Assembly: GCA_902557575.1 (NCBI GenBank)
Contig: CACEAR010000001.1
Location: 124,001 to 188,000 of the forward strand
Direction of reading: 5' to 3'
DNA length: 64,000 bases
Source: an uncultured SAR86 cluster bacterium
Lineage (GTDB): Bacteria; Pseudomonadota; Gammaproteobacteria; Magnimaribacterales; D2472
In this document: piece after piece, positions 1-64,000 of the stretch
Layout of the letters: every line of letters starts with the position of its first letter
Position numbering within the stretch: position 1 is the stretch's first letter
Position numbers and translations under genes: made by a program
Notes under the pieces: generated by a model
The model's input: the letters and a program-made list of their open reading frames with translations, nothing else
Database searches by the model: none
What the model was told of the DNA's origin: nothing

Positions 1-1351
1 TGTAGAACGTGCGTACATCTGTGGGTACAAGTTTAACATGGAGTATGCCTGAATTGCCTTTACCCATATAATCAACAATTGTTCCTTTACTATCTATAAG
101 TGCTGATATACCATCATTTGTGGCTCTAACAATTGGAATGTTATTTTCTATAGATCTTATTCTTGATATCTCAAGATGCTGATAAGGACCGAAAGAATTA
201 CCAAACCAGGTATCATTACTGACATTGATAAGATAATTAGAACTTTTGACGTCTTTTCTAACCATTTCACCAAAGACTATATCAAAGCAAACAAGTGGTG
301 AAAAGCTTCCATATCCTACATTCATCTTTTTCGGACTATCACCCCTGGTCATATTTGACATGGGCATATCAAAAAATGAAATTAATCCCCTTAAAAAGCT
401 TTCAAATGGAATATATTCCCCAAATGGTACAAGTTTTCTTTTGTTATATTTTATTTCTTGCTCTGAATTTATTATTGAATTGTATAAATTTCCATTCTGA
501 TAACTAAAAAATCCGCTAATCAATGGCTTTTCTATGTTTTTAATTAAATTTTGGCTTCTTGCAGATTCTGAAGTATAGGGTAGTGGAGCTTCGGGCCAAA
601 CCAAAATATCAGCTTTTTCTGCAGCTTGAGAAGATAAACTTACAAATTCCTGTTCAATGTCATTTAAATAGTCATTATCAAATTTCTTAAAAGGATCTGT
701 GGATGGCTGAATGATTGCTAAATTAATAACATCTCCATCACTTTTACCGCTTTCAAAAATATTTGGTGACATAAGGCTAATGAATATGAATAAGTTAAAC
801 GCCAATAAATAAATTTTGTTTGAATATAAAACTACATTTGAAGCTACAAAAATATATAGCAAAAGAGATAAACCTGAAACGCCGATCAAACCATATAAGA
901 TTTCATAAGAGGTATCTAAAAAAATGTATCCTGGCAATAGCCATGGGAATCCGCCTAAAAAGTAATACCTACCGAATTCAACTAAAATTAGAATGAAAGG
1001 CACGAACAAAAGGAGGTTATTTGATTTGTTAATAATAACTCTTTTTAACAATAGAATTGGTAGAAAAAAGAATATGATGCAGCCAATTGATAATATTAAG
1101 AATAATAAAATTGATCCAAAAAGACTTACATTTCCGTAATAGTAAATACTTACTATTATCCATGATGTTCCAATTCCCCAATACCCAAACGACCATAGAA
1201 ATAAGTTATTTAAATTCCTATTATCATTTGATCTAAATAGTTTATAGATTAGATAGGTGTAACTTACAACTAGCGCGTATTTAAATGAAAAAGGTGCAAA
1301 AGATAATACTCCAATTGAGCCAAACAATACTGGCTCAAAGTATTTTCTCAA
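1..1351 (-). CDS. lnt: Apolipoprotein N-acyltransferase (partial, 3' end cut by window start; likely TTG start)
   Basis: Own reverse-strand translation gives multiple N-terminal TM segments, then a nitrilase domain with WPEAPLPY, KRKLVPFGEYIPF and PLVCFDIVF (Glu/Lys/Cys triad). Upstream partner of corC as in other gammaproteobacteria. Not in the ORF track because it runs off the edge. Confidence 0.9.
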   Translation of the reverse strand, partial: MRKYFEPVLFGSIGVLSFAPFSFKYALVVSYTYLIYKLFRSNDNRNLNNLFLWSFGYWGIGTSWIIVSIYYYGNVSLFGSILLFLILSIGCIIFFFLPILLLKRVIINKSNNLLLFVPFILILVEFGRYYFLGGFPWLLPGYIFLDTSYEILYGLIGVSGLSLLLYIFVASNVVLYSNKIYLLAFNLFIFISLMSPNIFESGKSDGDVINLAIIQPSTDPFKKFDNDYLNDIEQEFVSLSSQAAEKADILVWPEAPLPYTSESARSQNLIKNIEKPLISGFFSYQNGNLYNSIINSEQEIKYNKRKLVPFGEYIPFESFLRGLISFFDMPMSNMTRGDSPKKMNVGYGSFSPLVCFDIVFGEMVRKDVKSSNYLINVSNDTWFGNSFGPYQHLEISRIRSIENNIPIVRATNDGISALIDSKGTIVDYMGKGNSGILHVKLVPTDVRTFY

Positions 1352-1352
1352 A

Positions 1353-2198
1353 CTAAGTAATAATTGAGATGCCAATTTTTTTAATTCGACGTTTATCTGC
1401 AGCTGTGACGACTAGCTCAATTGATTCAACAATAATTTTATCGCCAACTTTTGGAAGTATTCCTAATTTTTTGGTCATATATCCGCCCAAAGTCTCAACT
1501 GAGCTTTCATTTAAATTAATCTCAAATTTTTCTTCGAATTCATCTATTTCGATCTTTGCATCGGCAATGAACTCTTTTTCTGATACCTGAATGAGATCAA
1601 GGTCATCGATATCGTGCTCATCTTCTATTTCACCAACTAATTCCTCTAAAATATCTTCGATAGTTACCAAGCCACATATTTCTCCATATTCATCAATTAC
1701 AACAGCTAAATGTGACTTATCTTTTTTAAATTCTTCAAGAAGTGAATCCGCGCGTTTTGTCTCAGGTACAACTTTTGCATCTCTCATTATTGAATCTAAA
1801 TTTACCTCTTCATTTAGAGATAGAAGTGGCAATAGGTCTTTTGCTAGAAGGATTCCTTCTACCTTCTTCTTTTTTTCATTTATGACTGGATATCTTGAAT
1901 GGCCAGATTCAATTACAGTCTCAAGTAGTTTCTCAGATGAATCATCAATGTAGATATTTACCATTTCAACTTTTGGAATCATTATTTCTTTAACGGAGGT
2001 TGCTCTTAATTTAATTGCATTTTCAGCAATGGAGAATGCAACCTCATCAATAATATCTGATGATAGAGAGCTTTCTAAAACCTCTGTAACATCTTCTATA
2101 TTTTTTGGTTTGATAAAAAGAATATTTCTTACAAAAGCTCGGAACCTTTGATAAAAAGAGGAGGGCGCATCTTCCTTATTTTTTATTATTTTATTCAT
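1353..2198 (-). CDS. corC: CBS-pair / CorC_HlyC domain transporter-associated protein
   Basis: CBS domains (KVEMVNIYIDD..., HLAVVIDEYGEICGLVTIEDILEELVGEIEDEHD) and C-terminal CorC_HlyC domain; lnt-corC-ybeY-phoH synteny. Confidence 0.92.
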   Translation of the reverse strand: MNKIIKNKEDAPSSFYQRFRAFVRNILFIKPKNIEDVTEVLESSLSSDIIDEVAFSIAENAIKLRATSVKEIMIPKVEMVNIYIDDSSEKLLETVIESGHSRYPVINEKKKKVEGILLAKDLLPLLSLNEEVNLDSIMRDAKVVPETKRADSLLEEFKKDKSHLAVVIDEYGEICGLVTIEDILEELVGEIEDEHDIDDLDLIQVSEKEFIADAKIEIDEFEEKFEINLNESSVETLGGYMTKKLGILPKVGDKIIVESIELVVTAADKRRIKKIGISIIT

Positions 2199-2644
2199 AT
2201 TAAATAAGGATCGCCTATTTTTAGTTTTTTTAAGATTCTTATCTCTTCTTTTTCCATATCTTTTCTTTGTGTTGTTTTGGTATGGTCATGACCAAAGATA
2301 TGAAGAATCCCATGAATGAGCATATGACTAATGTGATCGTTAATACTTTTTCCTTGCGATGCTGCCTCTTTTTCAAGATAAGGATAACATATTGCAATAT
2401 CCCCAAATTCTTGAGTCTGTTCTTTGGACTCATCATCGTTTACAAATGCAAGTACATTAGTATTTTTATCTTTATTTCTAAATGTCTTATTCAGCTCTTG
2501 CATTTCTGTGTTGCAAACAATCTTTACATTTATTTTCTTATTTGTTTTTTCTCTCTCACAAAAGACTATGTCAGCAACTTCTTTCATAGCTTGAAGCTGA
2601 CTATTCGATAAAAATTTATTTGGGTCGGAAATATTTAGGCTCAA
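2195..2644 (-). CDS. ybeY: Endoribonuclease YbeY (rRNA maturation factor)
   Basis: HGILHIFGHDH metal-binding motif; synteny. Confidence 0.93.
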   Translation of the reverse strand: MSLNISDPNKFLSNSQLQAMKEVADIVFCEREKTNKKINVKIVCNTEMQELNKTFRNKDKNTNVLAFVNDDESKEQTQEFGDIAICYPYLEKEAASQGKSINDHISHMLIHGILHIFGHDHTKTTQRKDMEKEEIRILKKLKIGDPYLI

Positions 2645-3603
2645 TTTTCTTCTAACCTTTTATCGTATGCATCTACTATTTTCTTTACTAAAGGATGTCG
2701 AACTACATCTTTTGAGTTAAATCTCGTAAAACCTATTCCATCTGTTCCATCTAGGAGGTCAACAGCATCTTTAAGCCCAGAATATATATTCTTTGGAAGA
2801 TCTATTTGTGTTAGATCGCCATTAATGACTGCATAAGAGCCAAAACCCATTCTGGTAAGAAACATTTTCATTTGTTCTGTGGTTGTATTCTGACTTTCAT
2901 CCATAATGATAAAAGAGTTATTAAGAGTCCTCCCTCTCATGTATGCAAGAGGTGCTATCTCTATAATCTCTCTATTCATTAACCTCTCTGATTTTTCAAA
3001 ACCTATCATTTGATACATTGCATCATAAAGAGGTCTTAGATATGGATCTACTTTTTGAGAAAGGTCACCAGGTAAAAATCCTAACTTCTCGCCTGCTTCA
3101 ACTGCTGGCCTAATTAACACAATCTTTTCAACTTTCTTATCAAGAAGAAACTCAATAGCTAATGCCATGGCAAGAAAAGTCTTTCCTGTTCCTGCAGGCC
3201 CAATTCCAAAATTAATTTCATTATGTTTAATGCTTTGAATGTATTTTGATTGATTAATTGATCTTGGTTTAATAGTTTTCTTTGGAGTCTTAATTATTAT
3301 GTCTTCATAGTCTTGACTGGAGGAATCTTCCTTGACTTCTTGTATGCAAAGATGAAGAGTCTCTTTAGTGATTTCAACTCCCTTACCAGCAGCTTCATAA
3401 AGCTTCTTAAGCGCATCTGATGCTAATTTAACATCTTCATCGTGCCCAGTTATCTTCAATTTATTTCCGTTTTGGAAAACTTTAACTTTAAAAGACTTCT
3501 CAATAAACTTTATGTTTCCATTTAGCTCACCAACAAATCTTACCAAGACATTTGCATCTGGTGGAGAAAGAATAAGATTTTTCGGGCTCTCTTTATCAGG
3601 CAT
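2641..3603 (-). CDS. phoH: PhoH-like ATPase
   Basis: Walker A GPAGTGKTFLAMA, DESQNTT; synteny with ybeY and miaB. Confidence 0.93.
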   Translation of the reverse strand: MPDKESPKNLILSPPDANVLVRFVGELNGNIKFIEKSFKVKVFQNGNKLKITGHDEDVKLASDALKKLYEAAGKGVEITKETLHLCIQEVKEDSSSQDYEDIIIKTPKKTIKPRSINQSKYIQSIKHNEINFGIGPAGTGKTFLAMALAIEFLLDKKVEKIVLIRPAVEAGEKLGFLPGDLSQKVDPYLRPLYDAMYQMIGFEKSERLMNREIIEIAPLAYMRGRTLNNSFIIMDESQNTTTEQMKMFLTRMGFGSYAVINGDLTQIDLPKNIYSGLKDAVDLLDGTDGIGFTRFNSKDVVRHPLVKKIVDAYDKRLEEN

Positions 3604-4928
3604 TAATTATGAAGAGTCCCTCTAAGGCAGTGTGGTAAAGCATCTATAATTTGAATATTAATTAATTGTCCAATTAAATCAACATTATTTGCAGAAAAAT
3701 TTACAACCCGGTTACATATCGTCCTTGCTTGGAGCTGTCCAGGATCTCTTTTTGATTGACCCATTACAAGACAATTTTGGATTGATCCAACCTTTTTTCT
3801 GCTATAACCAAATGACAGCTGGCTAAGTCTTGTCTGTAAAATTGAGAGGCGTTCTTTTTTTTCTTCTCTAGAAACATCATCTGGCATATCTGCAGCAGTG
3901 GTATTTGGTCTAGGACTGTAGATAAAACTAAAAGATTCATCAAATTGGACTTCATTAATAACATCCATAGTATCTTTGAAGTCTTCCTTTGTTTCACCTG
4001 GGAAGCCAACAATAAAATCAGATGAGAAGCTCATTTCAGGTCTTACAGATTTAATGCGACTAATTAGATCCATGTATTTATCAACATTGTATCTTCTTCT
4101 CATTAATTTTAAGATTCTATCTGATCCGCTCTGGATTGGTAAATGAACATGACTAACTAACTCAGGAACCTTGTCATAAACCTCAACTAAGTCTTCTTTA
4201 AATTCATGTGGATGGCTTGTGGTAAATCTTATCCTTTCAATATTCTCAATTTTAGCTGCTTCTTCTATTAACTTTGCAAGTGAGGATTTCTCTCCGTTGT
4301 GCATACCTTTAAAATTATTAACATTTTGTCCAAGGAAATGAATCTCTCTGGCTCCTTGGTCTGCAAGTTTGGAAACCTCATTTAAAATATCTTTAAAATC
4401 TCTTGAGACTTCGTGCCCTCTTGTCTTTGGTACAACACAAAATGAGCAGTACTTATTGCACCCCTCCATTATTGATACAAAAACTGATGGGCCCTCGGCT
4501 TTTGGAGATGCAAGATGATCAAACTTTTCTAATTTTGGAAATGAGATATCAATCTGATTTTCATTACTCCTCTCTTTTTCATTATAAAGACCGGGAAGTT
4601 TATGAAGTGTTTGTGGTCCAAAAACTATATCAACTGATGGTGCGCGTTTAATAATTTTCTCCCCTTCCTGAGAGGCTACACAGCCCCCAATAGCAATTTT
4701 TAAATCAGGATTTTTTTCTTTTATTTTTCTCCATCTCCCAATCTGATGAAAAACTCTTTCTTGAGCTTTTTCTCTTATTGAGCATGTGTTCAAAATTAAT
4801 AGATCAGCCTGTTCTTCAGATTCAGCTAACTCAAAGTCTTCTTTCTCTTGGAGAAGATCAATCATTTTTGCAGAATCATATTCATTCATCTGACAACCAT
4901 GAGTTTTAACGAAAAGCTTCTTTTTCAT
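3603..4928 (-). CDS. miaB: tRNA-2-methylthio-N6-dimethylallyladenosine synthase
   Basis: MKKKLFVKTHGCQMNEYDS N-terminus, radical SAM CNKYCSFCVVP, TRAM domain. Confidence 0.95.
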   Translation of the reverse strand: MKKKLFVKTHGCQMNEYDSAKMIDLLQEKEDFELAESEEQADLLILNTCSIREKAQERVFHQIGRWRKIKEKNPDLKIAIGGCVASQEGEKIIKRAPSVDIVFGPQTLHKLPGLYNEKERSNENQIDISFPKLEKFDHLASPKAEGPSVFVSIMEGCNKYCSFCVVPKTRGHEVSRDFKDILNEVSKLADQGAREIHFLGQNVNNFKGMHNGEKSSLAKLIEEAAKIENIERIRFTTSHPHEFKEDLVEVYDKVPELVSHVHLPIQSGSDRILKLMRRRYNVDKYMDLISRIKSVRPEMSFSSDFIVGFPGETKEDFKDTMDVINEVQFDESFSFIYSPRPNTTAADMPDDVSREEKKERLSILQTRLSQLSFGYSRKKVGSIQNCLVMGQSKRDPGQLQARTICNRVVNFSANNVDLIGQLINIQIIDALPHCLRGTLHN

Positions 4929-4995
4929 ATGCTAATTATCTATTATTTCTGACCTCAAGTGTTTTAAAATAACTTTTAAGACATACATAATTTTT

Positions 4996-5322
4996 ATGAA
5001 GGACAAAAAAATTTATAAGATTATATTTATTCAGCTTGGAGAAATCTATGAAATTTTTGCTAAACAGATTTTTCAAAGCGATATGTACGGCTTCCTGGAG
5101 GTCGAAGAGTTCATATTTACCAACGATGATCAGCTTGTCGTTGATCCTAGTTCAGAAAAACTTAAAACAGAATTTAATAAGGTTAAAAGAAGCTATATTC
5201 CAATTGGAGCTATTCAAAGGATTGATGAAGTGATTGAGTCAGGAGAAGCTAAAATTAAGAAAACGTCCAGCCAGGTCAGTCCTTTTCCTCTCAACATTCA
5301 GCCCGCAAAAAAAACTGACTAA
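4996..5322 (+). CDS. DUF1820 family protein
   Basis: Small protein with YKIIFIQLGEIYEIFAKQIFQSDMYGFLEVEEFIF...VKRSYIPIGAIQRIDEV, recognised as the DUF1820 pattern. Confidence 0.75.
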   Translation: MKDKKIYKIIFIQLGEIYEIFAKQIFQSDMYGFLEVEEFIFTNDDQLVVDPSSEKLKTEFNKVKRSYIPIGAIQRIDEVIESGEAKIKKTSSQVSPFPLNIQPAKKTD

Positions 5323-5327
5323 AATTC

Positions 5328-5876
5328 TTACTCTTCAAAGAGAAGTTTCTTGTAGTGCTTTAATTCGTTGATTGAGTCCTTAATATCATCTAAGGCTCTA
5401 TGGTTACTGTTTTTCTGATATGACTGCGCCTGATTCATCCATCTAACAATTAATTCTTTTACCGAAGAAACATCTATATGCCTATAGTGAAAGTAGTTCT
5501 CTAGCTCGGGCATATATTTGCTAAGAAATCTTCTGTCATGAGAAACAGTATTTCCGCACATTGGAGATTTTCCTGCTGGCACATATTTTGAGATAAAATC
5601 TAAAGTCTCTAGCTCAGCTTCCTTGTCGCTAATTATGCTTGTTTTAACTGCATCTATGAGACCGGATGAAGTATGTTGGTTTACATTCCATTCATCCATA
5701 TTATCAAGCAACTCATTACTTTGATGAATAGCTATATTAGGGCCTTCGGCAATAATATTTAAATCTGAGTCAGTTATTATCGTAGCTATTTCAATTATCT
5801 TTTCTTTCTCAGGATCTAGGCCTGTCATTTCAAGGTCAACCCATATTAAGTTGTTATCGGATTTATTAGCTTTCAT
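5328..5876 (-). CDS. orn: Oligoribonuclease
   Basis: [27 protein letters not shown] DEDDh exonuclease motif; length 182 aa; divergent from rsgA. Confidence 0.95.
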
Positions 5877-5916
5877 TTTTTGTAAAACTCTCTTAATAGT
5901 GTATTTTGTGCTCTAT

Positions 5917-6780
5917 ATGGAAAAAGTTCAAATTGGAAGAGTGGTTGAGTTTTACTCAAACTCATGCCTTGTAGAGATAAGAGAATTTAAAATCCCCTGC
6001 AAGACACCCAAAGATCAAGATATTGTCGTTGGTGATTTCGTTGAAATAGTTCCTCTCCAAGATAGCTTAGAAGTAAAAGGAAAGATCTTAAATAAAGTTC
6101 AAAGAAAAACTTCACTGAAAAGATTCCATAGAGGTAAAAAGAAAGTTTTTGCAGCTAATGTTACAAATATTGCTATCTTGTTATCACCTGTACCACTTAC
6201 TCCAAAAATATTTATTGATAAGTGGTTGGTTCTCTCTGCTGCTGCAGGAATAGATCCATTAATAGTTGTAAACAAAATAGATTTAACTGGCGATGAGGAA
6301 TTTAAAGAAGCTTGCAATATTTATGAGAGTCTTGGGATTAAGATGTTTAAAGTTTCAGGCAAATCAGGAGAAGGGTTGTCTGATATTGGAAGATTTCTTG
6401 AAAATAAAACTACTATTTTTGTTGGGAAATCTGGCTCAGGCAAATCAACAATCTCATCAAAGTTGCTTGATATTAATTTAAAAACTAAAGAACTTAATAA
6501 GTCTAAGGGTGTTCATACCACGTCGGTATCTTCCTTATATGTTAAAGATAAAATAGAAATCATAGATTCTCCTGGTGTCAGAGACATAGAGATTGAGAAA
6601 TTTAGTCCAGATGAAGTCTTAAAAGGGTTTTTTGAAATTAGAGAAGCTGCATTGTCTTGTAAGTTCAAAAATTGTAATCATATAAATGGTGTTGGTTGCA
6701 ACGTTATTGATCAAGTATCAAAAGGCAATATTGCAGAAAGCAGATACAATAATTATATAAGTTTTACAAATAATGAATAA
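5917..6780 (+). CDS. rsgA: Ribosome small-subunit-dependent GTPase RsgA (ORF open from 5851; likely start 5917)
   Basis: Circularly permuted GTPase motifs VVNKIDL, GKSGSGKSTISSKL, DSPGVRD and Cys/His zinc knuckle CKFKNCNHINGVGC. Confidence 0.93.
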   Translation: MEKVQIGRVVEFYSNSCLVEIREFKIPCKTPKDQDIVVGDFVEIVPLQDSLEVKGKILNKVQRKTSLKRFHRGKKKVFAANVTNIAILLSPVPLTPKIFIDKWLVLSAAAGIDPLIVVNKIDLTGDEEFKEACNIYESLGIKMFKVSGKSGEGLSDIGRFLENKTTIFVGKSGSGKSTISSKLLDINLKTKELNKSKGVHTTSVSSLYVKDKIEIIDSPGVRDIEIEKFSPDEVLKGFFEIREAALSCKFKNCNHINGVGCNVIDQVSKGNIAESRYNNYISFTNNE

Positions 6781-7513
6781 AGACACCCACTTCGGTTTTG
6801 AAAAGGTCTCTACTGAAGAAAAACAAGAAAAAGTAAACTCGGTTTTTACTTCTGTTGCAGAAAATTATGATCTTATGAATGATGTCATGTCATTTGGACT
6901 TCATAGGTTTTGGAAAAAAATAATGATTGAACTTGCAGGAGTTAAGCCTGATAGTAAAGTTCTTGATCTTGCGGGAGGAACTGGTGATATTGCAAAAGAA
7001 ATTCATCTTAACTTCCCAGATGCAGAAATCACAGTAGCTGATATAAATGCAGAGATGCTGGTTTATGGAAAGAAGAGATCAATTGATGAAAACTTTTTCA
7101 AAAATACTTCCTTTTGTCAGTTAAATGGTGAACTACTCCCTTTTGGTGATGAATATTTTGACACTACAACTATTGCCTTTGGATTAAGAAACTTTACTGA
7201 TAAAGAAAAGGGTTTATCAGAAATGCATAGATGTCTTGCCAATAACGGAAAGTTAATAATCCTAGAGTTCTCTAAGCCTCAGAATGCTACCTTCAGTAAA
7301 ATATATGATTGGTATTCTTTCAATGTAATGCCAGTTATGGGAAGCATATTTGCTAGTGATTCTGATAGTTATAGATATCTAGCTGAATCAATTAGAATGC
7401 ATCCTGATCAGAAAAGATTAAAAGAAAAAATACTTAAAGCTGGCTTTACAGATTGTAAATTTTATAACTTGCTTAATGGAATAGTTGCCATTCATGTTGC
7501 AGAAAAGAATTAA
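6773..7513 (+). CDS. ubiE: Ubiquinone/menaquinone biosynthesis C-methyltransferase
   Basis: VFTSVAENYDLMNDVMSFGLHRFWKK, VLDLAGGTGDIA, typical UbiE motifs. Confidence 0.95.
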   Translation: MNKDTHFGFEKVSTEEKQEKVNSVFTSVAENYDLMNDVMSFGLHRFWKKIMIELAGVKPDSKVLDLAGGTGDIAKEIHLNFPDAEITVADINAEMLVYGKKRSIDENFFKNTSFCQLNGELLPFGDEYFDTTTIAFGLRNFTDKEKGLSEMHRCLANNGKLIILEFSKPQNATFSKIYDWYSFNVMPVMGSIFASDSDSYRYLAESIRMHPDQKRLKEKILKAGFTDCKFYNLLNGIVAIHVAEKN

Positions 7514-9010
7514 ATGACTATCATCAATCTTTTTTTAGGAGGGCTGAAGATAATTTCAAGAGTCCTATGGTTCAACTTAATTTTTTTAGATAAAGATTCA
7601 GAAAAATTTGGTCGCAAACTCAGAGTAAGCCTTGAATCAATGGGTCCTATGTTTATAAAGTTTGGTCAACTTTTATCTACCAGAACGGATCTTTTATCTA
7701 TTAATGTAGCCAAAGAGCTTCAAAAATTAACTGATCAATGTAAGCCTTTTAGTAGCGACAAGTCGAGAAAGATCATCGAATCTGAGCTTGGTGGCCCAAT
7801 TGAGGATTTCTTTCAAGATTTTGATGAGTCTCCTTTTGCGGCTGCTTCTCTTGCTCAAGTTCATAAGGCAACGCTTAAAGATAATTCAAAGAAGGTAGTT
7901 ATAAAAATATTGAGGCCAGGTATAAGACGAGAAGTGGAAAGAAATGTGAGTCTATTAAAGTCTTTTGCCTCTATCTTTTCAATAACTTTTAAAGATTCAG
8001 AAAGGCTTAAGCCGCTTGAAGTTGTGAGAGATTATGAGAAGACTATTATTAAAGAGCTGGACTTAAAATTAGAGGCTTCAAACACAAACCTTACTCGAAA
8101 AAACTTTAGTGGTTCAAAAATACTATATATCCCTGAAGTTTATTGGGATTTGTCTACCTCTAAGATGCTTGTTTTAGAGGAAATTGAAGGAATTCCTTGT
8201 ACTGATATAGATAAAATTGATGCAGCAGGGGTAGATAAGAAGAAATTGGCTGAAAATGGTGTCCAAATCTTTTTAGATCAGGTCTTCAGAGACAATTTCT
8301 TTCATGCAGATATGCATCCAGGAAATATATTTGTAGATAAGAGAAATACTGAAAATGCTGGTTATGTAGCAGTAGATTGCGCTATTTGTGGCTCATTAAC
8401 GAATGAAGAAAGGTATACGCTTGCTAGAATGCTTCAAGCCGTTATCAAGGAACAGTATCATTCTCTTGCAAAACTCTTCATAAATGCAGGTTGGGTAGAC
8501 AAAAATTCAAATATTAGTGATTTGGAAAATACATTGAGGGCTTGTTGTGAGCCAATTCTTGAAAAACCACTATCTGAAATAGAATTTGGCAAACTTTTAC
8601 TATATTTATTCGAAAGTACTAGAGAGTATGGCTTATCCATACAGCCATCTTTAGTTTTGCTACAAAAAACCCTAATTCATATCGAAGGAATGGGTAGGCA
8701 AATTTATCCTGCTTTAGATTTCTGGGGTTTAGCTGAACCGTATTTAGAAAACTGGATAAGTGAACAATTTAATCCTACAAAACTCAAAAACTACATCTTT
8801 GAAAATAAAGAAGAGATCTTGGAAAGTATCAAAGATACGCCGGGAATGTTTTTTGAAATTGTTGATGAAATCAGAAATATTAATATTTCATCTAATAGAA
8901 ACAATGACCTCATGGTTGAGTTAGATAAAAGAATTAAAAAATTGAAAAACATTTCATACTTCTTGATAGGCTTATTAGGAGTAACAATTATTTTCTTGTA
9001 CTTAAATTGA
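7514..9010 (+). CDS. ubiB: UbiB-type atypical kinase (ubiquinone biosynthesis accessory)
   Basis: KFGQLLSTRTDLL, AAASLAQVHKA, FFHADMHPGNIFV; C-terminal TM; follows ubiE. Confidence 0.93.
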   Translation: MTIINLFLGGLKIISRVLWFNLIFLDKDSEKFGRKLRVSLESMGPMFIKFGQLLSTRTDLLSINVAKELQKLTDQCKPFSSDKSRKIIESELGGPIEDFFQDFDESPFAAASLAQVHKATLKDNSKKVVIKILRPGIRREVERNVSLLKSFASIFSITFKDSERLKPLEVVRDYEKTIIKELDLKLEASNTNLTRKNFSGSKILYIPEVYWDLSTSKMLVLEEIEGIPCTDIDKIDAAGVDKKKLAENGVQIFLDQVFRDNFFHADMHPGNIFVDKRNTENAGYVAVDCAICGSLTNEERYTLARMLQAVIKEQYHSLAKLFINAGWVDKNSNISDLENTLRACCEPILEKPLSEIEFGKLLLYLFESTREYGLSIQPSLVLLQKTLIHIEGMGRQIYPALDFWGLAEPYLENWISEQFNPTKLKNYIFENKEEILESIKDTPGMFFEIVDEIRNINISSNRNNDLMVELDKRIKKLKNISYFLIGLLGVTIIFLYLN

Positions 9011-9045
9011 TTTATATTTATTTTCAAAAAGGTTAAGATAAAAGT

Positions 9046-9210
9046 ATGTTTTCAGGTCCATGGGAAATACTTTTAATTCTTGCAATTGCCTTGCTACTTT
9101 TTGGTAGCAAAAAAATCCGAACTTTGGGTTCCGATCTTGGTGCTGGGTTAAAAGGTTTTAAGAAATCCATGAAAGATGATAGTGAAGACGATCAACAAAA
9201 TAATAATTAA
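9046..9210 (+). CDS. tatA: Sec-independent translocase subunit TatA (54 aa, below ORF-track cutoff)
   Basis: Own translation [56 protein letters not shown] hinge plus amphipathic helix; next to tatB and tatC. Confidence 0.9.
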
Positions 9211-9221
9211 TTAATCGCAAC

Positions 9222-9476
9222 TTGTTTCAAATAGGCTTTCCTGAATTACTAACACTGCTTGTTCTGACGCTCTTGCTTGTAGGGCCAAAAAGATTACCTG
9301 AGGTTACAAAGTTCTTTATTCAAATTTGGTCAAAACTTAGATCCCAATATGAAAAGATTTCTAATGAAATAAATAATGAAATTGGGACAGAAGAAATCAA
9401 AAAAGATATTTTTAATGATATGAAATTACAAGAACTTGAACTAGAGGAAAGTGAGGATAATGATGGAGGAAAATAA
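9222..9476 (+). CDS. tatB: Sec-independent translocase subunit TatB (TTG start)
   Basis: MFQIGFPELLTLLVLTLLLVGPKRLPE; between tatA and tatC. Confidence 0.88.
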   Translation: MFQIGFPELLTLLVLTLLLVGPKRLPEVTKFFIQIWSKLRSQYEKISNEINNEIGTEEIKKDIFNDMKLQELELEESEDNDGGK

Positions 9477-10167
9477 TCTAATCGGTCACTTATCTGAACT
9501 TCGTAATCGCTTAATCAAAGCTCTAATTTTCTGTTTGGTTTTATTAGTTTTCATGTTCCCGTTTGCTGATGATATTTATGTCTTATTCTCAAAACCTCTC
9601 ATAGAATCATTGCCCGAATCCTCTGATTTAATTGCCATTGGTGTAGGGTCACCATTTATTGTTCCAATTAAATTAATATTATCAATAAGTATCCTTATAT
9701 CAATACCTTACATCATTTATCAGATGTGGTCATTTGCAAAGCCTGGCCTTCTAGATGGTGAAAAAAAGCTTATGCTTCCTTTTGCAATAAGCTCTTTTAT
9801 ACTGTTTTATTTAGGAGCTATCTTTGCGTTTTATATTGTTGTTCCAGTCCTGATAAATTTCTTTATTAACACAGCTCCTGAATCTGTAAAGATAATGACG
9901 GACATAAGCCAGTTTTTTAATTTTGCCATCAAAATAATTATTGGTTTTGGTATCGCTTTTCAGGTTCCAATCTTTACAATTATTTCAGTAAGGCTTGGTA
10001 TATTTACAAAAGAAACTTTAAGAAAATCTAGGCCGTATTTCATAATCCTATTTTTTATAATTGGTATGTTTTTAACGCCGCCCGATATCTTATCTCAAGT
10101 TTTTTTAGCGTTGCCTATGTGGATGTTATTTGAGCTTGGTATTCTTATTTCTAAGGATAAAGATTAA
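9460..10167 (+). CDS. tatC: Sec-independent translocase TatC (ORF open from 9451)
   Basis: LIGHLSELRNRLIKALI N-terminus and six-TM profile; tatAB upstream. Confidence 0.93.
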   Translation: MMEENNLIGHLSELRNRLIKALIFCLVLLVFMFPFADDIYVLFSKPLIESLPESSDLIAIGVGSPFIVPIKLILSISILISIPYIIYQMWSFAKPGLLDGEKKLMLPFAISSFILFYLGAIFAFYIVVPVLINFFINTAPESVKIMTDISQFFNFAIKIIIGFGIAFQVPIFTIISVRLGIFTKETLRKSRPYFIILFFIIGMFLTPPDILSQVFLALPMWMLFELGILISKDKD

Positions 10168-10748
10168 AGACCTAATCTCCCCTTCCAATCTTTTGAGGAT
10201 TCACTTTTTTCTTCAAGTATTCTCTCAACCATTTCTTCACAATTGTTAGTAATAATTAATTCATCAAGATTTGCCTGAGTTATAAAACCCTCGTTAACGG
10301 CTTTTTCAAACCACGCAATTAGATGGTCATAATATCCATCTGTATTTAATAACCCGACTGGTTTGTTAATTATGCCTAGCTGATTGCTTGCTAAAATTTC
10401 TGCTAGCTCATCCAGTGAGCCAACTCCTCCTGGCAGGACGAGAAAAGCATCAGATCTTTTCATAAATTCATCCTTTCTTTCTAGTAGTGAATGAGTAACT
10501 ACTAAGTCATCAATTCTTGGATTTGTAAGCTCAAGGTTATGAAGAGATTCCATGGTTATGCCGGTGACTTTTGAATTATTATCTTTTGCCTCATCAGAGA
10601 TAATTTTCATAATGCCAACATTGCCTCCACCAAAAACAACATCTACTCCTTTTTTTGAAAGTAATGCCGTTATCTTTTTTGCCTCCAATGCATAGTTAGG
10701 ATTTATACCCTCATGTGCTCCACAAAAAATTGAAATATTTTTAACCAT
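10164..10748 (-). CDS. LOG family (TIGR00730) nucleoside-monophosphate phosphoribohydrolase-like protein
   Basis: FGGGNVGIM and LPGGVGSLDELAEIL motifs. Confidence 0.88.
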   Translation of the reverse strand: MVKNISIFCGAHEGINPNYALEAKKITALLSKKGVDVVFGGGNVGIMKIISDEAKDNNSKVTGITMESLHNLELTNPRIDDLVVTHSLLERKDEFMKRSDAFLVLPGGVGSLDELAEILASNQLGIINKPVGLLNTDGYYDHLIAWFEKAVNEGFITQANLDELIITNNCEEMVERILEEKSESSKDWKGRLGL

Positions 10749-10750
10749 TT

Positions 10751-11188
10751 TTACGTCCTAAAATTAAAAGTTATTGGGCCTTTATTTGTTAAGGTTATAT
10801 TCATTATCTCACCAAACTTACCAGTTTGAACATTTAAGGATGAGTCTTTAAAAATTTGAACAAATTGATCATATATTTCTTTTGCTTTGTTTGGTTTGGC
10901 TGCTTTGTGAAAGCTTGGTTTGTTGCCTTTATTCGTAATTGCAGCAAGGGTAAATTGACTTATTATCATCACATCTTCTTCTAACTCCCTCAAACTTGCA
11001 GACATTGTGCCTCTATCTCCCTCTAAAATGCAAAAATTTAATATTTTATCTGACATTTTTATTGCTTGCTTAGAGTCATCATCTCTTTCAACACACAAAA
11101 GTATTAATACTCCATCTCCAATTTCAGAATAGATGCTGTTGTTTATCTCAACTTTTGCTTCTGAAACTCTTTGAACGGTAGCAATCAC
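10751..11188 (-). CDS. dtd: D-aminoacyl-tRNA deacylase
   Basis: SQFTLAA and TNKGPITF (NxGP[VI]T) signatures; 145 aa. Confidence 0.93.
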   Translation of the reverse strand: MIATVQRVSEAKVEINNSIYSEIGDGVLILLCVERDDDSKQAIKMSDKILNFCILEGDRGTMSASLRELEEDVMIISQFTLAAITNKGNKPSFHKAAKPNKAKEIYDQFVQIFKDSSLNVQTGKFGEIMNITLTNKGPITFNFRT

Positions 11189-11191
11189 TCG

Positions 11192-12196
11192 TTATCTATC
11201 TTCAAGTTTGATATCCCATTGTCCAAGTGCTGCTAGTTTATTCATTTCAGCCCTGTGAGATAGCTCATCTTGAGCTATGAAGATATTTTCGCTTTGCCCT
11301 GACCAGGCTTTCAGAGCACTTTGCTGAAGGGCTCGCCCATATGAGAAGCTAAGTTTCCATGGAAACTCACCTATTTTATTCATTTCATTTAAATGAGCTG
11401 TCGCCTCAAGCTCTGTTTGCCCTCCTGATAAAAAAGCAACTCCGGGAAGATCTGAAGGAATATTCTCTTTAAGGCACCTTACTGTCATTTCAGCCACTTC
11501 TCTGATTGCTACTTTTTCAGATAGCGAGCCTGGAGTAACCATGCTTGGTTTTAATATGGTCCCTTTTATGTTTACACCATTATTTTCTAGAGCATCAAAT
11601 AGAGCTTGAAAAGATCTTGCGCAAGCATCAAAAGAAAGATCAATTGAATGGTCGCCATCCATTAAAACTTCAGGTTCAACTATTGGCACCATGTTATTAG
11701 ATTGAGCAATTGCAGCATAATCTGCTAATGCTTTGGCGTTTGCATTAATACAATCATCAGATGGCATACTATCTCCGATTTTTATTACTGCGCGCCACTT
11801 TGTAAATTTTGCTCCTAAAGAATCATATTCGGAACATCTTTCATCGAGCCCATCCAATCCTTGAGTCACTACTTCATCTGATCCATCAACCAGGGGTACT
11901 AAGCCTTTATCAACCTTAATGCCGGGAAGGGCGCCTGAATTACTGATTAATTCTTTAAGGGGAGTGCCATCTTTGGCATCCTGCCTCAGAGTTTCATCAA
12001 ATAAAATTACTCCGCCAATATTTTCTTTCATACCTTTTGATCTAAAAAGCATCTCTCTATAATCTCTTCTATTATTCTCAGAATTTTCTACTTCAATAGA
12101 ATCAAATCTTTTGCCGCATGTTGGATTACTTTCATCTGCGGCAAGAATTCCTTTACCGTCTGAAACTATATAATTCGCAATTTCTTCTAATGACAT
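11192..12196 (-). CDS. Fructose-bisphosphate aldolase, class I
   Basis: GKGILAADESNPTCGKRF, KFTKWRAVIKI, GTILKPSMV (Schiff-base Lys), FLSGGQTELEAT; next to pgk. Confidence 0.93.
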   Translation of the reverse strand: MSLEEIANYIVSDGKGILAADESNPTCGKRFDSIEVENSENNRRDYREMLFRSKGMKENIGGVILFDETLRQDAKDGTPLKELISNSGALPGIKVDKGLVPLVDGSDEVVTQGLDGLDERCSEYDSLGAKFTKWRAVIKIGDSMPSDDCINANAKALADYAAIAQSNNMVPIVEPEVLMDGDHSIDLSFDACARSFQALFDALENNGVNIKGTILKPSMVTPGSLSEKVAIREVAEMTVRCLKENIPSDLPGVAFLSGGQTELEATAHLNEMNKIGEFPWKLSFSYGRALQQSALKAWSGQSENIFIAQDELSHRAEMNKLAALGQWDIKLEDR

Positions 12197-12198
12197 TT

Positions 12199-13335
12199 TT
12201 AGCCTCCTAAAGCCTCAATTGATGGGAGTAATTTGCCTTCCATATATTCTAAAAAAGCGCCTCCGCCTGTTGAACAGTATGATACCTCATCTTTATTAAT
12301 AAATTTATTTATAGCGGCTATAGTTTCTCCACCTCCAGCAAGTGAAAAAGCCTCAGACCCTGCAATAGTTTTAGCTAATTGATGTGTGCCTTTCTGAAAA
12401 GGCTCTTTTTCAAAAACTCCTATTGGTCCATTCCATAAAATAGTTTTTGAGTTCTTAAGGATTTCCGACATATTGCTAGTTAAATTAATGTCAAAAATCT
12501 TATCCGAGCCACTAACAGAATCTATATTTTTAGTAGTTGAGGAATTGCTATCAATTGAATCAGCAACAATTACTTTATTTGGTAATATTATTTTGCCGGA
12601 ATTAAAAAGCTCTTTAGCAATTTCAATCATGTCATTTTCTACCAAAGACTCTCCGACGTCGAAGCCCTGAGATTTCAGAAAGGTATTAGCAATACCGCCG
12701 CCAACAACAATGAAATCTGCTTTTGAGTTTAAGTGAGCTATAAGTTCAAGCTTTGTTGAAATCTTTGAACCTGCGATTACAGCAGTGAATGGGTTTTCAA
12801 TAAAGGTTAAAGCTTTATTAAGTGAATTAATCTCTTTCTCTAAGAGAAGTCCAGCACATGAGAGCTTTGCTTGTTGAATAGCTGAGTGTGTGGAAGCCTG
12901 TTTACGGTGAGCTGTCCCAAAAGCATCAAATATATAAACATCTCCTTTATTTGCTAGCTGATTGCCTAGCTTTTCATTATTGTCTTTTTCACCGATAAGA
13001 AATCTTAAATTTTCTAATAGTTGTATTTGAGTTGTATTAAAAATATCGCTGCTGTCTAGGGAATCAATAAGATCAATTTCATGATTTAAGATTTCAGATA
13101 ATTTTTTAGCGACCGGAGACATTGAGAAATCTTGATCAAACTTTCCTTCCTCAGGTCTGCCAAGATGAGATGTTAAAAGGACTTTACAATTTTTATCTAC
13201 GAGATATTTTATTGTAGGTACTGAAGAAATGATTCTGGTTGAATCTATAATTTGCTTGTCTTGAATAGGAACATTTAAATCTAATCTCACAACCACATTC
13301 TTATTACTAAGATTTTGGTCTTTTAGTAATCTCAT
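12199..13335 (-). CDS. pgk: Phosphoglycerate kinase
   Basis: VVVRLDLNVP, LTSHLGRPEEG, SLAGGGETIAAI, CSTGGGAFLEYMEG. Confidence 0.96.
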   Translation of the reverse strand: MRLLKDQNLSNKNVVVRLDLNVPIQDKQIIDSTRIISSVPTIKYLVDKNCKVLLTSHLGRPEEGKFDQDFSMSPVAKKLSEILNHEIDLIDSLDSSDIFNTTQIQLLENLRFLIGEKDNNEKLGNQLANKGDVYIFDAFGTAHRKQASTHSAIQQAKLSCAGLLLEKEINSLNKALTFIENPFTAVIAGSKISTKLELIAHLNSKADFIVVGGGIANTFLKSQGFDVGESLVENDMIEIAKELFNSGKIILPNKVIVADSIDSNSSTTKNIDSVSGSDKIFDINLTSNMSEILKNSKTILWNGPIGVFEKEPFQKGTHQLAKTIAGSEAFSLAGGGETIAAINKFINKDEVSYCSTGGGAFLEYMEGKLLPSIEALGG

Positions 13336-15317
13336 TTATTTAAAAGTTTTTTTGCCTTTGAAACAATATTCCCTGCTGTAAAGCCGAACTCCTCAAAGAG
13401 CATTTTTGCAGGTGCAGACTCCCCAAATGTTGTCATACCAATCACAAGGTCATCTCTTCCTAAAATTCTATACCATGAGTTTGGGTGGGCAGCCTCAACA
13501 ACAATGGATGGCAAATCTTTTTGGATCACTTTATTTTGATATTCTAAATCCGCCTCAAGAAACCTATCTAAACATGGCATCGAAACCACATTTACCTTTA
13601 TACCCGACTGATCAAGATCTTTAGCTGCTTGAATAGCTAATTGCAGTTCGCTTCCAGAGGATATAATGTTTAGCTCTGCATCTTCGTCCTTTTGAACTAA
13701 ATATCCTCCCTTAGAGATATTAATAATCTTGTCCTCACTCATTTTGATCTGCGGAAGACCTTGTCTGCTGAGGATAAGACAGCTTGGAGATTTTGATAAA
13801 ATTGACTCTTTCCATGCTACTGCTGTTTCTTTAAGATCAGCTGGCCTCCAATTGTATAAGTTTGGCGTTGCTCTGAGAGTAACCAAATGTTCGATAGGTT
13901 GATGTGTTGGACCATCCTCGCCTAAGCCAATTGAATCATGAGTAAAGACATATATATTTGGCAGACTCATCATTGCAGATAAACGTACTGCATTTCTTGC
14001 ATAATCCATAAAAACTAGGAAGGTTCCTCCGTATGGCCTAATACCTCCATGAAGACTCATTCCATTCATGATAGTAACCATGCCGAACTCTCTTACGCCA
14101 TAGTAAATATGTGATCCGCTAGGATTGTCGGGAGTAAGTTCAGTATTATGTTTAGAAAAAGTATTATTAGATCCTGTTAAATCCGCAGAACCACCAATTA
14201 GCTCAGGTAAGTCAGCACAAAAATGATCAAGACAAATTTGAGATGCTTTTCTGGTTGCGATCGGATCTTCTTGTAATGAACAATCTCTTAAAAAGTCATC
14301 GAATCTTTCATTAAATTCATGAGTCATCTCTGAATTAAATCTTCTCTCCAGTTCATTGGATTCCTCTGGATATTTTTGTTTATAAGTTTCCAGAAGATCT
14401 TCCCAGACTTTTTCTTTTTTGGCGCCCTCATCTTTTGCATTCCAGGCGTCGTAAATATCTTCAGGTATTTCAAAAGGGGCATGCTCCCAATCAAGTTCTT
14501 TCCTGGTTATTTCAATTTCGTCGTCGCCTAATGGACTTCCGTGAACTCCAGCAGTTCCTGATTTATTTGGCGAGCCAAAACCAATAGTTGTCTTACAGCA
14601 AATCATTGAAGGTCTTTCAGTTTCTTTCTTAGCTTCTTGAGTAGCTTTATTAATTTCATCTATATCATGGCCATCAATTTCAACTACATGCCACCCATAG
14701 CTTTCAAACCTTTGTTTTGTATTATCGGTAAACCATAGATCAATTTCTCCATCTATGGATATTCCATTTTGATCATAAAAACATATGAGTTTTCCGAGTT
14801 TATGTGTTCCTGCAAAAGAGCAAACCTCATGAGAAATACCTTCCATTAGACAGCCGTCGCCAAGAAAAGCATAAGTAAAATGGTCTATTATTTTTATATC
14901 TTCTTTGTTAAATGTTGCTGCAAGATTCTTTTCGGCAAGAGCCATTCCTACAGCATTCCCAATTCCTTGTCCAAGTGGGCCAGTAGTTGTTTCAACTCCG
15001 ATATCGATATCATACTCGGGGTGACCTGGTGTTTTTGATTTAAGTTTTCTGAAGTCTTTTAAGTCATTGATGTTAAGGTCATATCCTGTTAAATGTAAAA
15101 GACTATAAAGCAACATCGAACCATGGCCATTTGAAAGAACAAACCTGTCTCTGTTAAACCATTTAGGATTAGAAGGATTATGCTTTAAGTTATTTTTCCA
15201 AAGAGATACGGCAATATCAGCCATGCCCATTGGCATGCCAGGATGTCCAGATTTTGCTGCTTGCACAGCATCAATAGAGAGAAAGCGAATTGCATTTGCT
15301 AGCTTATGATTTTCCAA
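13332..15317 (-). CDS. tkt: Transketolase
   Basis: KSGHPGMPMGMADIA, GDGCLMEGISHE ThDP motif; 661 aa. Confidence 0.96.
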   Translation of the reverse strand: MENHKLANAIRFLSIDAVQAAKSGHPGMPMGMADIAVSLWKNNLKHNPSNPKWFNRDRFVLSNGHGSMLLYSLLHLTGYDLNINDLKDFRKLKSKTPGHPEYDIDIGVETTTGPLGQGIGNAVGMALAEKNLAATFNKEDIKIIDHFTYAFLGDGCLMEGISHEVCSFAGTHKLGKLICFYDQNGISIDGEIDLWFTDNTKQRFESYGWHVVEIDGHDIDEINKATQEAKKETERPSMICCKTTIGFGSPNKSGTAGVHGSPLGDDEIEITRKELDWEHAPFEIPEDIYDAWNAKDEGAKKEKVWEDLLETYKQKYPEESNELERRFNSEMTHEFNERFDDFLRDCSLQEDPIATRKASQICLDHFCADLPELIGGSADLTGSNNTFSKHNTELTPDNPSGSHIYYGVREFGMVTIMNGMSLHGGIRPYGGTFLVFMDYARNAVRLSAMMSLPNIYVFTHDSIGLGEDGPTHQPIEHLVTLRATPNLYNWRPADLKETAVAWKESILSKSPSCLILSRQGLPQIKMSEDKIINISKGGYLVQKDEDAELNIISSGSELQLAIQAAKDLDQSGIKVNVVSMPCLDRFLEADLEYQNKVIQKDLPSIVVEAAHPNSWYRILGRDDLVIGMTTFGESAPAKMLFEEFGFTAGNIVSKAKKLLNK

Positions 15318-15441
15318 TTTCTAGATATCCTCGAATAATGTAATCATAATATGAAGTTGAGGGTATTTATATACGTAAGTAGCATTAAATTGCTTTAATT
15401 TAGGCATGCTTATAAAATACACATATAAATAGAGATTTCAG

Positions 15442-15469
15442 TTTCTTGCAAGCTTAATCTGCTAAGAAA
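15442..15469 (+). promoter_or_regulatory. Candidate structured 5' leader of metK (hairpin with competing pairing)
   Basis: TTTCTT (15442-15447) can pair with AAGAAA (15464-15469); CTTA (15453-15456) can instead pair with TAAG (15463-15466). Ends about 12 nt before the metK ATG. Confidence 0.3.
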
Positions 15470-15481
15470 CAAGGATAAATT

Positions 15482-16633
15482 ATGGGTTATATATTTACAT
15501 CTGAATCCGTTTCAGAAGGGCATCCTGACAAAGTTTGTGATCAAATTTCTGATGCTATTCTTGATTCTTATCTTGCACAAGATCCAAATAGTAGAGTTGC
15601 TTGTGAAACACTTATTAAAAACAATACAGTTATTGTTGCTGGCGAAATTACATCCAATGGCACGCCAAATATAGAAGAGGTAATAAGAAATACCGTTAAT
15701 GAAATTGGTTATAATCATGATGATTTAGGCTTCAATGGAAATAACTGTGAAATCCAAAACCTAATTTCAAAACAATCGCCAGATATTGCTCAAGGCGTTA
15801 ATGAGGGTGAGGGTGAAGACTTAGATCAAGGTGCTGGTGACCAAGGGCTTATGTTTGGATATGCATGTTCTGAAACTCCAGTTCTAATGCCTGCCCCAAT
15901 TAATTTATCTCATGAGCTCGTCTTAAAACAATCCGAAGTAAGAAAGAAAGGTGAACTAAGCTGGCTTAGACCAGATGCTAAAAGTCAAGTTAGTGTTGTT
16001 TATAAAGATGATAGAAAAACTGTAGATTATGTTTCTGCTATTGTTTTATCAACTCAACATGATGAAGATATTTCTCAAGATGAAATTAAAGCAAAAGTAC
16101 GCGAGAAAATTATTAATCCGACAATTCCAACTGAATGGATTAAAGAGGATACAAAAATATATATAAATCCAACTGGTAAGTTTGTAATTGGTGGTCCTGT
16201 CGGTGATTGTGGCCTAACTGGAAGAAAGATTATCGTCGATACTTATGGAGGAATGGCAAGACACGGTGGTGGTGCATTTTCAGGAAAAGATCCATCAAAG
16301 GTAGACAGGTCTGCTGCTTATGCTTGCAGATATGTTGCAAAAAATATTGTTGCTGCTGGTCTTGCTGAAAGATGTGAAGTACAAGTTTCTTATGCGATAG
16401 GTATTGCTGAACCGACATCAATTACTGTTGATACTCTTGGAACAGGTAACTTGTCTGAAAATGAGATTTCACAGATTGTTAGAGACAATTTTGATCTAAG
16501 ACCAAAGAACCTAATCAATCTTCTTGATTTAAAGAGGCCAATATATAAAAATACTGCCTCCTATGGTCATTTTGGTAGGGAAAATAAAGATTTTTCATGG
16601 GAAAATACTGATATCTCAAGCCAAATTAAATAA
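15482..16633 (+). CDS. metK: S-adenosylmethionine synthetase
   Basis: [43 protein letters not shown]. Confidence 0.97.
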
Positions 16634-16650
16634 CTATAAAAGGAACTATT

Positions 16651-18045
16651 ATGAGTAATGACTACAAAGTAGCTGATATCGAACTTGCTGATTTTGGAAG
16701 AAGAGAAATTTCTCTTGCTGAAAATGAAATGCCTGCACTAATGGCACTAAGGGAGAAATACAAAGCTGAGCAACCTCTCGCTGGTGCAAAGATTATGGGC
16801 TGTATTCATATGACTATCCAAACCGCAGTATTGATGGAAACATTAGTTGATCTTGGAGCTGAGCTTAGATGGTCAGGATGTAATATTTTTTCAACTCAAG
16901 ATCATGCTGCTGCAGCTATGGCAAAAGCTGGTATCCCAGTTTTTGCATGGAAAGGACAAACCGACGAAGAATTTGATTGGTGTATTGAGCAAACAATCCT
17001 AAAAGATGGAAAACCATGGGATGCGAACATGATCTTAGATGATGGAGGAGATCTTACTCATATGGTTCATACAAGATTTGCAGAAATGCTTGAAACAATC
17101 CATGGAATATCAGAGGAAACCACTACAGGAGTTCATAGACTCAAAGCAATGCTTGAAAAAGGCGAGCTTAAGGTTCCAGCTATTAATGTAAATGACTCTG
17201 TCACAAAGGCAAAAAATGATAATAAGTATGGTTGTAGACATAGTCTTAATGACGGAATAAAACGAGGAACTGATATGCTCCTTTCAGGTAAAAAAGCACT
17301 TGTCATTGGTTATGGTGACGTTGGAAAAGGATCGGCAGCAAGTCTTGCTCAAGAAGGAATGGTAGTTAGAGTTACTGAGTCTGATCCAATATGTGCTATG
17401 CAAGCTTGTATGGATGGCTTTTCAGTAGTTTCATGTTATTCCAATGGAAAAGTAACAGGAAATACAGACGATATTAATAAGGATTTAATGCAAGATACTG
17501 ATGTATTAGTTACCACAACGGGTAATGTAAACGTCTGTGATTCAGCAATGCTTTCAACACTTAAGGATGGGGCTGTTGTATGTAATATTGGCCATTTTGA
17601 TACCGAAATAGATACAAAATATATGCAGGAAAAATGGTATTGGGAAGAAGTAAAACCACAAGTTCATAGAATATTCAGAGATTGTTCGCCTGATCAGGAA
17701 CCTGACTTATCAAGCAAGAATTATCTAATACTTTTAGCCGAAGGAAGACTGGTGAACCTTGGAAATGCCACAGGTCATCCAAGCAGAATTATGGATGGCT
17801 CATTTGCCAACCAAGTTCTTGCCCAAATGCATCTCTACTCAGCTGGTTTTGCAAATGTAAATGATGAAGATAAAAAGAAAGAATTAATTCAAGTAGAGGT
17901 CCTTCCTAAAAAACTTGATGAGGAAGTTGCCTCCCTTATGGTTCAAGGTTTTGGCGGTGTTGTTACAAAGCTTACTGAAGAGCAAGCTGATTACATAAAT
18001 GTCCCGCAAGATGGTCCTTTCAAAGAAGATTCTTATAAGTACTAG
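16651..18045 (+). CDS. ahcY: S-adenosylhomocysteine hydrolase
   Basis: [40 protein letters not shown]-terminal KY. Confidence 0.97.
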
Positions 18046-18066
18046 AGGATAAAAGGCTTATATCCT
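18046..18066 (+). terminator. Weak inverted repeat after ahcY (AGGATA-9nt-TATCCT)
   Basis: 6-bp perfect inverted repeat immediately after the ahcY stop; no U-tract, so terminator function is doubtful. Confidence 0.2.
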
Positions 18067-18086
18067 AAAATTGCTTATAATAAATT

Positions 18087-18716
18087 ATGAGCAATAAAAT
18101 AAATGATAAGGATGTTGAACTTTATCTTTTAAAAAATACTGATTTTTTTCTTACAAGAGAGTCAATAGTTAGTGAGCTTAATTTTAAACACTCGCCTGGG
18201 AAGGCTGAATCTTTACTAGAGAGACAGGTAAGGAAACTTAGAAGTGAACAAAAAGATCTTCTGGATAGCCTCTCCGTTTTCTTATCGAATGCTTCTGAAA
18301 ATGAAGACTTGTTCTCAAAATCAAAAGCTTTAGTTTTAAAAGTAGTAACTGCAGAAGATGAAGATGCATTAATTGAATTAATGTCCAAAAGTTTAAAAAA
18401 AATATTTGATGTTGATGCAGCCTATTTAAAATTTTTTACTAATAGTGAAATGAACGGTCTTGAGGAAAGTGCTGGAATGACTTTTTCTGCGGGTGAAACA
18501 AAGCACGGTAGTTTTGCAACTGAAAAAATTCAAATCCTTTTCGGGGATGATTCTATTCAGTCAGTTGTAATAAGCGTTTTTAAAAACAAGAATAAAATTG
18601 GGTTGCTGCTTATTGGCTCGAAAGACAAAACTAGATATCTAGGAGATGAGGATACAACTTTTATTGAGTTTATAAGAGATATAGCAGAAGCCAAACTAAA
18701 GACTTTTCCAGCTTAA
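18087..18716 (+). CDS. DUF484 family protein
   Basis: Upstream of and overlapping xerC as in the DUF484-xerC-HAD cluster of gammaproteobacteria; GAF-like region. Confidence 0.8.
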   Translation: MSNKINDKDVELYLLKNTDFFLTRESIVSELNFKHSPGKAESLLERQVRKLRSEQKDLLDSLSVFLSNASENEDLFSKSKALVLKVVTAEDEDALIELMSKSLKKIFDVDAAYLKFFTNSEMNGLEESAGMTFSAGETKHGSFATEKIQILFGDDSIQSVVISVFKNKNKIGLLLIGSKDKTRYLGDEDTTFIEFIRDIAEAKLKTFPA

Positions 18717-19612
18717 TGTCTAAAAAATTCTTCATTGATAATCTTATTGATGACTATTTAGTTTTTTTAAAAGATATTAAAAATCTTTCAGATAATTCCA
18801 TAAAAGCTTACAAAAGAGATATTTTGAAATTTAGGAACTTTCTTATAACTAACAAAATTAATAAATTAAATGATATATCTGAAGAGATATGCAGTTCATG
18901 GATAGGCTCTCTCTATTCTATGAATATCGGTGCAAGAAGCATTCAGCGACACCTGTCTTCTATTAAAGGTTTCTTTAAATATCTTCAAAAGAATCATCGA
19001 ATTAATCAGTCCCCATTTGAACTTATCTCTGGGCCAAAGATGGAAAAGAAACTTCCTGAGACCTTGACACCTGAACAAATTAATAGATTGTTAGATTTTA
19101 AACCTACCTCATTTATAGAAATAAGGGACTTAGCGATAATAGAATTAATGTATTCCTCAGGATTAAGGGTTTCTGAAACAGTTAATGTAAATATCCATGA
19201 TTTTGAGGAAGGTAAGGATTTTTTAAGAGTCGTTGGTAAAGGATCGAAGACTCGGTTGGTTCCTTTGGGAAGATTTGCCATTAGTGCGATTGATAACTGG
19301 TTAGAAGAAAGAAAGAAAATAACTAATAAAGATGGAGCGCTATTTGTTAATAAAACTGGGGGCAGACTAACGACGCGTAGTATCCAAATTCGCTTAAAAA
19401 AGCTTGCAATAAAACAAGGACTTCCTCCTATTAATCCACACATGCTTAGGCATAGTTTTGCAACTCACATGCTTGAATCATCTGGAGACCTAAGGTCAAT
19501 ACAAGAACTATTAGGCCATAGTTCTTTATCAACCACTCAAATATATACAAACTTAGATTATCAACATCTTGTTAAGATTTATGATAAGTCACACCCAAGA
19601 GCAAAAAAATAA
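18716..19612 (+). CDS. xerC: Tyrosine recombinase XerC
   Basis: MYSSGLRVSETVNV, HMLRHSFATHMLESSGDLRSIQELLGHSSLSTTQIYT. Confidence 0.93.
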   Translation: MSKKFFIDNLIDDYLVFLKDIKNLSDNSIKAYKRDILKFRNFLITNKINKLNDISEEICSSWIGSLYSMNIGARSIQRHLSSIKGFFKYLQKNHRINQSPFELISGPKMEKKLPETLTPEQINRLLDFKPTSFIEIRDLAIIELMYSSGLRVSETVNVNIHDFEEGKDFLRVVGKGSKTRLVPLGRFAISAIDNWLEERKKITNKDGALFVNKTGGRLTTRSIQIRLKKLAIKQGLPPINPHMLRHSFATHMLESSGDLRSIQELLGHSSLSTTQIYTNLDYQHLVKIYDKSHPRAKK

Positions 19613-19614
19613 AC

Positions 19615-20322
19615 ATGAGTGAAAAAATTAAAGCCATAACTTTTGACCTTGATGACACATTCTGGGATGTAAAGCCAGTATTAATAAATGCTGAGATGAA
19701 AACCAGAAAATTTATAGAGGACAAGATTGGAAAATTAGAGTGGGGATCTTGGGAAGAATTCAAACTAATAAGAGAAAAGCTTATTATTGAAGATGCTTCA
19801 TATGAATTCGATGTTGGGAAACTCAGAAAAAAATTATTATTAATGAAAATACAAGAGCGTGTATCTGATGAAAAAACTGCAAATGAGCTATCAGAAAGTG
19901 CTTTTCAATTATTTTTTCAGGAAAGAAATAAAGTAGAGTTTTTCCCCTCTGTTTTGGATGAAATTGAGAAACTTTCTCAAATATATAAGTTGGGATGTCT
20001 AACAAATGGTAATGCTAATATTGAAATAATTGGTATTAGTAAGTTTTTTAAATTTAATATTTCTTCAAAAGATGTAAGTGCAAACAAACCAAGTGAAAAT
20101 CACTTCCATAAAGCAATTGAGCTATTAGGAGTTAGTAAAGAAGAATTGTTGCATATTGGTGATCACAAAATTAATGATATGCACGGAGCAATTAGTTATG
20201 GCGTTCAAGCTCTTTGGTTTAATCCAAATAAAGAAATTTGGGATCTTGGGGGTGTAGAAAAACCTCCGGAGTTCAGTATATGGCAAGGGCTAACGGAAAA
20301 AATTGATAGTCTTTACAATTGA
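19615..20322 (+). CDS. HAD-superfamily hydrolase (YigB-like)
   Basis: ITFDLDDTFWDV, LGCLTNGNANIE, HIGDHKINDMHGAISYGVQALW; follows xerC. Confidence 0.87.
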   Translation: MSEKIKAITFDLDDTFWDVKPVLINAEMKTRKFIEDKIGKLEWGSWEEFKLIREKLIIEDASYEFDVGKLRKKLLLMKIQERVSDEKTANELSESAFQLFFQERNKVEFFPSVLDEIEKLSQIYKLGCLTNGNANIEIIGISKFFKFNISSKDVSANKPSENHFHKAIELLGVSKEELLHIGDHKINDMHGAISYGVQALWFNPNKEIWDLGGVEKPPEFSIWQGLTEKIDSLYN

Positions 20323-20894
20323 TTTAGATAGCCTTGAAGTCTTTCATTATTCATTAAGAAATTCGCACTATAGCTCGAAGCTGCGCTTCTAATCTCTTCC
20401 ATATTGACTGCCTCGCCAACCTGAATAACTCCAACCATTGCCATAATAAGATGAGGGTCACATTGGTAGACATATACGCCCTCGGTATCCAAAGTAACAC
20501 TTATATCCTGACTCAATTGACTAGCCCAACTAGCTGCACCAGCTGGCACCATACCATCAACAGATACAGAGTTGTGTGCTGCATCTGTAGCTTTAAAGTG
20601 AATAGTATCTCCAACAGAGACTTTTATTACAGCAGGTTCAAAAATCATTTGTCCGCCTTCTCCTGAATTAAGCATTTTTACAATATGCTCTGAACCTTCA
20701 GATAACTCTACTTTTACAACATCTTCTGCAGCAGTTTCTTCCATCATTGAAGGAATCTCAATATCTAAAGTTTGACCTTCTTCGCATTTCTGGGTTGGGC
20801 AGGTTATTCTTTCAATTACTTGATCTTCGTATTTCTTGCCAGCAAAAGCTAATGTTGTAAGAAAGAATAAAGAAAGGAAGAAAGTATTTTTCAT
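20313..20894 (-). CDS. Pseudoazurin-like cupredoxin with extra N-terminal segment
   Basis: Signal peptide; type 1 Cu ligands in DAAHNSVSV and YVYQCDPHLIMAMVGVIQVG; pseudoazurin-type MIFEPAVIKVSVGDTIHF. Confidence 0.85.
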   Translation of the reverse strand: MKNTFFLSLFFLTTLAFAGKKYEDQVIERITCPTQKCEEGQTLDIEIPSMMEETAAEDVVKVELSEGSEHIVKMLNSGEGGQMIFEPAVIKVSVGDTIHFKATDAAHNSVSVDGMVPAGAASWASQLSQDISVTLDTEGVYVYQCDPHLIMAMVGVIQVGEAVNMEEIRSAASSYSANFLMNNERLQGYLNQL

Positions 20895-20897
20895 TAT

Positions 20898-21500
20898 TTA
20901 GGACTCCGATTTTTGCATTTCAACTAAATAGTCAACTGTTTGTAGTGCTGTGTCTCTAGCAGCTACTTTGTATTTACCATCGACAATTATCATTGGCACT
21001 GAATCAACTCTAAGTTGTTTGGTTAGCTCAACAGCTCTATTTACTCTTTGTTTAACACCAAAAGAGTTTAAATACTTTGATAAATCTGAAGAAGGAACAC
21101 CAACTTTTCCGAAAAACCTTGTCACAGCCTGTTCACTGGATAATATATTTCTCTCATTATGCATTGTTGAAAATACTGCTGCGTGTAGATCTTGTTCAGA
21201 GCCAATAGACTCAATTGTATAAAACATAGCAGCATGGAGACGGTGCACTGGACCCCATGTAACTGGCATCTTTTTAAAGCTCACATATTCTGGAGTTGTT
21301 TTATTCCAGGCTTTAATTTTTGATTCCATCGCATAACAATGACCACATCCGTACCAAAAGATTTCAAGAACTTCCACTTTCCCATCTTGTTTGGTAGGTA
21401 AAGGGTTTTCAAGTAAGCTGTAGTCTCTCCCAAGCACGGGCTCAAATGAGTATACAAGTCCGCTAGTTACTAGTAATAATGAAAGCAGTATTTTTTTCAT
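20898..21500 (-). CDS. dsbA: Thiol:disulfide interchange protein DsbA
   Basis: Signal peptide; FWYGCGHCYAMESKI (CGHC active site); VDSVPMIIVDGKY cis-Pro loop. Confidence 0.92.
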   Translation of the reverse strand: MKKILLSLLLVTSGLVYSFEPVLGRDYSLLENPLPTKQDGKVEVLEIFWYGCGHCYAMESKIKAWNKTTPEYVSFKKMPVTWGPVHRLHAAMFYTIESIGSEQDLHAAVFSTMHNERNILSSEQAVTRFFGKVGVPSSDLSKYLNSFGVKQRVNRAVELTKQLRVDSVPMIIVDGKYKVAARDTALQTVDYLVEMQKSES

Positions 21501-21591
21501 GATTTTGTATCTTTAATAAATATTTTATGAATATACGAAATATTTTAGAAACGGTATTATAAACCTAAGAGAGGCTCAAACAAACAGAAAA

Positions 21592-22173
21592 ATGCAAAAC
21601 ATTTTCACTAAAACTACCTTCATGCAAGGTGTATTAAATATAAAGAAAGCTCCGCCAGATGAAGGTTTTGAGTTTGTTTTAGCAGGGAGATCGAATGCAG
21701 GAAAATCAAGTGCTTTGAACTGTTTGGCAAAAAATAAAAAGTTAGCAAGAACAAGCAAAACACCAGGTAGAACTACAGAAATTAATTTTTTTAAAGTCAC
21801 TGACGAAATCAAACTTGTTGATTTGCCAGGATATGGATTTTCTAAAATTTCCGTTGATAAAAAAAAGAACCTGGATACTTTGCTGGATAGTTATTTTTCA
21901 TCAAGGCAATCGTTGTGTGCTGCCATTATCTTTATGGATATAAGACATCCTCTAAAAAATAGCGATATTCAAATGATGGAGTTCTGTCATAAATATGAAG
22001 TCCCATTTATACCTGTTTTAACTAAAAGCGATAAACTAAATAGCTCTGCAATTTCTAGATCTATTAAAGATGTTGAAAAAAAACTTAATTCTAAGTCTGT
22101 CATTGTAACTTCATCGAAAGATGATGAGGGTTTTGACAAGCTTTCAAAGAAAATACTAGAATTTGTAGAATAA
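21592..22173 (+). CDS. engB: Ribosome biogenesis GTP-binding protein (YsxC/EngB)
   Basis: GRSNAGKSSALNCLA, TPGRTTEINFF, LVDLPGYGFSKI, LTKSDKL. Confidence 0.93.
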   Translation: MQNIFTKTTFMQGVLNIKKAPPDEGFEFVLAGRSNAGKSSALNCLAKNKKLARTSKTPGRTTEINFFKVTDEIKLVDLPGYGFSKISVDKKKNLDTLLDSYFSSRQSLCAAIIFMDIRHPLKNSDIQMMEFCHKYEVPFIPVLTKSDKLNSSAISRSIKDVEKKLNSKSVIVTSSKDDEGFDKLSKKILEFVE

Positions 22174-22676
22174 TGCTGGAATATCAGAAACAAGATTGTG
22201 ATTTAACCCTCCGAGAGGGACTAGAGAGCTATTACAAATCATTTCCTGAGTCTACAGAGATACTTGAAGATAGTGAGGAGACTGGTACCCTCCTTAGAGA
22301 TCATGACTGTACACATGTAATCTTTGGTTTAGACATATCTATTGAACAAGAAGCCATTCTTGATAGTTGGGTTCTTTGGGGAAGTAGGTGGAAGCTTAAT
22401 TATCTCCTTTCATACCAAAATCTTCCACAACTAAAGCAACTTTATAAAGACTTGTATAAAGAGTTCGGTGTTTTTGGTTTTATAAAAATATATTGGAAGA
22501 TTGGGGGTATTAAACGCAAGGTTATATATAGAGCTCTAAAAATGAAGAAAAAATGGCCTTTCAAGATGCCTGAAGATTATCTTTCAATGAAAATTAGTGA
22601 TCTTAGAGAAATGCATGGAATTAAAATCTTACTTCCAGAGGAAATGCAATATATTCCGGTAGAAAGAACAGCTTAA
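22173..22676 (+). CDS. COQ4-like protein (putative ubiquinone-biosynthesis factor)
   Basis: RDHDCTHVIFGLDISIEQEAI gives H44-D-x-x-H48-x11-E60, matching the COQ4-family HDxxH-x11-E motif. Confidence 0.7.
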   Translation: MLEYQKQDCDLTLREGLESYYKSFPESTEILEDSEETGTLLRDHDCTHVIFGLDISIEQEAILDSWVLWGSRWKLNYLLSYQNLPQLKQLYKDLYKEFGVFGFIKIYWKIGGIKRKVIYRALKMKKKWPFKMPEDYLSMKISDLREMHGIKILLPEEMQYIPVERTA

Positions 22677-25352
22677 TTAATGCGCTTCATTCCAGTTTGA
22701 GCCAACAGCTGCTTCGGCAATCAAAGGTATTTTTAGCTCTACGGTTTGCTCCATAGTTTCTTTCATTTTCTCCATCACTAAGTCAGCGTTTTCTTTTGGG
22801 CATTCAAACACTAGTTCGTCATGAACCTGCATTATCATTTTTACATCGGGCATTTCATTTAAAATAAGTTTATCGATATCGAGCATTGCCTTTTTAATTA
22901 TGTCTGCTGCGGATCCCTGTAGTGGAGCATTAATAGCTGCTCTCTCTGCAGCCTGTCTTCTTAATCCATTTGCGGCATTTATTTCATTAAGATAAAGACG
23001 TCTTCCCATAATGGTCTCTACAAACATATCTTCCTTCGCTTTGGCTTTAATATTATCCATGTAATCTCTTACCCCGGTGTATCTTGCAAAATAAGTATCT
23101 AAATATGCTTGCGCTTCAGCTCTGGTAATTCCCAGCTGTCTTGTAAGTCCAAAAGCAGACATGCCATACATCAAACCAAAATTTATAGCTTTGGCGCTCC
23201 TTCTTTGATCTTTATTTACCTCTTCAATTGCTACGCCAAAAACCTCTGCAGCGGTTGAAGAATGAACATCAATATTATTATTAAAAGCATTTGTGAGGTT
23301 TTTATCTTCTGATAAATGAGCCATTATCCTTAGTTCTATTTGTGAATAATCAGCAGAAATAAGTGTGTTACCTTTTTCTGGAACAAAAGCTTCTCTTATT
23401 CTCCTGCCTTCAGCGGTTTTAATAGGAATATTTTGTAAGTTAGGTTCTGTAGACGAAAGTCTTCCTGTTGACGTTACGGCTTGTTGATATGAGGTGTGAA
23501 TCCTTTGTGTTTTAGGATTCTCAATATTTATTAAGCTATCTGTATAAGTAGATTTTAGTTTTGCCAATGTTCTATATTGTAGAATTATCTTTGGTAGTTC
23601 ATATTCCTCTGATAGCCTTTGAAGTGTCTCTTCATTGGTAGATGGTTGTCCTTTAGGTGTTTTTCTCAATACTGGTAATCCCTGCTTTTCATATAAAATT
23701 TCTAAGAGTTGTTTTGGGGAATCAAGATTAAATTCCTCTCCAGCTATTTTGAAAGCTTGGGCAGATAAGTCAGCAATCTTGTCGCCAAGCTCTTTGGAGT
23801 GATTTCCAAGTTTTTTCTTGTCTATTTTTGCTCCATTTTGCTCTACTCTTGAAAGTACATGCACAAGAGGATATTCAATTTCTTTTAATAGTTTCTCTTG
23901 AATTGGTTTCTCTTTTAATAACGCAGATAAAGTATTAAAAAGTCTTAGCGTTACATCAGCATCCTCGGCTGCATAGTCTGTTGCAACATCAATTTGTACC
24001 TCTGCAAAACTAATTTGCTTAGAGGCAGTCCCTGTTACATCAGTATATTTTGTAGTTGTGTAGTTAAGATAATAATCTGCGAGTCTATCCATTCCATGGC
24101 GGGTAGCGGTGCTATTAAGCACATATGACATGAGCATTGTGTCTGCCAAAAACTCAGAGAGATTTATGCCATGTCGAGACAAAATTGGAATATCAAACTT
24201 TAAATTTTGGCCGACAGCTTTTTTCTGATTTTTTTCAATAGCAGGTCCTAGTTTTTTTTGAATATAGTCAAGGGAAAGCTGCTCAGGACAATTTTCATAT
24301 GAATGTCCTATAGGAATGTAACACCCTTCATTTTCTTTTACAGAAATTGAAATGCCTATAAGATTTGCTGAAACAGTGCTAACTGAATCCGTTTCGGTAT
24401 CGATTGCAAATGCTTTAGATTTGTCTATCTTTTTTACCCACTTCTCTAAACTTTTTTCAGACAAAACTGTTTCATATTTTGAATCTTTCTTTTGCTCCTT
24501 ATTTTTTTCGTCATTATTTTTTACTGTAGCGAATTCTAGCTCCGAAAAAATCTTATTAAGCTCATCATCATCAGGATTTAGTGTTAACAGATCGCTGAAC
24601 TTAACCTGAATATCTACATCTTGCTTTAAAGATACTAGGTTAATATTTCTATCTAAGTCGTCTAAAGAATTTCTCAGATTCTCTCCAACAACTCCTTTGA
24701 TTGATGGGGCGTTTTCTTTAATTGATTCTAAATCTCCAAACTCATTTAACCATTTAGCGGCTGTCTTCTGTCCCACTTTTGGAACACCTGGAATATTGTC
24801 AGATGAATCTCCAACAAGTGCTAGCATATCTCTAATTTGATTAGGCTTAACTCCAAACTTTTCGATTACATCTTTTTCATTAAATTTTTTATTGGTCATT
24901 GTATTTATCATTGAAACAGCAGGATCCTCAACTAACTGCATTAAATCTTTGTCTAATGAAGAGATAACACAACTATAGCCCTCTTCTTTTGCTATTTTTA
25001 CAATGGTGGCTATTACATCATCAGCTTCTACCCCCTCTATCTCTACTATAGGAAACCCTATTGCCTTGCATATTGATTTAATTGGATCTAATTGAAGCCT
25101 GAGCTCATCTGGCATGGGAGGTCGATTGGCTTTGTAATCAGAATAAATATCGCTTCTAAATGTTTTTCCCTTGGCGTCGAAAACTGTGACGATAGAAGAG
25201 CCATCGTTCTCATTTTTAAGATTCATCATCATGTTCGATACACCTTTTATAGCACCAGTGGGCCTGCCTGATGACGTTGTTAGAGGTGGCATTGCATGGA
25301 AAGCTCGATAAATATACGAAGATCCATCAACAATATATAAATTTTTTTTCAT
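22677..25352 (-). CDS. polA: DNA polymerase I
   Basis: 5' nuclease domain (YIVDGSSYIYRAFHAMPPLT), 3'-5' exo (FAIDTETDS), pol motifs DYSQIELRIMAHLS, RRSAKAINFGLMYGMS, MQVHDELVFE. Confidence 0.97.
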   Translation of the reverse strand: MKKNLYIVDGSSYIYRAFHAMPPLTTSSGRPTGAIKGVSNMMMNLKNENDGSSIVTVFDAKGKTFRSDIYSDYKANRPPMPDELRLQLDPIKSICKAIGFPIVEIEGVEADDVIATIVKIAKEEGYSCVISSLDKDLMQLVEDPAVSMINTMTNKKFNEKDVIEKFGVKPNQIRDMLALVGDSSDNIPGVPKVGQKTAAKWLNEFGDLESIKENAPSIKGVVGENLRNSLDDLDRNINLVSLKQDVDIQVKFSDLLTLNPDDDELNKIFSELEFATVKNNDEKNKEQKKDSKYETVLSEKSLEKWVKKIDKSKAFAIDTETDSVSTVSANLIGISISVKENEGCYIPIGHSYENCPEQLSLDYIQKKLGPAIEKNQKKAVGQNLKFDIPILSRHGINLSEFLADTMLMSYVLNSTATRHGMDRLADYYLNYTTTKYTDVTGTASKQISFAEVQIDVATDYAAEDADVTLRLFNTLSALLKEKPIQEKLLKEIEYPLVHVLSRVEQNGAKIDKKKLGNHSKELGDKIADLSAQAFKIAGEEFNLDSPKQLLEILYEKQGLPVLRKTPKGQPSTNEETLQRLSEEYELPKIILQYRTLAKLKSTYTDSLINIENPKTQRIHTSYQQAVTSTGRLSSTEPNLQNIPIKTAEGRRIREAFVPEKGNTLISADYSQIELRIMAHLSEDKNLTNAFNNNIDVHSSTAAEVFGVAIEEVNKDQRRSAKAINFGLMYGMSAFGLTRQLGITRAEAQAYLDTYFARYTGVRDYMDNIKAKAKEDMFVETIMGRRLYLNEINAANGLRRQAAERAAINAPLQGSAADIIKKAMLDIDKLILNEMPDVKMIMQVHDELVFECPKENADLVMEKMKETMEQTVELKIPLIAEAAVGSNWNEAH

Positions 25353-25406
25353 TTAGTTATTTATTATGACATTAGGATTTTTTTATTAATACAAAAGATT
25401 TATCAT

Positions 25407-25934
25407 ATGTCACAAGTGTTACATTTTATTGAAAAATTATGGGAAATCTATGTGAAAAGATTTCATCTAAATAATGCTATCTTGTCTTTTGGCATAATAA
25501 TTCTTGCCTGGGTTATGGATATTGTTTTGGCCTTATATGCATGTCCTTTATGTATATTAACAAGATATGTTTTTGGCACATTTGGCTTCTTTTCACTAAT
25601 TGCAGCATTCAATGATAGTTTTAAGAATCTTCAAAACATATTTATTTTTGGATCATTATTTTTTGGCGTTGGTGTAACTAGCAGACAAATATATATTCAA
25701 AATCTTTCTTCAGAAGGTTTAACTAATTTGTCTGGGTGTGGAATGCCGCTTGAAACAACTATTGAATTTTATGGTTTTTTTGGAGGTATTTATAAAACTC
25801 TTCAAGGGGGTCCTAGCTGTGCAGAAGAAGGTTGGAGGTTTATCTTTAATTTTGCTGAATGGGGCTTAATCTTCTTCCTAATATTTATATTTGTTAATCT
25901 TCTTAACGTATTTAAAGCCCTAAAAAAGGTATAA
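25407..25934 (+). CDS. dsbB: Disulfide bond formation protein DsbB
   Basis: Four TM segments, LYACPLCILTRY, second Cys pair SGCG...GGPSCAEEGWRF. Confidence 0.85.
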   Translation: MSQVLHFIEKLWEIYVKRFHLNNAILSFGIIILAWVMDIVLALYACPLCILTRYVFGTFGFFSLIAAFNDSFKNLQNIFIFGSLFFGVGVTSRQIYIQNLSSEGLTNLSGCGMPLETTIEFYGFFGGIYKTLQGGPSCAEEGWRFIFNFAEWGLIFFLIFIFVNLLNVFKALKKV

Positions 25935-25957
25935 TTTAAAGGCAAATTTAAAAAATT

Positions 25958-27478
25958 ATGGTTTTTGAACTTTCAAATAAAGATCTTATTTCTAAAGCTC
26001 TTGAAAGAGAAGAAGGAGTACTTGCTTCTAACGGAGCGTTAACAGTTGTAACGGGGAAAAGAACTGGGAGAAGCCCTTTAGATAGATATATTGTAGAAGA
26101 GGAAACAACCAAAAATGATATTGAATGGGGAGAAATAAATAGGCCATTTGATGAAAAGAAGTTCCACTCTCTCTGGTCAAAAGTTGAGTCTTATTTAGAT
26201 AACAAAGAAAGATTTTTAACTAAAGTTCATGTTGGGTCTCATCCCGATCACTATCTTCCAATTGAGGTAATAACTGAAACAGCTTGGCAGAGCCTTTTCT
26301 CAAGATTGATATTTATTGATCCTGATGAATTTAACCCAAAAGCTAAAAGTAACTGGAAAATACTTAGCGCAGCAAATTTTGAATGTGTGCCTGAAACAGA
26401 TGGGACTAATTCAGATGGTTGTGTAATTATAAATTTTAAAGAGCAAAAGGTCCTTATTGCGGGCATGAAGTATGCAGGCGAGATGAAAAAATCAATGTTC
26501 TCGGTACAAAACTTTCTTCTTCCTGCCAAAGATATCCTTCCAATGCATTGTTCTTCGAATATCAATGATAAAAATTCAGTAGCACTATTTTTTGGTCTTT
26601 CAGGTACTGGAAAAACTACTCTCTCTGCAGATCCAGCATGTACATTGATCGGTGATGACGAGCATGGATGGTCTTCGGGTTCTGTTTTTAATTTCGAAGG
26701 TGGGTGTTATGCAAAATGTATAGATCTCTCCGAGGAAAATGAACCTGTAATTTGGAAAGCTATTAAAGAAGGAAGTATTTTAGAAAACGTTGTATTAAAT
26801 GATGGGGTTCCTGATTACTCAGATATTTCGTTAACTCAGAATTCAAGATGCTGCTATCCTAGAACACATATAGAAAAAGCAGTCCCTGAAAATTATGCTG
26901 GTGAACCAAAGACAGTAATCTTCCTAACTTGTGATTTGACTGGTGTTCTGCCTCCAGTATCAATACTGTCTAAAGAAGCTGCTGCCTATCATTTTTTAAG
27001 CGGATATACTGCAAAGGTTGGATCTACAGAAATTGGGTCATCTTCAGATATTGAATCAACTTTCTCAACCTGTTTTGGAGCACCATTTTTCCCACGACCT
27101 GCGGGTATTTATGCAGACCTTCTAATGAAAAGAGTCGAAGATTTCGGCTCAAAGGTTTTCCTTGTAAATACAGGTTGGACTGGAGGACCTTATGGAATTG
27201 GAAAAAGATTTGATATTCCAACTACCAGAAGAATCGTTAATGCAGTTCAAAATGGCGAGCTTGATGATGTTGAAACTCAAATGCTTAATGGTTTAAATCT
27301 TGAAGTTCCTCTATCGATTCAAGGAGTTGATAGCAACTTGCTAAATCCGCGCGAAACCTGGGAAGATAAAGGCGCTTATGATGCTGCCGCTGCTGACTTA
27401 ATAAAATTATTTAAAAATAACTTTGAAAGATTTGATGTCAGTGAAGAAATAATTTCTGCCGGCCCTTCTGATCAATAA
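25958..27478 (+). CDS. pckA: Phosphoenolpyruvate carboxykinase (ATP)
   Basis: [39 protein letters not shown]. Confidence 0.96.
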
Positions 27479-27488
27479 AAATACGAGA

Positions 27489-29018
27489 ATGACTTTTAGC
27501 AGTAAAGTTGCTGAATTAAAAGATAAGGGATTTTTTGAAAATATAGAAATTTCAAGAGGTATCGAAAAGGAGTCCTTGAGAGTAAAAAACAATGGTCGAC
27601 TTTCTCAAAGCAATCATCCAAAAGAGATTGGCTCTCCCTTAACTAATAAATTTATTACAACAGACTTTTCTGAAGCACTAATAGAGCTTGTAACTCCAAC
27701 TTTCAATAGTGTTGATGAAGTTTATGAATTCCTTTTAGATCTTCACATCTTCACAGCTAGCGCTATGGAGTCAGATGAAGTCTTGTGGTCAAATTCCATG
27801 CCCTGTTTTATTGGGGATGAGTCAGAAATAAGAATTGCTGAGTATGGCTCTAGTAACATTGGTAAACTAAAAAATATTTATAGAAAAGGTTTACGGGTTA
27901 GATATGGTTCGATCATGCAGTGTGTAGCTGGTATTCATTATAATTTTTCAATTGATGACGACTCCCTTAGATTGTTTAATAAAGATCTTAATAAAGAAAC
28001 TAAATCAGATATTTATCTTGGCCTCATTAGGAATTTTAAAAGAAATTTTTGGTTCTTACTTTACTTCTTTGGTGCTTCTCCTATCTTTGATAAATCTTTT
28101 GTTTCTGGAAGAAATCATTCAATCAAAAATACAAATAAATCAGACCTATATGATGAATATGCCACTTCTCTTAGAATGAGTGAGGTTGGTTATCAAAGCT
28201 ATCATCAAAAGGCTCTTGATATTAAATATAACTCTCTTGATAGTTTTATAGAGTCGCTGAAAAAAGGAATATTCGAAGAGTATGAAGTTTTTGAAAGCCT
28301 AGGTTTGTATGATGAAAATAATGAAAGGCAACAAATATCATCAGGAATTCTCCAGATAGAAAATGAACTATATGATTCTATTAGACCAAAGCGAAAAGGT
28401 GCTTCTGAGACTAGGCCAATAGAGCTTCTTTCAGCTAAAGGCATTGAATATGTTGAAGTTAGAGGAATTGATCTATCCCCAAATACTCTTACAGGAATAT
28501 CTAAATCAGAAATGCGGTTGCTTGATGTTTTTCTTATTCATTGTCTAATTTCTGAGTCGGAATCAGTAAGCCAGTCTGAATATGATGAAATGAACAAAAA
28601 CTATGTGACTGCAATTCATTCAGGCTCAGATCTAGATCAAAGACTTTCATTTAATGGTTCAGAGTTAAGTATAAGAAATAAGATCTCAAATATTTCTGAA
28701 GAGCTTTTGATGATTGCTAAGGAATTAAATTCAATTGATCCTGAGTTTGAAAAGTCAGTATCTGATTGTTTAAATATGGAAAATAAGAGCAGACAGTTAC
28801 TTAATAATATATTAGGAAGTGATAATAGTTTTACAGAAAATATTTTGCAGGAGAGTATAGATAAAATGAATTCATTGAAAGGTGCAAAGCTTAAAAATGA
28901 AACTATCTTAGAAAATGAAAGGTTTAACTCTATTGAGTTACATAAAGAAATAGAAGCTAAAAAGGGTGTTGAATTGAATAAGTATGTGGAACAATATAAC
29001 GACAAAGTAAGGGGATAA
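27489..29018 (+). CDS. gshA: Glutamate-cysteine ligase
   Basis: RGIEKESLRV, QCVAGIHYNFS, YVEVRGIDLSP; about 509 aa, E. coli-type. Confidence 0.94.
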   Translation: MTFSSKVAELKDKGFFENIEISRGIEKESLRVKNNGRLSQSNHPKEIGSPLTNKFITTDFSEALIELVTPTFNSVDEVYEFLLDLHIFTASAMESDEVLWSNSMPCFIGDESEIRIAEYGSSNIGKLKNIYRKGLRVRYGSIMQCVAGIHYNFSIDDDSLRLFNKDLNKETKSDIYLGLIRNFKRNFWFLLYFFGASPIFDKSFVSGRNHSIKNTNKSDLYDEYATSLRMSEVGYQSYHQKALDIKYNSLDSFIESLKKGIFEEYEVFESLGLYDENNERQQISSGILQIENELYDSIRPKRKGASETRPIELLSAKGIEYVEVRGIDLSPNTLTGISKSEMRLLDVFLIHCLISESESVSQSEYDEMNKNYVTAIHSGSDLDQRLSFNGSELSIRNKISNISEELLMIAKELNSIDPEFEKSVSDCLNMENKSRQLLNNILGSDNSFTENILQESIDKMNSLKGAKLKNETILENERFNSIELHKEIEAKKGVELNKYVEQYNDKVRG

Positions 29019-29020
29019 GT

Positions 29021-30019
29021 ATGAAAGCATTACAATGCGTTGAGCTTGGAGGGGTAGATAAACTAGAAATTAATGAAGTCTCAAGTCCAGATGTGGGACC
29101 TGGACAGGTTTTAATAGATGTTAAGGCAGCAAGTGTAAATTTTCCTGATGTCTTAATGATACAAGGTTTATATCAGTTCCAACCTCCACTTCCTTTTACG
29201 CCTGGCGGTGAAGCAGCTGGAATTGTTGAAAAGGTTGGTGAAGGTGTAGAAAGTCTCAAAGAGGGTGATAAGGTTTTTGCAATGACTGGTATGGGTGCTT
29301 TTGCAGAAAAGATTGTTGCGCCAGAAGGGTCAGTAATGCCCATTCCTGAATCAATGGACTATGAAACGGCAGCTGCCCTTTCAATGACATATGGCACAAC
29401 TTTATATGCACTAAAACAAAGAGCCAATCTTAAAGCAGGAGAGACATTGTTGGTTCTTGGAGCTGCGGGCGGGGTTGGTCTTGCCGCTGTTGATTTGGGT
29501 AAAGCTATGGGAGCTAAGGTTATTGCAGCTGCATCATCTCAAGAAAAAATTGATATGTGCATTCAACATGGTGCTGATGAAGGATTCATATATCCAACTG
29601 GTGACTTATCAAAAGATCAGCAAAAAGAACTTTCAGGAAAGATTAAAGAGGTCACAGGAGGTGTTGGAGCCAATGTTATTTATGATCCAGTAGGTTCACA
29701 TTATTCTGAACCGGCATTAAGAGCTATCGCATGGGAAGGAAGATATTTGGTAATCGGTTTTGCTGCCGGTGACATACCGAAGATTCCGCTTAATTTAGCT
29801 TTGCTGAAAGGATGCCAAATAGTTGGTGTTTTTTGGGGTGCTTGGACTGGGATTGATCCTGCAGGCAATAAAGCTAACTTTATGGAGTTATTTAAACTTC
29901 ATGGTGAAGGAAAAATTGCTCCTGAGGTTTCTGATAAATTCACGCTTGATAACGCTGCAGATGCTATAGCCCATCTGCAAAATAGAAAAGCAAAAGGAAA
30001 AGTAATAATAACTATATAA
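29021..30019 (+). CDS. NADPH:quinone oxidoreductase (zinc-independent MDR family)
   Basis: LVLGAAGGVGLAAVDLGKAMGAKVIAAASS; PFTPGGEAAGIV. Confidence 0.9.
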   Translation: MKALQCVELGGVDKLEINEVSSPDVGPGQVLIDVKAASVNFPDVLMIQGLYQFQPPLPFTPGGEAAGIVEKVGEGVESLKEGDKVFAMTGMGAFAEKIVAPEGSVMPIPESMDYETAAALSMTYGTTLYALKQRANLKAGETLLVLGAAGGVGLAAVDLGKAMGAKVIAAASSQEKIDMCIQHGADEGFIYPTGDLSKDQQKELSGKIKEVTGGVGANVIYDPVGSHYSEPALRAIAWEGRYLVIGFAAGDIPKIPLNLALLKGCQIVGVFWGAWTGIDPAGNKANFMELFKLHGEGKIAPEVSDKFTLDNAADAIAHLQNRKAKGKVIITI

Positions 30020-30022
30020 ATT

Positions 30023-31123
30023 ATGTCTTTAACAAAAGCTGACGATTATCCAATACATCAAATTTCAAAGCCTGTTTCTGAAGTAGGGTCTGAAAGAAAC
30101 TTTTATGACAGATATTTTTTTAATGGTTATTCAAAAAAAGATGATATCTACTTTGGCGCTGTGCTCTGCGTTTACCCAAATCTAAATATAATGGATGGAG
30201 CATTTACTCTTGCTTATAAAGGAAAACAATACAACTCGAGAGCCTCAAGGGTTTTAAATTTAGAAAGGCTTGAAACCGAAGTGGGACCTCTAAAAGTTGA
30301 GGTTATTGAGCCACTAAAAAAACTAAAAGTCTCTTTAAACGATGTTGAAAATAATTTTGAGGTTGATTTAACTATCACTGGCAGATTTGAGCCAATGAGA
30401 GAGCCTCAAATGCAATTATTCAATGGCCCTAGAATGATTATGGATACTTGTCGACTAACTCAGCAGGGTAAATGGTCTGGAAAGATAAAAATAAATGATG
30501 AGCAAATTGATGTGACTGAGGATGCCTTTGTTGGAACAAGGGATCGATCTTGGGGAGTTAGGCCGGTTGGAGCTTACGATAGTCAGCCTGTAGTTCCTTT
30601 TAATATGCCTCAATTTTATTGGTTATGGGCCCCCTTCCACTTTGAGGATCTTTCTGCACATATTTACTTTATCGATAAAGCTGACGGAGCTCCAGACACC
30701 ATCCTAGCAATTATGCAGGGTCCAGAATTTGAAGGTGAGATAGAGTTACGTAACGTAAAAAAGAAAGTGTCTTATGTGCCTAAATCTAGAAGAGTTGAGT
30801 CCATGATAATTACTGCAGCTGATAAAGATGGTAACAATGTTGAGATTAGTATTGACTGCGGCATGAAAGCATTTATGTGCGGTCTAGGGTACATGCATCC
30901 TGATTGGGGTCATGGTCATGATAAGGGGGATAATGCAACTCACTTTGATGAATATGATCTAAATGAAGATCCTGGTGATCCGCCATATTTACATGTTCAG
31001 GCTCTTTCGAATGCCACATTAAAAGTTGGAGATAAAGCTTATGAAGGAAGGGGTGTTTTAGAGCAACTTATTCTAGGAGCGCATGAACCAAGTGGGTTTG
31101 TTGATCTTTTTGATAAACCTTAA
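30023..31123 (+). CDS. AttH/CrtC-like lipocalin-fold domain protein, uncharacterised
   Basis: VGTRDRSWGVRPVG motif typical of hydroxyneurosporene synthase/AttH-like families; paired with a downstream APH-family protein. Confidence 0.6.
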   Translation: MSLTKADDYPIHQISKPVSEVGSERNFYDRYFFNGYSKKDDIYFGAVLCVYPNLNIMDGAFTLAYKGKQYNSRASRVLNLERLETEVGPLKVEVIEPLKKLKVSLNDVENNFEVDLTITGRFEPMREPQMQLFNGPRMIMDTCRLTQQGKWSGKIKINDEQIDVTEDAFVGTRDRSWGVRPVGAYDSQPVVPFNMPQFYWLWAPFHFEDLSAHIYFIDKADGAPDTILAIMQGPEFEGEIELRNVKKKVSYVPKSRRVESMIITAADKDGNNVEISIDCGMKAFMCGLGYMHPDWGHGHDKGDNATHFDEYDLNEDPGDPPYLHVQALSNATLKVGDKAYEGRGVLEQLILGAHEPSGFVDLFDKP

Positions 31124-32181
31124 TGTCGGTATCTACAGACAAAAACTTTGATGAAAAGCTTCTTAAGCTTCAGTCCTGGCTTAAGGAACTTTATGGTGAT
31201 TGTGAAGTTATACCTCATGAAAGCTCAATTGCTTCAGGCTTTTCTAATGAAACTTTTGTCTTCGATGTAAAAGGTAAAAATGTTTCGGAAAGTCTTGTTT
31301 TAAGGCTTAGACCAACTGGATATCAGGTGTTTCCTGACTATGATTTAAAAATGCAGGCTTCGATTATGAAGCTTCTAAGATTAAAGGGCCTCCCTACTCC
31401 AGAAATAATATTTGAAAACTATAATGATGATATTTTAGGTTCCGAGTTTTATGTGATGAGGTGTATTGATGGAGAAGCACCAAGCGATAATCCTCCTCAT
31501 CATATGGATCCAGAGGGAATGATGGGGAAAGGGACTCCCGAGCAAAGATATTCAGTTTGGTCTGGTTGGGTAAATAATTTATCTTCATTTCATAGTTTGG
31601 ATTTATCAACTGAAGAGGTCTTGAGTTGTGGCTTCAAGAATACAGATGATTCGCTCGGCACAGAGTTGGATTATTACAAGGAGTTTTTAAATTGGGGTAT
31701 GGATGGAGAAAAGCATCCTGTTTGCTCAAATGCTCATGATTGGCTGGTTGCCAATAAGCCAGAATTACAAAAAATTTCCATGTGCTGGGGCGACTCAAGA
31801 ATAGGCAATGTCTTATATAAAGACTATAAAGCATCTGCACTTCTTGATTGGGAGATGGCATGCATGGGAGATCCATTAATGGATCTAGCTTGGGGTTTCG
31901 CTGTAGACGAATGTAATAGTTTGGGGCTTGGTGTCCCCCGACTTGATGGCTCCATGAGTCAGAGCGAGGGTATAGAGATTTGGGAAAATAAAACTGGTTT
32001 GTCTGCAGAAAATATAAATTACTTTAGGGTCTTAGCCTTATTTAAGTTTTCGGTAATTATGGTAAGGGTTGCAAAGCGATTAATATTTAATGAAATTATG
32101 CCGCTTGATTCAGACTTCCATTTAAATAATTTTACTACCGAGTATCTAGACAGTGAGGTCGCTAGAGTTTCTAAACTTTAA
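31123..32181 (+). CDS. Phosphotransferase family protein (APH / ACAD10-like kinase fold)
   Basis: CWGDSRIGNVLY, ALLDWEMACMGDPLMDLAW. Confidence 0.85.
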   Translation: MSVSTDKNFDEKLLKLQSWLKELYGDCEVIPHESSIASGFSNETFVFDVKGKNVSESLVLRLRPTGYQVFPDYDLKMQASIMKLLRLKGLPTPEIIFENYNDDILGSEFYVMRCIDGEAPSDNPPHHMDPEGMMGKGTPEQRYSVWSGWVNNLSSFHSLDLSTEEVLSCGFKNTDDSLGTELDYYKEFLNWGMDGEKHPVCSNAHDWLVANKPELQKISMCWGDSRIGNVLYKDYKASALLDWEMACMGDPLMDLAWGFAVDECNSLGLGVPRLDGSMSQSEGIEIWENKTGLSAENINYFRVLALFKFSVIMVRVAKRLIFNEIMPLDSDFHLNNFTTEYLDSEVARVSKL

Positions 32182-32915
32182 ATATTTATCTTAGCAACTG
32201 TATTACAAATATCTTCATGAATACAAACTTCAGCATATTGATCAAAGCTAGTCGGATCTTTGTTAATAATTATTAATTTTTTTCCATTTTGAACAGCAAA
32301 ACCTGGGAGCGAAGCAACGGGTTGTACCTGAAGAGATGAACCCAATACGATTAAAATATCACTTTCGATTATTTTATCTTTAGATCTTTCAAAATCATTC
32401 ATATTCATAGGTTGCCCAAAAGAAATTGTTGCAACTTTTACTAAGCCAAAACATGATGGGCAGTTAGGAATTTCTTCATTATTGGAGATAGCCCTATGAA
32501 ATGGTTTTAAGCTTAACTCCCTGTCACAATCTAAGCACTTAGCTTTTGTTGCATTGCCATGGACTTCTATTATTCTCTCGCTATCAATCCCTGATCTATG
32601 ATGAAGTCCATCTATGTTTTGCGTAATGATAAAGCCATCTTTTTTGTCTAAAACTTCTTTTACAAATAAATGTCCTGTATTAGGTTTTATTCTTTCTATA
32701 GTTTCGTTAAGAGCTATGTTTCGTTCCCAAGAAAGTTGTCTTGCCTTATGGCTGCTTAAGAAATCTCGAAACATGATTGGCTTATTAGTCTTCCAGAAAC
32801 CGTTATCGCTTCTAAAATCTGGCAAACCTGAGTTAGTGCTAATTCCAGCGCCTGATAAAAAGACTATATTTTTAGATTCTTTTATTAAATTCTGAATTTT
32901 AAGAACTTTGTCCAT
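32178..32915 (-). CDS. Sir2 family NAD-dependent deacylase
   Basis: LSGAGISTNSGLPDFRS, TQNIDGLHHRSG, HGNATKAKCLDC zinc cysteines. Confidence 0.93.
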   Translation of the reverse strand: MDKVLKIQNLIKESKNIVFLSGAGISTNSGLPDFRSDNGFWKTNKPIMFRDFLSSHKARQLSWERNIALNETIERIKPNTGHLFVKEVLDKKDGFIITQNIDGLHHRSGIDSERIIEVHGNATKAKCLDCDRELSLKPFHRAISNNEEIPNCPSCFGLVKVATISFGQPMNMNDFERSKDKIIESDILIVLGSSLQVQPVASLPGFAVQNGKKLIIINKDPTSFDQYAEVCIHEDICNTVAKINI

Positions 32916-32921
32916 TTGTCA

Positions 32922-33566
32922 CTACTGAGTGACTACAGATTGATATGTAAGGGATAGTTTTGAAACATCAAAAGGTGGTCTAAAGAATCCAAAGTATTCA
33001 CCATTCTGATTAATTAAAATTATATTATTGACGTGGTTACTGAGCTCTTCTATAGAGTGCATCTCGTGTTTCATTGGTTTGACTTTTGCAACATTCAATT
33101 GTGTTGTTAGGCTTAATAAAGTTGGTCTCTCGGCCCTTACACCAACAAAGCTTGAATCGAATCTAGAAGCATAAAAGTTTATATCTTCTGCAGAATCTCT
33201 TTCAGGGTCTATAGTAACTAAGATCCATTGCTTGTCATCAAGCTCAAAATCTTTTTCTCTGAGAGCATTAATGAGTTTCCTTAACTCACTCATTGTTACT
33301 GGACACTCTGAAGGACAGCTACTAAAACCAAAATACATTATTGTCCATTTACCCTGTAAGTCTGATTTTGTGAAGTAAGAGCCATCCTCTCTTTCCATAC
33401 TAAAGTCTGAAAGCTCAATGGGTTGTTGTAATTTATAAAAGCCATTTATTAATAGTTCTTCATCGCTAAGTATTCTTGGAGCCGTTAACTTATTCACAAA
33501 TCCAAAAAGTATTGTTGCTATGAAGACAAAAATAAGGAGTAAGGAAAGTCTTATATTATTCTTCAT
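32922..33566 (-). CDS. SCO1/SenC copper chaperone
   Basis: GFSSCPSECPVTMSEL (CxxxC); cytochrome oxidase cluster. Confidence 0.93.
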   Translation of the reverse strand: MKNNIRLSLLLIFVFIATILFGFVNKLTAPRILSDEELLINGFYKLQQPIELSDFSMEREDGSYFTKSDLQGKWTIMYFGFSSCPSECPVTMSELRKLINALREKDFELDDKQWILVTIDPERDSAEDINFYASRFDSSFVGVRAERPTLLSLTTQLNVAKVKPMKHEMHSIEELSNHVNNIILINQNGEYFGFFRPPFDVSKLSLTYQSVVTQ

Positions 33567-33567
33567 A

Positions 33568-34425
33568 TCAAATAAAGTGATCTACCAAGAGAGCAAAAAA
33601 TATAAGAAAAATGTAATAAATAGAGTATTTAAATGAAGTCATTGGATATTCATCGTCATCAGTTAAATACATTTTTACTGATGAATATAAATAAAATAAT
33701 CCAAGCCCAAGTGCTGTAAATAAATATATATTTCCTGACATTAATACGATAAAAGGAAGCAGGCTAACTAGCACTAGCAGAATTGTGTATAAAATAATTT
33801 GAAGTTTTGTAAATCTTACTCCATGGGTAACTGGCAGCATGGGTATAGACTCTCTTGCGTAATCGTCCTTTCTATAAATAGCAAGAGCCCAAAAATGTGG
33901 AGGCGTCCAAACAAAAATTATTAAGACTAAAAGAAGTGCATTTGGATCAATTGAATTAGTTACTGATGTCCATCCTAAAAGTGGTGGCGCTGCACCAGCC
34001 AGGCCTCCAATAACTATATTTTGAGGTGTCGCTCTTTTTAAGAAAACTGTATAAATGAAAGCATATCCAATTAAGGAGGCTACTGTAAGAGCTGCTGTAA
34101 GAGTATTTACTTGGCTAACAAGAATAGCTGTTCCAGCGACCATCAATGCAAGTGCAAAAATGCTAGCATTAAAAGTGGTGATTTCGCCTTGTGGAAGTGG
34201 ACGGTTAGAGGTTCGAGCCATATTTGCATCTATATTTCTATCTATAATTTGATTAATAGTTGCGGCGGAGGACGCACATAACCCTATGCCGATCATAGAA
34301 ATAATAACCAAATAGATTGACGGTAGAGTTTTTGATGCTAGAAGCATTCCAACAATTGCTGTTATGAGCATCATTAAAACTACCTTAGGTTTTGTAAGCT
34401 CAAGGTAGTTTTTTAAAACATTCAT
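33568..34425 (-). CDS. cyoE: Heme O synthase (protoheme IX farnesyltransferase)
   Basis: NQIIDRNIDANMARTSNRPLPQGEIT, YRKDDYARESIPMLPVTHG, polytopic. Confidence 0.95.
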   Translation of the reverse strand: MNVLKNYLELTKPKVVLMMLITAIVGMLLASKTLPSIYLVIISMIGIGLCASSAATINQIIDRNIDANMARTSNRPLPQGEITTFNASIFALALMVAGTAILVSQVNTLTAALTVASLIGYAFIYTVFLKRATPQNIVIGGLAGAAPPLLGWTSVTNSIDPNALLLVLIIFVWTPPHFWALAIYRKDDYARESIPMLPVTHGVRFTKLQIILYTILLVLVSLLPFIVLMSGNIYLFTALGLGLFYLYSSVKMYLTDDDEYPMTSFKYSIYYIFLIFFALLVDHFI

Positions 34426-35396
34426 TTTTTGAAAGCTAAGTAGTTAACAAGCAAAGTAACCAATAGTAACATTGCTGCGATAAGATTATGAGCAATTGCA
34501 ATATACAAAGGTAAAACATAGACCACATTCATAATTCCTAGAGAAATTTGTAATAGCAGGACTAGTCCTAATGTTGATGATAAAGGGGCAGCATTTGTAA
34601 ACCATAAACAGCCAATCAAAATTAACATAAAGAATGTCAAAACAAGGGCTGTAACTCTATGTGAATAATGTATAGCAACTCGTGCTGGGTTTTCTAAAAG
34701 CCCATAAAGATAGTTTGGCCCCACCTCTTGTTTGAGATTGAATCCTGATTCGAAGTCCATCTCTGGATAGTAGCTACCCTGACAGGTTGGGAAATCTGGG
34801 CATGCAAGTGAAGCATAGTTAGTGCTTGTCCATGCACCAAGAAATATCTGAACAAGCAAAACAATCAAACACACTAATGCAAGATACCTATACTTCCTAA
34901 TATCTATATAGTTTAAAAATCTGAAGTCGGCTGCTTTTAAAAATATAAAAAAGAATAAACTCAGTGTAATAAATCCACCAAAGAGATGACCTGTAACTAT
35001 TATAGGAAGGAGTTTTAAGCTTACGGTCAAATAACCAAAAAGGCCTTGGCAACAAATAAAAAATAGTAAAAAGATTGAAAGATTTCTTAATGAGTTATCA
35101 ACTTTATATCTGATCGCAAAAAATACAAGGAAGATTGCAATCAGACCAAGCATCGCAGCAAAATACCTATGAACAACCTCAGGTATTGCTTTATCGATCT
35201 CATATGGAAATGTTGGATACCTGCTTTCAGCAAGCGCTATTTCTGAATCAGTTATTGGAAAAGTTACAAATCCGTAGCATCCGGGCCAATCTGGACAACC
35301 CAAACCCGCATCTACAAGTCTTGTCCAGGCTCCTAAAGCAATTACAACTATTGCAAATAGTCCGCCAAAAAGAGATATGTTTCTTATATTTATCAT
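34422..35396 (-). CDS. ctaA: Heme A synthase (COX15/CtaA)
   Basis: TRLVDAGLGCPDWPGCYG, EVVHRYFA, HYSHRVTAL, LACPDFPTCQG. Confidence 0.95.
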   Translation of the reverse strand: MINIRNISLFGGLFAIVVIALGAWTRLVDAGLGCPDWPGCYGFVTFPITDSEIALAESRYPTFPYEIDKAIPEVVHRYFAAMLGLIAIFLVFFAIRYKVDNSLRNLSIFLLFFICCQGLFGYLTVSLKLLPIIVTGHLFGGFITLSLFFFIFLKAADFRFLNYIDIRKYRYLALVCLIVLLVQIFLGAWTSTNYASLACPDFPTCQGSYYPEMDFESGFNLKQEVGPNYLYGLLENPARVAIHYSHRVTALVLTFFMLILIGCLWFTNAAPLSSTLGLVLLLQISLGIMNVVYVLPLYIAIAHNLIAAMLLLVTLLVNYLAFKK

Positions 35397-35944
35397 ATTA
35401 GTACCTTTAGGTCTTTCAGAATCTTTTTGGGAGTTAGATCATTTGGAAAATACATGACTAGTCTTCCATATGGATCAATTATAAAAATATAGCTTGAGGA
35501 AATGACAGATTCCTCAGATAAGTTTAATAATAGATCTTTAAACTCTGATTCTGCATCAATAAAAATTTCTAGTCTTGGGAAATCATTTTCAATATTCTCG
35601 AGAAAGCTATCTTCCGGTTTATACTCAAAAAAGACAATTCTTTTTACTCTATTAATATCTCTGTTAAGAGCCACATTGAGTTGTTTCATTAATCTGCTGT
35701 TCTCAAGGGTTTTCCCTTCGTTATTATGATAAATTCCCATCACCCACTTACCATCTTCAAAGTCCAGCTTGAGGTTTTTTGTTGAGGACATCTCCATTCC
35801 TGTTATATCAGTAAACTCGCTGAAAAATATGCCATTATTTTTGGTAGCTTCAGGCCCAAAACCAAATCTAAAAGCAAGTGTTGATGAAACAATTACTATT
35901 AGAGGCGTCAGCAATAGAAAGAGTAAGAAAGCTTTTTTATTCAT
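35393..35944 (-). CDS. Cytochrome oxidase-associated membrane-anchored protein, thioredoxin-like fold without Cys pair
   Basis: One N-terminal TM plus a domain resembling SCO (FEDGKWVMGIYHN..., SSSYIFIIDPYGRLVMYFP); position between SURF1 and ctaA. Confidence 0.6.
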   Translation of the reverse strand: MNKKAFLLFLLLTPLIVIVSSTLAFRFGFGPEATKNNGIFFSEFTDITGMEMSSTKNLKLDFEDGKWVMGIYHNNEGKTLENSRLMKQLNVALNRDINRVKRIVFFEYKPEDSFLENIENDFPRLEIFIDAESEFKDLLLNLSEESVISSSYIFIIDPYGRLVMYFPNDLTPKKILKDLKVLI

Positions 35945-36632
35945 TTGATGATTTCCTCAAAAAATATAAATACATAATTGATAATGCTATGAACATTGCG
36001 AACCATTGACCGGCATAACCATAGTGTTTTACCGGTGGCATATTTGCAACAACGGGTTTTAAGTATACAAAGTTAGTATCTGGCCTATAGTCAGATAGGA
36101 GGATAAATTTAACAATTTCTTCTTCAAATAAAGACTCTAATGCGCTTATTGATTTGCTCTGAGATATCTTTGGCCAAGTATTTGTAAAAATATCTTCTGA
36201 TAATATTAATCCCATCTCTGGCGCTTCTAGAACCCCTGAAACCGAAACATTCTCATTATCAGAAATGCTAATAAAGCTAACTTGATCTCTGCTTTGTGGC
36301 TGTTTTATCCAGCCAAAATCAACCAACATTACCTTGTTGTCTTCTATAAAGACTGGAGCTAAAACCTTAAAACCTAATATCCCTTTATGAATTACATTAT
36401 CGAGATATATTATTCTTTCATCATCAAGCTTGCCGCTAATATAAACTCTCTCCCATTTTTGAGAGTCAGAGGAGAATTCAATGGCTTGACCTGTCTGCTG
36501 TAACTCAAACGCTTCAATAATTTCTGTTTTTTCATTTCCTCTATTGATCTGCCAAAAGCCCAGAACAACAAAAACAATTGAGAAAAATATATAAAAAATT
36601 GTCGCTGCTTGCCTTGATTTAGTTAATTTCAT
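35937..36632 (-). CDS. SURF1 family protein
   Basis: GFWQINRGNEKTEII, two terminal TMs, HYGYAGQWFAMFIAL. Confidence 0.9.
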   Translation of the reverse strand: MKLTKSRQAATIFYIFFSIVFVVLGFWQINRGNEKTEIIEAFELQQTGQAIEFSSDSQKWERVYISGKLDDERIIYLDNVIHKGILGFKVLAPVFIEDNKVMLVDFGWIKQPQSRDQVSFISISDNENVSVSGVLEAPEMGLILSEDIFTNTWPKISQSKSISALESLFEEEIVKFILLSDYRPDTNFVYLKPVVANMPPVKHYGYAGQWFAMFIALSIMYLYFLRKSSNE

Positions 36633-36656
36633 CTTTACCTATACAATACAAAGGTT

Positions 36657-36875
36657 ATGTCAGTAAAAAGCATCATTATAGTATTAATAATAGGAATTCT
36701 CTTGAGCTTAGCCTCGAGTCTATTTTTCCTATTTAAGGATAGAGGTGAAGGAAAAAGAACTGTATATGGTTTGGGCATTAGGGTCACTTTGGCAATTTTA
36801 TTAATAATTTTAGTAGCATATGGTTTATCAACTGGTGAACTTGGCAATTCTTATATAGCTTCGGAAAGTTTATAA
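36657..36875 (+). CDS. Twin-TM small protein (DUF2909-like)
   Basis: 72 aa, two TM segments, lodged between SURF1 and cox3 on the opposite strand as in other gammaproteobacteria. Confidence 0.7.
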   Translation: MSVKSIIIVLIIGILLSLASSLFFLFKDRGEGKRTVYGLGIRVTLAILLIILVAYGLSTGELGNSYIASESL

Positions 36876-37775
36876 AATATAAACGAATAGGAACAACATA
36901 ACCCAAACAACATCTACAAAGTGCCAATACCAAGATGCGGCTTCGAAACCAAAATGTTTGTGCTCATTAAAGTGTCCATAAAATACAGATCTTATAAGCA
37001 TAACTGCAAGCATAAGGCCGCCTAACATTACATGGAATCCGTGGAATCCGGTCAACATAAAGAAAGTTGATCCATAAATTCCTGAATTTAGAGTAAGTCC
37101 AAAATGCTCATAAGCCTCATAGTATTCAGCTGCTTGAAGACCAACAAAAATTAGAGCAAGTAAAACTGTAATACCAAGCCAAATATTGAATGTTTTTTTG
37201 TTTCCTTTCTTCAGCCCCAGATGAGCAAAGTGAACTGTGACACTAGAGCTAAGCAATACGATAGTGTTATAAAGAGGTAGCCAGTGGCTAATATTTTCCC
37301 ATCCGGGAAAGCTCATACTTTTTGCAGCTATGACAAAAGCTTTACCTCCATCAGGAGTATTTATTAGTGGCCACGTAGCTTCAAAATCTTGCCATAGCAT
37401 ATTAGCAAGGCCTTTTTCTCCTTCACCCCCTAACCATGGAACTGCGAAAGATCTTACATAGAACAAAGCTCCAAAGAAAGCTGCAAAGAACATTACTTCA
37501 GAAAATATAAACCACGCCATCCCGTAAACAAAAGACTGAGAAAGTTGTGCGCTTTCTAGACCAGCATTGTTTTCTTTAACAACCTGCCTGAACCAAAAAA
37601 ATAGCGTTGCTAAGAAACAAGCTAGGCCTGTATATAAAATTAAGCTTGCATTGCTTTCAGGATTATCAAGAGAATTTATTGTTGATGAAGCACCAATTAT
37701 TACAATGAACAAAGAAAAGGCAGCAAAAATAGGGAATTTGCTCGACTCAGGAACATAATATTTTTGATATTCCAT
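36870..37775 (-). CDS. coxC: Cytochrome c oxidase subunit III (ORF open to 37829; likely start MEYQKYYVP)
   Basis: SEVMFFAAFFGALFY, LTGFHGFHVMLGG, YWHFVDVVWV. Confidence 0.95.
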   Translation of the reverse strand: MEYQKYYVPESSKFPIFAAFSLFIVIIGASSTINSLDNPESNASLILYTGLACFLATLFFWFRQVVKENNAGLESAQLSQSFVYGMAWFIFSEVMFFAAFFGALFYVRSFAVPWLGGEGEKGLANMLWQDFEATWPLINTPDGGKAFVIAAKSMSFPGWENISHWLPLYNTIVLLSSSVTVHFAHLGLKKGNKKTFNIWLGITVLLALIFVGLQAAEYYEAYEHFGLTLNSGIYGSTFFMLTGFHGFHVMLGGLMLAVMLIRSVFYGHFNEHKHFGFEAASWYWHFVDVVWVMLFLFVYIL

Positions 37776-37776
37776 T

Positions 37777-38328
37777 CTATCTTCCATCGTGATGTGCCAT
37801 CTCCATGTCATTATAGTTAGTGATATCAAAGATAGTATATGAAAGAGCTACATTATTAATACTTTCAGGCATATTGCTATCGAAAATAAATCTGACTGGC
37901 AGAAGAGCTTCTTCGCCAGGCGCAAGGAATTGCTCTTCAAAACAAAAACATTCTAATTTTTTTAAATATTCGTTTGCATTGCTTGGAGCAACGCTAGGAA
38001 CTGCCCTTGCAGTCATTGGTTTATCTGTATTATTTTTTACAAAGAACGTTGCATTACTGTACTTGCCAGTTTTCACTTTCATAATCTTTTCAGATGGTTT
38101 AAATACCCAAGGCATTTGCTCAGCATTGTGAGAAACAAATTGGATTGTTAAATCTCTTCCAGTATTTGATTCGTAGCTGGTTCCCTCCTCTGATTGCGAA
38201 ATCTTTCCATTTAAACCTGTCACTTCACAAAAAACATCGTAAAGAGGAACTAGCGCAAATGAAAAAAAGAACATCCCAAAAACTGCAAGTGACAGATATT
38301 TAAGAGTTCTTTTAGCAGAATTATTCAT
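37777..38328 (-). CDS. Cytochrome c oxidase assembly protein CtaG/Cox11
   Basis: VPLYDVFCEVTGLNGK, CFCFEEQFLAPGEEALLPVRF. Confidence 0.95.
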   Translation of the reverse strand: MNNSAKRTLKYLSLAVFGMFFFSFALVPLYDVFCEVTGLNGKISQSEEGTSYESNTGRDLTIQFVSHNAEQMPWVFKPSEKIMKVKTGKYSNATFFVKNNTDKPMTARAVPSVAPSNANEYLKKLECFCFEEQFLAPGEEALLPVRFIFDSNMPESINNVALSYTIFDITNYNDMEMAHHDGR

Positions 38329-39911
38329 TAGTTGACTTTAGGTGGTGTTGAAAACGTATGATAGGGTGCAGGTGATTCAACTGACCACTCCAAACCTCTT
38401 GCTCCTTCCCAAACTTGAGGAGTAGCTTTCTTTCCACCCATTACTGTTTTAAGAACAATAAATAAGAATAAGATTTGAGAAGCCCCAAATAAGAAAGCTC
38501 CCGCAGTTGAAACCATATTCCAGTCTGCAAACTGAAGGGCATAGTCTGGATATCTCCTTGGCATTCCTGCCAATCCAATCCAGTGCTGAGGGAAAAATGT
38601 GACATTTACTCCCACAAACGAAAGCCAGAAATGCAATCTGCCCATTCTTTCGTCATACATGTTGCCTGTCCACTTTGGTATCCAGTAATAAACTGCTGCC
38701 ATTATTGAAAATATTGATCCAGGCACTAGGACGTAATGGAAATGAGCCACTACAAAATAAGTATCATGGTATTGAAAATCAGCGGGTACTATTGAAAGCA
38801 TAAGTCCTGAGAATCCACCAATTGTAAAGAGAACTACAAAGGAAATTGCAAATAGCATTGGAGTTTCATAAGTGATGGAACCTTTGAACATTGTTGCAAC
38901 CCAGTTAAACACCTTCACTCCAGTTGGAACTGCTATAAGCATCGTTGCCCACATAAAGAAAAGCTCAGCTGCTAGTGGCATACCAACTGTAAACATGTGA
39001 TGAGCCCAAACAACAAAAGAAAGAATTGCAATAGATAACATCGCCCAAACCATAGATGAATAACCAAATAGCTGTTTTCTGGAGAAAGTCTCAATAATAT
39101 GAGAGACAATTCCAAAGGCTGGCAAAATCATAATGTAAACTTCGGGGTGACCGAAGAACCAAAAAATATGCTGAAATAATACCGGATCACCACCGCCAGC
39201 TGCATTAAAGAAGCTTGTACCAAAATGGATATCCATTAACATCATAGTTACTGCACCAGCTAGAACCGGCATAACAGCAATAAGAAGATAAGCAGTAATT
39301 AACCATGACCATACAAAGAGTGGCATCTTCATTAAATCCATTCCTGGAGCTCTCATATTCATTATGGTTACGATTACGTTAATAGATCCCATAATTGATG
39401 ACGCTCCCATAATGTGAACCGAGAAAATGAAAAAGGTAACACTCGGAGGTGCATATGTTGTAGAGAGAGGTGCATAAAATGTCCATCCAAAATTTGGTGC
39501 TCCACCTTCCATGAATAATGAAGAGAGTAAAATACCAAACGCAAATGGAAGTAGCCAAAAACTTAAATTATTTAATCGTGGGAGAGCCATATCTGGAGCC
39601 CCGACCATCATAGGTACAAGCCAGTTGGCTAATCCAACAAAGGCTGGCATTACAGCTCCAAAAACCATAATAAGTCCATGAAGTGTGAGCATCTGGTTAT
39701 AGAACTCTGGTTCTACTATCTGCATCCCAGGCTGGAAAAGCTCGGCCCTGATAACCATTGCCATTGCTCCGCCTATTAAGAACATTGCAAAACTAAACCA
39801 TAGATATAATGTACCTATATCTTTATGGTTAGTTGTAAGAAGCCATCTCATCAAGCCTTTTGCAGGGCCGTGATGATGATCATCATGGTGGCTTTCAATA
39901 ACTGAGCTCAT
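38328..39911 (-). CDS. coxA: Cytochrome c oxidase subunit I (aa3-type)
   Basis: FWFFGHPEVYIMILPAFGIVSHI, HDTYFVVAHFHYVL. Confidence 0.97.
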   Translation of the reverse strand: MSSVIESHHDDHHHGPAKGLMRWLLTTNHKDIGTLYLWFSFAMFLIGGAMAMVIRAELFQPGMQIVEPEFYNQMLTLHGLIMVFGAVMPAFVGLANWLVPMMVGAPDMALPRLNNLSFWLLPFAFGILLSSLFMEGGAPNFGWTFYAPLSTTYAPPSVTFFIFSVHIMGASSIMGSINVIVTIMNMRAPGMDLMKMPLFVWSWLITAYLLIAVMPVLAGAVTMMLMDIHFGTSFFNAAGGGDPVLFQHIFWFFGHPEVYIMILPAFGIVSHIIETFSRKQLFGYSSMVWAMLSIAILSFVVWAHHMFTVGMPLAAELFFMWATMLIAVPTGVKVFNWVATMFKGSITYETPMLFAISFVVLFTIGGFSGLMLSIVPADFQYHDTYFVVAHFHYVLVPGSIFSIMAAVYYWIPKWTGNMYDERMGRLHFWLSFVGVNVTFFPQHWIGLAGMPRRYPDYALQFADWNMVSTAGAFLFGASQILFLFIVLKTVMGGKKATPQVWEGARGLEWSVESPAPYHTFSTPPKVN

Positions 39912-39926
39912 AATTTACCTCGCTAA

Positions 39927-41081
39927 TTAAATTTTTGGTTTTTTATATTCAACTATATCTGATGGAACAACGTATTCTCCATCACCGTTTTCGGCATTAC
40001 CCCATGCCTGTCTTGTATATGTTATAACTGCAGCCATATCAACTTCAGATAGTTGGTTTGCAAATGATTGCATAGCGGCTCCTTGAACACCCTCCATTAG
40101 AATTTCTACATTCCTATCTTTATCGAACATTACAATGTCGCTTCCAGCAAGAGCAGGAAATATAGGAGGGAGCCCCTCACCATTCATCTGGTGACAGGCA
40201 ACACAGTTCTTTTGGTAAACTCCTTCGCCTCTTTGTGTAAGTTCGGCAAGTGACCATTCTTTTTCTGTTAGTTCAGCAAGCTTTATTGCTTCTTCTTTCT
40301 TTGATAATACCCAGTCGCTGTATTCATCCTTTTCTACAACCTTAACAACTACCGGCATAAAACCATGATTCTTTCCACAGAGTTCTGTGCAATTACCTCT
40401 GTAAATGCCTGTTTCTTCTGCTCTAGTCCATGCTGTATTAATAAATCCAGGAATTGCATCTTGTTTAATTGCAAAATCTGGAACCCACCATGAGTGTATT
40501 ACGTCATTAGCAGTTATTAAAAATCTTACTCTTGTGTCAACCGGGATTATTAGAGGCTCATCAACTTCTAATAGATAGTTTTCGCCTTTTGGAACAAGGT
40601 TATAAATTTCATCTTGGTCTGTACTAAGGTTTGAGAAAAAATTAATGTCATCTTCGAGATACTTATATTCCCACTTCCATTGATATCCAACAACTTGAAT
40701 ATTAATTTCGCCCTCTTCATCGTCATAGATCTCTGTTAGAGTTTTTGATGCCGGAACTGCCATTGCTATTAAAATAAGGAAAGGGACTACAGTCCATGCA
40801 ACTTCAAGCTTTGTGCTTTCATGAAAAGTGGATGGATTTGGATTTCTTTTCTTTGTATATCTAAAAAGGGAATAGAACATAACTGAAAAGACAACTGCAC
40901 CGATAGCAACACAAATATAAAAAATAAGCATGTGTAATTCAAAAACATCTCTACTTACCTGTGTAACGCCTTCCCTCATATTTAAAGCATCCCAGTCTGA
41001 AAAAACTTTAGATGGATATAGCGATAACATAAATAGTGCTACATAAGCACTTTTGCTTAAATTATTAATTTTTTTAAACAC
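39927..41081 (-). CDS. coxB: Cytochrome c oxidase subunit II with fused C-terminal cytochrome c domain
   Basis: CuA motif CTELCGKNHGFM; C-terminal CVACHQMNGEGLPPIFPALAGS. Confidence 0.96.
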   Translation of the reverse strand: MFKKINNLSKSAYVALFMLSLYPSKVFSDWDALNMREGVTQVSRDVFELHMLIFYICVAIGAVVFSVMFYSLFRYTKKRNPNPSTFHESTKLEVAWTVVPFLILIAMAVPASKTLTEIYDDEEGEINIQVVGYQWKWEYKYLEDDINFFSNLSTDQDEIYNLVPKGENYLLEVDEPLIIPVDTRVRFLITANDVIHSWWVPDFAIKQDAIPGFINTAWTRAEETGIYRGNCTELCGKNHGFMPVVVKVVEKDEYSDWVLSKKEEAIKLAELTEKEWSLAELTQRGEGVYQKNCVACHQMNGEGLPPIFPALAGSDIVMFDKDRNVEILMEGVQGAAMQSFANQLSEVDMAAVITYTRQAWGNAENGDGEYVVPSDIVEYKKPKI

Positions 41082-41190
41082 TTCCCTTTTCCGTTAATAA
41101 ATTCTGTTTATATTATATTATAAAATTCTATTATATTAATAGTGTTTTTTTACTTAATCCAAGGCATTATACTTAAGTAATAGAATATAT

Positions 41191-41325
41191 CTATTCGCTT
41201 TTATATTCTTCGAAATCACAGCTTACGCAAAAGATCCTCTTGTCATCTGCGCTAAGGGCAATAGTGTCTTTCTTCTTGCAGTTTGGGCATATTGCGCCTG
41301 CAACAAACCTTCTAAAATCATTCAT
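41191..41325 (-). CDS. YheV-like zinc-ribbon protein (44 aa, absent from ORF track)
   Basis: Own translation MNDFRRFVAGAICPNCKKKDTIALSADDKRIFCVSCDFEEYKSE*; RFVAGAxCPxC...CxxC as in YheV; overlaps the aroE stop by 8 nt. Confidence 0.8.
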   Translation of the reverse strand: MNDFRRFVAGAICPNCKKKDTIALSADDKRIFCVSCDFEEYKSE

Positions 41326-42139
41326 TTCTAAAGAGCTCAATTTCATGAAGGACATTCATAACATCGGGCTCATAATTGAACCAGAGGTTGAATGATTTTG
41401 CAGCCTGATGTACAAGCATTCCGGTCCCATCAAAGTTTTTTTCTGTAAAGGACTTCGCCCATTTGCAAAAAGGGGTCTCATTAATTGAATAGTTTAAATC
41501 ATAAGCGATTATTGAATCGTTTAGGTCTATTATTTGAGGCTCTTTAAACTCCCCAGTAACACCTGCAGAGCTTGTATTGATAACAATATCTACATTGATG
41601 TTGTTTTCTTCTGCAACTACATGAATATCGGCAAACTCCCCATACTTTTTAGCTAATCTTTCTGCTTTTTCAATGGTTCTATTAATCATGAATAATTCTT
41701 TAGGTTTTTGTTTTGTGATTCCCCATAAAATGCTTTCTGTTGCGTCTCCTGCTCCAATAATTAAAACCTTCTTGCTAGATAATTCAATGTTTTTATCTTT
41801 AAGATCACTAATAAAACCACCACTATCAGTGGTTTCCCCGTGCAAAGATCTATTTTTTTTTATGAGTGTATTTGAGGCCTCTATAAAGCTTACTTCTTCA
41901 GATGTGCTGTTACATTTATTAAAAGCTTCTTTTTTTAATGGCAAAGTTACATTGAGGCCAATTGCATTTTTGTCTGCAAAAAAATCTTTAAGAAAAATAT
42001 CTAATTCATCTGATTCTACTTTGTATGGCCTGTAATCAATGTTTAAATTGGCTTGTCTTGCAAATCGTGAATGTATGAATGGTGAAAGAGAGTGATCGAT
42101 CGGAGACCCTATAACGCCTAACTTGTTAATTTTTGGCAT
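41318..42139 (-). CDS. aroE: Shikimate dehydrogenase
   Basis: GVIGSPIDHSLSPFIHSRF, GLNVTLPLKKEAF, GTGMLVHQAAKSF. Confidence 0.95.
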   Translation of the reverse strand: MPKINKLGVIGSPIDHSLSPFIHSRFARQANLNIDYRPYKVESDELDIFLKDFFADKNAIGLNVTLPLKKEAFNKCNSTSEEVSFIEASNTLIKKNRSLHGETTDSGGFISDLKDKNIELSSKKVLIIGAGDATESILWGITKQKPKELFMINRTIEKAERLAKKYGEFADIHVVAEENNINVDIVINTSSAGVTGEFKEPQIIDLNDSIIAYDLNYSINETPFCKWAKSFTEKNFDGTGMLVHQAAKSFNLWFNYEPDVMNVLHEIELFRNE

Positions 42140-42142
42140 TTA

Positions 42143-43039
42143 CTAAACCACCCAAGATTCTTTAAGTATTTTTAAAAGCCTTGTTTCATATTTCTTAAGC
42201 TCTTTTGGCATTTCATAAGTCCAAGATGTAGATGGCGGCATAGAAGATAAAATAGATTTCACTCTGCCCCCAGACTCTAAGCCGAACTTTGTTCCTCTAT
42301 CATGAAGCAGATTAAACTCTGCATATCTGCCTCTCCTTATTTGCTGAAATAATTTTTGATCTTTCGAATATTTCTCGTCCGCTCTTCTTTTGAGGATTTT
42401 GCTATAGGTTTGTGTGTATTCTTTTCCAAGGCATTCTAATAAATTAAGGCTATCTAAATGCTCTTTATACTTTAGATTGTCAAAAAATACTCCGCCCACC
42501 CCTCTTCTTTCTTTTCTATGGGGCAAAAAGAAATATTTATCACATTCTTTGGCAAATTTTTTATAAAAAGTTTTATTAAATAGATCAAGCATAGATTTTA
42601 AAGATTTATGCCAAAGACTAATATCAGATTTATATGGTAGAAAAGGGGTTAGATCACACCCTCCGCCAATCCACCAATTTTGAAGGCCTTTCTTATCAAA
42701 AATCATAAAAGTTCTTACATTGAAATGGGATGTTGGAGCCTTTGGGTTTTTGGGATGACATATTACAGAAACTCCCATAGCTTCAAATTTGTGTATTTTA
42801 TTTATATTTGCAGACATGCCTGAGCTGGCGGGAAGATTTTTGCCTGATACGGACGAAAATGTCACAACAGCTTTTTCAAAAACAGAGCCGTTCTCAATTA
42901 CACAAGTTTTTCCTTTTCCGATCTTAGATTTCCAATTATCGACTATCGGTTTTCTATTTTTCTTAGATTCCAAGGATAATAAACCGTCTAGGATCATATC
43001 CTGAATTTCTAGAAATTTTCTTTCAATTATATTACTCAT
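42143..43039 (-). CDS. hemF: Coproporphyrinogen III oxidase, aerobic
   Basis: WWIGGGCDLTPFLPY, HRKERRGVGGVFFDNL, RYAEFNLLHDRGTKFGLESGGR. Confidence 0.96.
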   Translation of the reverse strand: MSNIIERKFLEIQDMILDGLLSLESKKNRKPIVDNWKSKIGKGKTCVIENGSVFEKAVVTFSSVSGKNLPASSGMSANINKIHKFEAMGVSVICHPKNPKAPTSHFNVRTFMIFDKKGLQNWWIGGGCDLTPFLPYKSDISLWHKSLKSMLDLFNKTFYKKFAKECDKYFFLPHRKERRGVGGVFFDNLKYKEHLDSLNLLECLGKEYTQTYSKILKRRADEKYSKDQKLFQQIRRGRYAEFNLLHDRGTKFGLESGGRVKSILSSMPPSTSWTYEMPKELKKYETRLLKILKESWVV

Positions 43040-43584
43040 TACCGTATATATTTCTTTAGTTTCAAGTCGAATATCTTTGTAGGTTTTTTTAAATTTCCTA
43101 AGCTGTTATCAAATAATGCAACATCCTTGTAGTTAAAAAAGTTAACTATATCATCTTTGTTTTTTATCTCGTTCTCACCGCTTATATTTGCAGACGTAGA
43201 AACTATCTCTGACCCAAAAAAATCGAGTAACTTAATTAATGGTTTGTGAGCACTTACTCTCACTGCATGTCTACCCAAATGTGATAAATATTTATATTTA
43301 TCTGAACTTCTTTCTAATAAAAAAGTTGTCGGTCCAGGCCATTTATTTTCAAGAATTTTTACGTCTTCTTTTAAAACTAAGCAGAACTCTTTCACAGAAT
43401 CTATTGATGGGGATAAAAGAATAAATTTTTTTGATTTGTCTCTTTTCTTAAGATCAAAAATTCTATCAATAGCTATGCTGCTCTTTGCATTACAACCAAT
43501 ACCCCAAACACCTTCTGTTGGATGCAATAAGATCTTATTTTCAGCAAGCCATTTTGCTGAATCTTCAGCATTTAAATAATTCAC
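43039..43584 (-). CDS. tsaC: Threonylcarbamoyl-AMP synthase (Sua5/YrdC/TsaC)
   Basis: HPTEGVWGIGCNA, KKRDKSKKFILL, WPGPTTFLL, STSANISGE. Confidence 0.93.
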   Translation of the reverse strand: MNYLNAEDSAKWLAENKILLHPTEGVWGIGCNAKSSIAIDRIFDLKKRDKSKKFILLSPSIDSVKEFCLVLKEDVKILENKWPGPTTFLLERSSDKYKYLSHLGRHAVRVSAHKPLIKLLDFFGSEIVSTSANISGENEIKNKDDIVNFFNYKDVALFDNSLGNLKKPTKIFDLKLKKYIR

Positions 43585-43587
43585 AGA

Positions 43588-44073
43588 TTAAGAGTTTAGT
43601 TTTGCATCTTTAGCAAGAACTTCGTCTTTCATATTGACTTTATAGTCGGTAAGTTTTTGCTTAAGGGTATCGTCAGCAGTTGCAAGAATCTGGACAGCTA
43701 AAATAGCTGCATTTTTTGCACCGGACGATCCAATGGCTACAGTAGCAACTGGTATACCAGGAGGCATTTGAACTGTAGATAGAAGTGAGTCCATGCCGTT
43801 TAAAGATCCTGACGGAATTGGTATGCCTATAACTGGCAATGTTGTATGAGCAGCAACTACACCTGCGAGATGAGCCGCCATACCTGCAGCTGCTATAAAA
43901 ACTTTAATACCACTTGATTCAGCATTATTTACAAGATTAAGAACTTCTGCAGGAGTTCTGTGAGCTGAAAGCACGTTTTTAGTATATTCGACGTCAAAAC
44001 TATCTAAAACATCAAAAGCTTTAGATACAACATCTAAATCTGAATCTGAACCCATTAAAATTGCTACTGACAT
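43588..44073 (-). CDS. purE: N5-carboxyaminoimidazole ribonucleotide mutase
   Basis: ILMGSDSDLDVV, SAHRTPAEV, AAAGMAAHLAGVVAAHTTLPVIGIP. Confidence 0.96.
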   Translation of the reverse strand: MSVAILMGSDSDLDVVSKAFDVLDSFDVEYTKNVLSAHRTPAEVLNLVNNAESSGIKVFIAAAGMAAHLAGVVAAHTTLPVIGIPIPSGSLNGMDSLLSTVQMPPGIPVATVAIGSSGAKNAAILAVQILATADDTLKQKLTDYKVNMKDEVLAKDAKLNS

Positions 44074-44124
44074 GCTGGTATTATAAATAAAAAAGGTTTA
44101 TTTGGAAGGAAAAAAGGATAGAAT

Positions 44125-44628
44125 ATGCACATGTCAGATTTAAAAATTCTTATATTTCCAGATCCAAAGCTTAGAAAAGTAGCCAAAAAGATAGATAAAT
44201 TCGACAAAAGTTTAGAAATGCTTTCCAAAAACATGCTCAAGACAATGTATGAAGCTGAAGGTATAGGCCTTGCTGCAACCCAGGTTGATATTCACATTAG
44301 AATGGTCGTTATGGATTTAAGTGAAGAAAGGAATGAGCCCAGAGTATTTGTAAACCCCGAATACACAATATTAGACAAAAGTCCATTTACTTATGAGGAA
44401 GGTTGCCTGTCTATTCCTGGTTTTAACGAAGAAATATCTAGGCCGTCAAAGATTCTACTTAAATGGCAGGATCTTCAAGGCAACTTCCATGAAGAAAAGC
44501 CAGACGGCATTTTCACTGTTTGTGCACAGCATGAAATAGACCATCTAGACGGAAAGCTTTTTGTAGACTACCTAAGCCCAATAAAAAGGGATAGAATTAG
44601 AAAGAAACTAGAAAATAGAAGAAATTAA
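44125..44628 (+). CDS. def: Peptide deformylase
   Basis: GIGLAATQ, EEGCLSIPG, QHEIDHLDG. Confidence 0.95.
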   Translation: MHMSDLKILIFPDPKLRKVAKKIDKFDKSLEMLSKNMLKTMYEAEGIGLAATQVDIHIRMVVMDLSEERNEPRVFVNPEYTILDKSPFTYEEGCLSIPGFNEEISRPSKILLKWQDLQGNFHEEKPDGIFTVCAQHEIDHLDGKLFVDYLSPIKRDRIRKKLENRRN

Positions 44629-44654
44629 ACGAATTTAAAAGAATTTAAGCGAAA

Positions 44655-45572
44655 ATGGATATTATCTTTGCCGGAAGCCCCTCATCTTCTGCGGAAATAC
44701 TGTCTACACTTGTAGATAGTCCATTTAATATATCGCTAGTTTTAACTCAGGCTGATAAAAGATCTTCCAGAAATAAGGCAAAAGAGCCATCAGAAGTTGC
44801 TAAATTTGCTAAAAGCGCAAACCTGCCGTGCTTTAAAGTTGATACTTTTTGTGATCAAACTATAGATAACATAACTAAATATCCCTGCGATGTCTTGGTG
44901 TTGTCATCTTTTGGCAAAATAATACCTAAAGAGGTGTTGAGTCACCCAAACATAACGCCCTTAAATATTCATTTCTCAATTCTTCCTCTCTATAGGGGCG
45001 CTTCACCAATTCAATCATCTTTATTGAATGGCGATATTAAAACTGGTATTTCTTTTATGGAGATGGTTGAGTCTCTTGATGAAGGCCCTGTCTATGATGT
45101 TTCTGAAGTAGAAATTTCTGATAGTGATAACAGAATTAGTCTTGAGAAAAAACTAGTAGCAAAAGCCAAATTAAATATTGTTGATGTTATTCAAAAAATT
45201 ACTAATGGATTGCAACCTGTTCCTCAGGTTGATAATAATGTTTCTTACTGTAGAAAAATCACCAAAGAAGATGGAAGAATAAATTTTGAGGAGACAGCAA
45301 AAGAAATTTTTAATAAATATAGAGCTTTCTCCGGTTGGCCTGGGACTTATTTCCAATACAAAGATACCACTATTAAGATACATGGAATGCGCATCATTGA
45401 TCTAGATAATAACGATACTCCAGGAACTATATTTGATGTAACTAAGGATGGTATACACATTAAAGTTGATGATTCAGTGATAGTAATTACTCACATACAG
45501 CTACCTGGTAAAAAAATAATTAACTCTTCAGATATTTATAATTCATATAAAGATTTTTTTGTCAAAATATAA
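44655..45572 (+). CDS. fmt: Methionyl-tRNA formyltransferase
   Basis: NIHFSILPLYRGASPIQ, TGISFMEMVESLDEGPV; follows def. Confidence 0.94.
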   Translation: MDIIFAGSPSSSAEILSTLVDSPFNISLVLTQADKRSSRNKAKEPSEVAKFAKSANLPCFKVDTFCDQTIDNITKYPCDVLVLSSFGKIIPKEVLSHPNITPLNIHFSILPLYRGASPIQSSLLNGDIKTGISFMEMVESLDEGPVYDVSEVEISDSDNRISLEKKLVAKAKLNIVDVIQKITNGLQPVPQVDNNVSYCRKITKEDGRINFEETAKEIFNKYRAFSGWPGTYFQYKDTTIKIHGMRIIDLDNNDTPGTIFDVTKDGIHIKVDDSVIVITHIQLPGKKIINSSDIYNSYKDFFVKI

Positions 45573-45621
45573 TTTGTTATAAAACTTTAAATTCTTCAAA
45601 AAGAGGTATACCGTAGCACCT

Positions 45622-46977
45622 ATGAAAGTTGTAATTTTAGGTGCAGGTCAAGTAGGAGGCAGTTTGTCAGCGAACTTGTCTTCAAATGGCTACGATGTAA
45701 CTGTTATTGATAGCAACGATGAGAAGTTATCTGATTTAGATTCTAGGCTAGACCTCAGAACTGTTTCAGGGCATGCAAGCCATCCTATTACTCTCAAAAG
45801 AGCTGGGTGTGATTCCGACACAATCTTGTTAGCCCTTACAAATAATGATGAGGTAAATATTGTTTCATGCCAGATAGCAAAGGAGACATTCTCTGTTAAA
45901 AAAACTATATGTAGGCTAAGCGATTCCTCTTATTTAGACTCATTTGAATCATTTAAGGATTCTATAGATATTCCAATTAGTCCAGAAAAGGATATTACTG
46001 AGCACTTGTCGCAACTAATAAGGCATCCTGGAACAAATCAAATAGAAACTTTTGCAGATGGTAAGGTAAAGCTCATTGCCGTTAAAGCATCTAAAAAAGG
46101 AAAGCTTGTTGGAAAAGAGCTTAAGAATATTAATGACGACATGCCAGATGTTGAAACGCATGTGCCTGTAATTTATAGAAAAAATAAGCCTATAAAACCA
46201 TCAGGATCTACAATAATTAAAGAAAATGATGAGCTTTATTTTATAACCTCAGCTGAAAATATCGATTCTGTTGTTAATGAAGTTCAAGAGGATCATTCGC
46301 AACACTCAAGAATATTTATTGTTGGTGGCGGAAAAATAGGTTTCAATCTAGCAAAAGATCTTGAAACAGATTTTAATGTTAAGTTGGTGGAGAGAGATAA
46401 AGCACGATGTAAGTTTCTTTCTGAGGAACTTGAAAGATCAATAGTTTTACATGGAAGTGGTTCTGATGAGGAGCTTTTATCGAGTGAGAATATTGATCAG
46501 ACTGACGTTTTTTGCGCGTTAACAAATGATGATGAGGCAAACATCATGTCATCTTTTCTTGCTAAAAAACTTGGTGCCAAGAAAACTATGATCTTGGTCA
46601 ATAATATTTCTTATATGGACATAATTCCTAAAAGGTTTATTGATAATGTTGTAGCACCCTATAGGCTTACAATTTCTTTGGTTATGCAAGATCTTCGTGA
46701 AGCAGATTTTGCTCAAGATGTATTATTAAAAATGCATTCAGGTGCAGAGGCTGTCGAGGGTGTTGTTCACTCAAACCCTTTTACTTCGGATTTTATTGGG
46801 AAGCCGGTGGTTGATTTGCCCATACCTGAAGAAGCAAGCATTGGTGCAATTGTAAGAGATGAGAAAATCTTAATGCCCTCAAATGATCTTATGTTGAGTA
46901 TTGATGATCACTTAATTGTATTCTTTACAGATAAACAAGCTATACCTGAAATAGAAAACTATTTTAGAGAGGTTTAA
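45622..46977 (+). CDS. trkA: Trk system potassium uptake protein TrkA
   Basis: Two GxGxxG Rossmann RCK domains (VVILGAGQVGGSLS, IFIVGGGKIGFNLA). Confidence 0.95.
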   Translation: MKVVILGAGQVGGSLSANLSSNGYDVTVIDSNDEKLSDLDSRLDLRTVSGHASHPITLKRAGCDSDTILLALTNNDEVNIVSCQIAKETFSVKKTICRLSDSSYLDSFESFKDSIDIPISPEKDITEHLSQLIRHPGTNQIETFADGKVKLIAVKASKKGKLVGKELKNINDDMPDVETHVPVIYRKNKPIKPSGSTIIKENDELYFITSAENIDSVVNEVQEDHSQHSRIFIVGGGKIGFNLAKDLETDFNVKLVERDKARCKFLSEELERSIVLHGSGSDEELLSSENIDQTDVFCALTNDDEANIMSSFLAKKLGAKKTMILVNNISYMDIIPKRFIDNVVAPYRLTISLVMQDLREADFAQDVLLKMHSGAEAVEGVVHSNPFTSDFIGKPVVDLPIPEEASIGAIVRDEKILMPSNDLMLSIDDHLIVFFTDKQAIPEIENYFREV

Positions 46978-48408
46978 TTGAATCAAGCTAAAGTTTTAAA
47001 CTTCTTTGGTCTTTTGTTAATTATGTTTGGCATATCTTTTGCCATTCCTTTATTTGTTGCTATTTTTTATGGTGAGAGTCTTATAAGGGTTTTTGGACTG
47101 GGCATGTCTATTCTTGTTCTAATGGGTTTTCTGAGTTGGTTTTTTACAAAAGATAATAAACAAGAACTTTCTCTAAGTGATGGTTTTGTTATAACTGTTC
47201 TTTTTTGGATTGTTTTGTCTGTTTCTGGATCAATTCCTTTTATCTTATTTGGTTTTGGTGTTGTTGATTCGTTTTTTGAGTCGATGTCAGGGATAACTAC
47301 AACAGGTGCAACTGTTATTGCTGGTCTAGATGATCTCCCAAAATCATTATTAATTTATAGGCAGCTTTTGCAGTGGCTTGGTGGGATGGGTTTAATTGTA
47401 TTGGCAATTGCTGTTATGCCGCTATTAGGTATAGGTGGTGGTCAGTTATTTAAAACACAAACTCCTGGTCCTATGAGTGAACAAAGGTTAACGCCTCGGA
47501 TTACCTCTACAGCAAGAGCTCTTTGGTCTATTTATTTTGTTCTTACAGTTTTGTGTATCTTTGCTTACCGTTTGGCTGGAATGAGTTATTTTGATGCTGT
47601 TAGTCATGCTTTCAGTACAGTTTCTATTGGGGGATTCTCAACACATGATTTGAGTATAGGATTCTTCGACAGCCTCTCTATTGAAATTGTTTGTATAACT
47701 TTTATGTTGCTCTCTGCTATGAGTTTTGCAGTTCATTACAGTGCCATATATAGAAAACAAGTTCTTAAATACTTTTATGATCCTGAATTAAGATTTTTTG
47801 TCTCTCTATTAATAGTTATCTTCGGTCTGGTATGTCTATCATTATTTGCCAATGATATCGATAACCCAATTAGAAGCGGTCTTTTCCAAACAGTATCAAT
47901 CCTAACGACAACTGGCTTTCTAACTGATGAATATTCGAGTTGGCCAGCCTATATAAGTTTTATGTTGTTAGTTGGTGCGTTTATTGGTGCCTGCTCTGGC
48001 TCTGTTGGAGGTGGTATTAAGTCTTGGCGGATTTTGATTATGTTGAAGCATGCTTACAAGCAAATCTTTAAGATAATACATCCTGATTCCGTTAATACTA
48101 TTAAGTTAGGTAAGAAGGTTGTGGACAGCAATGTATCTGAGGCTGTGTGGGGATTCTTTTCTATATACATTATATCTTTTATGGTTTTATTTTTACTTGT
48201 TCTTGCAACGGGCCTAGATTTTATAAGTGCTTTTTCTGCCGTAGGTGCATGCCTGAATAACCTTGGTCCAGGACTGGGTGAAATCTCATCTAATTATGCA
48301 AATATTCCTTCAACCACAAAACTATTGCTTTCTTTTGCAATGATATTAGGCAGACTTGAGATTTTTACATTTCTTGTTGTGTTGATGCCAGCTTTTTGGA
48401 GAAGATAG
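46978..48408 (+). CDS. trkH: Trk system potassium uptake protein TrkH (TTG start)
   Basis: SGITTTGATVIAG, RQLLQWLGGMGLIVLAIAVMP, polytopic; follows trkA. Confidence 0.95.
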   Translation: MNQAKVLNFFGLLLIMFGISFAIPLFVAIFYGESLIRVFGLGMSILVLMGFLSWFFTKDNKQELSLSDGFVITVLFWIVLSVSGSIPFILFGFGVVDSFFESMSGITTTGATVIAGLDDLPKSLLIYRQLLQWLGGMGLIVLAIAVMPLLGIGGGQLFKTQTPGPMSEQRLTPRITSTARALWSIYFVLTVLCIFAYRLAGMSYFDAVSHAFSTVSIGGFSTHDLSIGFFDSLSIEIVCITFMLLSAMSFAVHYSAIYRKQVLKYFYDPELRFFVSLLIVIFGLVCLSLFANDIDNPIRSGLFQTVSILTTTGFLTDEYSSWPAYISFMLLVGAFIGACSGSVGGGIKSWRILIMLKHAYKQIFKIIHPDSVNTIKLGKKVVDSNVSEAVWGFFSIYIISFMVLFLLVLATGLDFISAFSAVGACLNNLGPGLGEISSNYANIPSTTKLLLSFAMILGRLEIFTFLVVLMPAFWRR

Positions 48409-49266
48409 CTATTTATAAATAGACTTGTCTTCAACTTCCTGTTTTTTGAATCTTTTGTACTCCCAATTGTAGTCTTCGGGATTGATGTTGATAATGTTTT
48501 CAATCTCTTTATTCATTGTTTTTGCATTATATTGTGATTTTTCTTTGTAGGCGCTCTTAGATCCATATCTAATATAAAGCTGGTTAGTGTGACTGTCAGA
48601 ATGGATAGCCACAGAAACAATTGGTGCTTTTGTTTTAGAATGCAGAGATGGAATTAGATTTGTTGTATAAACTTTTCTTCCAAAAAAGTTTTCATAAACA
48701 CCCATATTTTTAGCTGGAACCTGATCTGCAGCCATCGCTACAGCTTCACCCCTTTTTAGTGCCGAAAACAACTCTTTAACACCGGTGAAATTTGTTTCAA
48801 ATACGCTTGAACCACTTTTTTGTCTATTTTTTCTGACATATTCGTTAAGTGCTTTTATTTTTATCGGTTTGAAAATGGCTGTAACATCTTCCTGGATTGT
48901 TAATTGGTTTAACAACAAATCAACGCTTCTGTTGTGGGCAGAAAGAAGAATGAGTCCAAAGTCTCTGTTGGTTTGTGAATAAAGAAAACGGTTTTCGACT
49001 TTAAAGATACTTTTATTCAGTATCTTCTGACTTCTTGACAAGCAAAATAGTGTCTCATAATAGGATCTTATGCTTTGCTTAATCGATCTTTTAAGTAAAG
49101 ACTTTCTGTATTTTTTGTTTTTTGAAGAATAGGCAATATTTATATTAATTTTTGAAATTTTTACAATTTTCGTATTTAAAGCTAAAACTACTAAAGTGAT
49201 GAAGTCACAAAAAACATATCCGAGCCTAAGACTAAATGGAGAAAGTAAATAAAAAAATAATCTCAT
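48409..49266 (-). CDS. LpxL/HtrB-like lipid A acyltransferase family protein
   Basis: LLSAHNRSVDLL (HX4D), AVAMAADQVPAKNMG; located beside GlyRS/plsC near gyrB as in pseudomonads. Confidence 0.82.
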   Translation of the reverse strand: MRLFFYLLSPFSLRLGYVFCDFITLVVLALNTKIVKISKININIAYSSKNKKYRKSLLKRSIKQSIRSYYETLFCLSRSQKILNKSIFKVENRFLYSQTNRDFGLILLSAHNRSVDLLLNQLTIQEDVTAIFKPIKIKALNEYVRKNRQKSGSSVFETNFTGVKELFSALKRGEAVAMAADQVPAKNMGVYENFFGRKVYTTNLIPSLHSKTKAPIVSVAIHSDSHTNQLYIRYGSKSAYKEKSQYNAKTMNKEIENIININPEDYNWEYKRFKKQEVEDKSIYK

Positions 49267-49338
49267 TGTCAGATATTGCTTACGATATTGTTAATAATAT
49301 ATTAATATCTTCATGAGAGGATATACGTCTAGAAAAAA

Positions 49339-50700
49339 ATGCCAGCTCAATCAATGGAACAATTAGTATCTTTGTGTAAAAGGAGAGGGTTTATTTTTCA
49401 AACAAATGAAATTTATGGTGGTCTTCAGGGTGTCTACGATTATGGGCCTTTAGGTGTTGAGTTAAAGGAAAACTTAAAGAGGTCTTGGTGGGCGGCAATG
49501 GTCTACTCGAGAGATGATGTTGAAGGTCTTGATGCCTCTATACTTACTAATAGAAAAGTTCTTAAATATTCGGGTCACGAGGATACCTTTACAGATCCAC
49601 TAGTTGATTGTAAGGACTGTAATAATCGCATGAGAGCAGATCATTTAAAAGATAGTAAGTGCTTACATTGTGGATCAACAAACCTTACTGAACCTAGACC
49701 GTTTAATCTGATGTTTAAAACAAACATTGGCCCTGTTGCTGACGATGAATCTTATGCATATTTAAGACCTGAAACAGCCCAACAAATATTTACTAACTTT
49801 AAGAATGTAGTTGATTCAACATCAAAATCTATACCTTTTGGTATTGCCCAAATTGGTAAAGCCTTTAGAAATGAAATTACTCCGAGAAACTTTATTTTTA
49901 GAGTGAGAGAGTTTGAACAGATGGAATTAGAGTTCTTTGTTAAAAAAGGTGAAGATGAGGATTGGCACAAATACTGGATTGAAGAAAGAATAAATTGGTG
50001 GGTCCAGCAGGGAGTTAATAAAGAGAAAATTGAAATTTTGAATGTTCCACAAGAAGAACTATCACACTACTCTAAAGCAACTATAGATCTAATGTATGAA
50101 TTCCCTCATGGTGTGGAGGAGTTAGAAGGAATTGCAAATAGAACTGATTTTGACCTTGGTTCACATTCAAAAAACCAACAAGATCTTGATATAGAAGCTG
50201 ATGTCCTAAAAAATAAGGATTCAAATGCAAGGCTAGCTATTCAAAATATTGATTCAAAGGAGTGGGAAGTCCCATATGTAATTGAACCATCAGCAGGTGT
50301 AGATAGGGGTGTGCTGGCCATATTAAATGAGTCGTATAAAGAGGAAACCCTAGAAAATGGAAAAAATAGAGTTGTATTAGCTTTAAAGCCTCACCTCTCA
50401 CCAATCAAAGCTGCTGTTATACCAATAAAAAAGAATGATTCGACAATTGTCGACTTCTCAAAACAAATTAAGGATAACCTGCAAAAACTGGGCCTAGGTA
50501 GAGTTGTTTTAGAAAATACAGGAAATATTGGTAAAAGTTATCGTAAACACGACGAAATTGGCACTCCTATCTGTATAACGATTGATTTTGACACCCTTGA
50601 AGATAGTACAGTTACTGTCAGAGATAGAGATTCAATGGAGCAAAAAAGGGTAGAAGTTGAAAATTTAGATGATCTTTTAAAAAATCTGTTAGTAAAGTAG
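49339..50700 (+). CDS. glyQS: Glycyl-tRNA synthetase, single-chain alpha2 type
   Basis: [47 protein letters not shown]...CLHCGS zinc site, class II motifs [18 protein letters not shown]. Confidence 0.95.
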
Positions 50701-50702
50701 TT

Positions 50703-51416
50703 TTGGTTTTAATATTATTTCTTAGAAGCTTATTATTTAGTTTTTACTTCTACATCTCGGTAATAGTGTTTAGTGTGTTTTTTGTTGTTATCTCCCCGTT
50801 TATTGGACTAAAAAAAAGATATGGTTTAACGGGTCGGTATATATCGACGTTATTGGTGGTTTTAAAGTTTCTCTGTCGAATAGATTGGGAGGTTAGAGGT
50901 GATATTTTGGGTAAAAAACCGGTTGTTATAGCCTCGAACCACCAAGGTCTTTGGGAATCATTTTATTTACAAACCCTTGCGAACCCTTTAACCACAATTA
51001 TAAAGAAAGAACTACTTTATGTACCTTTTTTTGGTTGGTCGCTTAATCTTCTTAATCCAATTAAGATTAATAGATCAAAGAAGATTCAATCAGCAAAGAA
51101 GGTAATAGTAAGTGGGTCTCAAAAGCTATGTAATGGGTTTTCTATTCTTTTATTTCCTGAGGGAACTAGAAAGATTCCGGGAAAGCGGGTTGGTAAATTT
51201 GCAAGGAGCGCTGCTGATTTAGCAATAAAGAATAATGTTGATTTAATACCAATTTATCACGATTCAGGTCTTTATTGGAAAAATAAAAAGTTTATAAAAT
51301 TTCCTGGGACTGTTAAGGTGACTATAGGTACTCCTATTCAAGGAAAAGATTCATCTGAAATGACAAAAAACTTGGTAGATTGGATGAATAAAAAAGCTTC
51401 TATGAGTACAGAATAG
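50703..51416 (+). CDS. plsC: 1-acyl-sn-glycerol-3-phosphate acyltransferase (TTG start)
   Basis: IASNHQGLWESF (HX4-like motif), LLFPEGTRKIPGK. Confidence 0.9.
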   Translation: MVLILFLRSLLFSFYFYISVIVFSVFFVVISPFIGLKKRYGLTGRYISTLLVVLKFLCRIDWEVRGDILGKKPVVIASNHQGLWESFYLQTLANPLTTIIKKELLYVPFFGWSLNLLNPIKINRSKKIQSAKKVIVSGSQKLCNGFSILLFPEGTRKIPGKRVGKFARSAADLAIKNNVDLIPIYHDSGLYWKNKKFIKFPGTVKVTIGTPIQGKDSSEMTKNLVDWMNKKASMSTE

Positions 51417-51434
51417 TTTTATGGGTACAAAAAA

Positions 51435-54432
<2,998 letters not shown>

Positions 54433-54435
54433 TTT

Positions 54436-55539
54436 TTAGATTAAAAGCGGCATCACTACATATTTTAAATCTGGGTCGTCAGATGGGCTTATAAGACAGC
54501 TTTTGTCAGAGCCGTATAGATTTATATTGCAATCATTTGAATCAATGTTAGATAAAACCTCTTGGATATAGTTCACATTGAAAGCGATCTCCATATCTTC
54601 TCCATCATAGTTCGATTTAAATCTTTCTTCGCCCTCTTCCTGTTCTGGATTATTTGCTGAAACTAAAACTTCATTTGATTTAATATTTAATTTAATGCCT
54701 TTAAATTTATCGCTTGAAAGGACGCTTACTCTACTTAATATTTCAGAAAGTTGTTTGGTGTTTACTGATAAAACTGAGCTCTCGCCAGATGGAAGGACTT
54801 GTTCATAATTTGGAAATTTACCTTCAATTAACTTACTTACAAAAGATGTTGAGTCTGTTTTCAGCATAATGGTGTTTGATCCCAAAGAAAGAGTTACTTC
54901 TTCAGATGAGTCAGATAACAGCTTCCCTATTTCATTAATTGATTTTCTTGGTATTATTCCTGATATCTCGCCTGAGACACTTTTCGTTGTTGAGTTTGTT
55001 GATATAGCAAGCCTGTGGGCATCGGTTGTAACCACTGTAATGTTTTTGTCTTCAATATTTAAATACATTCCATTAAGATAATGTCTCCAATCTTGATTAC
55101 CCATTGCAAAAGACGTTTTGCTTATAAGATTTCTTAGCACAGATCCCAAAATAGTAAATTCTGTATTTTCACTTACCACATCAAAAACAGGAAAATCCTC
55201 ACTAGGAAGAGTTGAAATGGAGTACTTTCCTGAGCCAGATTCTACAGACAGCTTGTCGCCGTTCAAGAAAATAGAAATCTCTGATCCGTCAGGTAGAAGC
55301 CTGCAGAGTTCATTAAGTTTTTTCGCAGGTGCTGTTGTTGAGCCGGTGCTTTCAACACTAGCTGGAGTACATGTTGTTTGTACTTCTGATTCAAGATCGG
55401 TGGCAGTAATAGAAATATTGTTATCTTCAACTTTTAAAAGGACATTAGAGAGAATTGGGAGTGCCTGCCTTTTTTCAACAACTCCAAGAGTTGAAGACAA
55501 AGCTTTAACAATCTCTGTTTTGCTAACTGTAAATTTCAT
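54436..55539 (-). CDS. dnaN: DNA polymerase III beta clamp
   Basis: [35 protein letters not shown]; dnaA-dnaN-recF-gyrB synteny; C-terminal VMPLLI. Confidence 0.97.
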   Translation of the reverse strand: MKFTVSKTEIVKALSSTLGVVEKRQALPILSNVLLKVEDNNISITATDLESEVQTTCTPASVESTGSTTAPAKKLNELCRLLPDGSEISIFLNGDKLSVESGSGKYSISTLPSEDFPVFDVVSENTEFTILGSVLRNLISKTSFAMGNQDWRHYLNGMYLNIEDKNITVVTTDAHRLAISTNSTTKSVSGEISGIIPRKSINEIGKLLSDSSEEVTLSLGSNTIMLKTDSTSFVSKLIEGKFPNYEQVLPSGESSVLSVNTKQLSEILSRVSVLSSDKFKGIKLNIKSNEVLVSANNPEQEEGEERFKSNYDGEDMEIAFNVNYIQEVLSNIDSNDCNINLYGSDKSCLISPSDDPDLKYVVMPLLI

Positions 55540-56834
55540 TAGTTTGTAAGGGACCTTATTAAGTTTTTGTAATCCTCTTCTAGGGAGCTGTTTTCCACCC
55601 TAAGTTCCTTAATTTTGTTGCATGCATGTATTACGGTTGTGTGGTCTCTTCCGTTAAATGCTTCGCCAATTTCTGGCAGACTGTGATTTGTTAGCCTTTT
55701 TGTCAGCGACATTGCAAGTTGTCTTGGTCTGGTAATAGAGCGACTTCTTCTTTTTGAAAGCAGGTCTGAAAGTTTGATGTTGTAATATTCTGCAACAGTT
55801 TTTTGAATATTATCAATGCTAACCATCTTTGCAGATATAACGAATAAGTCTTTAAGAGCATCCTTAACTAAAGGAATGTCTATTTCTTGGTTTGTAAACT
55901 TGGCGTTAGCGACAACCCGTTTTAAAGCTCCTTCAAGCTCTCTTATATTTGATCTAATTCTCTGAGCTATATATATCGCGCACTCATTAGGTAAGTGACA
56001 ACCCATCGAGGAAGCTTTGGCAAGCAATACTGCTGCTCTGGTTTCAAGTTCTGGTGGGTCTATCACAACCGGAAGCCCCCAACCTAGTCTTGATTTTAAT
56101 CTTTCTTCTAGGCCATCGATTTCTTTTGGATACTTGTCACAAGTGAGCACCATTTGATTATTTCTATCTAGTAGCGCATTAAAGGTGTGGAAAAACTCTT
56201 CTTGTGATTGCTCTTTTCCTGCAAAAAACTGAATATCGTCAATTAAAAGAGCATCAGCAGTCCTGTAGAAGTTTTTAAACTCATTAATTGCGTTTAGTTG
56301 AAGGGCTTTGACCATATCAGCAACAAATTTCTCTGAATGAACATATATCACTCTCTTTGATGGGTCTTGATTAAGAATCTCATTCCCTACTGCGTGCATT
56401 AGGTGTGTTTTTCCCAAACCAACACCGCCATATATAAATAAGGGATTGTAGTCACCTGTCGGGTTTTGAGCAACTTGTTTTGAAGCTGCTAAAGCCAGAT
56501 GGTTTGATTTTCCCTCTACAAACGTATCAAAAATAAAAGACTCAACGAGGCCTGGGTTGTTTTTTCTTCTACTGGCGGGCTTTTCAACATATTTATCAAC
56601 AAATGTTGAGTTATTCTTGTCTTTAAATATTATTTTTGTATCCTTTGAGGCTACAACTTCATAAATGTGGCTTTTTAGATTATTTGAAACATAATTTAGT
56701 ACAAAGTCATTTGGGGCGGAAATTTCTAATGAGTTTTCTTTAAACTCTCCTTGAAGAGGCCTTATCCAGGTATTAAACTCATCTTGACTGAGCTTTTTTT
56801 CAAGTTTTTTTGATATTTGGTTCCAGGTCTTCAA
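55539..56834 (-). CDS. dnaA: Chromosomal replication initiator DnaA
   Basis: [60 protein letters not shown]. Confidence 0.98.
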
Positions 56835-56903
56835 TTTCTATCCTCTTGGCTGTAGTCTAGCAAAAATTAACAAGATATCTACAGAATAACTAATAGTATT
56901 TCC

Positions 56904-56912
56904 TGTGGATAA
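56904..56912 (-). promoter_or_regulatory. Consensus DnaA box (TTATCCACA on minus strand)
   Basis: TGTGGATAA on + strand in the dnaA-rpmH spacer; exact consensus. Confidence 0.8.
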
Positions 56913-56938
56913 CTTGTCAATAACTTTATCTTCTTTTT

Positions 56939-56969
56939 TTGACATAATTTTGTTTATTTTATGTATAAT
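56939..56969 (+). promoter_or_regulatory. Candidate sigma-70 promoter for rpmH-rnpA-yidC
   Basis: TTGACA (56939-56944), 19-nt spacer, TATAAT (56964-56969), 25 nt upstream of the rpmH ATG. Confidence 0.65.
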
Positions 56970-56994
56970 GCATCTCTAATTTTTACTACCAACC

Positions 56995-57129
56995 ATGAAA
57001 AGAACTTTTCAACCAAGCAACCTTAAGAGAAAAAGAACTCATGGCTTTCGAGCTCGCATGGCAACCAAGGCTGGGCGTGCAGTTCTTTCAAGAAGAAGAA
57101 GAAAGGGTAGAAAAGTTTTGTCTGCATAG
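56995..57129 (+). CDS. rpmH: 50S ribosomal protein L34 (44 aa, below ORF-track cutoff)
   Basis: Own translation [44 protein letters not shown]. Confidence 0.97.
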
Positions 57130-57130
57130 C

Positions 57131-57409
57131 TTGTCTTTAAAACAATTAAAAAAGATCTACTCAACCAATTTTGTAGCTGCGTCATTAACTGGAAAGTCTG
57201 GTGTTTTTATTTCTACACCTAAAAAGATTTTTCCTAAGGCTGTTGATAGGAACAAGATTAAGAGAAGGATCAAGTCTATTATTTTTGATACGGGTTTTGA
57301 GTCTACGTCTTTTGGGATTAAGTTAATCGTAAGGGAGGATTTTTTAGATCTTAATTATAAAGAAGCTTATAATGAAATTAGCGCAGTAATAAAAAAGGCA
57401 GTTTTATAA
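57131..57409 (+). CDS. rnpA: Ribonuclease P protein component (TTG start proposed; ORF open from 57041 through rpmH in another frame)
   Basis: AVDRNKIKRRIKSII (RNR motif); between rpmH and yidC. Confidence 0.85.
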   Translation: MSLKQLKKIYSTNFVAASLTGKSGVFISTPKKIFPKAVDRNKIKRRIKSIIFDTGFESTSFGIKLIVREDFLDLNYKEAYNEISAVIKKAVL

Positions 57410-58945
57410 ATGAAAAATTTTAACTTAAGGTTTTTATATTTGTTCTTTGTTGCTTTGTTTGGGTACCTGTTGTTTTACTCATACACAAGTGAGCAAAACA
57501 TTTCAAATGCAGTAGATCAAGAAGAAGTAAGTACTAACTATTTAGATGGTTTTAATGAGTCACAAATTCATATACTAGAAAACTCTCTTCTAGAGATAGT
57601 TGTTGATACAGTGAATGGAAATATATTGAGCTCTCGACTAAAAGACTATCCAGTTGTGCCTGGGTCTGATGGTGGTGTTAGGGTTCTTGGCTCGGGCCTT
57701 GATAGTGATGGTGAGCAAATGAGATTTTACATGTCCTCAGGTTTTGCAGATCTTGAGAGCGCCGGCCTTTCAAACAAACCAAACTTCTCTGTTGTGGAGT
57801 CAAGCAAAGAAAAGATTGTTCTAAAGTCTGACGGTTTATCAAAAACAATAACCTTGTCTGAGGGTTATGAAATTTATATTAAAGACTCTCTTGATTCTTC
57901 GGTTGTTTTAAAGCCTTATGCCCAAATGTTGAGAACCACGGGCAGGGGTTTTGACCTAGATGATATGTTTATCTCTCGCAGCTCTTATGTTGGTGTTGCT
58001 TTTAACACCAAAGATGATCCATATGTGTCTTACCGTTTCAGAAACATCGACAACGTAAGTTTTGATGAGCGCGGTGGTTGGGTTGCTTCGGTTCAGAAAT
58101 ATTTTTTAGCTGCTCTAATTGGTTCCCAGGAAAACCTTTACAGATATTTTGCTCGCGAGCCGTCTGATGGTTCTGATATATATAGCTTTGGTTATATTGT
58201 TGAGTCATCAAACAACAACTCTTTTGAGCATAGGCTTTATATAGGTCCTAAAATCAGGAAAGACCTCCTTGCTGTTGCTGAAGATTTAGAGCTCACAATA
58301 GATATGGGGTGGTTTTGGTTTTTGGCCCAACCTTTAGCCGCTCTTCTTACTGTTATTAATGGTTTTGTTAATAATTGGGGGCTCTCAATAATTGCATTAA
58401 CTATTCTTATTAAGGTTGTTTTTTGGCCGCTAACCGGAAAAGGGTTTAGGTCGATGGCTAATATGAGGCGCGTTCAGCCAGAAATGCAGAGGATACAGGA
58501 GCGTTATAAAAACGATCGCCAGAAATTAAGCATGGAAATGATGACTTTATATAGGAAAGAGGGCGTTAATCCTATGGGCGGCTGTTTGCCTATGCTGGCA
58601 TCTTTTCCATTCTTTATAGCTTTATTTTTTGTTTTAAGGGAAAGTCTTGAGTTAAGACATGCGCCTTTTGGTTTGTGGCTTCAGGACCTTTCTGCGCCTG
58701 ACCCGTTTTTTGTTCTTCCTGTACTAATGGCGGCTCTTATGTACTTAACAACTCGCCTTAATCCAACTCCGCCGAATGCCGACCCAACACAGGTCGCCGT
58801 TATGAAGTTTATGCCAATTGGAATATCTGTGTTGTTTGTGTTTTTCCCTTCTGGGCTTGTTTTATACTCGGTTGCCAACTCTGGCGTTCAGCTTATTCAA
58901 CAGACAATGCTTTACAGGGAGCTTGGCGCCTTAGAAGATAAATAG
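57410..58945 (+). CDS. yidC: Membrane protein insertase YidC
   Basis: Periplasmic P1 domain, NWGLSIIALTILIKVVFWPLTGKGFRSMANMRRVQPEMQRIQERYKNDRQKLSMEMMTLYRKEGVNPMGGCLPMLASFPFFIALF. Confidence 0.97.
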   Translation: MKNFNLRFLYLFFVALFGYLLFYSYTSEQNISNAVDQEEVSTNYLDGFNESQIHILENSLLEIVVDTVNGNILSSRLKDYPVVPGSDGGVRVLGSGLDSDGEQMRFYMSSGFADLESAGLSNKPNFSVVESSKEKIVLKSDGLSKTITLSEGYEIYIKDSLDSSVVLKPYAQMLRTTGRGFDLDDMFISRSSYVGVAFNTKDDPYVSYRFRNIDNVSFDERGGWVASVQKYFLAALIGSQENLYRYFAREPSDGSDIYSFGYIVESSNNNSFEHRLYIGPKIRKDLLAVAEDLELTIDMGWFWFLAQPLAALLTVINGFVNNWGLSIIALTILIKVVFWPLTGKGFRSMANMRRVQPEMQRIQERYKNDRQKLSMEMMTLYRKEGVNPMGGCLPMLASFPFFIALFFVLRESLELRHAPFGLWLQDLSAPDPFFVLPVLMAALMYLTTRLNPTPPNADPTQVAVMKFMPIGISVLFVFFPSGLVLYSVANSGVQLIQQTMLYRELGALEDK

Positions 58946-60265
58946 ATGTCTGTAATTTACGCGCTTGCCACGCCACCGGCGCAATCTGCAATTTGTGTTT
59001 TCAGGGTTTCGGGAAAGGGTTGTCTTGACGCTCTCCCTGAGCTTTTTAGCTCACAGCTTGTTGAGCCGCGCTATTTTTATAAGACTGAAATGTTAAGCAA
59101 GGGAAATTTTGTTGACTCAGTGGCAGTTGTTTTTTTTAAAGGGCCTAAAAGTTTTACTGGCGAGGATAGTTTTGAGGTTTATGCTCACGGAGGTCTTGCG
59201 GTAATGAGTAAGGTTGTAGAAGCTTTTGATGGTGTTGGTTTTGAGGAAGCTGAGCCAGGTGAGTTTTCGAAGAGGGCTTTCTTAAACAATAAAATGTCCT
59301 TAAGTCAGGCCGAAGCTGTTAGTGATCTAATTTCAGCTTCTTCCAAAGAAGAGGCATCTAAAGTTTCCTTGGTTCTTCGTGGCGACTTTGAGAGCAAGGT
59401 TTTTGATTTTTCTGGGCGGTTAGATGCTCTTCGAGTCTTGGTTGAGGGTGAAATTGATTTTACCGATGAAGACGAGGTCTTTGTTCAAAACCTAGAAGAG
59501 CTTGAGTGTGATGTGTCTCGCCTTTCAGCTGAGTTTTCAAGCTTTGCGGGCGCCTGCTCTTCAACGAAGGAAAGTCTTAACAAGCCGCGAGTTTTGATAG
59601 CTGGGCCGCCTAATTCTGGGAAGTCCTCTTTGTTTAACGCTTTGTTGAGTAAGGACAGGTCAATCGTGTCTTCGATAGCTGGCACTACAAGAGATCTTAT
59701 AGATTCAGAGCTTGTTCTCCAAAACATAGTATTAACCCTGGGCGATAGTGCAGGTGTGAGAGACACTGATGACCTTATAGAGGGTGCTGGTATCAACATT
59801 AGTTTTGATGAAATAAAAAAATCTGATTTGGTAATTCTTGTTTTTGATGAAGAAACTAGAGGTTCTGTTTCTTTTTTTAAAGGGCTGCTTGATGAACAAG
59901 AACACCTTTTGGTTTATAACAAGATAGATGTGTCAGATAAAAGGCCGTCTGGATTTGATTTATTTGTATCAGCAAAAGAAATGGATGGCTTGGGCGCCTT
60001 GCGTAAAAATTTAGATGAGAGGCTGTCGGTTGATAAAGGTGAAAAAGATCTTACTTATTTGGTCAGGGAAAGACATGTGAGTATTTTTTCTGAAGTTTCC
60101 TCTAGATTAGACCTTATATCATCTTCAATTAAAGCTAATGAATCGCTTGATGTTGTTGCTGAAAACTTAAAAGCTTGCAGAGATTTGTTAGCTGAAGTCG
60201 TTGGTATAAAAACAAGCGATGAGCTTTTGGGTGAAATTTTTTCTAGTTTTTGTATTGGAAAGTAG
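58946..60265 (+). CDS. mnmE: tRNA modification GTPase MnmE
   Basis: IYALATPPAQSAICVFRVSG, GPPNSGKSSLFNALL, SIAGTTRDLID, C-terminal FCIGK. Confidence 0.96.
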   Translation: MSVIYALATPPAQSAICVFRVSGKGCLDALPELFSSQLVEPRYFYKTEMLSKGNFVDSVAVVFFKGPKSFTGEDSFEVYAHGGLAVMSKVVEAFDGVGFEEAEPGEFSKRAFLNNKMSLSQAEAVSDLISASSKEEASKVSLVLRGDFESKVFDFSGRLDALRVLVEGEIDFTDEDEVFVQNLEELECDVSRLSAEFSSFAGACSSTKESLNKPRVLIAGPPNSGKSSLFNALLSKDRSIVSSIAGTTRDLIDSELVLQNIVLTLGDSAGVRDTDDLIEGAGINISFDEIKKSDLVILVFDEETRGSVSFFKGLLDEQEHLLVYNKIDVSDKRPSGFDLFVSAKEMDGLGALRKNLDERLSVDKGEKDLTYLVRERHVSIFSEVSSRLDLISSSIKANESLDVVAENLKACRDLLAEVVGIKTSDELLGEIFSSFCIGK

Positions 60266-60473
60266 TTAATTGTTTGTTGATAAATTGTTGGTTGTTTTTA
60301 GTGCTGTTTTTTATACACAAGATTTCAACCGTTTTGTTTCTTCTAAATTAAGGGTTTCTACACATGCTTGTTAGAAGCCATAAAACCCTTATTTGAATAG
60401 CTTTTGATGGCTTATCAACAGTTTTTAACATGCCTAATAATAACAACAATAAATATATATAATTAATATTATT
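60266..60473. other. oriC: Candidate origin of replication (oriC)
   Basis: 208-bp mnmE-mnmG spacer with TTATACACA (60311-60319), TTATCAACA in inverted orientation at 60275-60283 and 60412-60420, near-box TTCTACACA (60356-60364), and a very AT-rich block about 60434-60473 next to mnmG. Confidence 0.6.
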
Positions 60474-62294
60474 ATGAATAATAAATATGACGTAATTGTT
60501 ATTGGCGGAGGACATGCAGGATGTGAAGCCGCACACGCTGCGTATAGAAAAAAACTTAAAACTTGCCTGATTAGCATATCAGAAAGTTCCATAGGTCAGA
60601 TGTCTTGTAATCCAGCAATTGGAGGTTTGGGAAAAACACATCTTGTCAAAGAAATTGATGCAGCTGGCGGCATTATGGCAGAAGCAACCGACGCTTCCGG
60701 AATCCAGTACAGGACTCTGAACACAAGAAAAGGGCAAACTGTTCGATCACTCAGAGTTCAGTGCGATAGAGATAAATATAAAGAGGCTGTCCAAAAAATA
60801 ATAAAAGGGACTGATATTGAAGTCATAGAAGCAGAGGTTGAGGATATTGAAATAAACAACGGTAAAGCAGAAGCTGTCCTACTAAATAGCGGAAAAAGAA
60901 TAGATGGTAAGGCGATAATTTTAACCACTGGAACTTTCTTAAAAGGAATAATGTATAAAGGCGACAAAAAAACCGAAGGTGGTAGAGTTGGTGACAAAGC
61001 CTCAGTAAAGCTGGCCAATAAACTTTATTCTTTAAAACTACCTATGGGGAGACTAAAAACAGGAACCCCAGCAAGAATAAAGCTAACATCGCTTGATTTG
61101 GAAAGCATGGATGAACAGCCGGGCGAGGAACCAACACCCTGGATGTCAAAAAAAGGCAAAAACAACAAACACATAAAGCAGATAAGTTGCTATATAACAA
61201 GAACCAACACCGAGACGCATAAAGAAATCTCAGACAATATCAAAAAATCTGCTATGTATTCCGGAAACATAGTCGGCATAGGACCAAGATATTGTCCGTC
61301 AATAGAGGATAAAATCCACAAATTCCCACTAAAAGAAAGCCATCAAATCTTCATTGAGCCAGAAGGGATTGATGTAGACCTTGTTTACCCAAACGGAATA
61401 TCAACAAGCCTCCCCGAAGAAAACCAAAAAAGATTTATACAAACAATAAAAGGCATGGAGGGTGCTGAAATAATGGAATACGGCTATGCCGTAGAATATG
61501 ATTTTGTAGATCCGAGAGCCCTTAATAAAACGCTCGAGCTTATAGATGTTGAGAATCTGTACTTAGCAGGTCAAATAAACGGAACCACAGGATACGAGGA
61601 AGCAGCTGCGCAAGGCCTAATGGCCGGAGTGAATGCAAGTCTAAAAATATGCAACGAGGAAAGCCTTATACTGGAAAGACATGATGGCTATATAGGCGTT
61701 CTAATAGACGACCTTACAAATCTTGGCGTGACAGAACCATACAGGATGTTTACTAGCAGAGCGGAACACAGACTAATGTTTTCACAGGACAACGCCGAAC
61801 AGAGAATTATAGAGAAATTTTACAAAAAAGGGTTCGTCGAAAGCGAGCAATATAATAGATATTCAGAGCAGGAAGAAGCATATAAAAACTTCAAAAAGCT
61901 TAACGAAGTAAAAACAATACAAACAGAAAACAAAAAACAACAACTAAAAGACTTTTTAAAAAAACCAAACCCAGACTTGAAAAAAGTTGCCAAACTTATA
62001 GAAACCAAAGACCAAGAAAACCTTGAGCGACTTGCGAACGAGTGTAAGTACGAAGGCTATATAAAAAAACAACTACGAGAAATTAAAAGGAACGAAAAAA
62101 ATCTAAAAAAAATTATACCCGAGACAATAAATTTCGTAGAGATAGAGGGGTTGTCAGCCGAAGTGAAAGAAAAACTCTCTGCAAGCAGGCCAAAAACAAT
62201 CGGCGACGCTTCCAGAATAGAGGGAATAACACCAGCTGCAATAAGCTTAATTACTGTGGCAATTGCCAAAAACAGAAATAGAGATGTCACATAG
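60474..62294 (+). CDS. mnmG: tRNA uridine-5-carboxymethylaminomethyl modification enzyme MnmG/GidA
   Basis: [57 protein letters not shown]. Confidence 0.97.
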
Positions 62295-62850
62295 CGACAA
62301 AATAGAACTCTTTAAAGAAGAAACAATTAAGTTCAACAGGAAGCACAATCTAATATCAAGAAAAAACACAGAGAAAATAATAGACGAGGCAATCGAAGAA
62401 GCGACAGCTCTTACAAAACACCTAAAACAACATAAAAACATTTTAGATATAGGAACAGGGAGCGGGCTCCCCGGCATACCTCTTGCAATTTTTAACGAAA
62501 ATAAAAACGTATATTTATCTGAAAAAAACAACAAAAAAAACTATCATTTAAAAAAAACAATTAAGCTGCTCGAAATAGAAAACGCAACAACTATCGGAAG
62601 CGCCAACAAAAACACAAAAATAAACAAAAAAGTAGATTGTGTTGTCACCAAAGCGTTTGCCTCTACAAAAAAAACAATAGACTTAGCTAATAGTTTTTTA
62701 GAAAAGCCTTTTACCCTAATGCTATTAAAAGGAAAGCTTAAAACCATCAACAAAGAGATCGCAGAAGCCAACATATCAAAAGAAAACTATGAAATAATAA
62801 AAATAGAAAACCAAAAAGAAAAACACATACTAAAAATACAAAATGAATAA
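62284..62850 (+). CDS. rsmG: 16S rRNA (guanine527-N7)-methyltransferase (ORF open from 62263)
   Basis: [17 protein letters not shown], downstream of mnmG. Confidence 0.92.
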
Positions 62851-63604
62851 AACCCTTGCCATTGCAAACCAAAAAGGCGGCGTAGGAAAAACAACAACAG
62901 CTGTAAACTTAGCTGCAAGTTTAGCAGCAACTGGCAGAAAAACCCTCTTGATCGACATGGACCCACAAGGAAACGCCACATCCGCAGCAGGGGTTACAAA
63001 AAACGAGACAGACACCCTTTATGCAACCTATTTCGAGGGGAAAAACATCAAAGATGTAATTAAAGAAAGTAGAGACGGTTATTCAATTGTCCCCGGGGGG
63101 CAGGAGTTAATTGCGCTTGATGTTGATATAAGAGATAGCCACAAACAAGGCTTTCTCGCGTCACAACTTAACGAAGTCCAAAACATATATGACTATACAA
63201 TAATTGATACCCCACCAACCTTGAACCAACTAACGACAGAAGCCTTGCTTTCATCGGTAGGAACACTAATACCATTGCAATGTGAGTATTATTCACTTGA
63301 GGGGCTAACTGACCTAATTAATACCATAAACGCACTATCATCCAAAACCAACACCAACAACAGGGTGATTGGCATTATTAGAACAATGGTGGATATGAGA
63401 AACAATTTAGCAAAAGAGGTTTCGCGAGAGCTTGAGACACACTTCGAGAAAGTTTTATTTAATACACTAATACCAAGAAATGTTAAACTTGCTGAAGCTC
63501 CAAGCTTCGGAATTTCTGCGCTACAACACAAAGCAGATTCTTTTGGCGCAATGGCTTACCTAGCTCTAGCTGGTGAGCTAATTAGAAGAGTTGAAAATGA
63601 GTGA
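62843..63604 (+). CDS. parA: Chromosome partitioning ATPase ParA/Soj
   Basis: IANQKGGVGKTTTAVNLAASLA, LLIDMDPQGNATSAAG. Confidence 0.96.
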   Translation: MNKTLAIANQKGGVGKTTTAVNLAASLAATGRKTLLIDMDPQGNATSAAGVTKNETDTLYATYFEGKNIKDVIKESRDGYSIVPGGQELIALDVDIRDSHKQGFLASQLNEVQNIYDYTIIDTPPTLNQLTTEALLSSVGTLIPLQCEYYSLEGLTDLINTINALSSKTNTNNRVIGIIRTMVDMRNNLAKEVSRELETHFEKVLFNTLIPRNVKLAEAPSFGISALQHKADSFGAMAYLALAGELIRRVENE

Positions 63605-64000
63605 TAACAAATCTTTAAACCGCGGACTTGATGCCCTTTTAGGCGATCAAAAACTTACTACAACAACAAAAGAAATCGACCTAGAAAAAATAACAGCTGG
63701 AAGGTATCAACCGCGACAAGAGTTTGATGATGTGAAAATTCAAGAACTTGCTGACTCAATCAAAAAACACGGAGTTTTATCTCCAATCTTGGTTCGAGAG
63801 GTTGGGCTTGATAAATTTGAGGTCATAGCTGGAGAGAGAAGAGTCAGAGCTTCAAAAATCGCAGGTTTAAAAACAATTCCTTCCCTTGTTAACCAAAAAG
63901 AAGATCAAGAAGCCCTTGAAGCTGCGCTTATTGAAAACCTGCAGAGAGAAGACTTAAACCCAGTTGAAGAAGCCAGGGGATATGACCGATTGAAAAGAGA
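63597..64000 (+). CDS. parB: Chromosome partitioning protein ParB (partial, runs off window end)
   Basis: Own translation MSDNKSLNRGLDALLG...GRYQPRQEFD...HGVLSPILVRE...EVIAGERRVRASKIAG...ALIENLQREDLNPVEEARGY. Confidence 0.95.
   Translation, partial: MSDNKSLNRGLDALLGDQKLTTTTKEIDLEKITAGRYQPRQEFDDVKIQELADSIKKHGVLSPILVREVGLDKFEVIAGERRVRASKIAGLKTIPSLVNQKEDQEALEAALIENLQREDLNPVEEARGYDRLKR

Follow-up and report, generated by a model that had tools for sequence, protein, structure and literature searches.

A short, remote Coq4 relative of the SAR86 cluster as a tentative candidate for a missing ubiquinone decarboxylase

The coq4L gene, its neighbours and its distribution

The 64,000-nucleotide stretch of DNA analysed here, referred to as the window, belongs to the genome of a SAR86 cluster bacterium (G000; 1.16 Mb, 93% complete). 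In agreement with a preliminary description of this DNA, which had placed a COQ4-like reading frame between engB and polA, the forward strand contains an open reading frame with an ATG start at positions 22173..22676 that encodes a protein of 167 amino acids. We name this Coq4-like gene coq4L; its assignment is based on the reading frame itself, its orthologs, their alignment and an AlphaFold (AF2) model. The upstream neighbour, given as context only, is engB (21592..22173, forward strand; Pfam MMR_HSR1), encoding a ribosome-biogenesis GTPase, and the engB stop codon and the coq4L start codon overlap by one base (TAATG). Gene polA, which is convergent to coq4L, extends from position 22677. The order engB-coq4L-polA is conserved at most loci of one SAR86 family, that of the window genome, and in more distant relatives coq4L is placed elsewhere.

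The closest named records, from uncultured SAR86 bacteria, encode proteins 93-98% identical to the window protein. Sequence searches detected coq4L orthologs in 47 of the 61 genomes of the SAR86 order, and a profile search gave 50, including three weak matches that were discounted. These three matches, in genomes of genus g14 (E 0.002-0.02), contained internal stops, and the loci fetched gave no profile match; these candidates were rejected. A further 61 coq4L loci were obtained from SAR86 records or from gammaproteobacterial or proteobacterial MAGs. Thus, coq4L is a genuine gene of the SAR86 cluster. Two genomes of another SAR86 family harbor tandem or nearby copies (L099:5163-6236; L101:5294-5818 and 7049-7576), which form pairs of diverged genes that both contain the motif described below. 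Within the genus of the window genome, the copy present at the engB-polA site of locus L093 (G005) is 45% identical, versus 79-98% in other congeners. Elsewhere in the window, a 366-aa open reading frame at 30023-31123, for which no Pfam family was matched at E <= 0.001, lies between the genes for a quinone-oxidoreductase-like protein and an APH-family kinase.

Outside SAR86, the coq4L profile matched proteins of one genus only (g216), in three of 369 gammaproteobacterial genomes (E 1e-30 to 1e-33). These three genomes are about 2.0-2.1 Mb in size, have a G+C content of 29-34% and encode a Francisella-like DnaA, and the acetate/propionate kinase of g216 is 70% identical to that of Francisella tularensis (PDB 3KHY). 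Together, these genome traits, the G+C content, DnaA and the kinase point to g216 being Francisella or a near relative of it.

Conserved residues and relation to Coq4

Residues 44-60 of the coq4L protein (HDCTHVIFGLDISIEQE; codons at 22302..22352, forward strand) read H44-D45-C-T-H48-x11-E60 and fit the motif HDxxH-x11-E exactly, so that the residues and the COQ4 spacing given in the preliminary description, like its coordinates, are correct. This is the only match to the motif among the 23,384 residues of the open frames of at least 100 aa in the window. The Coq4 signature has been published as HDXXH-(X)10-13-E, and the cyanobacterial protein Alr8543 has Mg ions associated with the residues of this motif (PMC9774615). 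The coq4L proteins carry this signature in an alignment of 56 sequences, three of them from outside the SAR86 order; the x11 spacing is exact in 53, and the three Francisella-like sequences have x12. Eight residues, H44, D45, H48, F51, G52, E60, W128 and R145, are invariant in all 56 sequences, which go down to 27% identity, and the predicted metal ligands H44, D45, H48 and E60 therefore make up half of the invariant columns. In a set of 25 diverse members the invariant residues are G16, H44, D45, H48, F51, G52, E60, G99, W128, R145 and L153. The W128 codon (22554..22556, forward strand) lies in a K-K-W segment, and invariant R145 is part of a C-terminal motif, kI-DLRE-GI-IL, encoded by the codons of residues 136-153 (22578..22631, forward strand).

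Searched on its own, the window protein matched no Pfam family at E <= 10 and no NCBIfam family, and the three Francisella-like proteins gave no Pfam Coq4 match. When 25 relatives were scanned singly against 24,736 families, 14 matched PF05019 (Coq4), with a best E value of 7e-4, and the next commonest family was matched by two relatives only. The Coq4 HMM search proposed in the preliminary description was thus negative for the window protein and positive for 14 of its 25 relatives, all below the cut-off. The PF05019 gathering cut-off of 22.9 bits was passed in none of the 61 genomes of the order, and the coq4L protein falls outside PF05019 in its curated form. The matches of the relatives begin at or near the HD motif, from model positions 116-126 onward, and the best aligned one is 58 residues long. 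Residues 44-46 align to about position 126 of the model, corresponding to some 80 missing N-terminal positions, and the coq4L protein does not reach the full length of the Coq4 domain (~220 positions).

Profile comparisons gave results of different strength for the whole protein and for its C-terminal part. Plain hhalign of the coq4L profile against 11 bacterial Coq4 proteins gave a weak result (probability 2%), and the whole-profile score was reached by 3 of 400 shuffles. Because of this weak whole-profile score we relied on the Pfam matches across relatives, on a structure search and on a test in which the HD motif was masked. In the masked test the C-terminal segment (L..kI-DLREeyGI) aligned to the motif at the end of Coq4 (pLD..R.rLnI) with a score of 22.0, which was reached by none of 200 column shuffles. 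The C-terminal R..(L)xI motif of the Coq4 domain is therefore present, and it is collinear with the HD motif.

PDB chains searched by sequence and by profile gave no Coq4 match, only noise. The AF2 model of the window protein (pLDDT 89.1), compared by Foldseek with 350,542 PDB chains, ranked Alr8543 (6E12) first with a probability of 0.51. For an ortholog modelled with the 56 sequences (pLDDT 92.8), the two Alr8543 chains ranked 1 and 2 of the 350,542, with probabilities of 0.87 and 0.77 over 160 and 157 columns, and the next-best chain had a probability of 0.03. With a TM-score of 0.37-0.47 and an E value of 0.15, this is a remote, moderate match of a predicted model to the all-helical Coq4 fold as present in Alr8543. 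The preliminary description had named the absence of a Coq4 HMM match together with an unrelated fold as the outcome that would speak against a Coq4 relation; this combination was not found, because the predicted fold matches the Coq4 structure.

The absence of a Pfam match for the window protein itself, the 2% probability of the plain profile comparison and the lack of a sequence match to Coq4 chains in the PDB would also be expected if coq4L were not homologous to Coq4 and its HDxxH-x11-E match were convergent or due to chance. However, the Pfam matches of the relatives, the structure search and the second, collinear motif all name Coq4, and we consider non-homology very improbable. Because these three lines agree, we conclude with high confidence that the coq4L protein is a short, remote relative of Coq4. 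The designation COQ4-like hence stands in the sense of a distant, shortened relative, and fails in the sense of membership of the curated family.

The ubiquinone pathway and the possible role of coq4L

A survey of ubiD and ubiX, suggested in the preliminary description, detected UbiD in none of the 61 genomes of the order; in the same search 9 of 14 controls were positive (E. coli and eight others). UbiX had no match in the window genome and none above the cut-off across the order, where the other genomes gave sub-threshold matches only, in frames of ~400 aa that we read as CoaBC. UbiA is encoded by 61 of 61 genomes. In the window genome ubiC adjoins ubiA, and one UbiH-type hydroxylase gene is present; the gene preceding it presumably encodes aminopeptidase P, an arrangement as in E. 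coli. The window itself contains ubiE (6773..7513, forward strand; Pfam Ubie_methyltran, E 9e-80), encoding the ubiquinone C-methyltransferase, and ubiB (7514..9010, forward strand; Pfam ABC1, E 1e-74), encoding an atypical kinase. In gammaproteobacteria ubiJ usually sits between these two genes. As already noticed in the preliminary description, no ubiJ is present at the ubiE-ubiB junction (7505-7525), where ubiB begins directly after ubiE and leaves no room for it. With UbiA encoded throughout the order, ubiC, ubiE, ubiB and a UbiH-type gene present in the window genome, no UbiD and no UbiX above the cut-off, the ubiquinone pathway of the SAR86 order thus runs in the absence of the classical decarboxylase. 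The suggestion that this lineage uses a rewired Q pathway is plausible: it holds as far as the gap in the pathway and the lack of UbiJ between UbiE and UbiB are concerned, and coq4L would be a putative means of filling the gap.

We infer that coq4L encodes a minimal, all-helical Coq4-like metalloprotein in which H44, D45, H48 and E60 would hold a divalent metal. The protein would take a polyprenyl precursor as substrate and remove the C1 carboxyl of 3-polyprenyl-4-hydroxybenzoate. Decarboxylation might be coupled to oxidation to the C1 hydroxyl, a reaction that has been reported for human COQ4; coq4L would in this way replace the prenyl-FMN pair UbiD/UbiX that the SAR86 order lacks. We assign a probability of roughly 0.45 to the reading that the ubiquinone precursor loses its C1 carboxyl, perhaps by oxidation, through the action of the coq4L protein. 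Such a reaction has precedents. A reconstructed animal COQ4 binds zinc through the motif and decarboxylates the C1 carboxyl in vitro in a zinc-dependent manner, and double mutants of the motif give no product (PMC7615680); in human cells, COQ4 is reported to act in oxidative decarboxylation (review PMC12938788).

The lack of UbiD in both carrier lineages favors a decarboxylase role, UbiD being absent from the three Francisella-like genomes as well. A review lists F. tularensis among the species in which UbiD-UbiX is absent, and mentions that alternatives have been proposed for it and for Xanthomonas campestris (PMC8854274). We consider it possible, if a tentative proposal, that coq4L-type proteins constitute a minimal Coq4 branch, invisible to Pfam, that would be the missing ubiquinone decarboxylase of SAR86 and Francisella, using a metal and no prenyl-FMN. 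A study of F. novicida reportedly describes the ubiquinone decarboxylase of that organism as unidentified. UbiD is present in 231 of the 369 gammaproteobacterial genomes; since it is absent from the other 138 (37%), the association rests on two independent lineages only, and the co-occurrence of coq4L with the absence of UbiD is by itself not significant.

Other results count against a decarboxylase role. No ubi genes were seen beside coq4L at the loci examined, and membership of the Coq4 family does not imply a link with ubiquinone, as cyanobacterial Alr8543 illustrates. Moreover, the genera g8 (4/4 genomes), g11, g14 and g18 of the order have neither coq4L nor UbiD and keep UbiA, which indicates that another route exists there; two SAR86 clades without coq4L have gained no UbiD. 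The lack of ubi neighbours, the absence of coq4L from some SAR86 clades that retain ubiquinone genes, the occurrence of several Coq4 copies in some other genomes and the structure of Alr8543, which was solved with oleic acid, would all fit a protein of the Coq4 superfamily that binds metal and lipid and is unrelated to ubiquinone, for instance an isoprenoid or fatty-acid related enzyme. However, most genomes of the strongly reduced, UbiD-less SAR86 lineage have retained coq4L, which recurs in a second lineage without UbiD, and we regard a role outside ubiquinone synthesis as distinctly unlikely.

A flavin monooxygenase of the window genome, of the salicylate-monooxygenase kind, also counts against a decarboxylase role of coq4L. 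Outside the window, near ubiCA and ~6 kb from ubiA, lies a gene for a 368-aa flavin monooxygenase (G000:C1:281506-282612; L158:2507-3613). Among its closest relatives of solved structure are 6-hydroxynicotinate monooxygenase, salicylate monooxygenase and a vanillate 1-hydroxylase that acts decarboxylatively; the protein is a candidate decarboxylative hydroxylase of the UbiN type. In Rhodobacter capsulatus, UbiN, which is similar to salicylate hydroxylase, takes the place of UbiD under air (PMC10626278). Such an enzyme could carry out a decarboxylative hydroxylation at C1, with the coq4L protein acting as an accessory binder of quinone precursors in a role like that of UbiJ. Consistent with this, ubiE and ubiB have no ubiJ between them, yeast Coq4 is said in the literature to organise the Q complex, and similar weak matches to flavin monooxygenases, in frames of ~390 aa, are present in genomes without coq4L. 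On the other hand, the flavin monooxygenase group is broad, and the 368-aa protein was placed by its broad kind; unrelated genes separate it from ubiA, and no Coq4-like partner has been described for UbiN in Rhodobacter (PMC10626278). This division of labour therefore appears unlikely to us, though it deserves more weight than a role unrelated to ubiquinone, and decarboxylation by the coq4L protein itself remains the reading that we prefer.

Significance and comparison with known systems

SAR86 bacteria are among the most abundant marine bacteria, and to our knowledge few of the enzymes that replace UbiD in ubiquinone makers are known. If the preferred reading is true, gammaproteobacteria would possess a COQ4-type step, and coq4L would point to the missing ubiquinone step in Francisella. 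Human COQ4 serves coenzyme Q synthesis in mitochondria, mutations in it cause primary coenzyme Q deficiency, and a COQ4 relative of ~165 aa would serve as a simple bacterial model of the human protein.

UbiD/UbiX act at the same pathway step as that proposed for coq4L, but they are unrelated proteins, and UbiD depends on prenylated FMN, which UbiX supplies. UbiN of Rhodobacter capsulatus is a known stand-in for UbiD, in air; unlike the coq4L protein, to which it is unrelated, it is a flavin monooxygenase, a broad kind of protein that is encoded elsewhere in the window genome. UbiZ, predicted in Acinetobacter (PMC4746308), has likewise been proposed as a replacement for UbiD/UbiX, whereas the coq4L profile matches only SAR86 and the Francisella-like genus in the 369 gammaproteobacterial genomes, among which Acinetobacter is not necessarily included.

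Alr8543 of Nostoc (PDB 6E12) is the top structural match, with 160 aligned columns and the same metal-binding motif, but it is longer than the coq4L protein and its similarity is limited to 17-18% identity and the TM-score range given above. The source organism, Nostoc, is not known to contain ubiquinone. Compared with COQ4/Coq4 (PF05019), coq4L proteins are short (155-179 aa versus about 250-270 aa in most bacterial Coq4 proteins seen), are missing ~80 N-terminal domain residues and score below the Pfam cut-off. Yet they share with that family the HDxxH-x11-E motif with invariant H, D, H and E, the HV-x-x-G that follows it, the C-terminal R...I motif and an all-helical model that matches the family structure.
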